The notes below the pieces were generated by a model, which searched no databases, was not told the DNA's origin, and saw only the letters and a program-made list of their open reading frames with translations. A program made the translations under genes and the position numbers. From contig JAIXKU010000048.1 in assembly GCA_026936045.1 (NCBI GenBank), forward strand, positions 1-40,913: a stretch of 40,913 bases of DNA, in the 5' to 3' direction. Origin of the DNA: Flavobacteriales bacterium (GTDB taxonomy: Bacteria; Bacteroidota; Bacteroidia; CAIKAF01). This document shows positions 1-40,913 of this stretch, piece by piece (position 1 is the stretch's first letter; each line of letters begins with the position of its first letter).

Positions 1-43
1 GTATTTATATAGTTATATTTCTCTTATCATAAACTTACATTCC

Positions 44-2140
44 ATGAAAAACCAACTTCTTCTCTTTGTTTTAGGTTTAGTTTCCTTTTCTCTCTTCTCT
101 CAGAACTATGTTGAATACCGAAATGATTTCTTAGATCAAAATAACTCGCCTTATACCATAACATCACTTGAAAAGTTTAATACATCTATCGCAAACGGCA
201 ATTATATATTTAATAACATGGGTACAAGCTGGCGTTACCAGTCAACCGGTTATGCGTTTGCTAAGAATTTAGATTTCTCCTTTGTCGTTACCTTCTCAAA
301 AACGGAAGGCGCTAGTGACAAATACTACGGTATGGTTTTCTTGGTAAATGATGTAGATAATCATAGTAAGTTTAAAATATCTAATGACGGCCATTTCGAA
401 ATTCATTCTCTGACAAAAGACGTACAAACCATTACCAAAACAGGGAAGTCAAAAGCTATAAACAAAACTGGTACCAATACGCTGCGTATGGAAACCAAAG
501 CCGGAGTTTTTTACTTCTATATCAATAATGAAAAGGTGGCTGTATTAAATGACATCCCTTTTCATAATAATTATTTTGGTGTGTATTCTGATGGTCCCAA
601 TAAAGTATATGTTGATGAGGTAGTCTTTCATCAAGATGGATTTGCGCCCTTGAAAACCATAGCAGGTATTCCTACTACATTGAAAAAAGAAAATCTTGGC
701 AGTAATATCAATACCAGTTATTCAGAAATTTCTCCAATCATTTCACAAGATGGGCAACTGCTTTTTTATTCTATTAAAAACAGCCCTGATAATACAGGTG
801 GAAAGGATGATTTGGATGAGATATATATGAGTGAACGCCAGGCAGACAACAGCTGGAGTAGGCGTAAAAATATCGGTTCTCCGCTTAATAATGCCGCTCC
901 TAATTCGGTCATCTCCATTACGCCGGATAATAACACGATGCTGGTGAGAGGCCGATACAAAGCGGATGGGACTTTTGCCGGTAACGGTATCTCTTTAACA
1001 CATCGCACCGCCACCGGCTGGTCAGTACCTGAGCCGGTTGATATTGAAAATTATAAAAATAATGCAAAGACTTCCGAGTTTTGGTTGTCTTCTGATGGCC
1101 TATATTTGCTTGTCACCATTCAGCATCCGGATGTAAATTATGGTGATAAAGATGTGTATGTATGCAAGCGTAAGGAAGACGGGACATTTGGTGCACCCGT
1201 CAACTTGGGTCCAACTATTAACACCTGGTTGTCGGAACTTAGTCCTTTTCTGGCTGCAGATGGTGTAACACTCTATTTTTCATCTTATGGACATGCCGGC
1301 TATGGCTCTGCAGATATTTTTGTTTCCCGTCGCTTGGATGATACCTGGCAAAATTGGAGTCAACCGGAGAATTTAGGTCCGGCTATTAACGGCCCGGAAT
1401 GGAACGCCTATTATGTTATTCCGGCCTCAGGCGAATATGCCTATATGGCTGCCCGTGGTGAATATGGGATTGAAGATATTTTTCGTATTCTTTTACCCGA
1501 CGTACTTAAGCCTAGACCGGTAGTGCTTATCTCAGGGCGCGTGTTAAACAGTAAAACAAAAATGCCACTTGAGGCAACCATCACATATAGAAACCTGAAA
1601 ACAGATGAAATACTGGGAACAGCCCGCTCATCACCGATGGATGGTTCTTATAAAATTGTACTTACGGCCGGCAACATATATAGCTTCTTAGCCGAAAAAG
1701 AAGAATTTATTGCTACATCAGAGAATTTTAATACCCAAAATCTGACCGAATACACAGAGATTAAACGCGACCTTCTGCTTACACCCATTGAGGTAGGACA
1801 AACCATTCGATTGAATAATGTGTTTTTTGATACCGGGAAATATGACCTACGTGATGAATCTTATGCCGACCTAAACCGTGTGGTAAAACTTATGAATCAG
1901 AATCCGAATATGCGAATTGAAGTGGCAGGCCATACAGACAATGTCGGTTCCGACGCATCCAATCTTACACTCTCGCAAAATCGGGCGAATGCCGTTTGTG
2001 AGTATATTACAGGAAAAGACATTGACAAATCACGTCTCACTTGCAAAGGGTATGGCAAAAGCAAACCCGTTGCCTCCAATACAACAGAAGATGGCAAACA
2101 GCAGAACCGGCGTGTGGAGTTTACCATCCTGAAAAGATAA
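44..2140 (+). CDS. OmpA-family envelope protein with PD40 repeats
   Basis: A 698-residue exported protein that probably links the outer membrane to peptidoglycan. Residues 1-20 form a signal peptide ending FSLFSQ. Residues about 22-197 look like a LamG/jelly-roll domain ending in VYVDEVVF. Residues about 220-490 carry PD40 beta-propeller blades, seen as repeated strands such as ISQDGQLLFYS, LSSDGLYLLV and AADGVTLYFSS. A short CarboxypepD_reg-like beta domain follows (about 500-575), then a C-terminal OmpA domain (about 585-698) with VFFDTGKYDL, the VAGHTDNVGS motif and the NRRVEF end, which is the peptidoglycan-binding signature. This layout is common in Bacteroidota and is often seen next to T9SS or outer-membrane components (family knowledge); no PorP-like partner is visible here. 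The gene converges on the aldolase gene with only 9 bp between stops. The domain calls are firm; the specific role is unknown. Confidence 0.9.
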   Translation: MKNQLLLFVLGLVSFSLFSQNYVEYRNDFLDQNNSPYTITSLEKFNTSIANGNYIFNNMGTSWRYQSTGYAFAKNLDFSFVVTFSKTEGASDKYYGMVFLVNDVDNHSKFKISNDGHFEIHSLTKDVQTITKTGKSKAINKTGTNTLRMETKAGVFYFYINNEKVAVLNDIPFHNNYFGVYSDGPNKVYVDEVVFHQDGFAPLKTIAGIPTTLKKENLGSNINTSYSEISPIISQDGQLLFYSIKNSPDNTGGKDDLDEIYMSERQADNSWSRRKNIGSPLNNAAPNSVISITPDNNTMLVRGRYKADGTFAGNGISLTHRTATGWSVPEPVDIENYKNNAKTSEFWLSSDGLYLLVTIQHPDVNYGDKDVYVCKRKEDGTFGAPVNLGPTINTWLSELSPFLAADGVTLYFSSYGHAGYGSADIFVSRRLDDTWQNWSQPENLGPAINGPEWNAYYVIPASGEYAYMAARGEYGIEDIFRILLPDVLKPRPVVLISGRVLNSKTKMPLEATITYRNLKTDEILGTARSSPMDGSYKIVLTAGNIYSFLAEKEEFIATSENFNTQNLTEYTEIKRDLLLTPIEVGQTIRLNNVFFDTGKYDLRDESYADLNRVVKLMNQNPNMRIEVAGHTDNVGSDASNLTLSQNRANAVCEYITGKDIDKSRLTCKGYGKSKPVASNTTEDGKQQNRRVEFTILKR

Positions 2141-2149
2141 TTGAACCGT

Positions 2150-3190
2150 CTAAAATTTTAACATGGTTTGACGGATGGTCGCAGCAAAATCCAATACATC
2201 TGCTTCTGTCGTATTGTACGAACACATCCAGCGTACTAAGTTTGTGCTTTCATTAAAAACATAAAAAGGGAATCGCTCTTGCAGTACTTCAATAGCCGGC
2301 AGCGGTAATATCGCAAAAACGGCGTTAGCCTGCACTGGAAAAGGGAATTGTATTCCTTCTATGTCACAGATTTGCTCAAATAATAAAGCTGCCATCCGAT
2401 TGGCATGACTTGCATTTTGATGCCAAAGATTATGTTGAAGATAGCTCTCAAACTGAGCGCCCACAAAGCGCATCTTAGAGAACAATTGCATATTCTGCTT
2501 TCTAAAATATTTTGTTTCAGATGTCAGGTTAGGTTGAAAAAACAATACAGCCTCTCCCATCAGCATGCCGTTTTTAGTGCCGCCAAATGAAAGGACATCC
2601 ACGCCAAGATCGCGCGTACAAGCGCGCAAGGATAAGGAAAGCGCCGTCGCCGCATTAGCAATACGTGCACCATCAATATGTAATAAAAGATGGTGTTGAT
2701 GGCAAAAATCAGCAATGGCTTTTATCTCCTCCGGCGTATAGAGGGTGCCAAACTCAGTAGGTTGAGTGATGCTAACCAAACGTGGCTGCGACCGGTGTTC
2801 ATCGTCCAACCAGGTGAGATGAGCTGCAATGGATTCAATTGAAATTTTACCGTTTGTGACCGGCAGCGGAATCAACTTACATCCTACAGCCATCTCAGCA
2901 GCACCACATTCATCTTCGTTAAGATGGGATGTTTCTGCACATAATACAGATTGCCAAGATCGCACCAGCGATTTAACAGCTAAAACATTAGCACCCGTTC
3001 CGTTAAATACAAAGAATGTCTCAATATCATCTCCAAATACATTTTTTAATGCCTGTTTGCCACGTTCGGTTAGCGGATCACTGCCATAAGCAAAACAATG
3101 CCCCTCATTAGCCTCTTCTATCGCTTTTAGGATATTGGGATGTATGCCCGAATTATTATCACTGGCAAAACTGTGTTTCATTAAATTCAT
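2150..3190 (-). CDS. ltaE: Low-specificity L-threonine aldolase
   Basis: A 346-residue PLP enzyme of fold type I, cytoplasmic. The family cleaves L-threonine or L-allo-threonine to glycine and acetaldehyde. It opens with the family's FASDNNSGIHP segment. It carries HIDGARIANAA (the PLP-contacting Asp) and SFGGTKNG with the Schiff-base lysine at about residue 206. The length matches the beta-eliminating lyase/threonine aldolase family. Two starts lie three codons apart (M1 and M4); M1 is used, and M4 is equally possible. It is transcribed divergently from the nucleoside transporter gene, 74 bp away, and converges on the OmpA gene. Confidence 0.92.
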   Translation of the reverse strand: MNLMKHSFASDNNSGIHPNILKAIEEANEGHCFAYGSDPLTERGKQALKNVFGDDIETFFVFNGTGANVLAVKSLVRSWQSVLCAETSHLNEDECGAAEMAVGCKLIPLPVTNGKISIESIAAHLTWLDDEHRSQPRLVSITQPTEFGTLYTPEEIKAIADFCHQHHLLLHIDGARIANAATALSLSLRACTRDLGVDVLSFGGTKNGMLMGEAVLFFQPNLTSETKYFRKQNMQLFSKMRFVGAQFESYLQHNLWHQNASHANRMAALLFEQICDIEGIQFPFPVQANAVFAILPLPAIEVLQERFPFYVFNESTNLVRWMCSYNTTEADVLDFAATIRQTMLKF

Positions 3191-3206
3191 AGTCGCTGCG
3201 TTGTTG

Positions 3207-3241
3207 TTGTATAATTTCTGAAAAAAAATTATGTAGGTTTG
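3207..3241 (+). promoter_or_regulatory. Bacteroidota-type promoter for the nucleoside transporter
   Basis: TAGGTTTG at 3234-3241 fits the -7 consensus TAnnTTTG exactly. TTG triplets at 3201-3209 could supply the -33 element, although the 24-bp spacer is at the long end. The predicted transcription start near 3248 would give a leader of about 17 nt before the ATG at 3265. This is motif-based only. Confidence 0.45.
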
Positions 3242-3264
3242 ATATTATTTCGAACAAAACCAAA

Positions 3265-4740
3265 ATGCAAACGAACTTACGAAAAATCAACACTTGGGGA
3301 ATCGGTATCTTGCTTATTCTGTTTTCCGTTTTCCCGCTTGTGGCACAAGACAGCCTCAGCGCCGATACGCTATCAGCCATCCAAACACCAATCTCTGCTT
3401 CTGATACCAACAACGAAGGCTATCATATCGGCAGCGCCGGGCTTTCTTTTCAATCTGTCATGCGAGGGTTATTTGGTATTGCCTTTTTGATAGCTATCAG
3501 TTATCTGTTAAGCGCCAATCGTCGAAAGATTAATTGGCGACTTGTTCTTTCTGGTATCGGCATTCAGATTCTTATTGCTGTTTTGGTATTAAATGTGCCG
3601 CTGTTTCGCCATATCATTGATGGGATAAGTTCGGGATTTCTAAAACTCCTTTCTTTTACAAACGAAGGGGTTAAATTTCTTTTTGGATCTTTTGCATCAG
3701 GCATAGTGGAAACGCCTTTAGTAAATTTTGCCATTACCATTCTGCCTACCGTTATTTTCTTCTCTGCTTTCACCAGCTTGTTATTTTATTTTGGCATTTT
3801 ACAGAAGTTGGTTTATGCTTTAGCATGGTTGATGAAAAAAACCATGCGGCTCTCCGGCGCCGAATCATTGGCTGCAGCGGGAAATATCTTTTTAGGTCAA
3901 ACCGAAGCACCCTTATTGATTAAACCCTATATTGAAAACATGACACGCTCCGAAGTGATGTGTCTGATGAGTGGCGGCATGGCTACCATAGCCGGTGGTG
4001 TTTTGGCGGCGTATGTTAGTTTCTTAGGCGGTGACGATCCTGCTCAACAACTCTTTTATGCCAAACATCTTATCACTGCGTCAGTGATGTCGGCACCCGC
4101 TGCGATAGTCGCTGCGAAAATGATGCTGCCGGAAACAGATTCGTTCTCGGATGAAATGAAGATCTCCCGCGAAAAGATTGGCAGTAATTTTCTTGAAGCC
4201 ATCAGCAATGGTACAGGCGATGGGCTGCGATTGGCTGTCAATGTAGGAGCTATGCTTTTGGTCTTTATTGCTCTGGTGACATTGGTCAACTATTTATTTG
4301 AAGGCGTTGTAGGTCATTATACCGGACTGAACGACTTGATTGCATCGGCTACATCGCATCGCTATTCGGGATTAAATATGCAATGCCTGCTGGGTTATAT
4401 CGGTGCACCCATTGCCTGGTTACTTGGAGTGCCGGATAGCGATATGCTGCTCGTTGGGCAGTTGCTTGGAGAAAAAACTGTACTTAATGAATTTTATGCT
4501 TATACCCAAATGGGTGAATTAAAAAATGCCGGCATGTTTGTGTATGAGAAATCATTGGTGATGACCACATATATTCTTTGCGGGTTTTCTAATTTTGCTT
4601 CGATAGGAATACAGATTGGTGGTATCGGTGCATTGGCGCCGTCTAAAAAAGGTATGTTGTCTGAACTGGGGCTCAGAGCTATGATTGCCGGTACGATTGC
4701 TTGTCTGTTTACGGCGGCTGTAGCCGGAATGTTTTATTAA
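3265..4740 (+). CDS. NupC/CNT-family nucleoside transporter
   Basis: A 491-residue inner-membrane protein of the concentrative nucleoside transporter family, importing nucleosides with H+ or Na+. Diagnostic segments are GNIFLGQTEAPLLIKPY (the G-Q-T-E substrate motif), MSGGMATIAGGVLAAYV in the gate domain, and CGFSNFASIGIQIGG near the C terminus. It is about 70 residues longer than classical NupC. The first 30 residues resemble a cleavable signal peptide (VFPLVAQ), followed by a Ser/Thr/Asp-rich stretch of about 35 residues before the first core helix. A TAGGTTTG promoter element lies 24 bp upstream. Substrate range cannot be read from sequence. Confidence 0.93.
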   Translation: MQTNLRKINTWGIGILLILFSVFPLVAQDSLSADTLSAIQTPISASDTNNEGYHIGSAGLSFQSVMRGLFGIAFLIAISYLLSANRRKINWRLVLSGIGIQILIAVLVLNVPLFRHIIDGISSGFLKLLSFTNEGVKFLFGSFASGIVETPLVNFAITILPTVIFFSAFTSLLFYFGILQKLVYALAWLMKKTMRLSGAESLAAAGNIFLGQTEAPLLIKPYIENMTRSEVMCLMSGGMATIAGGVLAAYVSFLGGDDPAQQLFYAKHLITASVMSAPAAIVAAKMMLPETDSFSDEMKISREKIGSNFLEAISNGTGDGLRLAVNVGAMLLVFIALVTLVNYLFEGVVGHYTGLNDLIASATSHRYSGLNMQCLLGYIGAPIAWLLGVPDSDMLLVGQLLGEKTVLNEFYAYTQMGELKNAGMFVYEKSLVMTTYILCGFSNFASIGIQIGGIGALAPSKKGMLSELGLRAMIAGTIACLFTAAVAGMFY

Positions 4741-4757
4741 TTATTGTCTCTTTACTT

Positions 4758-4782
4758 AATCAACCTTTCAAAGGTTTGATTT
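4758..4782 (+). terminator. Weak hairpin after the nucleoside transporter gene
   Basis: AATCAACCTTT and AAAGGTTTGATT form a stem of about 11 bp with one bulged T and a minimal loop. It lies 18 bp after the transporter stop and before the next gene. No clear U-tract follows, so termination is uncertain. Confidence 0.3.
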
Positions 4783-4815
4783 GCCAACATGCAAAATGAC
4801 AATTACTTTTAGTGC

Positions 4816-5910
4816 ATGTTATCGTTGACCGTTTGCTGGGGATTAATCGTGTTGCTGTGTATAGCTACACAAATTGGCTATTTGATTTATTGGCAATTAC
4901 CACCAATAAGCAGACATAGCCAAACTAAAGAACAGCCATCCGTTTCTATCGTCATCTGTACTCATAATCATCTAGCGGCTCTGCAAAAAGGATTACATAC
5001 ATTCTTAACTCAGACATACAATACATTTGAAGTTATCGTAGTAGATGATCAATCAACGGATGGCACTTATGATTGGCTGCAATCTCTCCATGCCGACAAA
5101 TTAAAAATTATACGACTTGATGCCTCTGCCCCCGGCAAAAAAGATGCTTTGGCCACAGGTATTAATGTGGCCCAATATGATTGGATTATGCTGACAGACG
5201 CTGATTGTTATGTGCATTCAACATTATGGATTCATACACTCATATCAAGATGTGAAGAAGATAAAATAGGGTATGTGGCATACGCGCCTTACGAAAAAGA
5301 AACAGGATGGCTCAACAAACTGATACGATACGATACCGCATTCATTGCCATGCAATATCTCTCCATGGCGCATAAGGGTAAGGCGTATATGGGTGTAGGC
5401 CGGAACATGGGCTGGAAACGAAACATGACAGATGATTTGCAAAAAGTATTGACACTCCAAACTACATCTTCAGGCGATGACGACCTGCTTCTACAACGTA
5501 TCGGCATCAAAAAAGATATACAAGCCGTGGTGCATCCCGATACTTATGTTTTTTCCAAACCACATCAAACATTCACCAACTGGATAAGACAAAAGAGCCG
5601 CCATCATACCACCGGCTGGTATTATCCTTTTTCCACTCAGCTCTTATTAATGGGGTGGTTTCTTGCCGGAACTTTGCATTATGGTATGGTGGGCGTTTGG
5701 ATTTTATTTTTTCCCTCTACGGCGCTTGTTGCACTCTGTACCATTTTACTGCGATGGATTCTAATTATTTTAGGCAGATATCGGGCTTTTAACATTCTGT
5801 TAGAAAAAGACCTGATAGTATTTTCGCCACTGCTGGATTTTATTCATATTTTCGTCATTCCGTTTTTTACCCTCAAATCACGCTTTCAAAACAAAAAAAG
5901 ATGGATGTAA
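4816..5910 (+). CDS. Family 2 glycosyltransferase, membrane-anchored
   Basis: A 364-residue GT-A fold glycosyltransferase. One N-terminal helix (about residues 3-26) is followed by a catalytic domain: VSIVICTHNH starts the nucleotide-binding fold, VVDDQSTDGT holds the UDP-sugar aspartates, and LTDADCYV is the DxD-like metal site. SGDDDLLLQR and RQKSRHHTTGW correspond to the acceptor Asp and the RxxRW-like region. Two or three C-terminal helices follow. It resembles processive or polyisoprenyl-type GT2 enzymes of envelope polysaccharide synthesis; donor and acceptor are unknown. Its 3' end overlaps the sigma-factor start by 10 bp, so the two are probably co-translated. Confidence 0.88.
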   Translation: MLSLTVCWGLIVLLCIATQIGYLIYWQLPPISRHSQTKEQPSVSIVICTHNHLAALQKGLHTFLTQTYNTFEVIVVDDQSTDGTYDWLQSLHADKLKIIRLDASAPGKKDALATGINVAQYDWIMLTDADCYVHSTLWIHTLISRCEEDKIGYVAYAPYEKETGWLNKLIRYDTAFIAMQYLSMAHKGKAYMGVGRNMGWKRNMTDDLQKVLTLQTTSSGDDDLLLQRIGIKKDIQAVVHPDTYVFSKPHQTFTNWIRQKSRHHTTGWYYPFSTQLLLMGWFLAGTLHYGMVGVWILFFPSTALVALCTILLRWILIILGRYRAFNILLEKDLIVFSPLLDFIHIFVIPFFTLKSRFQNKKRWM

Positions 5911-6509
5911 AAAATCCGTTATCTTCAAATTCTCCAACCGACCATGAGTTGGTACGACGTGCTGTTGAACAATCCGACCAATCCGCTTATGCCGAATTAT
6001 TGGAAAGATACCGTGATTCTATTTTTTTTCTCTTGCTAAAAATGGTAAACAATAAAGATGATGCTGAAGATCTTACTATCGAAACCTTTGGCAAAGCCTT
6101 TCGCAACCTATCAAACTACCAACCAACGTTTGCCTTCAGTACCTGGCTTTATCGCATTGCCACCAATAACGGTATTGATTTTCTTCGCAAAAAGAAACTA
6201 CCAACGTTTTCTATTGATAATCCACTCAAAAATAAAGATGGAGAAGCATTTGAAATCAACATATCCGGCGATACCCCCGATCCGGAAGAAACAATCATTA
6301 AACAGCAAAAAAAAGAATCGCTGCGTCTGTTTGTGGATAAGCTTAAGCCCCGCTACAAACAACTTATCGAATTGCGTTATTATGAAGATCTGAGTTATGA
6401 GGAAATAGCATCAAAGCTTCAATTACCGCTTGGCACTGTTAAAGCACAGCTCTTTAGAGCCAAAGAGTTGCTCTATCATATCATTTCTAAAACTAAAGGA
6501 AGGCTTTAA
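5901..6509 (+). CDS. ECF-type RNA polymerase sigma factor
   Basis: A 202-residue sigma-70 family member. Region 2 spans about residues 25-95 (DDAEDLTIETFGKAF, STWLYRIATNNGIDFLR). A linker of about 50 residues precedes region 4 (about 145-195), whose helix-turn-helix reads LSYEEIASKLQLPLGTVKAQLFRAKELL. The ATG overlaps the end of the glycosyltransferase gene by 10 bp, and rsmG follows after 2 bp, so it sits inside a tight three-gene operon. No anti-sigma factor gene is adjacent, which is unusual for ECF factors but known for groups not controlled by a membrane anti-sigma. Its regulon is not visible. Confidence 0.93.
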   Translation: MDVKNPLSSNSPTDHELVRRAVEQSDQSAYAELLERYRDSIFFLLLKMVNNKDDAEDLTIETFGKAFRNLSNYQPTFAFSTWLYRIATNNGIDFLRKKKLPTFSIDNPLKNKDGEAFEINISGDTPDPEETIIKQQKKESLRLFVDKLKPRYKQLIELRYYEDLSYEEIASKLQLPLGTVKAQLFRAKELLYHIISKTKGRL

Positions 6510-6511
6510 AC

Positions 6512-7141
6512 ATGCAATTGATTGAATCGTATTTCCCTGATCTCACGGCAAAACAAAAATCCCAGTTCAAAACAGCTATACAAACCTATATCCATTGGAA
6601 TGATAAAATCAACGTGATTTCACGAAAAGATATTCTCAATCTCGAAGAAAGACATTTTCTGCATACTTTATCTATCAGTAAGTTTGTACAGTTCGCTAAT
6701 CATACCCGCTTTGCCGATATAGGTACAGGGGGCGGATTTCCGGGTATCCCGATGGCAATTTTATTACCGCATTGCACGTTTACATTAATTGATTCCATTG
6801 AAAAAAAATTACATGTGGCATCCGAAGTTATTACGGCTTGCAAACTTGAAAATGTGACCGTTCTCAGAGCCCGTGCAGAAGCTGTTGATATCCGCGTTGA
6901 TTTTGTAACCGGACGGGCTGTAGAAAATCTAGGCGTATTTGTACAACGTGTTCAACATATGATAAGGCCAGGTCATCTTTCCTCCTTGCCCAACGGTATT
7001 TTATATCTTAAAGGCGGTGATACACCTTCTGAAAACAAAATAAAAGGACAGGTTCTCGAATATAATTTATCCTCTGTCTTTAAAGAATCATTCTTTGAGA
7101 CGAAAATGCTCGTTTATATCAATCCATTTAAACGTTTGTAA
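6512..7141 (+). CDS. rsmG: 16S rRNA (guanine527-N7)-methyltransferase RsmG
   Basis: A 209-residue class I SAM methyltransferase that modifies G527 of 16S rRNA in the 530 loop. Family signatures include FPDLTAKQKSQF, WNDKINVISRKD, RHFLHTLSI, the SAM motif ADIGTGGGFPGIPMAI, LIDSIEKK and VTGRAVENL. Length matches the family. It is the last gene of the GT2-sigma-rsmG operon, starting 2 bp after the sigma stop. A hairpin terminator lies just beyond it but is oriented for the opposite strand. Confidence 0.95.
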   Translation: MQLIESYFPDLTAKQKSQFKTAIQTYIHWNDKINVISRKDILNLEERHFLHTLSISKFVQFANHTRFADIGTGGGFPGIPMAILLPHCTFTLIDSIEKKLHVASEVITACKLENVTVLRARAEAVDIRVDFVTGRAVENLGVFVQRVQHMIRPGHLSSLPNGILYLKGGDTPSENKIKGQVLEYNLSSVFKESFFETKMLVYINPFKRL

Positions 7142-7159
7142 TATCAATGTATCATTTCT

Positions 7160-7191
7160 AAATAAAAAACCCGGACGAAAACTCATCCGGG
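7160..7191 (-). terminator. Intrinsic terminator of the T9SS protein gene
   Basis: CCCGGA (7170-7175) pairs with TCCGGG (7186-7191), and the stem extends inward after one mismatch. On the minus strand the hairpin is followed by TTTTTTATTT, a good U-tract. It lies 27 bp beyond the stop of the minus-strand gene. It could also slow transcription leaving rsmG, but the U-run on that side is poor. Confidence 0.7.
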
Positions 7192-7217
7192 TAATTTATC
7201 CGTTAAGACATTACGGT

Positions 7218-10214
7218 TTATGGTTGAAGTAAACGGAAATGATAGGTGTTTGTGCCTTGTATGACACGGATATGATATATACCTGAAGCAAATGTTGGTT
7301 GAATGGTTTGTGTGCTGCCACCGATCATCTCAGTGCAGCTCATCACCTGACCTGTTTGGCTGATTACTTCTATCATAACAGCCGTAGGGGCTAAAGCATT
7401 AAGATCAATAACCCAAAGTCCATCACTCAAATAGCCACTTACCTTGCCGGTATTATTTTCTTCAATACCACTGCCTGGTGTAACAATAATAACAACCTCC
7501 GGTGTAAGTAACGTATCACCCCACGTATTAACAATCTCACATGTTACATATCTGCCACCGGGTGTGGCAAACTGTGGTGTATAGGCGCTATTAATTTCTG
7601 CCGGTGAGAAATCATTCCATGGTAAACTTGGGGCTGTACGGTATTGCCATTTATAAGATACCCCCGGATGTGTACTACTGGCATTTATTGTTGTACCAAG
7701 TGTGTTCACCATTATAGTTTGCGTGTCAAGCGGTGTGACACTTACTTCAAAGCGTACAATGGTTTGGCTAGCAGTACCGGTGGTACCGGTAAGCACAGGA
7801 TCGGAAGATACAACACGTATTTTATAGTTTGTACCTGACATTAAATTATTAGGTATAGTAAATGGGATGTTACCGGATGCCGTAGCATTAACAGAACCAA
7901 TGGCTATAGGTGAAGCAAAACTACCTGTTTCGTCTGATAATTCAGCCGTAAATATATTGCCTGAGCCATATACCACATCGGTTGTATAGTCAACAGAGCC
8001 TATTGCTGTGGCGCTTGGTGAAATATAGAAGGGCGAGCCGGAAATAGTGGTGGTTGTCAGTGTAATACTGTTTATAACAATACACTCCACTTCATTGCTT
8101 ATCACTTCATCACCATATTGGTTGGTAGAAGCACATACCACATAGAAACTGCCTAAGGACGCAAATGATGGTGTATAGCTGCCACCGGTTTCGTTAGGTG
8201 AAAAGGCGGTATAAGGACCGCCGGGCGTTATGCTATAGCGCCAATCGCGTATTGTTGTGTTTTGAGATTCAGAGGCCGTAAGCATTGTGCCGGTACCGGA
8301 AACAGGGAATGTTTGCGTAGAATTAGGTGTTATTTGATTCTTATATTGATCAACTACTAAATCTGTACCATTATCACTACCTGAGATAGCCGGTGAGCTG
8401 GCTATCACACGAATACGGTATCCTGAACCATCAGGTGTGGAATGAGGAATGATGGCAGAAATAGAACCACTTGTTGTGCTGCTTACAGTACCAATATTAA
8501 GTGGTGAAGCAAATGAACCGGAAGCGTCGGATAATTGCGCCGTAAATATATTGCCCGAAACAAAACTACCCGAACCGCCTACTGTATAAGGCACTGTAAT
8601 AGAGGCATCAGGTGCAGAAGGACTGAATTCGAAGGGCGAGCCGGAAATAGTACCAGTACTAAGTGTAAGGTTATCAACTGTTATCACAACCTCGTTACTG
8701 GTAACCGGAATACCGCTAATCACACTACGGCAAATAACATAATACGTGCCTTGTACTGCAAAATTCGGCATATACGTCATGCCGGTTTGAGCCGGAGCAA
8801 ACGAACCATAAGGGCCGCCCGAAGTGGTAGCATACAACCATTCTCTGTTAGTGCCTGCAGGTGTTTCAGAAACCGTTAATAAATTGCCATTCTGACCTAT
8901 TAATATACTTTGTGTTGCTGATGGCGTAACCACATTATCCACAACGTTGATAATCACTTCATTTGACACAATGGTAAGTGCACCGGGATAGGTGGAAGCG
9001 CATACAACATAGTATGTTCCGGCCGTAGCAAATAATGGAATATAGTTGCTACCTGTTTCTGCCGGTACAAAGGCCGTATATGGGCCTCCGCTTGTTGTAG
9101 CGTATTTCCAGGCACGTGATGTAGGCGGTGTTGATTCGGTAACAGTAAGCGGTGCACCGGCTACATTAGCTTCTATGGTTTGTGTAGCTGTTGGGGTAAT
9201 GCTATTGGATACCAAATAAATAGATATATCGGTTGTATTAGGCGCAGCTGTTACCGGATAATTAGATGACCGCACACGCACTCTGTATCCTGTACCTGTA
9301 GGCGTACCGGCGGGATAGTACCGCTGATGGTACCTGAACCAGTACCTGCTAACGTGCCAAGCGTGATAGGGCTGGCAAAAGAGCCGGAAGCGTCAGATAG
9401 TTGTGCGGTAAAATATTACCGAGTTATACGTACCGGTAGCCGTAAATGGAATACTGATAGATGCACTTGACGAAGCGCTTACATAATACGAAGTAGGATT
9501 AATTGTACCGGTAGTAAGTGTAGGGTTATAAATCAGGCGATATCGTCAATATATAGGGTCGTATTATTTGTTCCCACACCGGCTTTATAGCTGGAGGTAA
9601 ACGAGACCAAAATATAATCAGCGCTGACAGAGGCATTAAGCACCGTAAATGGTATGGCCATACGTTTGTAAACACCGCCTGTTCTGAAGTTTCTAATTGC
9701 ACTGGCCCGAGCATGTGGAATTGAAGCAGCATTCATTGGATCACGAAAGTCATTGATACTATCATGTACAAAAGCAGATACCCGCGCAGAGTCATTGGCA
9801 TCCTGAGGTACATACTTAGCCCAAAATACAATAGTATCCGGCTGAGAAACTACCGCTTCACTAAATTTCGTATCGCCGGTCAATGTATTGTTATAACCAT
9901 CAGCGGGAGTCATAGTTGGTGCATTTACGCGGCCTATTGTCATCACACCATTCACGGGCGTACCCAAATAATTTCCGGTTTTTAATTTGGCTGAATATGT
10001 ACCGCTGTGTACGTTAGCGGCGCCATTCTCACGAAAAACAGTTTGTGGCCCCCATGTGGCAAAGCCTGTTCCTGTCTTATTAGAATTCCATTCTGTTGGC
10101 TCTTCCGTGGCAGAACCAACATTCTCCCAATTTTCCATCCCGCCATTTGGAATGGGTGTTTGAGACATAAGAAAAAATGGGAAGGTGATTAACAGAGGTA
10201 AAAGTAGTTTTCAT
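7218..10214 (-). pseudogene. T9SS-exported repeat protein, frameshifted
   Basis: One gene of about 1,000 codons split by single-base indels. ATG at 10212-10214 with the A-run corrected gives a signal peptide, MKLLLPLLITFPFF, running into SQTPIPNGGMENW. An N-terminal jelly-roll/PCMD-like domain follows (codons up to about 9533), ending LYIDDIA. The rest alternates two modules: one of about 100 residues (STGTISGSPF, SGNIFTAQLSDASGSFASP, YRIRVIASS) in three copies, and an Ig-like one of about 85 residues (TPSATQS, ATTSGGPY, GTYYVVCAS, SNEVVI) in four copies. The last 75 residues (GLWVIDLNA, IYHIRVIQGT, FRLLQP) form a type A T9SS sorting domain, so the product should reach the cell surface or medium. 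The longest intact part is 7218-9281 (687 codons). Indels sit near 10208-10211, 9535-9537, 9419-9421, 9410-9413 and 9308-9314. Real decay and sequencing error cannot be separated here. Function is unknown, possibly adhesive or glycan-binding. Confidence 0.8.
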
Positions 10215-10338
10215 ATTAAAAATTTTGAGAATTTTAACAAATTTTATGCCAAATTAAAGCTTTCGTCTATTCTAAAATATTTCAATTTTGAATAGATAAT
10301 AAATATCAGTAGATGAACTAATTACCTTTTGAATAGAG

Positions 10339-11226
10339 TTAGCGCTCTAAAATAGCGGCATCGTTATCTGATAATTGGGAAAGATAATGGGAATTTATTT
10401 CATAAATCTTTAATAGATTGATTTCAAAACTCTTACGTGTTGGTTCTAACAATAAATCACCGGCTTGGGCTAGGCCTCCAAATAAAATAATCTTTTCCGG
10501 GCTGGTAACAGCCACACAATTGGCCAATGCTAATCCCAACCATTCACCGGTTTGAGAAAAAGCCAATTTAGCCGCTTCATCACCGGCCCGAGCCCATTCG
10601 GATATCACTTTCGCGTCAATTGAGGAATGACTGCCTGCGCAATCTAAATATGTTTGGCGAATGGCCGTAGCCGAACAATACGCTTCTACACACCCAAGTC
10701 GGCCACAAGCACATAGACGACCTCCGGGTATTAAGGTCATATGCCCAACCTCGCCGGCAAAGCCATCATGCCCATATACCATTTCACCATTGCAAACCAC
10801 ACCGCTTCCAAGTCCGGTTCCTAAAGTGATATATAAGAAGTCTTTTAATCCGCGGGCGACGCCAAACAGCATTTCACCCAACGCAGCCGCATTAGCATCA
10901 TTGGTTAAGACGACGGGCAACTTTGTAGCCCTCTTTACCATATCGGCCAATGGCACCTCGCCTTGCCAGATCAGGTTTGGTGCAAAAGCAATATGTCCGG
11001 TGCGGATATTACCATTCGGTGCGCCAATGCCAACTCCTTCAATAAGGTATTCAGCATTGTCAAGACGATATTCGTTTATTGTCTGTGCTACCCAGTTTAC
11101 CCAATCGTCAGGCTGTTTAAATTGGTTTGTAGATACTGTTTTTTTGAATAAAATATCCCCCTGACTATTTACTACGCCAAGGATAGTATTGGTACCGCCA
11201 AGATCTACGCCAACGGCTACATTCAT
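10339..11226 (-). CDS. ROK-family glucokinase
   Basis: A 295-residue sugar kinase, cytoplasmic, phosphorylating glucose or a related hexose with ATP. It shows GVDLGGTNT (phosphate 1), LTNDANAAALGE (catalytic Asp), ITLGTGLGSGVV (phosphate 2) and the ROK zinc motif CACGRLGCVEAYC. I place the start at MNVAVGVDLG (11226). The frame stays open upstream to 11265, but that region overlaps the permease gene and adds a non-homologous lysine-rich leader. With this start the ATG lies 4 bp after the permease stop, giving a coupled transporter-kinase pair. Glucose is the likeliest substrate; mannose, fructose or N-acetylhexosamine kinases of the ROK family are alternatives. Confidence 0.88.
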   Translation of the reverse strand: MNVAVGVDLGGTNTILGVVNSQGDILFKKTVSTNQFKQPDDWVNWVAQTINEYRLDNAEYLIEGVGIGAPNGNIRTGHIAFAPNLIWQGEVPLADMVKRATKLPVVLTNDANAAALGEMLFGVARGLKDFLYITLGTGLGSGVVCNGEMVYGHDGFAGEVGHMTLIPGGRLCACGRLGCVEAYCSATAIRQTYLDCAGSHSSIDAKVISEWARAGDEAAKLAFSQTGEWLGLALANCVAVTSPEKIILFGGLAQAGDLLLEPTRKSFEINLLKIYEINSHYLSQLSDNDAAILER

Positions 11227-11230
11227 ATGT

Positions 11231-12868
11231 TTATGTTTTTTGAAAATCTTTTTGCTGAAAATCAAAACCCTGTTTCTTCAATACCCGTGTCGATTGGATA
11301 GCATGCCATGCCAGATATAAGAAACACAACAACGCGATAGCATACGATAAATGGGTGTAACGCATGCCTGCCCAGCCTTCAGGATGAGATAAATCTAAAT
11401 CACAAACAGCACCTTGAACGGGTGGTATTAAGGCGCCGCCTAGAATCATCATAATTAAAAAAGCAGAGCCTTGTGAGGTGTATTTGCCTAATCCGGTAAT
11501 GGCCGTTGCAAAAATACAAGGCCACATAACGCTACAGAAAAGACCGGCACTCAGAAAAGCATAGATAGCTATTCGTCCCTGCGTAAATAAACCGATCAGC
11601 ATAGCCAAAGCTGCCAGTATGGATACAATTAACAACATCTTAATCGGATTTTCTCTGCTGAATCGAATGGCCGCTATCAAGATCACGATACAAATCACAT
11701 ACAGATATAATTCATCAATGGGGTTCCCCTTTAAGAAATTAACGCCCAATATCAAGGCAAAAGCTAAAAACGGCACTACGACAAACAAAATGGTTTTTGT
11801 TTTCTTCGACAATGAAAAAACGGCCAACGCGCCTGTCCAACGTCCAATCATCAAACTACCCCAATAAAGAGATATAAAATGCGATATATTGCTTTCTTCG
11901 TAAGCGCCGAAAGACGGTAATTTTAATAACGCACCCATATTACTCTGCACCGTTACCTCTACACCCACATACACAAAGATGGCTATCATGCCTAAAATAA
12001 GTTGTGGGTATTGCATGGCACCCCAACCTGATGGATTTTGAGATGAAAGACGAAGGGAGGTAAAAAGTAAGGTCAATGAGAAAAGTAAGACGCCAAGCAC
12101 GAGATGAGATTTATCAATACCGGTTAGATCCTGTACTGTATTTGCAAACAGCGCAACAGGGACAGTCAAGCCCATCAACGAGAGCATATATAAGGCTTTG
12201 GGACTCCGCTCTAATGGCTCATTTTGCGTCAGCTTTGGCATCGTTCTGAAGAGGAAAACAGCTGCTACCAATGTAAATAAGACCGCTAAAAACAGATATA
12301 AAATCTTTATGGATGAAATGGTAGCATTATTCAGATCGCCTTTTAATGAACCGAATAACATAACACTTACGATTAATGGTCCAAGCAATGTGCCTAACGA
12401 ATTAACGCCTCCGGCCAAATTAAGCCGATGTGCTCCCGTTTCGGGTTTGCCTAATGCTACGGCAAAAGGTTGAGCAGCTATCTGCTGTAATGAAAAACCC
12501 AATGCAATCACAAAAAAACTAAGCAGAATCATGCCAAAAGTAGGATTGGGCATAGAGCTGGTATAGGCCAAGCCAAGTGCACCGGCAACAGAAATAAAAA
12601 GACCGGTTACGATACCGCCTTTATATCCTATTTTATTCAAGATATCAAACTTTGCAAAATAAGATACAATAAAAAGTAATAAAGCACCATAAAAATAAGC
12701 GCCATAAAAAGATGTGTCTATCAGCTGAGATTGGAGTTGATCCAGTTGAAAATAATGTTTGCAAAACGGAATAAACACCCCATTAGAGGCGGCTACAAAT
12801 CCCCAAAAGAAAAAAACCGAAATCAATGTGGTAAAAGATGATTGAAAATGGTGTTTAGGTGGATTCAT
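11231..12868 (-). CDS. FucP/GluP-type sugar MFS transporter
   Basis: A 545-residue inner-membrane major facilitator. The N-terminal half is typical of the FucP family: FFFWGFVAASNGVFIPFCKHYFQLDQLQSQ split over the first helix and loop, SFYGAYFYGAL, and FVIALGFSLQQIAAQPFAVALG, with RLNLAGGVNSLGTLLGP in helix 5. It is about 100 residues longer than E. coli FucP, the extra length lying mainly in added hydrophobic segments in the middle. The family imports sugars by H+ or Na+ symport. The adjacent downstream glucokinase gene points to glucose or another hexose. It starts 18 bp after the HAD phosphatase stop, so all three genes may be co-transcribed. Confidence 0.87.
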   Translation of the reverse strand: MNPPKHHFQSSFTTLISVFFFWGFVAASNGVFIPFCKHYFQLDQLQSQLIDTSFYGAYFYGALLLFIVSYFAKFDILNKIGYKGGIVTGLFISVAGALGLAYTSSMPNPTFGMILLSFFVIALGFSLQQIAAQPFAVALGKPETGAHRLNLAGGVNSLGTLLGPLIVSVMLFGSLKGDLNNATISSIKILYLFLAVLFTLVAAVFLFRTMPKLTQNEPLERSPKALYMLSLMGLTVPVALFANTVQDLTGIDKSHLVLGVLLFSLTLLFTSLRLSSQNPSGWGAMQYPQLILGMIAIFVYVGVEVTVQSNMGALLKLPSFGAYEESNISHFISLYWGSLMIGRWTGALAVFSLSKKTKTILFVVVPFLAFALILGVNFLKGNPIDELYLYVICIVILIAAIRFSRENPIKMLLIVSILAALAMLIGLFTQGRIAIYAFLSAGLFCSVMWPCIFATAITGLGKYTSQGSAFLIMMILGGALIPPVQGAVCDLDLSHPEGWAGMRYTHLSYAIALLCFLYLAWHAIQSTRVLKKQGFDFQQKDFQKT

Positions 12869-12886
12869 AGCATGTTAATTTTTTAG

Positions 12887-13531
12887 TTAATCGAAATGAC
12901 GATAATAGGATTTCTGTGCCATGGCAAGCATAGGTTTATCGCCATGTGTATCACCGTAAGCATAAATCAATTGGTAATCTTCCGGTGAAAGAAATTGCCG
13001 AATACGGTTTATTTTTTCCTCTCCATTACAATTAGGTGTAGAGAATTTTCCGGTCAGACGATTATCTTTCACCTCCATCTCGGTTGTGATCCATTCTATA
13101 CCCATTTGTTCAGCCCAAGGGCTTATCCATTCTCTGACAGACGCCGAAACAATAATTACTCTATGGTATTGGGACAGATGCCATTGAATTTTTTCAATGG
13201 CATCCGTTCGAAGTAAGGATTGTAGTCTTTCGTTGCAAAAATGCTCCCCATGTCTTTTAAAGGTGGCATAATTCATTTTTTTAAAAAAATAACCCAATAT
13301 TTTTTCTTTTGCTTTAGCATTAGATATGATTCCTATGCGATTGATAAACAGCCATGGCAAGAGCCGTATCATGCCCCAAAAGAACCGAGAGCGGCCTTTG
13401 GTAAATCGTATAAAAGCAAACAACGTATCTTTTTTGGTAATTGTACCATCAAAGTCGAACAACGCCAGGGTGCTGCTTTCGCGATAATACCGATTAGCGG
13501 ACTCCATGTATTTTGTTTTTTCCATCAGCAT
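12887..13531 (-). CDS. HAD-IB family phosphatase (SerB-like)
   Basis: A 214-residue haloacid dehalogenase-superfamily hydrolase. Motif I is ALFDFDGTITKKDT with both catalytic aspartates. Motif II is VIIVSASVREW. The C-terminal motif IV region is AYGDTHGDKPMLAMA. An alpha-helical cap lies between. HAD-IB enzymes include phosphoserine phosphatase and phospholipid-head-group phosphatases; the substrate is not predictable. The start is ambiguous among M1, M3 and M9, and the first of these is used. It precedes the sugar permease by 18 bp. The 147 bp upstream hold no feature I can support. Confidence 0.85.
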   Translation of the reverse strand: MLMEKTKYMESANRYYRESSTLALFDFDGTITKKDTLFAFIRFTKGRSRFFWGMIRLLPWLFINRIGIISNAKAKEKILGYFFKKMNYATFKRHGEHFCNERLQSLLRTDAIEKIQWHLSQYHRVIIVSASVREWISPWAEQMGIEWITTEMEVKDNRLTGKFSTPNCNGEEKINRIRQFLSPEDYQLIYAYGDTHGDKPMLAMAQKSYYRHFD

Positions 13532-13678
13532 ATTAATTCTGCTTAACGGGTTGGCATGGGTGTAAAAATAAAAACCTGCGGTATGGAAAGTATCTAACGC
13601 ATTGAATAATTATTAACAAGACTAGATGAAGAAGGATAAATGAAAACCTGGCAACAAATTCGATAATTATTTAAATGC

Positions 13679-15082
13679 TTACCAAGCGCCTTTTTGTTCA
13701 GTTATTCTAGATATGACCGGCATGGTAATCAGTAAAAATGTAGCTAATCCGGCATAAAATATAGCCTGAGCATAACCGGTATTTTTCGCACCGGCAATAA
13801 TCGCTGTGGCACCGGCAATAGCAACAATCTGGCCAAGCTGCATACCCAAAGAACGTACCGCTGCGATATTAGCCGATTGATCAGGCGCTAAAGATATGCC
13901 CGCATTTCTACCCGCAGGGCTCATCGTACCTATTCCTACACCAATAAAAAAGGCCGAAATCATCATCCAGACATAGGGTGAGCCAAACAACGGCTCAATA
14001 GACAGCAAAGCAATCCCTGCAATCATAATAACGCCACCTATATACAATGGTTTTCTATAACCTGTACGATTAATAAATATGCTCATCAACACAGATAAAA
14101 TAACCGAAGAAACACCATTTACCACCAAAAGCATACCTGCTCCCATCTCGCTGATGCCGTACCGATTGATGGCATACAATGGCACCAATGCATTCGCTCC
14201 GATAGCCATGCCCAAATGAATGATATTAAGCAAATTGACCGCTCCAAATCCTTTTCCAGAAATGAATTGTGGCTGAATAAACGGATCTTTTACGTTACGC
14301 AAATGCCTTGATAAAAACAGAAAGGACATAAGAAATAGAAGTGTTAGACCTATAAAAATCGGTGAAGAAAATGTACTACCCGGCTCGGCCAAATATGTGG
14401 TAGCAAACATCACCGAGAGAATAGCCATACCCATTAGCGCCAAACCTGTGAAATCCAAACGGCCATGATCGGTATGACTGAGATTATCTTTTGGCAGAAA
14501 ACGAATAGATAGAAGTAAAACGGCCAATCCCAAGGGCAGGTTGATAAAAAATATCCACGACCACGGCCAATAGGTCGCAATCAGCCCGCCAAAGACCGGG
14601 CCTATCATGGCGCCAATCGAAAATATGCTACCAAACAAACCTAAAAATTGTGCTCGCGCCGAACCAAAGTGAGAAACAATGATGCCTGTTGCCGATGGTG
14701 TGATACCGGCGCCACCAACAGCTTGTATAACACGCATCACAATCAAAAGATAAATATTTCTCGAAAGGCCACAAAATAAAGACGCCAGACTAAAGATTAA
14801 AACAGACAGTCTAAACACACGACTATGACCAAAGCGCGTGCTGAGCTTGGCGCTTAATAATAACATCAAAACAAATCCGAATGAATACGCCGTGAGTGTC
14901 CAACCAACCCAACTGATAGAGGTGCCCAAATCTTCTTTTAATGTATGAAGGACTGTTGCCACAATGGTCGAGTCAATCGTAATCATGAGCAAGGCGAGTG
15001 ATATGATAAGAAAAACGACCCAACGTTGCACAGGCTCAGTTTGTGCGGATTCAGCCTCTTCTCTATTTAATTCTTTATCCAT
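13679..15082 (-). CDS. DHA2-type (EmrB/QacA) MFS drug exporter
   Basis: A 467-residue transporter of the 14-helix drug:H+ antiporter family. IDSTIVATVLHTL in helix 1, WVGWTLTAYSFGF in helix 2, the loop LSTRFGHSRVFRLSV (motif A-like) and RVIQAVGGAGITPSATGII (motif B) identify it. FGSIFSIGAMIGPVFGGLI is motif C of antiporters. The N-terminal 20 residues are charged and cytoplasmic. No EmrA membrane-fusion partner is adjacent. A 21-bp palindrome lies 39 bp upstream of the start and may be its operator. It is divergent from the response-regulator gene, so the two-component system might regulate it. Part of this gene (14464-14515) has a near-identical relic at 19283-19334. Confidence 0.9.
   Translation of the reverse strand: MDKELNREEAESAQTEPVQRWVVFLIISLALLMITIDSTIVATVLHTLKEDLGTSISWVGWTLTAYSFGFVLMLLLSAKLSTRFGHSRVFRLSVLIFSLASLFCGLSRNIYLLIVMRVIQAVGGAGITPSATGIIVSHFGSARAQFLGLFGSIFSIGAMIGPVFGGLIATYWPWSWIFFINLPLGLAVLLLSIRFLPKDNLSHTDHGRLDFTGLALMGMAILSVMFATTYLAEPGSTFSSPIFIGLTLLFLMSFLFLSRHLRNVKDPFIQPQFISGKGFGAVNLLNIIHLGMAIGANALVPLYAINRYGISEMGAGMLLVVNGVSSVILSVLMSIFINRTGYRKPLYIGGVIMIAGIALLSIEPLFGSPYVWMMISAFFIGVGIGTMSPAGRNAGISLAPDQSANIAAVRSLGMQLGQIVAIAGATAIIAGAKNTGYAQAIFYAGLATFLLITMPVISRITEQKGAW
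14464..14515. repeat. Copy 1 of a ~50-bp dispersed repeat (inside the MFS gene)
   Basis: This stretch, encoding LLSIRFLPKDNLSHTDH on the minus strand, recurs at 19283-19334 in the same orientation with three mismatches over 52 bases. It is the functional copy, within the loop between helices 6 and 7 of the exporter. Confidence 0.85.
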
Positions 15083-15120
15083 AAAAAGTTACAAAGTAAT
15101 TATTTGAAACGCTAGGTTCA

Positions 15121-15141
15121 TAAAAAATAGACTATTTTTTA
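15121..15141. promoter_or_regulatory. 21-bp palindrome upstream of the MFS exporter
   Basis: Two perfect 10-bp arms, TAAAAAATAG and its complement, flank a single A. It sits 39-59 bp upstream of the minus-strand exporter start, within the divergent promoter region. The position and symmetry suit a dimeric repressor operator; it has no terminator context. Confidence 0.45.
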
Positions 15142-15232
15142 CAGTTCTTTAGTAGTTCACGCTGTCATCTGGAAAATCAATTTATAGTCATGTGTGATTT
15201 ATATATTTTCGGTATTACTTATAAAATAATAG

Positions 15233-15240
15233 TATCTTTA
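15233..15240 (+). promoter_or_regulatory. Possible -7 box of the two-component operon
   Basis: TATCTTTA matches TAnnTTTG at seven of eight positions and lies 37 bp before the response-regulator ATG. TTTC at 15207-15210 could be the -33 element with a 22-bp spacer. Weak evidence. Confidence 0.35.
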
Positions 15241-15277
15241 TTTCTCCTTTACGTACTTTCATTAAAAAATCATCTCA

Positions 15278-15973
15278 ATGGAAGGCTTGAAAATACTGAT
15301 TGTTGAAGACGAGGCGCGTGTCTTGCAATTCATTAAGCAAGGATTGGAAGAGAACGGTTTTGACGTTGACTTTGCTTACGACGGTGAATGTGGTCGAAAG
15401 CTGGCCTTTTCAAACAAATATGATTTAATCGTATTGGATGTTATCATTCCGCAGCTCAACGGGATTGAATTATGTAAGAAAATTAGAGAAACGGACTCAA
15501 AAACAAAAATTCTGATGCTGACGGCATTAGGTTCATTGAACGATAAGCTGGAAGGGTTTGAAGCCGGTGCTGACGACTATCTCATAAAGCCTTTCGACTT
15601 TCCAGAATTATTAGCCAGAATCAAATCACTTTTAAAAAGAAATCTACAAGATGATGATACGAAAAATGAAGATCATATTCTCAAGGTAGTCGATATGGAG
15701 CTTAACACGCATACCAAGCGCGTGAAAAGAGCCGGAAAAGAAATTAAACTCACCGCCAAAGAATATGCTTTGCTGGAATTGCTTACCCTAAATAAGAATA
15801 GGGTGTTGAGTAAAGCCGAAATTGCCGAAAAAATTTGGAATATTACCTTCGATTCAGGTACCAATACCATCGAAGTTTATATTAATTTTCTTCGTAAAAA
15901 GATAGATAATGATTATCCTGTTAAACTTCTGCATACGTTGGTAGGCATGGGCTATACTATAAAAGATATCTAA
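15278..15973 (+). CDS. OmpR/PhoB-family response regulator
   Basis: A 231-residue DNA-binding response regulator. The receiver domain (1-120) has the acidic pocket E10-D11-E12, phospho-acceptor D54 in LIVLDVIIP, T82 in LMLTALG and K104 in DYLIKPFDF. The winged-helix effector (about 130-230) ends with TNTIEVYINFLRKKID and TLVGMGYTI, as in OmpR/PhoB and CusR-like proteins. The sensor kinase gene starts 3 bp downstream, so both are made together. Direct TTTAAG repeats spaced 11 bp, the geometry OmpR-family dimers favour, occur just after the kinase gene and are the best candidate for its binding sites. Confidence 0.95.
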   Translation: MEGLKILIVEDEARVLQFIKQGLEENGFDVDFAYDGECGRKLAFSNKYDLIVLDVIIPQLNGIELCKKIRETDSKTKILMLTALGSLNDKLEGFEAGADDYLIKPFDFPELLARIKSLLKRNLQDDDTKNEDHILKVVDMELNTHTKRVKRAGKEIKLTAKEYALLELLTLNKNRVLSKAEIAEKIWNITFDSGTNTIEVYINFLRKKIDNDYPVKLLHTLVGMGYTIKDI

Positions 15974-15976
15974 TCA

Positions 15977-17347
15977 ATGAAAATCAGAACGCGGTTCACG
16001 TTGTTGTTTGGCATTATTGTCAGTGTCATTCTGTTCTTTTTTTCATTTTCTATTTATTATATCTCTGATAATTACAGGCAGAACGATTTTCATGCACGCC
16101 TGCAAGACAGGGGCACAGCGCGTTTAAAATTACTTTTAGCAGAAACAGACAACGCCCATATGCCTTCCAACGATCAAGTCTTTGAGAATAGCTTTCATTC
16201 CATCAACAACGAAAGTTTGGTTATTTACAAGTCAAACAAAACACTGCTGTATCGTGATGTTAATGCCCCCTTGCCGCCGGCTGTGGCATTAGATGCCACC
16301 AAGCCGGATAAACCTTTCATCTGCTCGTATGCCCAAAACGAATGTATTGGTTTTATTTATCCATATAAAGGCGAAAATTATGTTGTCTTTTCATCGGGTT
16401 TTGACAAGCATGGCATGAGCTATATAGCCAACCTGAAGCAAACGCTTTTAATTCGTGGCCTTATCTTGCTTTTGGTCATATTTTTATGCGGTTGGCTGTA
16501 CGTAGGACGCCTCCTCAAACCTATCTCAGATATTGTGCAACAAGCCAGCAGAATCACATACAAAAATATGAGCCAACGGTTGAAAAACGGTAACACGAAT
16601 GATGAAATCGGACAGCTTACCTCTACCTTCAATAAAATGCTTGAGCGATTAGAAATCTCTTTTAATATCCAAAAACGTTTTGTCTCAAATGCATCACATG
16701 AATTGCGCAATCCGCTAACCGCCATCAACGGGCAGATTGATGTGGCCTTGATGAAAGACAGAGAGGTGCAAGAATATAAACACGTTTTACAAAATATCTC
16801 CAAAGACATAAAAAATCTAAGAACGCTAACCAATAATTTATTGGAGTTAGCCAATAATGACGAAACGCTCATTCAACATTTTGAAGACATACGTATTGAT
16901 GAAGTGCTTTGGAATATCCAAGCCGATATGGCTCGTCAGTCGCCTGACCGCACTGTACGTATTGAGTTTGATAAAATATTGGAGAGCGATAAATACCTTA
17001 CCTGCAAAGGCGATATCAAATTATTGGAAACAGCATTTATCAATATTATTGATAATGCCTGTAAATTTTCTGATAATAAAACGGTAGATATAAAAATTAC
17101 TACCGACAAATCAAATATCATTTTATTCTTTACAGACAAAGGGATTGGCATACCCAAATCGTTTCTCAATCATATTTTTGAACCGTTTTACCGAGGCAGC
17201 AATGTTATCGGTATTCAAGGTAATGGCATTGGCTTGTCTTTGGTACGACGTATCATCAAGCTGCATGGTGGTAAAATATTTGTAAAATCGGAACTTCATG
17301 AAGGCACCATATTTGAGGTGGTCTTACCAAATTTAAGCCGGTTTTAA
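15977..17347 (+). CDS. Sensor histidine kinase
   Basis: A 456-residue membrane kinase, the partner of the preceding regulator. TM1 spans about residues 9-29, the periplasmic sensor about 30-157 and TM2 about 158-178. HAMP follows (RLLKPISDI onward). HisKA has VSNASHELRNPLT with phospho-acceptor H241. HATPase_c shows the N box NIIDNACKFSD, G1 DKGIGIP, the F box FEPFYRG and G2 GNGIGLSLVRR. The periplasmic part contains two cysteines (C116 and C123, in FICSYAQNECIGF), seven residues apart, that could form a disulfide or metal site. The layout resembles CusS- and RprX-like sensors, but the signal is unknown. Confidence 0.95.
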   Translation: MKIRTRFTLLFGIIVSVILFFFSFSIYYISDNYRQNDFHARLQDRGTARLKLLLAETDNAHMPSNDQVFENSFHSINNESLVIYKSNKTLLYRDVNAPLPPAVALDATKPDKPFICSYAQNECIGFIYPYKGENYVVFSSGFDKHGMSYIANLKQTLLIRGLILLLVIFLCGWLYVGRLLKPISDIVQQASRITYKNMSQRLKNGNTNDEIGQLTSTFNKMLERLEISFNIQKRFVSNASHELRNPLTAINGQIDVALMKDREVQEYKHVLQNISKDIKNLRTLTNNLLELANNDETLIQHFEDIRIDEVLWNIQADMARQSPDRTVRIEFDKILESDKYLTCKGDIKLLETAFINIIDNACKFSDNKTVDIKITTDKSNIILFFTDKGIGIPKSFLNHIFEPFYRGSNVIGIQGNGIGLSLVRRIIKLHGGKIFVKSELHEGTIFEVVLPNLSRF

Positions 17348-17372
17348 TATGACTTAAAAAACGCCGTTCTTT

Positions 17373-17389
17373 TTTAAGTTAATTTTAAG
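17373..17389 (+). promoter_or_regulatory. TTTAAG-N5-TTTAAG direct repeat (candidate operator)
   Basis: TTTAAG at 17373-17378 and 17384-17389 repeat with an 11-bp period. The site lies 26 bp after the histidine-kinase stop and 103 bp before the TDT transporter start. The geometry fits a dimer of an OmpR/PmrA-type regulator. Confidence 0.55.
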
Positions 17390-17434
17390 GTTCCCATGAT
17401 TTTTTGCCTTAAAACCGCCTAAATCTTAATTCTT

Positions 17435-17462
17435 TTTAATGCCGTTTTAACTGCAATTTAAG
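17435..17462 (+). promoter_or_regulatory. Three phased TTTAAn repeats upstream of the TDT gene
   Basis: TTTAAT (17435), TTTAAC (17446) and TTTAAG (17457) follow each other at exactly 11 bp. A possible -7 element, AATCTTTA at 17474-17481, starts 12 bp after the last repeat. A bound regulator would therefore sit where the -33 element should be, as expected for an activator. Confidence 0.55.
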
Positions 17463-17491
17463 CTTCATTTCTGAATCTTTACATAGTTAAA

Positions 17492-18643
17492 ATGGCACAG
17501 ACAATCACACATATTATAACTGAGAAAATAAAAAGTGGCATTGCTCAATTTTTCCCAAGCTACTTTGCGCTCACTATGGCCACAGGTATTGTATCCATTG
17601 CCTGTTTCCTTATCAACATTCCATATCTTGGCGAAGGTCTTTTTTATTTGAATATCTTTTTTTACTGTCTGCTTTGGATACTGCTCCTTAATCGTCTTGT
17701 CTTTTATTTTTCCGAGTTTCTGAAAGACTTTTCCGATCATGCACGCAGTCCAGGCTTCCTCACTTTGGTAGCCGGTACAAATGTGCTTGGCAGTCAATTC
17801 ATCATTATACAACAGAATTATCTTATCGCCTCTATTTTGTATTATCTCGGTTTTGTCCTTTGGGCTATTCTTATCTATTCTTTCTTTTTTATGATTACCG
17901 TGAAGCGCGGAAAGCCATCCCTTGAAAAAGGGATGAATGGTATTTGGTTATTGATGGTAGTGTCCACCCAATCCATTTCAATATTGGGCACACAATTAGC
18001 AGAACATACCTTCTTCTCAAAAGAACTGACCTTGTTTCTATCATTTGTGCTTTTTCTCATCGGATGCATGTTGTATATCATCATCATCACACTTATCTTT
18101 TATCGTCTTACCTTTTTTGAGCTTCGTGCCGAAGAGTTTGCGCCGCCTTACTGGATAAATATGGGTGCGGTAGCCATCACTACTTTAGCCGGTTCTGTAC
18201 TGATTATAAGTGTAAATCAATGGCCGTTTTTGGTTTCTCTCAGTCCGTTCCTGAAAGGATTCACACTGATGTTTTGGGCCATCGGTACCTGGTGGATTCC
18301 GCTTATTCTCATCCTTGGCGCTTGGCGACATTTTTATCAGTTTATCCCCATTATTTATCATCCACAATACTGGGGTATGGTCTTTCCGCTGGGTATGTAC
18401 ACGGTTTGCACCTACCGATTAGCTCAGGCAACCAATATCGGGTTCCTCTTTGACATACCCAACCTGTTTGTATTTGTGGCCTTATTTGCATGGACCATCA
18501 CCATGGCCGGCTTAGTATATAAAAGCATTTCGAATATTTACAAGCTTATAAAAAATAACAGTTTACTAATTCTTAAAAACAAACATTATGAACACAAAAC
18601 AGATTTCAATCGAGAGTCAGTATGTGTCAAGCATACTAACTGA
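17492..18643 (+). CDS. TDT-family (TehA/SLAC1-like) membrane transporter
   Basis: A 383-residue protein with about ten membrane helices. The opening segment [20 protein letters not shown] is the conserved first helix of the tellurite-resistance/dicarboxylate transporter family, which also includes malate permease Mae1, sulfite exporter Ssu1 and the SLAC1 anion channels. [17 protein letters not shown] and [19 protein letters not shown] match the family's later helices. The likely substrate is a small anion (C4-dicarboxylate, sulfite or similar). Phased TTTAAG repeats upstream suggest control by the adjacent two-component system. The last 56 bp overlap the next gene, and the C-terminal tail after residue about 355 is polar and probably not conserved. 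Confidence 0.85.
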
Positions 18644-19187
18644 TACTACTACAAGCAAAACCGCTGCATCTCAGAAAGAGCAGATTCTGAACGCCGATGA
18701 GGTAACCATTGACACTTCACTGTCTCTACAAGAATTGACAGAGCGCTTGCGTTCCTTAACAATAACTGATATTTCGCAAATCCATAATTCGCCTCAGGCA
18801 ACTTATTATGGAGAAATCAACAGTTATAATTTCCAAATCATGAACGTGAAATATGGTCCGATGAGCTCTTTTCCGCCCATACAAGGTGAAATAGAAGAAG
18901 GTGCAGGCCGTACCACCATCAAAGTGAAAATGGATATTAAAAGCCATTTCAAAATGGCCCGCACCATGTATTATACCACATTATTACCTATTGGCCTTAT
19001 TGTTTTATTGCTCAGTTTCTTAGTGCTTGGCGGTACAGCCTATCTGCTGCATGGTATCTTATTCTCAAGCTCATTTATCTTATGTGCATTATTGGTGGTG
19101 GCGCTTACAAAATCATCGCTTATCAATACAAAAAGAAAAGAACTGAAAAATTTTGCCTCCAAGATAGACGGCAGTATCATAGGTTAG
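18588..19187 (+). CDS. Unknown protein with two membrane helices
   Basis: A 199-residue protein I do not recognise. Residues 1-125 are soluble and polar, with a stretch near 45-95 ([34 protein letters not shown]) that alternates like a beta-sheet domain. Residues about 130-150 and 153-172 are two strong membrane helices separated by a short loop, followed by a lysine-rich tail. Both ends should therefore lie on the same, probably cytoplasmic, side. It overlaps the transporter gene by 56 bp, and the ATG follows an A-rich stretch suited to Bacteroidota initiation. Co-transcription suggests an accessory role for the TDT transporter or the regulatory pair (inference). Confidence 0.7.
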
Positions 19188-19282
19188 AACAGCCCGATGG
19201 GTGATATGGAGACTGACTAGAAAATCTGTACGGTTTCTTTGTTTTGTACCGGAAAACCGGAGAAATTTCTGAATTAATGTTT

Positions 19283-19334
19283 CATGATCGGTATGCCTGA
19301 AATTATCTTTTGGCAGAAAACGAATAGATAGTAG
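19283..19334. repeat. Relic copy of part of the MFS exporter gene
   Basis: 49 of 52 bases match 14464-14515. The minus-strand reading LLSIRFLPKDNFRHTDH matches the exporter in frame, but neither flank (19188-19282 or 19335-19412) resembles the exporter. The surrounding 225-bp gap holds nothing else I can identify. It may be what is left of a decayed paralogue, or a small patch inserted by recombination. Confidence 0.7.
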
Positions 19335-19412
19335 AGGTAAGTGGGAAATTGGTCAACCCACCATTGCCCCGAACCATATCCTAAGTCTGTTTCCAAACCG
19401 GCACTTGCTGTT

Positions 19413-20393
19413 TTATTTGATATATCCTTCCTCTTTCACCCATTCCAATGTGGGTTTGAGAATCTCTTTAGCCGAGCGAAAATTTACACCCAGCTCGTTA
19501 CGTGCTTTGCTGTTATCCACAAACCAATATTTTACGGCATAAGGGATTACATCCGGCTCAAAGCCCATGTTGATAGCAAACGTTTTGGATATCCATGCCA
19601 ATCCTATCAGTACGCTTCTGCTGATTGTTTTAATCGGTTTCTGAATACCGAGAATATCTAATGTCATCCGGGCCAATTGCTCAAATTCCATGTTTTCTCC
19701 GCCTAAAATATAACGCTCACCGGGCTTGCCCTTTTCAAAAGCGGCTACAATGCCTTCGGCCACATCATCTACATAGACGATAGATGTGCCGCCCTTAGCC
19801 AACTGTACGGTTTTTGTAGTGGCAAAATCAATCAGGTTGCCGCATGTAATCCGATCGTAATCATGCGGGCCATACACCTCCGTTGGATTCACAATGATCA
19901 CCGGAAAGCCTTGCCGGGCATGTTCCTTGCAAAATTCTTCCACCTGTTTCTTAGCATGTGCATATACGTAATGGTGGTTATCGGGCAAGGTAAGCGGTGA
20001 ATCTTCATTTAGTATCACCGGTTTGTCGGTACCGTCCACAGCGGTGGATGAACTCACATAAACCATTCTAAGGTTGCCGTTGGCTTTGGCTGCTTCAATG
20101 ATATTCTTTGAGCCTTGAATAACCACATTCGGCATTTTGGATGATTTGATATCTTTCCAGTTTGACAAACTGGCCAAGTGCACCACGCCGGTACATCCCT
20201 TCATCCCTTCCATAAGCGTTTCGGGATGGATAATATCGCCCTCAAATCGTTCATAAGCTAACCCTTCAATACGACGGGTTTGGGTTGTGCTGCGCACCAA
20301 GCAGCGTACTTCATAATCATGTGTCAATAAAGCTTTTACTACCTTGGAGCCAATAAATCCGGCGCCGCCTGTAACAAAAATTTTTCCTTTCAT
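19413..20393 (-). CDS. Extended-SDR NAD(P)-dependent reductase/epimerase
   Basis: A 326-residue Rossmann-fold enzyme. The cofactor motif TGGAGFIG spans residues 8-15. GDI, HLAS, the VSSS segment (about 113-116) and the catalytic pair Y144/K148 (YAHAK) follow, then NPTEVYGPHD. Overall it resembles dihydroflavonol reductase, 3-beta-hydroxysteroid dehydrogenase, HpnA and OleD-type proteins, which reduce or oxidise 3-keto/3-hydroxy groups. It lies 19 bp downstream of the alpha-oxoamine synthase gene in the same operon, so its likely substrate is the 3-keto long-chain base or the acylated form (inference). In Caulobacter an enzyme of this general type (CerR) acts in ceramide synthesis. A sugar epimerase is less likely. 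Confidence 0.85.
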   Translation of the reverse strand: MKGKIFVTGGAGFIGSKVVKALLTHDYEVRCLVRSTTQTRRIEGLAYERFEGDIIHPETLMEGMKGCTGVVHLASLSNWKDIKSSKMPNVVIQGSKNIIEAAKANGNLRMVYVSSSTAVDGTDKPVILNEDSPLTLPDNHHYVYAHAKKQVEEFCKEHARQGFPVIIVNPTEVYGPHDYDRITCGNLIDFATTKTVQLAKGGTSIVYVDDVAEGIVAAFEKGKPGERYILGGENMEFEQLARMTLDILGIQKPIKTISRSVLIGLAWISKTFAINMGFEPDVIPYAVKYWFVDNSKARNELGVNFRSAKEILKPTLEWVKEEGYIK

Positions 20394-20412
20394 TATTATA
20401 TTGGTTTTGGAG

Positions 20413-21798
20413 TTATCCGCCTATCATGGATTTAGGGAAAGAGACATCTGCCATATCACGTCTGATACGTTCCAAATGGACTGCACATTTTTCCACCGTT
20501 TCATTAATTTCTGCCTCCGTATGATCGGTTGTGATAAAAAACCTAAGCCTGGCTTCATTATCAGGCACCGCCGGATATAAAATGGGCTGTACGTTAATAC
20601 CGTCTTTAAACAACGCATCGGCCAAAATCAACGCATGAGCTGAATTGCCCGTAATAATTGGAATAACGGCTGAATCTTTACTGGGACCGGTGTTTAATCC
20701 TTTTTGTTTTGCTTTATCTAAAAAATATCGCGCATTGGCTTGTGTTTTCAATGCTCTCTTTGGCTCTGATTTCATAATTTTGGCAGCAGCCAGAGCCGCT
20801 CCCGCGTTAGCCGGGCTGATACCCACACTATAAACAAAGCCGGGGGTATTATACTTCAAATAATCTATCAACGTCTTTTTACCGGCAATGTATCCACCAC
20901 AGCTGGCAAAGGATTTACTGAACGTTGCCATCCAAAGATCCACTTCTCGGCCATCCACACCATAATAATCACGTATGCCCAGTCCATGTGGGCCGATAAC
21001 ACCCATTGAATGTGCTTCATCCACCATCAAAAGTGCATGATGTTTCTTCTTGATTTCTATAAATTTAGGTAAGGCTGCGATATCGCCGTCCATGCTATAA
21101 ACCCCTTCGATGGTAATTAAGACCCGCTCGTAATCGCCGCGCACCTCTGTAAGTATCTTATCCAGCTCTTCCCAATTCTCGTGAGGGAAAGCGATGCGTC
21201 GCGCACCGGACAATACACAACCTTCAATGATGGAATTATGACTTAAGGCATCATATAAAATCAGGTCTTTGCCCGGACGCATCAAATGACCAATCACCGT
21301 TACATTGGTCGCATGTCCGCTTACCATCACAATGGCATCTTCCACCCCAAGTAAACCGGCTATTTCTTTCTCCAGTTCCTGGTGAATAGGTCGTTCACCG
21401 GTTGCAATACGGCTGGCCGATACAGATGTTCCGTATTTATCCACCGCCTCTTTAGCCGCCTGACTAACCCTTGGATCACCCGATAATCCGATATAATTAT
21501 AACTTGAAAAACTAATCAGTTCTCTGCCTTCAATCCTTGTTTTATCGTTGACAATTCCTTCATTGACACGAAAATACGGATTTGATACTTGCAACATGCG
21601 TAGGGTTTCAAACTGTGCCGCCAGGGTTTGTACTTCCGGGAAATGCTCGAACTGTGTATATACGGAAAAGTCGCGATTAGCTGCACTCTGTGTCGCTGCT
21701 GATGCTGCACCTTGTGCCTGCTTAGCTGATTTCTCTTTCATTAATCTTTTCAGCAATTCTTTCTTTTCTTCAACAGAAAGATTTTTTCCATCACTCAT
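20413..21798 (-). CDS. Alpha-oxoamine synthase (serine palmitoyltransferase/CapA type)
   Basis: A 461-residue PLP-dependent acyltransferase condensing an amino acid with an acyl thioester, releasing CO2. Core features are FSSYNYIGLSGDPRV, SRIATGERPIHQELE, DALSHNS with the ring-stacking H187, VDEAHSMGVIG (D260, H263) and TFSKSFASCGG with Schiff-base K295. The first 45 residues form an extra helical, Ala/Gln/Lys-rich leader (VEEKKELLKRLMKEK) absent from compact serine palmitoyltransferases and reminiscent of segments next to carrier-protein or PKS-linked synthases. The neighbouring reductase argues for long-chain base synthesis rather than biotin (BioF) or threonine degradation (Kbl). Serine (sphinganine) versus cysteate (capnine) cannot be decided from motifs. 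A TAGGTTTG box lies 17 bp upstream. Confidence 0.85.
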   Translation of the reverse strand: MSDGKNLSVEEKKELLKRLMKEKSAKQAQGAASAATQSAANRDFSVYTQFEHFPEVQTLAAQFETLRMLQVSNPYFRVNEGIVNDKTRIEGRELISFSSYNYIGLSGDPRVSQAAKEAVDKYGTSVSASRIATGERPIHQELEKEIAGLLGVEDAIVMVSGHATNVTVIGHLMRPGKDLILYDALSHNSIIEGCVLSGARRIAFPHENWEELDKILTEVRGDYERVLITIEGVYSMDGDIAALPKFIEIKKKHHALLMVDEAHSMGVIGPHGLGIRDYYGVDGREVDLWMATFSKSFASCGGYIAGKKTLIDYLKYNTPGFVYSVGISPANAGAALAAAKIMKSEPKRALKTQANARYFLDKAKQKGLNTGPSKDSAVIPIITGNSAHALILADALFKDGINVQPILYPAVPDNEARLRFFITTDHTEAEINETVEKCAVHLERIRRDMADVSFPKSMIGG

Positions 21799-21814
21799 AT
21801 AGCTATATTTTTCA

Positions 21815-21822
21815 CAAACCTA
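21815..21822 (-). promoter_or_regulatory. -7 promoter element of the lipid-synthase operon
   Basis: TAGGTTTG on the minus strand matches TAnnTTTG exactly, 17 bp before the ATG at 21798. No convincing -33 TTG is found at the usual spacing. The rest of the 218-bp divergent gap is AT-rich; a near match CATCTTTG on the plus strand (21869-21876) could serve the ABC gene but is far from it. Confidence 0.45.
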
Positions 21823-22016
21823 ATTGATTTTTATGAAATTTTTGTCTATTTTCCGTTTGTAAATTTTACATCTTTGTTTATTAAAGCCTATTTATTTTTA
21901 CACTTGTTCTTTGCGAGATTAAGACTAACACATATCATTAAAATTAATAAACTTTAAACGCATCTTGTTTGATCCTATATTTTGTTTGTGTAACATTGTA
22001 TTGCTAACTTCTTGAA

Positions 22017-22754
22017 ATGGGAGAAATTATTCGTACAGAAAATATCATTCGTGATTTTGTGTTGGGAAAAGAAATTATTAAAGTGCTGAAAGGTATTTCT
22101 ATTTCAATACAGAGGAATGAATATGTGGCTTTTATGGGGCCTTCAGGCTCGGGCAAATCCACGTTTATGAATATTATCGGCTGTTTAGACACCCCATCCG
22201 GTGGTCATTATTTTCTAAATGGCGTTGATGTAAGCAAAATGAACGATAATGAATTGGCCAATATCAGAAATAAAGAAATCGGATTTATTTTTCAAACATT
22301 CAATCTTCTGCCCCGATATACCGCTCTTGAGAATGTAGCATTACCATTGGTGTATGCCGGCTATGGCAAAGCTGAACGCATACAACGTGCTACGGAAGTT
22401 TTAGATCAGGTTGGGCTGGCCGACCGTATAAAGCATAAACCCAACGAATTATCAGGCGGGCAGCGCCAACGTGTGGCCGTTGCACGAGCATTAGTCAATA
22501 ACCCTTCTATCTTATTGGCTGACGAGCCTACAGGTAACCTTGATACCAAAACCAGCTATGAAATCATGGCATTATTTGATGAACTGCATCAGAAAGGCAA
22601 TACCATCATTGTAGTAACCCACGAAGAAGATATTGCCCGCCATACAGGTCGTATTATTCGATTACGGGATGGGATTATAGAATCTGATATACCGAATGAA
22701 CCCGAAAAAACGTTTGAAACCTATTTAACTAATTTGGCATCTAACCCCTCTTAA
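22017..22754 (+). CDS. LolD/MacB-type ABC transporter ATPase
   Basis: A 245-residue ATP-binding subunit. Walker A is GPSGSGKS (residues 41-48), the Q-loop is [17 protein letters not shown] around Q93, the signature is LSGGQ (145-149), Walker B is ILLADE (165-170) and the switch His lies in VVTHEED. The [19 protein letters not shown] segment is typical of the MacB/LolD/FtsE clade, which powers lipoprotein release, macrolide or peptide export by mechanotransmission. No FtsX/MacB-type permease is encoded nearby, so its partner must be elsewhere. The next gene starts 2 bp downstream with GTG. Confidence 0.9.
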
Positions 22755-22756
22755 AT

Positions 22757-23317
22757 GTGAAGATTTATACCAAAACCGGCGATAAAGGCTCAACTGCATT
22801 ATGGGGCGGCATGCGTGTATCCAAACACCATCCGCGTATTGAAGCTTATGGTACCATTGATGAATTAAATGCCTGGATAGGTTTAATCCGTGATCAGACG
22901 GCCCTTGAGAAGCAAAAAGAAGAGTTAACAGCTATTCAAAATCATCTTTTTGAGATCGGTTCACTGCTGGCTGCTGAGCCGGGCAATACTAAAATTTGGT
23001 TGCCCGAGCTGAGTCTAACTGCAATCAATGAATTAGAAAACAGTATTGATCAAATGGAACAAAACCTGGCACCATTACATAATTTTATTTTGCCGGGCGG
23101 ACATCCGATTGTCAGTCAGGCACATATTGCCCGTTGTGTTTGTCGCAGAGCAGAACGTTTGGTTGTGGCTATTGCCGAACACGAAATGCTGCCTGATGAG
23201 ATATTGATGTTTCTTAACCGTTTAAGTGATTATCTTTTTGTGTTTTCCCGTTTTCTTACCTCGTATTTAGGTGCTGCCGAAATTCCATGGAAGCCGCGTG
23301 GGAATCCGTCGGTTTAA
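22757..23317 (+). CDS. PduO-type cob(I)alamin adenosyltransferase
   Basis: A 186-residue enzyme that transfers the adenosyl group of ATP to cob(I)alamin to make adenosylcobalamin. The ATP-binding N terminus TKTGDKGSTALWGG, the segment RIEAYGTIDELNAWIG and the active-site helix RCVCRRAERLVV are all present, followed by LNRLSDYLFVFSR. Length matches the family. It starts with GTG at 22757, directly after the TAA of the ABC gene; the overlapping ATG two bases earlier in another frame stops at once. No cobalamin-dependent enzyme or B12 transport gene is nearby, so its context is uninformative. Confidence 0.93.
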   Translation: MKIYTKTGDKGSTALWGGMRVSKHHPRIEAYGTIDELNAWIGLIRDQTALEKQKEELTAIQNHLFEIGSLLAAEPGNTKIWLPELSLTAINELENSIDQMEQNLAPLHNFILPGGHPIVSQAHIARCVCRRAERLVVAIAEHEMLPDEILMFLNRLSDYLFVFSRFLTSYLGAAEIPWKPRGNPSV

Positions 23318-23341
23318 TGTATTTGGTATGCAAAAGCTATT

Positions 23342-24163
23342 GTGCGCTTTTTAAAAATATATCGCTATTTCTCTTTTTTCAACCTTGATATTGTTTTTGG
23401 CGCTCTCGCCTTTGCTTGGTTAGGGGCACAAGTATCAAACATTGAACTTCCCTCATATCATTATAGTCTTTTGGCTATGGCTGTTTGGAGTATTTATACA
23501 CTCGACAGACTGATGGATAACTATTTGCCCAACACACCAGAAACTACACGTCATGCCTTTTGGAAACGGCATGCCCGTTGGGGCTGGGCAGGTATCGTCT
23601 TAGTATGCATTGCAGCTTTGGCTATACTGTTTTATTTTAAACCGTTGCACTTGCTGAAAGGCGGCTTGATGCTGGCTGTTTGTGTCGGCATATATCTGCT
23701 TTCAAAGCAATACCAAAGCAAAGCAAAGCAAATTTGCTGGTGGAAAGAAGTTGTCATTGCGTTAAGCTATGTGCTGGGTATTACCATTGCCTGGTGGAGC
23801 GTGTCCAATATCTGGTCTATCGAGATGTATGTGTTTTGCTTATATCTTTTCTTATTGGCTTTTCTAAACCTGATGGTCATCGGAAGACTAGAAAAAGAAG
23901 AAGGCTTAACCTTAAGCGAAAAAAGTTTGGTTGATCTTTTATCTGAGAAATCATTTAATATTTTGATAACAATCATCGTAGCATTTTCGGCTATAGTAGT
24001 TCCTTTTCTTTCTTTGCCATACAGCTGGGATATTTTATTGGCTGCCTTGCCTTGGCTCATATTGTTTCCTTTGTTTCTAACCAAACTTTTCTTATACGAA
24101 AACTTGTATAGGTATTGGGTAGATGGATTACTAATATTACCGCTCATTTTCCTGCTTTTTTAA
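23342..24163 (+). CDS. Polytopic membrane protein, UbiA-like
   Basis: A 273-residue protein with about eight or nine hydrophobic helices, starting with GTG 24 bp after the adenosyltransferase gene. The sequence SIYTLDRLMDN at residues about 50-60 resembles a degenerate first Asp-rich motif of UbiA prenyltransferases (NDxxDxxxD), but a second Asp-rich motif is not evident; GRLEKEEG occupies the comparable position. I would call it UbiA-superfamily-like without claiming activity. CAAAG is repeated three times in tandem at 23714-23728 and encodes a Lys/Gln/Ser-rich loop. Confidence 0.6.
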   Translation: MRFLKIYRYFSFFNLDIVFGALAFAWLGAQVSNIELPSYHYSLLAMAVWSIYTLDRLMDNYLPNTPETTRHAFWKRHARWGWAGIVLVCIAALAILFYFKPLHLLKGGLMLAVCVGIYLLSKQYQSKAKQICWWKEVVIALSYVLGITIAWWSVSNIWSIEMYVFCLYLFLLAFLNLMVIGRLEKEEGLTLSEKSLVDLLSEKSFNILITIIVAFSAIVVPFLSLPYSWDILLAALPWLILFPLFLTKLFLYENLYRYWVDGLLILPLIFLLF

Positions 24164-24170
24164 TTTGATG

Positions 24171-24178
24171 TATCTTTA
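24171..24178 (+). promoter_or_regulatory. Possible -7 box of the Kef-type antiporter gene
   Basis: TATCTTTA (seven of eight matches to TAnnTTTG) lies 20 bp before the ATG, in the 35-bp gap. No clear -33 element. Weak. Confidence 0.3.
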
Positions 24179-24198
24179 CGACTGGGTAGTCTCTGGCT

Positions 24199-26394
24199 AT
24201 GTTAAGAAAAACCAAATATTTAACCATATACATCGGACTGGTTCTAACATTTTTGTTATCCCTTTTATTATTACTTCAACCTTATTTTTCTTCCCATCCG
24301 TCAAATGGCTTGTCGCAAGTCTTTTCAAATGATCTGATTTTTTCGAGTATCAAACAACATTTGCATTATCCGCTTTCCATTTTACTCTTGCAAATCATTA
24401 TCATTTTAGCTGTCTCGCGCACGTTTGCATTTCTGTTTACCAAGTTAGGACAACCGCCTGTGATGGGTGAAATCATTGCCGGCATAGCGCTTGGGCCATC
24501 TCTGTTAGGATGGATCTTGCCGGAGGTCAGCCATTTTGTTTTTCCACAAGATTCTCTTCAGCCTTTACAGTTTTTAAGTCAGATCGGATTGCTGTTTTTC
24601 ATGTTTATCATTGGTATGGAGCTTGATGTGATGGCTTTTAAACGTCGACTTCAGCAGTCGGTTATTATAAGTCATACGGGTATTTTTATTTCATTTTTTA
24701 TTGGTACATTAACTGGTTTATGGATTTATGATCAATTTGCACCACCACAAACCGGTCCTATTGCCTTTGCTCTTTTTGTAGGCATGTCAATGAGCATTAC
24801 GGCCTTCCCGGTGATGGCGCGTATTCTGCAAGAAAAAGGATATATGCGTAAATCATTCGGTACGATGATGATTGGTATTGCCGCCGTGGATGATATCACC
24901 GCCTGGTGCTTGCTGGCAACATTAATAGCTTATTTAAAAGCCGGCACCATCGTAGGCGCATTACCCACAATCTTACTCTCAATCGGCTATTTAGGCGTGA
25001 TGTTTGGGCTGATACAGCCTTTTTTGAAAAAATTAGGCAGTATTTATGTTTCCCGCGAAAATCTGAGCCGTTCCATTATGGGTATCATCTTTGGTATTCT
25101 TCTCATATCATCTTATATCACAGAAGTGATCGGCATACATGCATTTTTCGGTGCTTTTGTAGCCGGCGTGGTGATGCCGCCTAGCTTTAGTTTTAAGAAA
25201 GTGCTAACCGAAAAAATTGAAGATTTTAGTTTGGTACTGCTTTTACCATTGTTCTTTGTTTTTACCGGTTTAAGAACAGAAATTGGACTGCTCAACAGCG
25301 GCTCACTTTGGCTTACTGCTACCATTATCATCGGCATTGCTGTTTCGGGTAAGTTTCTAGGTGGTGTAATTGGTTCTAAAATAACAGGTCAACCATGGAA
25401 AGAGGCCTTTATGATTGGCGCCTTGCTTAATTCGCGTGGCTTAGTGGAATTGATTGTGTTGAATATCGGTTACGACATGGGGTTATTGTCCGCCGAGATA
25501 TTTACGATTCTCGTATTGATGGCCTTGACGACCACTTTTATTACTGGCCCCTGGATAGATTTCATTGAATGGATATATAAAAGACGAAACATTAAGAAAG
25601 GGCTTCCGCTTGAACAGCATATCTTCAAAGTACTCATCTCTTTCGGCCCGCCACGTATGGGTGCCAAACTAATGAAAATAGCAGGCGCTATCATCGGCGA
25701 TGATAAAAATCAATCGCTGGTATATGCATTACACATGACACCTAATATTGAAATTACCCATCAAGAAGCTACCGTGTTTGAAAGAGAAGGGTTTGCTCCA
25801 ATAAAGAAAATGGCAAACAGCTTAGGTTTGCCTTTGAAGACGTTGTATAAAGTAGCTGATCAAATTGAAACCGAGATCATACGCACAGCAAAAAAGAAAT
25901 CGGTTAACCTTTTAATGATGGGTGGAGCGCGTTCATTATTTACCGAGAATATTACAGGCGGTAGAGTTGATTATATTCTTCAGAATTCTCCTTACGACAC
26001 AGGTATCTTTATTGATAAGGGTTTGGAGAGCCCCGATCGCATTCTTGTTCTGCTTTCTTCTGATAGCGAAACGACTGTAACAGCTATAGCAGAACGACTT
26101 AGCAAAAATCCCGATGTTCGTGTGGATGCCATTGATTTAAATTCGTCCTCATCTAATATCTCAAATAACACACCCATTACAATGATTGAAGCAAAAACAA
26201 TTGATAAAACATTGCTTGATCGTTATGACTTACTGCTTATCGGTATTGATTATTGGCATAAACTAACTTATTTTGAGACCGCCTGGCTTAATTACAGTCC
26301 AAGTATTCTTATTCTATCTTCGGCTAAGAAAGATTTGGAAAATCCAGGATCAAAAAATCAAATGGATGAGATTCCCCGTCTGAAAGAAATTTAG
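24199..26394 (+). CDS. CPA2 (Kef-type) cation:proton antiporter
   Basis: A 731-residue membrane protein. One extra N-terminal helix (about 8-27) precedes a 12-13-helix Na+/H+ exchanger domain: KLGQPPVMGEIIAGIALGPSLLGW, FFMFIIGMELDVM, IAAVDDITAWCLLA (the ion-binding Asp pair), FFGAFVAGVVMPP and FFVFTGLRTEIGLL. LNSRGLVELIVLNIG is also typical of the family. The last 240 residues are cytoplasmic and contain a USP-like alpha/beta domain (LLMMGGARSLF, RILVLLSSDSETTVTAIAERL), not the Rossmann TrkA-N domain of KefC. The exchanged ion (K+ or Na+) is not predictable. Its stop overlaps the MlaF stop by 4 bp on the opposite strand. Confidence 0.9.
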   Translation: MLRKTKYLTIYIGLVLTFLLSLLLLLQPYFSSHPSNGLSQVFSNDLIFSSIKQHLHYPLSILLLQIIIILAVSRTFAFLFTKLGQPPVMGEIIAGIALGPSLLGWILPEVSHFVFPQDSLQPLQFLSQIGLLFFMFIIGMELDVMAFKRRLQQSVIISHTGIFISFFIGTLTGLWIYDQFAPPQTGPIAFALFVGMSMSITAFPVMARILQEKGYMRKSFGTMMIGIAAVDDITAWCLLATLIAYLKAGTIVGALPTILLSIGYLGVMFGLIQPFLKKLGSIYVSRENLSRSIMGIIFGILLISSYITEVIGIHAFFGAFVAGVVMPPSFSFKKVLTEKIEDFSLVLLLPLFFVFTGLRTEIGLLNSGSLWLTATIIIGIAVSGKFLGGVIGSKITGQPWKEAFMIGALLNSRGLVELIVLNIGYDMGLLSAEIFTILVLMALTTTFITGPWIDFIEWIYKRRNIKKGLPLEQHIFKVLISFGPPRMGAKLMKIAGAIIGDDKNQSLVYALHMTPNIEITHQEATVFEREGFAPIKKMANSLGLPLKTLYKVADQIETEIIRTAKKKSVNLLMMGGARSLFTENITGGRVDYILQNSPYDTGIFIDKGLESPDRILVLLSSDSETTVTAIAERLSKNPDVRVDAIDLNSSSSNISNNTPITMIEAKTIDKTLLDRYDLLLIGIDYWHKLTYFETAWLNYSPSILILSSAKKDLENPGSKNQMDEIPRLKEI

Positions 26395-27143
26395 AATGTA
26401 TTCTGAACACGCTTAAGCAGGCCGGTAGCAAATACGAATTCAATTAATTCTTTATTGTTAGAGTTAACAATATTTGTTCCGTCACCTTCCCAGTGTTTGT
26501 GCCCCTTGTAAATGAAAATAACTTTATCGCCGATTTCCACCACCGAGTTCATATCATGTGTATTGATGATGGTAGTTGTTTTAAATTCTTGCGTAATTTC
26601 TTTGATAAGGCGGTCTATCACAATACCTGTTTGCGGGTCAAGACCTGAGTTGGGTTCATCAAAAAATAAATATTTGGGATTTAGAGCAATGGCGCGTGCT
26701 ATGGCTACACGTTTTCTCATCCCACCACTGAGTTCAGCCGGATAAAGCTGATAGGCATGAGACAGATTTACCCTGTCTAAACAAAATTTTACCCTATCGG
26801 CTATCTTTGCTTTATTCCAATTGGTAAACATGCGTAAAGGGAATGCCACATTTTCCTCACAGGTCATGGAGTCAAAAAGAGCACCACCTTGAAATACCAT
26901 CCCAATCTCTTGTCGGATACGTTTTCTTTCTTTCTCGGATGCTTTGGTAAAATCTGTACCGGCATAATATACACCACCGGTCGTTGGTTCTAACAAACCT
27001 ACCAAACATTTCATCAGTACTGTTTTCCCCGATCCGCTTTGGCCGATAATCAAATTGCACATCCCTTCCTCAAAAGTAGCGTTGAAATCATACAACACCT
27101 GTCTGTCGCTAAATTTCTTACTTATGTTTTTGATTTCAATCAT
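26391..27143 (-). CDS. mlaF: MlaF-type ABC ATPase (lipid asymmetry)
   Basis: A 250-residue ATPase of the MCE-linked transporter family, moving phospholipids between inner and outer membrane. Walker A is GQSGSGKT, the Q-loop MVFQGGALFDSMTCEENVAFPL, the signature LSGGMRKRVAIARAI, and Walker B YLFFDEPNSGLDP. The GGALFDS and SGGMRKR wording is diagnostic of MlaF/Ttg2A rather than LolD. It follows mlaE directly, with its ATG next to the mlaE stop. No MlaD (MCE) gene lies downstream, where the convergent antiporter gene ends; the substrate-binding protein must be encoded elsewhere. Confidence 0.92.
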   Translation of the reverse strand: MIEIKNISKKFSDRQVLYDFNATFEEGMCNLIIGQSGSGKTVLMKCLVGLLEPTTGGVYYAGTDFTKASEKERKRIRQEIGMVFQGGALFDSMTCEENVAFPLRMFTNWNKAKIADRVKFCLDRVNLSHAYQLYPAELSGGMRKRVAIARAIALNPKYLFFDEPNSGLDPQTGIVIDRLIKEITQEFKTTTIINTHDMNSVVEIGDKVIFIYKGHKHWEGDGTNIVNSNNKELIEFVFATGLLKRVQNTF

Positions 27144-27884
27144 TTACAAAAGCAATAATCGGGTTAGAATAAAATTCCAAAGTAAGATAGATATGCTGCT
27201 GTTCACCACAGCTTGTGTACTGGCTTTACCAACCTCCTGCGATCCGCCGTTGACATAATAACCACGATAGGCCGAGATAGAGGTAATGATAAACGCAAAA
27301 ACAAAACTCTTGATCAGGGCATATACCAAATGGAAAGTTTTAAAATCAAGCGTAATACCATAAACATACGTTGTTGCATCCAGCAGGCCAGTCGTTGTAC
27401 ACGCCACATATCCGCCAAAAATGCCTAAAACGATACTTATAATTGTAAGAACCGGAATAATTAAAACAGAAGCAATTATTTTGGGTAAGATCAAATAATT
27501 GGCTGAGTTTACACCCATGATTTCTAAAGCGTCTATTTGCTCTGTCACGCGCATGGTACCGATCTCAGACGTAACATTGCTTCCCACCTTACCGGCTAAG
27601 ATCAAAGCTATAACGGTAGGAGAAAATTCTAAGATAATTGTTTCGCGCGTACCAAACCCTACGGTGTACATGGGAATAAGCGGCGTTTCAATTTGTGCTG
27701 CCATTTGAATAGCGATAACAGCACCCATAAAAAAGGAAATAACACAAACTATAAATAATGAGCCAATACCCAATTTATCAATCTCACGAACAATGAGTTC
27801 ACGCACAATTGCCGGTTTAGGGCTTTTGGCAAACGAGCGGGCAATCAGCAAGCAGTATTGTCCAAAATTATATAAATATCTCAC
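27144..27884 (-). CDS. mlaE: MlaE-type ABC permease
   Basis: A 246-residue inner-membrane permease (MlaE/DUF140 family), dimeric partner of MlaF. FFMGAVIAIQMAAQIETPLIP, the loop EFSPTVIALILAGKVGSNVTSEIGTMRVTEQIDALEIMGVN (in two halves) and the final helices fit the family. Near the C terminus GGSQEVGKASTQAVVNS is the conserved cytoplasmic stretch. It is the first gene of the mlaE-mlaF pair, divergent from the glycosyltransferase with 103 bp between. The start at 27884 gives the usual length. Confidence 0.93.
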   Translation of the reverse strand: MRYLYNFGQYCLLIARSFAKSPKPAIVRELIVREIDKLGIGSLFIVCVISFFMGAVIAIQMAAQIETPLIPMYTVGFGTRETIILEFSPTVIALILAGKVGSNVTSEIGTMRVTEQIDALEIMGVNSANYLILPKIIASVLIIPVLTIISIVLGIFGGYVACTTTGLLDATTYVYGITLDFKTFHLVYALIKSFVFAFIITSISAYRGYYVNGGSQEVGKASTQAVVNSSISILLWNFILTRLLLL

Positions 27885-27956
27885 GCTTTAACTCCGGATT
27901 TACATTATGCAATAATAAGCCAAAAATAAACAAAACGAATAAATCATCAGAGTAAT

Positions 27957-27964
27957 TAACTTTG
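27957..27964 (+). promoter_or_regulatory. -7 promoter element of the GT2 gene
   Basis: TAACTTTG matches TAnnTTTG exactly and lies 23 bp before the ATG at 27988. There is no TTG at the normal -33 distance. Confidence 0.5.
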
Positions 27965-27987
27965 CATCGTTTTATGGTATCGGTAAA

Positions 27988-29136
27988 ATGGTCATAGCGC
28001 AAATTATTTTTTGGGTGTGTCTTGGTATAGTGTTTTATACTTATATAGGCTATACGCTATTCTTATTTCTTATCAATGCATGCCGTAAGAAAGCCCCATT
28101 CGATGCTTTACAGGCATTACCAAACATAACTGTCATTATTCCTGCATACAATGAGTTGTCTGTCATTAGTAAGAAAATTGAAAACACGTTACAATGCGAA
28201 TACCCCTCAGATCGTATGTTAATCATATTGATAACTGACGGCTCCGACGATGGCAGCGAATCATTATCTTTTACCGATAACCGTATCATGCATCTACATA
28301 AGCCCGAACGATTAGGCAAAGCTGCAGCCATCAATCATGCTATGTTGCATGTCAAATCACCTATTGTATTTATCACTGACGCTAATACATTTATTCATCC
28401 GGCATCCTTTCAAAAAATGGTTCTGCATTATCAAAAGGCTAATGTAGGTGGTGTGTCGGGAGAAAAGAGAATCCAAATGCAAAGTCTTGATGCCAGTGTA
28501 GGCGGCGAAGGTCTTTATTGGAAATATGAATCAATGCTCAAAAGAGAAGATGCAAAATTTTATAGCATTGTGGGTGCGGCTGGTGAGTTATTTTCTTTCA
28601 GAAGCAATCTGTTTCGGCCGCTGTCAAACAATACCATCTTAGATGATTTTATACTTTCGATGCGTATTGTTGAACAAGGATATGTAATTGCCTACGAACC
28701 CGAAGCTTTTGCCGCAGAAGCACCCAGCCAAAGCATAGAAGATGAATTTACCCGTAAAGTGCGAATTTCTTCCGGCGTTTGGCAAGCCCTAGGCCAATTG
28801 CCTTTCCTCTTCAATCCGTTTATAAATCTCAAATTGTTCTTTCAATTTGTATCGCATCGTTTACTAAGATGGACGTTGGCACCCGCTGCCATGATTGGTA
28901 TGTTTATAGCCAATCTTTTTCTTTTGTCGGAACCATTATATATACTCATTTTTATTTGTCAAACCCTCTTCTACACATGGGCTTTATTAGGTTTTTTATT
29001 AAAAAACAACAGGCGCTTTCCTGCCTTTTTGTTTGTTCCATTCTATTACTGCATGATGAACATAGCTGTAATCGTGGGACTTAGTATTTTCTTTCAGAAG
29101 AAGCATACGGCATTGTGGAAAAAAGCCCAGCGATAA
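27988..29136 (+). CDS. Family 2 glycosyltransferase, multi-pass (processive type)
   Basis: A 382-residue GT2 enzyme with one N-terminal helix (about 4-26), a cytoplasmic GT-A domain and three or four C-terminal helices (from about residue 290), the architecture of polysaccharide synthases and IcaA-like enzymes. ITVIIPAYNE, LITDGSDDGS, FITDANTFIHP (DxN variant of the metal motif), LDDFILSMRI (acceptor-binding Asp region) and EDEFTRKVRISSGVWQAL (in place of QxxRW) are visible. Replacement of Q-x-x-R-W by R-x-x-S-G suggests a non-processive or altered acceptor site. Donor and product are unknown. Confidence 0.85.
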   Translation: MVIAQIIFWVCLGIVFYTYIGYTLFLFLINACRKKAPFDALQALPNITVIIPAYNELSVISKKIENTLQCEYPSDRMLIILITDGSDDGSESLSFTDNRIMHLHKPERLGKAAAINHAMLHVKSPIVFITDANTFIHPASFQKMVLHYQKANVGGVSGEKRIQMQSLDASVGGEGLYWKYESMLKREDAKFYSIVGAAGELFSFRSNLFRPLSNNTILDDFILSMRIVEQGYVIAYEPEAFAAEAPSQSIEDEFTRKVRISSGVWQALGQLPFLFNPFINLKLFFQFVSHRLLRWTLAPAAMIGMFIANLFLLSEPLYILIFICQTLFYTWALLGFLLKNNRRFPAFLFVPFYYCMMNIAVIVGLSIFFQKKHTALWKKAQR

Positions 29137-29162
29137 TAGTCTTTTCATAGCTAATTTTAAGT

Positions 29163-29170
29163 TATTTTTG
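29163..29170 (+). promoter_or_regulatory. -7 promoter element in the gap before the small ORF
   Basis: TATTTTTG fits TAnnTTTG exactly. A transcript starting near 29177 would carry a leader of about 118 nt, including the palindrome at 29222-29237, before the 38-codon ORF at 29295. Confidence 0.35.
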
Positions 29171-29221
29171 TAAACTTCCATGCAACTTTTTGAAACAAGT
29201 TGGACTCTATAACGATATAAT

Positions 29222-29237
29222 ATAAAAACGTTTTTAT
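29222..29237. repeat. 16-bp perfect palindrome
   Basis: ATAAAAACGTTTTTAT is fully self-complementary, with no loop, in an otherwise non-coding gap. It may be a regulator site. As an RNA hairpin it would be weak, and it is not placed to terminate a known gene except possibly the GT2 gene 86 bp upstream. Confidence 0.4.
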
Positions 29238-29294
29238 TTTCTTTCCCAGCTACTATGAAAACATTTAAGCGTAGAACCCTTAAAACAATGAGTT

Positions 29295-29411
29295 ATGGAA
29301 AAAGTAGCGCAAAAAAACATGAATACCCAAGCATGGGTTAAGGTTGTAATCTTAGCAATCATTTTGTTCTCCGGACTTACCTTTGGCATCATGACTGCCA
29401 TAAGATTCTAA
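29295..29411 (+). CDS. Small single-helix membrane protein (38 aa)
   Basis: A 38-codon ORF, ATG at 29295 and TAA at 29409. The first 13 residues are polar (MEKVAQKNMNT). Residues about 15-36 form one continuous hydrophobic helix (VVILAIILFSGLTFGIM) ending IRF. The polar head plus clean helix is unlikely by chance in so short a frame, and a TAnnTTTG element lies upstream. It ends 8 bp before the convergent glmS stop. Overlapping in another frame is a 28-codon basic ORF (29258 region) with less protein-like character. Not recognised; the function is unknown. Confidence 0.5.
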   Translation: MEKVAQKNMNTQAWVKVVILAIILFSGLTFGIMTAIRF

Positions 29412-29418
29412 ATCGCCA

Positions 29419-31260
29419 TTACTCAACCGTAACCGATTTAGCCAAATTACGTGGTTGGTCCACGTTACAACCTCTTAATACCGCAATGTGATAAGACAAT
29501 AATTGTAGAGGTACTACCGTGATAAGCGGTGACAATAACTCATCAATATCCGGTATTTCTATGGCATAATCTGCTAAACGAGTCACCTCTTTATCGCCTT
29601 TTGTAACAATAGCAATAACTTGCGCTCCACGTGCTTTTACTTCTTGTATATTGCTAACGATCTTTTCATAGGAAGTATTGCGGTTGGCAATGACTACTAC
29701 CGGCATTTGTTCATCTATCAAAGCAATAGGGCCATGCTTCATCTCGGCAGCAGGATAGCCTTCTGCATGTATATAACTGATTTCTTTCAGCTTTAAAGCG
29801 CCTTCCAATGCCACCGGAAAGTTAACGCCACGCCCTAAATACAAAAAGTTACGTGCATCTTTAAAAAGAGCGGCTAATCGCTTAACGACCTCCTCCGTTT
29901 TAAGAACTTCAGATACCATTTCAGGCACACGGTCTAATTGTGTTAATGTTTTTCGATAGGCTGTTTCGGATAAGTTGCCATTTTTATTGCCTAAGGCTAA
30001 AGCTATCAACGCCAAAACAGAGACTTGTGCCGTAAATGCTTTTGTTGAAGCCACACCAATTTCCGGCCCGGCATGTGTGTAAGCACCTGCGTCCGTTGCT
30101 CTGGCGATAGAAGAACCCACAACATTACAAATACCAAAAATGGTCGCGCCTTTTTGCTTGGCCAGTTGGATAGCAGCTAACGTATCGGCCGTTTCTCCCG
30201 ATTGAGAGATGGCAATAACAATATCATCTTCATATAAAATCGGATTGCGATAACGAAATTCCGATGCGTATTCAACCTCTACGGGTATGCGGGCATATTC
30301 CTCAAATAAATATTCCCCAACTAATCCAGCATGCCAACTTGTGCCACAACCAATGATGATAATACGGCGCGCTTGTAAAAATTTCTTTTCAAAATCAATT
30401 ATGCCGGCCATGCTAATACGTCCTGTATTGGGATCCATCCGGCCTCGTAAACTGTCTCTTATCGAGCGTTGCTGTTCATTAATTTCCTTCAACATAAAAT
30501 GATCATAACCGCCTTTTTCCAAGAGCTCTAATTCAATCTGCAACTGCTGAATATAGGGTGTGATCTCGTGATTGCCGACCGTGATAATGCGTAAATCATT
30601 ACCCGGCTCTATTAGTGCCACTTCTTCATCGTTTAAATACACCACATTGCGCGTATGCTCTACAATGGGTGTGGCATCGGATGCCATATAAAATTCGTTT
30701 TCTCCAATACCAATTACCATCGGGCTGCCTTTTTTTGCTGCAATCAGATGATTTGGTTCGTTTTTGCTCATTACCACGATAGCATAAGCACCAACAACCT
30801 CCGATAAAGCTAACCGCACAGCCTCAAAAAGATTATAATTACCCTTTTTTTGTATATCTTCAATAAGATGTGCCAATACTTCTGTATCTGTTTCACTTTT
30901 AAAAATATAGCCTCGTTTGGATAAGCCTTCTTTTAGCGTAGCATAATTCTCAATAATCCCGTTATGAATAATCACCAGGTCTTCTGACATGGAATAATGC
31001 GGATGGGCATTCACATCATTTGGTGAGCCGTGTGTAGCCCAACGCGTATGACCAATACCAACATTCCCCTTGGTATCTTTGTTAGAAATATATTGTTCCA
31101 AGTCAGAAACCTTGCCTTTGCTTTTATAAAGACATATCTTATTGTCATGCATCAACGCTACGCCGGCGCTATCGTATCCTCTGTATTCAAGACGATGAAG
31201 ACCTTTAATCAGAAGCGGATATGCTTGCTTAGGGCCAATGTATGCTACAATACCACACAT
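29419..31260 (-). CDS. glmS: Glutamine-fructose-6-phosphate aminotransferase
   Basis: A 613-residue enzyme making glucosamine-6-phosphate from fructose-6-phosphate and glutamine, the entry step to peptidoglycan and LPS amino sugars. The N-terminal class II glutaminase starts MCGIVAYIG with Cys2 as nucleophile, then RLEYRGYDSAG, GHTRWATHG and NGIIENY. Two SIS domains follow, with GCGTSWHAG, SQSGETADTLAA, VASTKAFTAQ and AEMKHGPIALI. The C terminus DQPRNLAKSVTVE is the classic family end. It lies 3 bp after the DUF4270 gene, in an arrangement (GT5-like, DUF4270, glmS, with panC divergent) that I recall as conserved in Bacteroidota. No glmS riboswitch is expected, and none is seen. Confidence 0.97.
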   Translation of the reverse strand: MCGIVAYIGPKQAYPLLIKGLHRLEYRGYDSAGVALMHDNKICLYKSKGKVSDLEQYISNKDTKGNVGIGHTRWATHGSPNDVNAHPHYSMSEDLVIIHNGIIENYATLKEGLSKRGYIFKSETDTEVLAHLIEDIQKKGNYNLFEAVRLALSEVVGAYAIVVMSKNEPNHLIAAKKGSPMVIGIGENEFYMASDATPIVEHTRNVVYLNDEEVALIEPGNDLRIITVGNHEITPYIQQLQIELELLEKGGYDHFMLKEINEQQRSIRDSLRGRMDPNTGRISMAGIIDFEKKFLQARRIIIIGCGTSWHAGLVGEYLFEEYARIPVEVEYASEFRYRNPILYEDDIVIAISQSGETADTLAAIQLAKQKGATIFGICNVVGSSIARATDAGAYTHAGPEIGVASTKAFTAQVSVLALIALALGNKNGNLSETAYRKTLTQLDRVPEMVSEVLKTEEVVKRLAALFKDARNFLYLGRGVNFPVALEGALKLKEISYIHAEGYPAAEMKHGPIALIDEQMPVVVIANRNTSYEKIVSNIQEVKARGAQVIAIVTKGDKEVTRLADYAIEIPDIDELLSPLITVVPLQLLSYHIAVLRGCNVDQPRNLAKSVTVE

Positions 31261-31263
31261 GCA

Positions 31264-32571
31264 TTAAGGTGTTACAGGTGTATAAACAAAATGAAGTTTC
31301 ATGGGTAATGTGGGGTGGGTGGGGCTATGTAAAACCACACGGTTTACATCAGCATTTTTACTCAATATAGGTACATCAACATATAGCTCATTAGGCGAAT
31401 GGGTGCCATCCATAATCTGTTGAAAATGTTGGGTAAGCAATACACGATATTGTTTTTTTATGTCGTCATAATAGCTGTCATAATACGTAAACTGAAAATC
31501 GTCTGTAAGATTATATGTTCTGTCGGCATTTAAAGTATATGTAGTGATATTGAGTGGTGCCGGATAATGTATATAATCTTGCAACGCATCCACGGGTATA
31601 ATAAGTTCTGCTTTGTTTACAATGATTTTCTGATTTGAAATATAATTCATCAGATACGGGAAATTAAGTTTAAGGCGTATCCCCTGTCCCGATTGCAGGA
31701 ATACTTTATCAACGGTTTGGTCGTTGGGGTCGGCCAGTTTTGTTATAAGCTCTGAAGAAGCGGTTGTATAATCATGCGAAAACTCATTGAAACGCTTGTT
31801 ATTGGAGCCGGCTGTGAGTAATTTTATTTCTAATCCACCCGGATTTTGATCGTTATGGAAATAAACAGACAAGCGGGTTGCTTCAGAGCGTAGATCAAAA
31901 AATACGATGGCGCCTTGTCCCGGCGACTGGCTTTGAGTAACCCATGGCGCAATACGCACATAAAAGCCTTTAATGATTGAATGGATATTGGAAGCCGTGA
32001 GGCTATCCACATTCAAAAACCTTTGACCGAATGTTTGATTCAGTCGTATTCGCATTTGGGCGCCCTGGCTGGCATACGGATTAAAAATAGGCACAAAACC
32101 TTGTGTAGCCAAAGGTGTCGGGATAAATGGTATGGGAGTAAAAGAGTTGCATTCTACACTATCAACCGGCAAATCGGATTGCAGTTCAAAGACTTCGATG
32201 GTCTGATAGCCGTTTAGCTTAGCCGCATCACCATAGGTGCCGCGAAAACGAAGTATAAGCACAACGGAATCAAGAACGGGGTTAGAGCCAAAATTATCAT
32301 AGTTCTGCGCCACATTAACCGTTGTATAAAAAGCTGCACGACTCTTGCCAAAAACAGGGTCGTAAGAACTGCCTACAGCGTAATAAATCGCATTATCCGT
32401 ACGAACCGTATCATCCAATATAACGCTGGTTAAAATGGTCGTAGTATCGGAATAAACGGCATTTAATAAATCTTCAGGCGGGATGATACCCGGATCCGGA
32501 TTTTCATTAGGCTGACAGGATGAAAATATCCACGCCAAACTTATTAAAGCTAAAACACCTTTTCTGCTCAT
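31264..32571 (-). CDS. DUF4270 family lipoprotein
   Basis: A 435-residue surface or periplasmic lipoprotein. I start it at MSRKGVLALIS (32571); the frame is open further to 32613, but that part adds a polar leader before the signal. The lipobox IFSSC places the lipidated cysteine at about residue 19. The mature part begins QPNENPDPG and continues as a beta-rich domain (FGKSRAAFYTTVN, LDSVVLILRF, IRLKLNFPYLMNYI, AELIIPVDAL). The match to DUF4270 is by sequence style, position and length. Its function is unknown; constant linkage to glmS and the GT5-like gene suggests a cell-envelope role. Confidence 0.82.
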   Translation of the reverse strand: MSRKGVLALISLAWIFSSCQPNENPDPGIIPPEDLLNAVYSDTTTILTSVILDDTVRTDNAIYYAVGSSYDPVFGKSRAAFYTTVNVAQNYDNFGSNPVLDSVVLILRFRGTYGDAAKLNGYQTIEVFELQSDLPVDSVECNSFTPIPFIPTPLATQGFVPIFNPYASQGAQMRIRLNQTFGQRFLNVDSLTASNIHSIIKGFYVRIAPWVTQSQSPGQGAIVFFDLRSEATRLSVYFHNDQNPGGLEIKLLTAGSNNKRFNEFSHDYTTASSELITKLADPNDQTVDKVFLQSGQGIRLKLNFPYLMNYISNQKIIVNKAELIIPVDALQDYIHYPAPLNITTYTLNADRTYNLTDDFQFTYYDSYYDDIKKQYRVLLTQHFQQIMDGTHSPNELYVDVPILSKNADVNRVVLHSPTHPTLPMKLHFVYTPVTP

Positions 32572-32668
32572 CCGGTTCTTTGTATTAAAATCAGAGACTG
32601 CAAATCTAACCAATCGATAAAGTAGAAATGTATTTTTCGAAAAATTAACGATAAGATGATTGAAAAAA

Positions 32669-33496
32669 TTAATCAGCGATTACGTTTTCTTCAATCAATT
32701 CTTCATAAAGTGTAAGCATCGGACCAACATAATCTTCGTCGGGATTATAATCCACCACGCGAAGATTACTGTCTTTAAGCTGTTTCTCAATATCCTTATG
32801 AATAGGCTCTCCGCCTTTTACCACCGCATCTGTATAATTCAGATAAGACTTAATTAGATTGGCGTAAGTAGGTTTCTCAATTAAATAATCTTTGGCACTC
32901 ATATCGCCATATAACACTTTTGAGGCAAAGTTATCACACAATGTACTTTCAAAATTATCCGAGTTGTAAAGTGAGAGTACGACACGGGCGTTTGAAAACA
33001 CAGGATCGTCTTTATACGCTGTTTTTAAATACACGGCAGCTAAACCCGACATCCAGCCATGACAGTGAATGATATCCGGTGTCCAACCTAATTTTTTAAC
33101 GGTTTCAAAAACACCTCTGACAAAGAAGATGCTGCGTTCATCATTGTCTTCAAAAAATTGACCATTTTCATCAGCTAAGGTAGCTTTCCTCTTAAAATAT
33201 TCTTCGTTATCAATAAAATATACCTGCATACGAACTGTAGGTATAGAAGCTACTTTAATGATAAGAGGTTGATCTGTATCATTGATGATGATATTCATAC
33301 CGCTTAGGCGAATAACTTCATGTAATTGATGTCGTCTTTCATTAATACATCCATATCGCGGTATGAAAGACCGAATCTCATAACCTTGTTCCATGATGCC
33401 CTGAGGGAGTTGGCGTGCGATTTTTCCCATAAGAGTTTCGTTGGGCATGTAGGGCTGCATCTCTTGCGAAATGAATAGTACTTTACGCTTTTCCAT
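32669..33496 (-). CDS. Glycogen-synthase-like (GT5 N-domain) protein, probably inactive
   Basis: A 275-residue protein equal to only the N-terminal Rossmann domain (Glyco_transf_5) of bacterial glycogen synthase, which is normally about 480 residues. It keeps VLFISQEMQPY at the start, GYEIRSFIPRYG, the FDN-like segment YFIDNEEYF and DIIHCHGWMSGLAAVYLK (the family's HxHDW region). In true synthases the first strand is followed by K-x-G-G-L, which binds the sugar nucleotide; here the matching positions read PNETLMGK, without the lysine-glycine motif. The C-terminal catalytic domain is absent and not encoded nearby. The gene is divergent from panC. The family is often annotated as glycogen/starch synthase in Bacteroidota, but this copy looks like a non-catalytic relative. 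Confidence 0.8.
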   Translation of the reverse strand: MEKRKVLFISQEMQPYMPNETLMGKIARQLPQGIMEQGYEIRSFIPRYGCINERRHQLHEVIRLSGMNIIINDTDQPLIIKVASIPTVRMQVYFIDNEEYFKRKATLADENGQFFEDNDERSIFFVRGVFETVKKLGWTPDIIHCHGWMSGLAAVYLKTAYKDDPVFSNARVVLSLYNSDNFESTLCDNFASKVLYGDMSAKDYLIEKPTYANLIKSYLNYTDAVVKGGEPIHKDIEKQLKDSNLRVVDYNPDEDYVGPMLTLYEELIEENVIAD

Positions 33497-33731
33497 AAAA
33501 TAAATTTGATTTTACGTGATTAATAACTCTACCTCTTAGTCTTTCTAAAAAGGCAATTCCTGTCTGATTAAGAAACCTGTAACGAACTATTGAGGTATAA
33601 TGGTTCATAAAAGAATATGCAAAATTAACGAATTTTCTGCGATAAATCAAAACAATATTGATATTTGCCTGCTATTTAGTTTATTACTTTGTGGCTTTAA
33701 ACGCATTAGACGTGATTTTCGTCTATTTTAT

Positions 33732-34577
33732 ATGAAAATATTTAGCACTTCGGCCAGTTTGGTTTCGTATCTTGATACCCTTAAAAAACCGGGAAAATCC
33801 ATAGGCTTTGTACCTACAATGGGCGCTTTGCATGAAGGACATTTGGCACTTATCAAGCAAAGTAAGGCTGAAAATGACTTTACGCTGGCGAGTATTTATG
33901 TTAACCCATTACAATTTAACAATATCTCTGATTTTGCCAATTATCCCAAAATGCCGGAACAAGACCGGGCGTTGCTTGAGCAAACCGGTTGTGATATCCT
34001 TTATCTTCCCACCAAAGAAGAATTATTCCTGTCCAGCAGTATTCGCACGTTTGATTTAGGTATCTATGACCAAATAATGGAAGGGAAATACCGTCCGGGC
34101 CATTTTCAGGGCATGGCAAATGTTGTCTTCAGGTTTTTCCAAATTATTCAGCCGACACGTGCGTATTTTGGCTATAAAGATTATCAGCAGTTTTTAATTA
34201 TTAAGAACTGTATAGCGCCATTTTTCGATGGATTGGGCATACGGGGTATTCAGACATTACGGCTGCCTTCCGGCTTAGCCATGAGCTCACGTAACCTACG
34301 CTTAACAGCTAAACAAACAGACAAGGCCTCTCATATTTACGGTTTGCTGCAAACAGTCATTCGTCAACTTGGTAAAAACCCTTTAGAGGTTCTACAGCAA
34401 ACAGTAGAAACAGCCTTTTTGCAATGGGATGAACTGCGTTTAGAGTATCTCATCTTTGCACATAAAGACACGCTTGACACTTGGAAAGGGAACGATGATC
34501 CAACACATTATCGGGTGTTTATTGCCTTCTATGCCGGCGAAATCAGGTTGATTGACAATATCGGCGTCGGAGAATAA
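33732..34577 (+). CDS. panC: Pantothenate synthetase
   Basis: A 281-residue ATP-dependent ligase joining pantoate and beta-alanine, the last step of pantothenate synthesis. FVPTMGALHEGHLALIKQSK is the nucleotidyltransferase HIGH-type motif region. SIYVNPLQFN, RPGHFQGMANVV, YFGYKDYQQFLII and LAMSSRNLRL are all family signatures. The start is taken at MKIFST (33732); the frame is open to 33600 but that stretch is non-homologous and would make the protein 44 residues too long. The beta-alanine supplier panD, often next to panC in relatives, is not here. The 235-bp gap to the divergent gene holds no clear motif. Confidence 0.95.
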   Translation: MKIFSTSASLVSYLDTLKKPGKSIGFVPTMGALHEGHLALIKQSKAENDFTLASIYVNPLQFNNISDFANYPKMPEQDRALLEQTGCDILYLPTKEELFLSSSIRTFDLGIYDQIMEGKYRPGHFQGMANVVFRFFQIIQPTRAYFGYKDYQQFLIIKNCIAPFFDGLGIRGIQTLRLPSGLAMSSRNLRLTAKQTDKASHIYGLLQTVIRQLGKNPLEVLQQTVETAFLQWDELRLEYLIFAHKDTLDTWKGNDDPTHYRVFIAFYAGEIRLIDNIGVGE

Positions 34578-34614
34578 CGAGCCTAAGTATCTAGAAATAA
34601 GTACCAATCATCTC

Positions 34615-34638
34615 ATAGCACATGAATCTATGTGCTAT
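34615..34638. terminator. Stem-loop between convergent panC and nqrF
   Basis: ATAGCACAT and ATGTGCTAT form a perfect 9-bp stem around a 6-nt loop, midway in the 101-bp gap between two converging operons. It lacks a U-tract on either strand, so it may be a bidirectional terminator of weak type or a 3' stabilising hairpin. Confidence 0.45.
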
Positions 34639-34678
34639 AACACATCTTGTAATAAGAAAAGGATTACTAAACGAATGA

Positions 34679-36004
34679 CTATCCGCCGAAGTCATCAAAC
34701 ATAACGTGCTCTTTGGGTACGCCCCAATCGTCGCACATCTTAACAACTGCATTATTCATCATAGGCGGACCACAGAAATAGAATTCTATTTCTTCCGGAT
34801 CCGGATGCTTGCTCAGGTAGTTATCAATAAATGCCTGATGCACAAATCCCAAAAAGCCATCTCCGTCATCATTCATATCTTTCTTAGCTTTCCAATTATC
34901 TTCAGGCAAAGGCTCCGAAAGCACGATATGGAACTTAAAGTTGGGGAATTCTTTTTCTATTTGTCTGAAGTGGTCAACATAGAATAATTCGCGTTTAGAA
35001 CGACCACCATACCAGAAAGATACTTTTCTGTTTGTTTTCAATGTATGGAACAGGTGGAAGATATGCGAGCGCAGAGGTGCCATACCTGCACCACCGCCAA
35101 TATACACCATTTCTTTGCCGGTATCTTTAATAAAGAATTCGCCATAAGGACCTGAAACGGTTACTTTATCACCCGGTTTTCTTGAGAAAATATAAGAAGA
35201 ACAAATACCCGGATTTACATTCATCCAGCCGTTGCTTGCCTTGTCCCAAGGTGGTGTGGCAATACGAATATTCAGCATCACGATATTTCCTTCTGCCGGG
35301 TGATTGGCCATTGAATAGGCACGGAAAATCGGTTCTTTGTTTACCATTTTTAAATTCCAAAGATTGAATTTATCCCAATCTTCCTTGAATTTATCTTTTC
35401 CTGCCGGATCCTCAGGTGCAGGAGAAATATCCATATTCTTAAAATCTACCTCAGTAGCCGGTACGTCAATCTGAATATAGCCGCCTGATTGGAAATTGAG
35501 TGTTTCGCCAACCGGAAGTTTTACCACAAATTCCTTAATAAACGTGGCCACATTGTAGTTAGACACCACTTCGCACTCCCATTTCTTGATACCAAAAACT
35601 TCGTCCGGAACTTTGATTTTCAAATCGCCTCTCACTTTTACCTGACAGGACAACCGCCATTTCTCGGCTATTTCCTGACGGGTAAAAAATCCAACTTCTG
35701 TCTGAAGAATTTCACCGCCACCTTCTTGAACCTGACAACGGCACATGCCGCAAGTACCGCCACCGCCACAAGCAGAGGGTAAAAATATCTTTTCATTACT
35801 TAAAGTGGTAAGAAGAGAACTTCCGGCACTCACCTCAATATCTTTTTCACCGTTGATATGAATCTTAACCGGTCCGGACTGGGAAAGTTTTGCTTTGGCA
35901 AAAAGCAGAACTGCCACTAAAAGCAAAATAACAAAAAGAAAAACGCCAACAGCTACACCAATTTGTACTGCGCTGAATTCTAGCAAAATCATGATAAACA
36001 ACAT
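34679..36004 (-). CDS. nqrF: Na+-NQR subunit F (NADH dehydrogenase, FAD and 2Fe-2S)
   Basis: A 441-residue electron-input subunit. One N-terminal helix (about 10-35) anchors it. The 2Fe-2S domain has [12 protein letters not shown] with a further Cys in RLSCQVKV. The FAD domain has RAYSMANHP and the NADH domain [15 protein letters not shown] and YFCGPPMMN, ending DDFGG. NADH is oxidised here on the cytoplasmic side and electrons pass to the membrane flavins. It is about 30 residues longer than the proteobacterial form. Its ATG overlaps the nqrE stop by one base (TAATG), a clear stop-start coupling that supports this start. It is the last gene of the operon. Confidence 0.97.
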
Positions 36005-36618
36005 TAAAGTTTAATACCCATAAAACTCATAAAACCAATTGCTATTAGCCCTGTCAGGATAAAAGCAATACCCAATCCGCGCAACGATGCTGGAATATTG
36101 GAATATCTAATTTTTTCGCGAACGGCTGCAATGATTACAATAGACATCATCCATCCAACACCTGAACCAAATCCAAACACGGCAGCATGCGCAACGGAAG
36201 GATAATCTCTCTGTTGCATAAAGAGTGCGCCACCAAGAATAGCACAGTTTACGGCAATCAAAGGCAAGAATATACCCAATGAAGCATAAAGCGATGGAGA
36301 AAACTTCTCTACAGCCATCTCAACCAATTGTGTAAATGCCGCTACTACAGCTATGTACATCAAAAATGACAAAAAGCCCAAATCTATTGTTGCCAAAGAA
36401 GGACTGAGCCATTTCATGGCACCTTCTTTAAGCAAATAATTTTCCAGCAGATAGTTAATGGGAACCGTCATGCCCAAAACGAAGATAACGGCCATACCAA
36501 GCCCAACCGCTGTTTTAACGTTTTTAGATACGGCCAAATAAGAACACATGCCTAAGAAATAGGCATAAATCATGTTCTCAATAAAGATTGACTTAACAAA
36601 TATGTTTATCAGTTCCAT
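36004..36618 (-). CDS. nqrE: Na+-NQR subunit E
   Basis: A 204-residue six-helix membrane subunit, homologous to NqrD and RnfA. The start at [23 protein letters not shown] is split here for length; it begins at 36618. The frame continues 20 codons upstream into nqrD, but that part is polar and gives an overlong protein. [15 protein letters not shown] holds the conserved cysteine that, with one in NqrD, binds the intramembrane Fe site. [16 protein letters not shown] and [16 protein letters not shown] are further family segments. The gene lies between nqrD and nqrF, coupled to the latter by TAATG. Confidence 0.96.
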
Positions 36619-36656
36619 ATAGATATTCTTTATTATATTAGTTGGATTCTTGTAAT

Positions 36657-37316
36657 TTAGGTCTCCATGTGTGCCCATACAATCATACCTACCACAATCA
36701 ATGCCATGGGTGGTAAAATCATAAGGCCGTTATTCACGTAACCTAAATCGTAAAATGATTGTGGAAATACATGAAGAACATAAACCGTATTAATACCGGT
36801 GGGTATGGTAAGCGTACCGGCACCAAAAATTTCTCTTATTATAGATACAATCATCAAAATGATACCATAACCTAATGAGTTACCCACGCCATCAAGAAAC
36901 GAAGGCCAGGGTTTGTTTGCCATGGCAAAAGCTTCTAAGCGACCCATTACAATACAGTTGGTAATAATTAATCCTACAAATACTGAAAGCTGCTTGCTGA
37001 CATCATAAACAAAAGCTTTTAACACTTGGTCAACAATAATAACCAATCCGGCTACTATTACCAGCTGTGCAATAATTCTTACCCTTGAAGGAATTAAATC
37101 ACGAATAAGGGAAATGATTACGTTGCCCATAGCTATCACAGTAAGCACCCCTAAGAACATAAAGAATGCAGGCTTTAGTTGCACGGTGATGGCCAATGCC
37201 GAACAAATTCCCAATACTTGAACCGTAACGGGATTGTTATCGTTTAGCGGGTCGGTGATTAATTTTCTTCTTTTTGCAGAAAAAAGACTTTCTTTTTCCT
37301 TATTTTCTGTGCTCAT
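36657..37316 (-). CDS. nqrD: Na+-NQR subunit D
   Basis: A 219-residue six-helix subunit related to RnfE. The N terminus is cytoplasmic and charged (KEKESLFSAKRRKLITDP). NDNNPVTVQVLGICSALAIT contains the cysteine for the intramembrane Fe centre. LIITNCIVMGRLEAFAMANKPWPSFLDG (in parts) and GYGIILMIVSIIREIFG are conserved family segments. It begins 11 bp after nqrC, and 38 bp separate its stop from the nqrE start, the widest gap in the operon. Confidence 0.97.
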   Translation of the reverse strand: MSTENKEKESLFSAKRRKLITDPLNDNNPVTVQVLGICSALAITVQLKPAFFMFLGVLTVIAMGNVIISLIRDLIPSRVRIIAQLVIVAGLVIIVDQVLKAFVYDVSKQLSVFVGLIITNCIVMGRLEAFAMANKPWPSFLDGVGNSLGYGIILMIVSIIREIFGAGTLTIPTGINTVYVLHVFPQSFYDLGYVNNGLMILPPMALIVVGMIVWAHMET

Positions 37317-37327
37317 GGTTTCAAATT

Positions 37328-38110
37328 TTATTGTTCTGTGATAACCGTTGTTGAATCTAATTGCAATGTATCATTCGTTATGTTGGCTGTAGGTGTAACC
37401 GGACTTAGGATGTTATTCTTTTCTACATAGTTTCTAAATGCCTGCAGATACCTATGTAACATATTGTGCACACCGACACTGGTAAGTGTTCCACCGGAAA
37501 TACCATCTACACCATATTCATATCCTTCGGGTAATTTGCCGGGTTTTTCTACTGTAATACTTACAAATTGGCCTGATTCGTCCACAATTTTTTTATTAAT
37601 AAATTGCTCTTGGAAAGGTGCCTTGGAGATCTCTGCACCCAAGCCTGGTGTTTCGCCGCTATGATCAAAAACAGCACCGGCAACTGTAATACCGTCATCT
37701 TTCAAAGACACGTATCCCCAAATTGGCCCCCACAATCCTTTTCCACGCATCGGTAAGATGAAATAGTTTCCATCTTCCTTTTTACATTCGTAGATAGGAA
37801 AAAGTTGTTGATCTTCCGGCTTCTTCAATTCGTTAGCAAGGTCAATGCCAAATGCATCAACCCCTTCTTGCAAGCTACCGTCCACTTTATATACTTCGCT
37901 TTTGGTAATATACTTATTGTATGTTTCCTCTGCGGTAGTACGGTCAACAATAATACCAACCGATGATAAGATATTTTGCATCTTTTCAAGGCGGATATTT
38001 GCATCCTGAAATGGTTTGGTAAACTGTGCCACAAAGGCTAAGCTTACGCCTACCACAACTACCATAATCACTGAAAAAACAATGATATATACGTTATTTT
38101 CTTTGTTCAT
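37328..38110 (-). CDS. nqrC: Na+-NQR subunit C (covalent FMN)
   Basis: A 260-residue subunit with one N-terminal helix (about 7-28) and a periplasmic FMN-binding domain. The flavin attachment site reads DGISGGTLTS, with FMN bound by phosphoester to the threonine after SGG; the usual motif is SGAT, so there is one Ala-to-Gly change. GLWGPIWGYVSL and HSGETPGLGAEIS are the other conserved parts. Flavinylation needs ApbE, which is not encoded in this window. The C terminus has a Thr-rich tail of about 25 residues not seen in Vibrio-type NqrC. It starts 4 bp after the nqrB stop. Confidence 0.96.
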   Translation of the reverse strand: MNKENNVYIIVFSVIMVVVVGVSLAFVAQFTKPFQDANIRLEKMQNILSSVGIIVDRTTAEETYNKYITKSEVYKVDGSLQEGVDAFGIDLANELKKPEDQQLFPIYECKKEDGNYFILPMRGKGLWGPIWGYVSLKDDGITVAGAVFDHSGETPGLGAEISKAPFQEQFINKKIVDESGQFVSITVEKPGKLPEGYEYGVDGISGGTLTSVGVHNMLHRYLQAFRNYVEKNNILSPVTPTANITNDTLQLDSTTVITEQ

Positions 38111-38114
38111 TGTA

Positions 38115-39305
38115 CTATGCTTTAACAGTTACTCGTTTCAATCTGCGCTTGATATTACCCTGCACAACATAATAATCTATAAGTGGGGCAACCGCATTCA
38201 TAAATAAAATAGCCAGCATCATACCTTCCGGATAAGCTGGATTTAATACCCTTATCATTAAGCAAAGCACACCGATAAGGAAGCCGTAAATGATTTTTCC
38301 AAGTGGTGTCTGAGCGGCGCTAACAGGGTCTGTAGCCATAAATACAGCACCAAAAGCAAATCCGCCAAAAACAAGGTGAAGGTGTGGCGGTACCGCTAAA
38401 TATGGATTATCGGGAAAAGAGGGAGCTAATAAAGAAAGTAAAGATGCCATGATATAACCACCGGCAAAAACAGAAAGCATGATTCGCCAACTCCCTACAC
38501 CGGTTAGAATTAAAATAACAGCACCAATTAAAATAGCCAACGTAGAGGTTTCTCCTATTGAGCCCGGTATCAATCCAATGAATCCTTCCATGAAGCCCAT
38601 CGGTTGTCCGACTGAATTGGTGATTTGACTCCCTTGTGTGATAAATTGTGAAAGAGCCGTCGCGCCGGTGAAGCCATCAACAGCCTTCTCGCCACCTAAA
38701 CTAACCCATACCTTATCTCCTGATATAAAAGCAGGATAAGCAAAGAATAAAAATGCGCGAGCTGTGAGCGCGGGATTTAAAACATTCATACCTGTACCAC
38801 CAAACACTTCTTTGCCAATCAAAACGGCAAAGGCTGTTGCCACAGCGACCATCCACAATGGCATATCGGGTGGCACAACCATTGGTATCAAAATTCCGGT
38901 TACCAAAAATCCTTCATTAATCTGATGTTTTTTGATAATACAAAAGGCAAACTCAATACCAAGACCTACAACATAAGATACAACGATTAAAGGCAGCACC
39001 TTTATCAAACCATAAACAAAAAGAGCGCCTGTACTTGCAGAAGCTAATTGGCCAATGGCTTGGAAATGCTGATAACCTACGTTATATATTCCAAACAACA
39101 AGGCGGGAAGAGCGGCTAAAATAACCGTTACCATGGTACGTTTAAGATCTATGCCGTCGCGAATGTGTGCGCCCTTTTGGGTAGGATGCCCGGGCACAAA
39201 CAAAAACGTGGCAAATCCATCGTAAACAGGCCAAAATTTGTGGAGTTTACCGCCTTCTCGAAAGCTCGGCTCCACTTTTTCCAATAATTTCTTTAATGGA
39301 TTCAT
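38115..39305 (-). CDS. nqrB: Na+-NQR subunit B (Na+ channel, FMN, riboflavin)
   Basis: A 396-residue, ten-helix subunit forming the ion path. A soluble N terminus contains FREGGKLHKFWPVYDGFATFLF (in parts). The covalent FMN site is DGFTGATALSQF, an intact TGAT motif. Conserved helices include GFLVTGILIPMVVPPDMPLW, GGTGMNVLNPALTARAFLFF and FGAVFMATDPVSAAQTPLGK, where the last Asp region lines the Na+ path. It starts 17 bp after nqrA. Confidence 0.97.
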   Translation of the reverse strand: MNPLKKLLEKVEPSFREGGKLHKFWPVYDGFATFLFVPGHPTQKGAHIRDGIDLKRTMVTVILAALPALLFGIYNVGYQHFQAIGQLASASTGALFVYGLIKVLPLIVVSYVVGLGIEFAFCIIKKHQINEGFLVTGILIPMVVPPDMPLWMVAVATAFAVLIGKEVFGGTGMNVLNPALTARAFLFFAYPAFISGDKVWVSLGGEKAVDGFTGATALSQFITQGSQITNSVGQPMGFMEGFIGLIPGSIGETSTLAILIGAVILILTGVGSWRIMLSVFAGGYIMASLLSLLAPSFPDNPYLAVPPHLHLVFGGFAFGAVFMATDPVSAAQTPLGKIIYGFLIGVLCLMIRVLNPAYPEGMMLAILFMNAVAPLIDYYVVQGNIKRRLKRVTVKA

Positions 39306-39322
39306 TGTGAAAAAAGCTGTAA

Positions 39323-40696
39323 TTAATGATGTGACTTTAATGATTCTAATTCTTCAAGATAGAGTGTTTCCAAACCTTTGCGAACAATTTCCTGACTATT
39401 AATCTTTGATGTACAAACATATTCGCAAAGCGCAAAATCTTCTGCATCTACCTCATAAATACCCAAATTTTCCTGAAGATCTATATCGTTGGTGATAATA
39501 GCTTTGAGCAATTGAACAGGATAGATTTCCATGGGAAAAACCTTTTCGTATTCTCCTGTTACAACAAATGCACGGCGCTCCCCATTCTGATTAGTATTTA
39601 ATCTGAACTTCTTAGCGGGCATAGCCCAAGTGAGAAATGTATGCGAGTTGCTGAACTTATTAAATCCGGGAGCCAGCCAGCCAAACAACTCGGGCTCGTT
39701 TCCTTCCGGAAGGACCGTTATCTGTGTATCATAATAACCTAAATGACCGTTGGCTGATATTGTGGTACCGGTTAAAGCGTTGCCACTAATGAAACGATTA
39801 GTACCTGATTCAATATTATCATTGCTTAAGAAGCTGGATAGGTTTGCACCAACCATTGTTCTGACATACTTACGCTTCTTAACCTGAGAACCGGTAATGG
39901 CTATAATTCGATGTGCATCATACTTACCTTCTGTAAATAAACGTCCGATGATCAACACATCTTGTGGCGCCACCGTCCATACGGTTTCTCCTTTATTAAT
40001 GGGATCAATGTGATGAATCTGTACGCCCACATTTCCTGATGGGTGCGGACCGGTGAATGTGTTGATACTAACACCTTTTGTATTGGTAATAACAGACGAT
40101 TTATTCTTCTCGCTGTGTATGTTCAACTGAATATTAGAATGTAGTTTTTGCAGAGCGACAATACCTGCTTCCCAATACTTTTCCTGACCTTGTAAAACAA
40201 AATCTGTATCGGGTGCCAATGGTGCGGTATCAAAAGCAGAGATGAAAATGGCTTTGGGCGCTTTTTCTGGGTTGGCTACACAATTATACGGGCGTTGACG
40301 AATAAAACTCCAAACGCCGCTTTGACACATGATTTCAACAACCTTTTCACGTGAAAGCGATTCAATATTTCCGATTAGAAATGGTAAATATTGAATTTCG
40401 TTATCCGCTTTAATGGTTATGTTTTCCAACACACGCTTAGCACCGCGTTTGATGTCGGCAACCTCGCCACTTGCGCTGGCGCAGATCATGACCAAGGGAT
40501 TGTTCTTATCATACATCAGAGGAGTACCGGCCTTTACTTTATCACCAACATTCACCAATACTTTGGGTTTCATGGCTACATAATCTGCCGGGCTAATGCT
40601 GATTTCTGAGGCGGCGTTGGCACTTACCAATACTTTGTCTGCCTCTCCAATCAGTCGGATGTCTAATCCTTTTTTGATTTTAAACTGCTTGCCCAT
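39323..40696 (-). CDS. nqrA: Na+-NQR subunit A
   Basis: A 457-residue soluble subunit on the cytoplasmic face that binds the quinone site together with NqrB. It begins FKIKKGLDIRLIGEA and continues with a barrel-sandwich fold (LVNVGDKVKAGTPLMYDK, SGEVADIKRGAKRVL) like that of RnfC but without its 4Fe-4S clusters. GPHPSGNVGVQIHHIDPI and GEYEKVFPMEIYPVQLLKAII are family hallmarks. It is the first gene of nqrABCDEF, all six on the minus strand within 6 kb. The 148-bp upstream region includes a T-run of about 12 and no exact -7 match on the minus strand. Confidence 0.96.
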   Translation of the reverse strand: MGKQFKIKKGLDIRLIGEADKVLVSANAASEISISPADYVAMKPKVLVNVGDKVKAGTPLMYDKNNPLVMICASASGEVADIKRGAKRVLENITIKADNEIQYLPFLIGNIESLSREKVVEIMCQSGVWSFIRQRPYNCVANPEKAPKAIFISAFDTAPLAPDTDFVLQGQEKYWEAGIVALQKLHSNIQLNIHSEKNKSSVITNTKGVSINTFTGPHPSGNVGVQIHHIDPINKGETVWTVAPQDVLIIGRLFTEGKYDAHRIIAITGSQVKKRKYVRTMVGANLSSFLSNDNIESGTNRFISGNALTGTTISANGHLGYYDTQITVLPEGNEPELFGWLAPGFNKFSNSHTFLTWAMPAKKFRLNTNQNGERRAFVVTGEYEKVFPMEIYPVQLLKAIITNDIDLQENLGIYEVDAEDFALCEYVCTSKINSQEIVRKGLETLYLEELESLKSHH

Positions 40697-40844
40697 TCTA
40701 TTTTTTGTCTTCTTTGTAGTGAAAATATGGGGGCAAATTTGATAAATTTTAATACATTAAAAACTTTTTAGCACTATTTTTTTTTTTTTAGCTAACTTGG
40801 GTACGATTTTCTATTTCTTTATTTCATATTTTAAGTATGTTTTC

Positions 40845-40913
40845 ATGCAGGGTTTCTCTTTCTTTATTTTTGTAACATTCTTATTATCAAGTGGTTTATT
40901 TGCTCAACAAATG
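40845..40913 (+). CDS. Start of a secreted-protein gene, cut by the window end
   Basis: Twenty-three codons from the ATG at 40845 to the last base stay open. They encode a signal peptide: a short N terminus, a hydrophobic core (FSFFIFVTFLLSSGLF) and AQQ at a likely cleavage site. It is divergent from nqrA. Nothing of the mature protein is visible, so the family cannot be named. The A/T-rich 54 bp upstream hold no exact TAnnTTTG. Confidence 0.6.
   Translation, partial: MQGFSFFIFVTFLLSSGLFAQQM

Follow-up and report, generated by a model that had tools for sequence, protein, structure and literature searches.

Between a two-component system and a transporter gene of a Flavobacteriales bacterium lies a run of regularly spaced TTTAAG-like hexamers, which raises the question of what binds them and to what effect. 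The DNA analyzed, referred to here as the window, comprises 40,913 nt (GCA_026936045.1, contig JAIXKU010000048.1, positions 1 to 40,913, forward strand). Its four-gene cassette is arranged on the + strand in the order response regulator, sensor kinase, TDT transporter and small membrane protein. An initial annotation of the locus had proposed that the neighboring regulator serves the transporter promoter from these repeats.

The response regulator (15278-15973; CusR/PmrA-like) combines a receiver domain (Pfam PF00072, E=1.4e-29) with a winged-helix C-terminal domain (PF00486, E=1.1e-21), which places it in the OmpR/PhoB family; its recognition helix reads TNTIEVYINFLRKKI. Its best NCBIfam match is the heavy-metal regulator subfamily TIGR01387 (CusR/CzcR/CopR), at 243.5 bits and thus below the cut-off of 279.2, and it scores 159.8 bits against the PmrA equivalog NF007928 (cut-off 330). 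The kinase (15977-17347) contains HAMP, HisKA and HATPase_c domains (Pfam; alignment of 15 kinases). Both proteins are nearest to heavy-metal sensor systems, yet fall under those subfamily cut-offs. The predicted target gene (17492-18643) encodes a TDT/SLAC1-family anion transporter (PF03595, 169.7 bits against a cut-off of 27.9, E=1.2e-49), which reaches 91.8 bits against the TehA-like subfamily TIGR00816, below the cut-off of 237.25. The end of this gene overlaps the start of the partner gene (18588-19187), whose 199-residue product features a soluble alpha/beta domain and two long, probably transmembrane helices. The partner belongs to no known family: its AlphaFold2 model (mean pLDDT 78) has no PDB fold match at E<=0.001, and there was no match above cut-off in Pfam and none in NCBIfam. 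It accompanies the TDT transporter in every cassette at 44-67% identity and is possibly a transporter subunit. A DHA2-type efflux transporter gene (13679-15082) is divergent from the regulator gene. Upstream of the regulator gene itself, where autoregulation would place an array, none was seen in 15 loci.

The hexamers, all on the + strand, form two pairs and a block. Pair A, TTTAAG-N5-TTTAAT (17332-17348), is conserved and straddles the end of the kinase gene, the stop codon TAA of which sits within the second hexamer. Pair B, TTTAAG-N5-TTTAAG (17373-17389), has a comparable pair in most relatives. The C block consists of C0 (CTTAAT, 17425-17430) and, 10 bp on, C1 (TTTAAT, 17435-17440), C2 (TTTAAC, 17446-17451) and C3 (TTTAAG, 17457-17462). 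It is followed by a -7 element of the Bacteroidota TAnnTTTG type, AATCTTTA (17474-17481), which ends 19 bp past C3. With transcription predicted to start near 17486, C3 would lie at approximately -29 to -24. The leader of the TDT mRNA (17482-17491) is predicted to measure ~6 nt, and ~3 nt in locus L048, so translation may be nearly leaderless.

All the hexamers that the initial annotation listed are present: TTTAAG at 17373, 17384 and 17457, TTTAAT at 17435, TTTAAC at 17446, CTTAAA at 17408 and CTAAAT at 17419. Its account of their layout needs some amendment. Steps of exactly 11 bp hold inside each block and not between blocks, 17384 to 17435 being 51 bp; the gap from the last repeat to the -7 box is 11 bp rather than 12; and the five-site array is real but has more than five units, the pair at 17332/17343 and the half-site at 17425 having been overlooked. 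The 'inverse-type run' at 17408/17419, though present in letters, is unconserved in relatives and lies outside the array.

Pairs A and B fit a PmrA-type box (YTTAAK or CCTAAG as a direct repeat with a 5-bp spacer), and C1-C3 nearly do. Four TTTAA pairs at 11-bp start-to-start spacing (TTTAA-N6-TTTAA) are found on the + strand of the 40.9-kb window, all within 17332-17461, and none on its - strand. The 144-bp intergenic region contains 3 such pairs, compared to 0.055 expected from dinucleotide shuffles (P about 0.0002). Scanned with fixed patterns, the genome as a whole is not enriched in them (29 vs 34 for a reversed control), and isolated pairs elsewhere therefore mean little. A genome-wide regulon built on TTTAA pairs was rejected for the same reason, and other exact TTTAAG pairs (L001-L003), located before or in unrelated genes, were treated as chance.

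We scanned named Bacteroidota genomes, with loci drawn from MAG contigs, and found the complete four-gene cassette in 14 other genomes, along with 64 more distant transporters lacking two-component genes. The transporter is patchily distributed: matches occur in 11 of 119 related genomes and in none of the other genomes searched from the same genus or family. Across the 14 cassettes the regulator is 70-86% identical. The array is kept in every relative found with the same gene order, the arrangement C0-10-C1-11-C2-11-C3 being present in 14/14 cassettes as in the window, with the end of the -7 box 18-19 bp further on. These loci, the window and L060 (16 in total) give a gap-free alignment around the C block. 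The TTAAT core of C0 is conserved, TTAA of C1 and TAA of C2 (often YCTAAC/G) are invariant, and the C3 core and the central Ts of the -7 element are invariant or nearly so, while flanking positions vary. The -7 element is RAnnTTTG-like in the 16 loci, in line with the Bacteroidota housekeeping promoter, and is imperfect in the window and in L054. The latter locus, at 63% G+C, retains GTTAAG / CTTAAT / TCTAAC / ATAAAG, followed 18 bp downstream by GAACCTTG. Each of the 15 intact cassettes, L054 included, outscores all 600 shuffles of its own sequence, a test that is partly circular because the scoring pattern was derived from the same loci. Two checks are independent of that derivation: 66 TDT control loci and 60 paralog loci.

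None of the control loci, in which no two-component genes adjoin the TDT gene, exceeds 13 of 18 except L060, which scores 17. In L060, the transporter is preceded by the array and by what remains of the kinase tail, and the two-component genes lie on another contig of the same genome (L140). Since the array is kept although those genes lie elsewhere, it travels with the transporter promoter. L056, whose transporter is 68% identical, has neither two-component genes nor array. The initial annotation had named two refuting conditions, loss of the repeats in relatives with the same gene order and a motif equally frequent elsewhere, and its proposal withstood both: the array is kept as described above, and the full triple is essentially restricted to the TDT gene across 8 cassette genomes (at most one mismatch, at that gene in 7/8, elsewhere at the reversed-control rate). 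Across 395 genomes of the class there are three instances of the exact composite of triple and -7 box, two of them before the cassette's TDT transporter. The second copy of the regulator gene in one cassette genome (G047:C26:35-727, L181), 85% identical to that of the window, sits at a contig edge, with the cassette copy elsewhere in the genome.

Conservation of pair A might reflect coding constraint: in most species AATTTAAGC encodes the conserved NLS end of the kinase, and pair A would then be only the Asn-Leu-Ser-stop codons, with no regulatory role. We consider this unlikely. The pair follows the stop codon in L062, lies far from the kinase gene in L054 and persists without a kinase gene in L060; its placement in the first two loci argues against mere coding constraint.

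The third occurrence of the exact composite (L141, 1495-1560, G254:C19) has four perfect TTTAAG units with an 11-bp period and a -7 box. The run, on the minus strand, precedes a thioredoxin-like gene, and no two-component system adjoins it in the stretch seen. This case, in an unrelated genome, led us to paralogous regulators. We collected 60 class-wide loci (43-59% identity), with protein matches as the sole criterion, and scored them for four units plus TTTG (maximum 28). At a spacing of 11 bp, 22/60 loci reach at least 25 on the sense strand and 3 do so on the antisense strand; at spacings of 7-10 and 12-15 bp the count is 0/60. The arrays consist of [TC][TC]TAA[GT] units following the kinase stop codon, and the distance from the last unit to the TTTG end peaks at 18 bp, where 14 loci score at least 26, compared to at most 6 at any other distance. 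When only operon flanks are considered, 48 of 81 paralog loci score 23 or more; the array lies directly past the kinase gene in 44 of these, and the distance is exactly 18 bp in 37. In G300, for example, where the regulator is 57-59% identical and has the helix TNVIEVYINFLRKKI, the array TTTAAG-N5-TTTAAG-N5-CTTAAG-N5-CTTAAG runs across the kinase stop and lies 18 bp before the TTTG end, ahead of an unrelated gene. The next open frame of at least 100 codons begins 1-45 nt past TTTG in 12/13 examples, and the targets vary: an outer-membrane efflux protein, a DUF6044 protein, a receiver-like protein and unknowns. The remaining 38/60 loci score below 25, some having no recognizable array near the operon, so the rule is common and not universal.

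The letters of the hexamers follow the recognition helix. With a Phe helix (..VY[IV]NF..), 34/34 scored units show T at hexamer position 2 and 0/34 show C, whereas with a Tyr helix (..NY..) 72/99 units show C, mostly as TCTAA. At position 6, Glu helices (..EVY..) favor a final G and Asp helices a final T. Per-locus Mann-Whitney tests give p about 5e-7 and 2e-6, values that overstate independence because the loci share ancestry. G+C content does not explain the covariation, which is seen in every G+C class taken separately and also within five genomes that contain both helix types. The window regulator (Glu, Phe) is thus predicted to read TTTAAG, which matches pair B and C3; the final letter is T in C1 and C in C2. 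We think it likely that a large Bacteroidota regulator subfamily shares one promoter grammar, with three to four [TC][TC]TAA[GT] units in tandem at an 11-bp period, the last unit 18 bp before the TTTG end, usually just past the kinase stop, with two helix residues (Phe/Tyr and Glu/Asp) setting two bases per unit. The layout is a rule of the subfamily rather than a peculiarity of the window locus. In open-licence papers on TTTAAG or TCTAAT motifs and Bacteroidetes regulators we found no description of it.

Similar half-sites are known from other phyla. The PmrA (BasR) box of enterobacteria, read by an OmpR/PhoB-type helix, is a direct repeat of CTTAAT/CCTAAG or CTTAAG/NTTAAT with a 5-bp spacer (PMC3973317, PMC4660055). 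The window array shares this hexamer repeat and spacer, and the PmrA base-contact residues T187, N188 and V192 are kept in the window helix. It differs in having at least three to four units plus upstream pairs, instead of two half-sites, at a Bacteroidota promoter; the regulator is far below the PmrA family cut-off and has Asn and Phe in place of PmrA H195 and N196. Direct readout is plausible because the Phe/Tyr position corresponds to PmrA Asn196, which contacts bases in the solved complex. The CiaR box of streptococci (PMC3091779), located upstream of the -10 region and read by the helix VVEVYVSKVRKKL, has the repeat TTTAAG-N5-TTTAAG in common with the window array, and the window helix resembles that of CiaR. 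In contrast to the present array, it has two units located 10 bp from the -10 box of a Firmicutes promoter, and CiaR serves 15 promoters rather than one dedicated predicted target. The HP1043/HsrA box of Helicobacter likewise consists of a TTTAAG pair with a 5-bp gap and overlaps promoters (PMC8345958), but HP1043/HsrA is an orphan, essential and phosphorylation-independent regulator that has been modeled head-to-head. In NCBIfam and the PDB (PcoR), the window regulator and kinase are closest to CusR/CopR proteins, although the regulator is below the subfamily cut-off. The boxes read by CusR are not tandem arrays but inverted-type repeats that precede metal-efflux genes.

By every comparative test that we ran, the repeats are real and functional, and the array is almost certainly bound by the neighboring two-component regulator, judging from conservation, linkage and helix covariation. 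The initial annotation is thus supported in its essentials. We favor, with a probability of roughly 0.86, a mechanism in which phosphorylated dimers of the adjacent regulator at the tandem hexamers recruit polymerase to the TDT-partner transcript. Dimers would bind head-to-tail to [TC][TC]TAA[GT] units presented on one DNA face by the 11-bp period. Two such dimers on C0-C3 are the most likely reading, against which stands the C0-C1 spacing of 10 bp, not 11, in the TDT group; pairs A and B would provide extra upstream docking sites. In the Flavobacterium -7 consensus and its numbering, with the last G at -5 (PMC6847099), C3 occupies about -28 to -23, C2 -39 to -34 and C1 -50 to -45, the window being one base further. 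The C block stops ~23 bp short of the predicted start and spans the place of the -33 element, so the regulator, once bound, most likely substitutes for that element or touches it, recruiting the Bacteroidota housekeeping polymerase much as regulators at PhoB, CiaR or PmrA boxes do over -35. The array position is that of an activator over the -33 region. Sequence comparison shows an array with a set phase and a constant distance to the -7 element, its linkage to the regulator subfamily and the helix-hexamer covariation; from these we infer physical binding, dependence on phosphorylation and activation rather than repression.

The array layout alone does not separate activation from repression. 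The bound regulator could instead repress the TDT promoter until the signal relieves it, and C2 and C3 do overlap the region around -33 that sigma would contact (numbering of PMC6847099). We regard repression as distinctly improbable: in many unrelated promoters C3 lies a constant 18 bp from TTTG, which fits an activator that touches polymerase, whereas repressor sites need no such set distance, and the absence of a recognizable -33 TTTG also fits an activator. It is very unlikely that another regulator occupies the sites: the array is tied to the presence of the cassette two-component system, the hexamers covary with the helix of this subfamily, and the cassette regulator is its only member in the window genome (next best match 36% identical). 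Even less probable is an RNA element or terminator between the kinase and transporter genes, which we rejected. The intergenic RNA of the window does fold more favorably than shuffled sequence (z -2.5) and has a hairpin at 17350-17381 whose arms are an A-run and a T-run, but this segment is missing in 6/12 aligned relatives, there is no Rfam match or terminator-like site, and the conserved repeats are direct, not inverted. Chance clustering in A+T-rich intergenic DNA, which the genome-wide background count of 11-bp TTTAA pairs might suggest, has a negligible probability and is refuted by conservation in 15/15 cassettes including one of 63% G+C, as well as by the shuffle tests and the paralog period spectrum.

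To our knowledge, neither target nor binding site is known for most Bacteroidota two-component systems. If the shared promoter grammar proves true, the targets and specificity of many uncharacterized systems could be read from sequence, and the operator layout combined with the two-residue specificity rule would allow target assignment and laboratory rewiring of two-component systems. The layout also points to a way in which OmpR-type activators may work with the Bacteroidota sigma factor, an unusual one with a weak -33 element. At the window locus, it would tie a TDT anion transporter and its unclassified membrane partner to one dedicated sensor.
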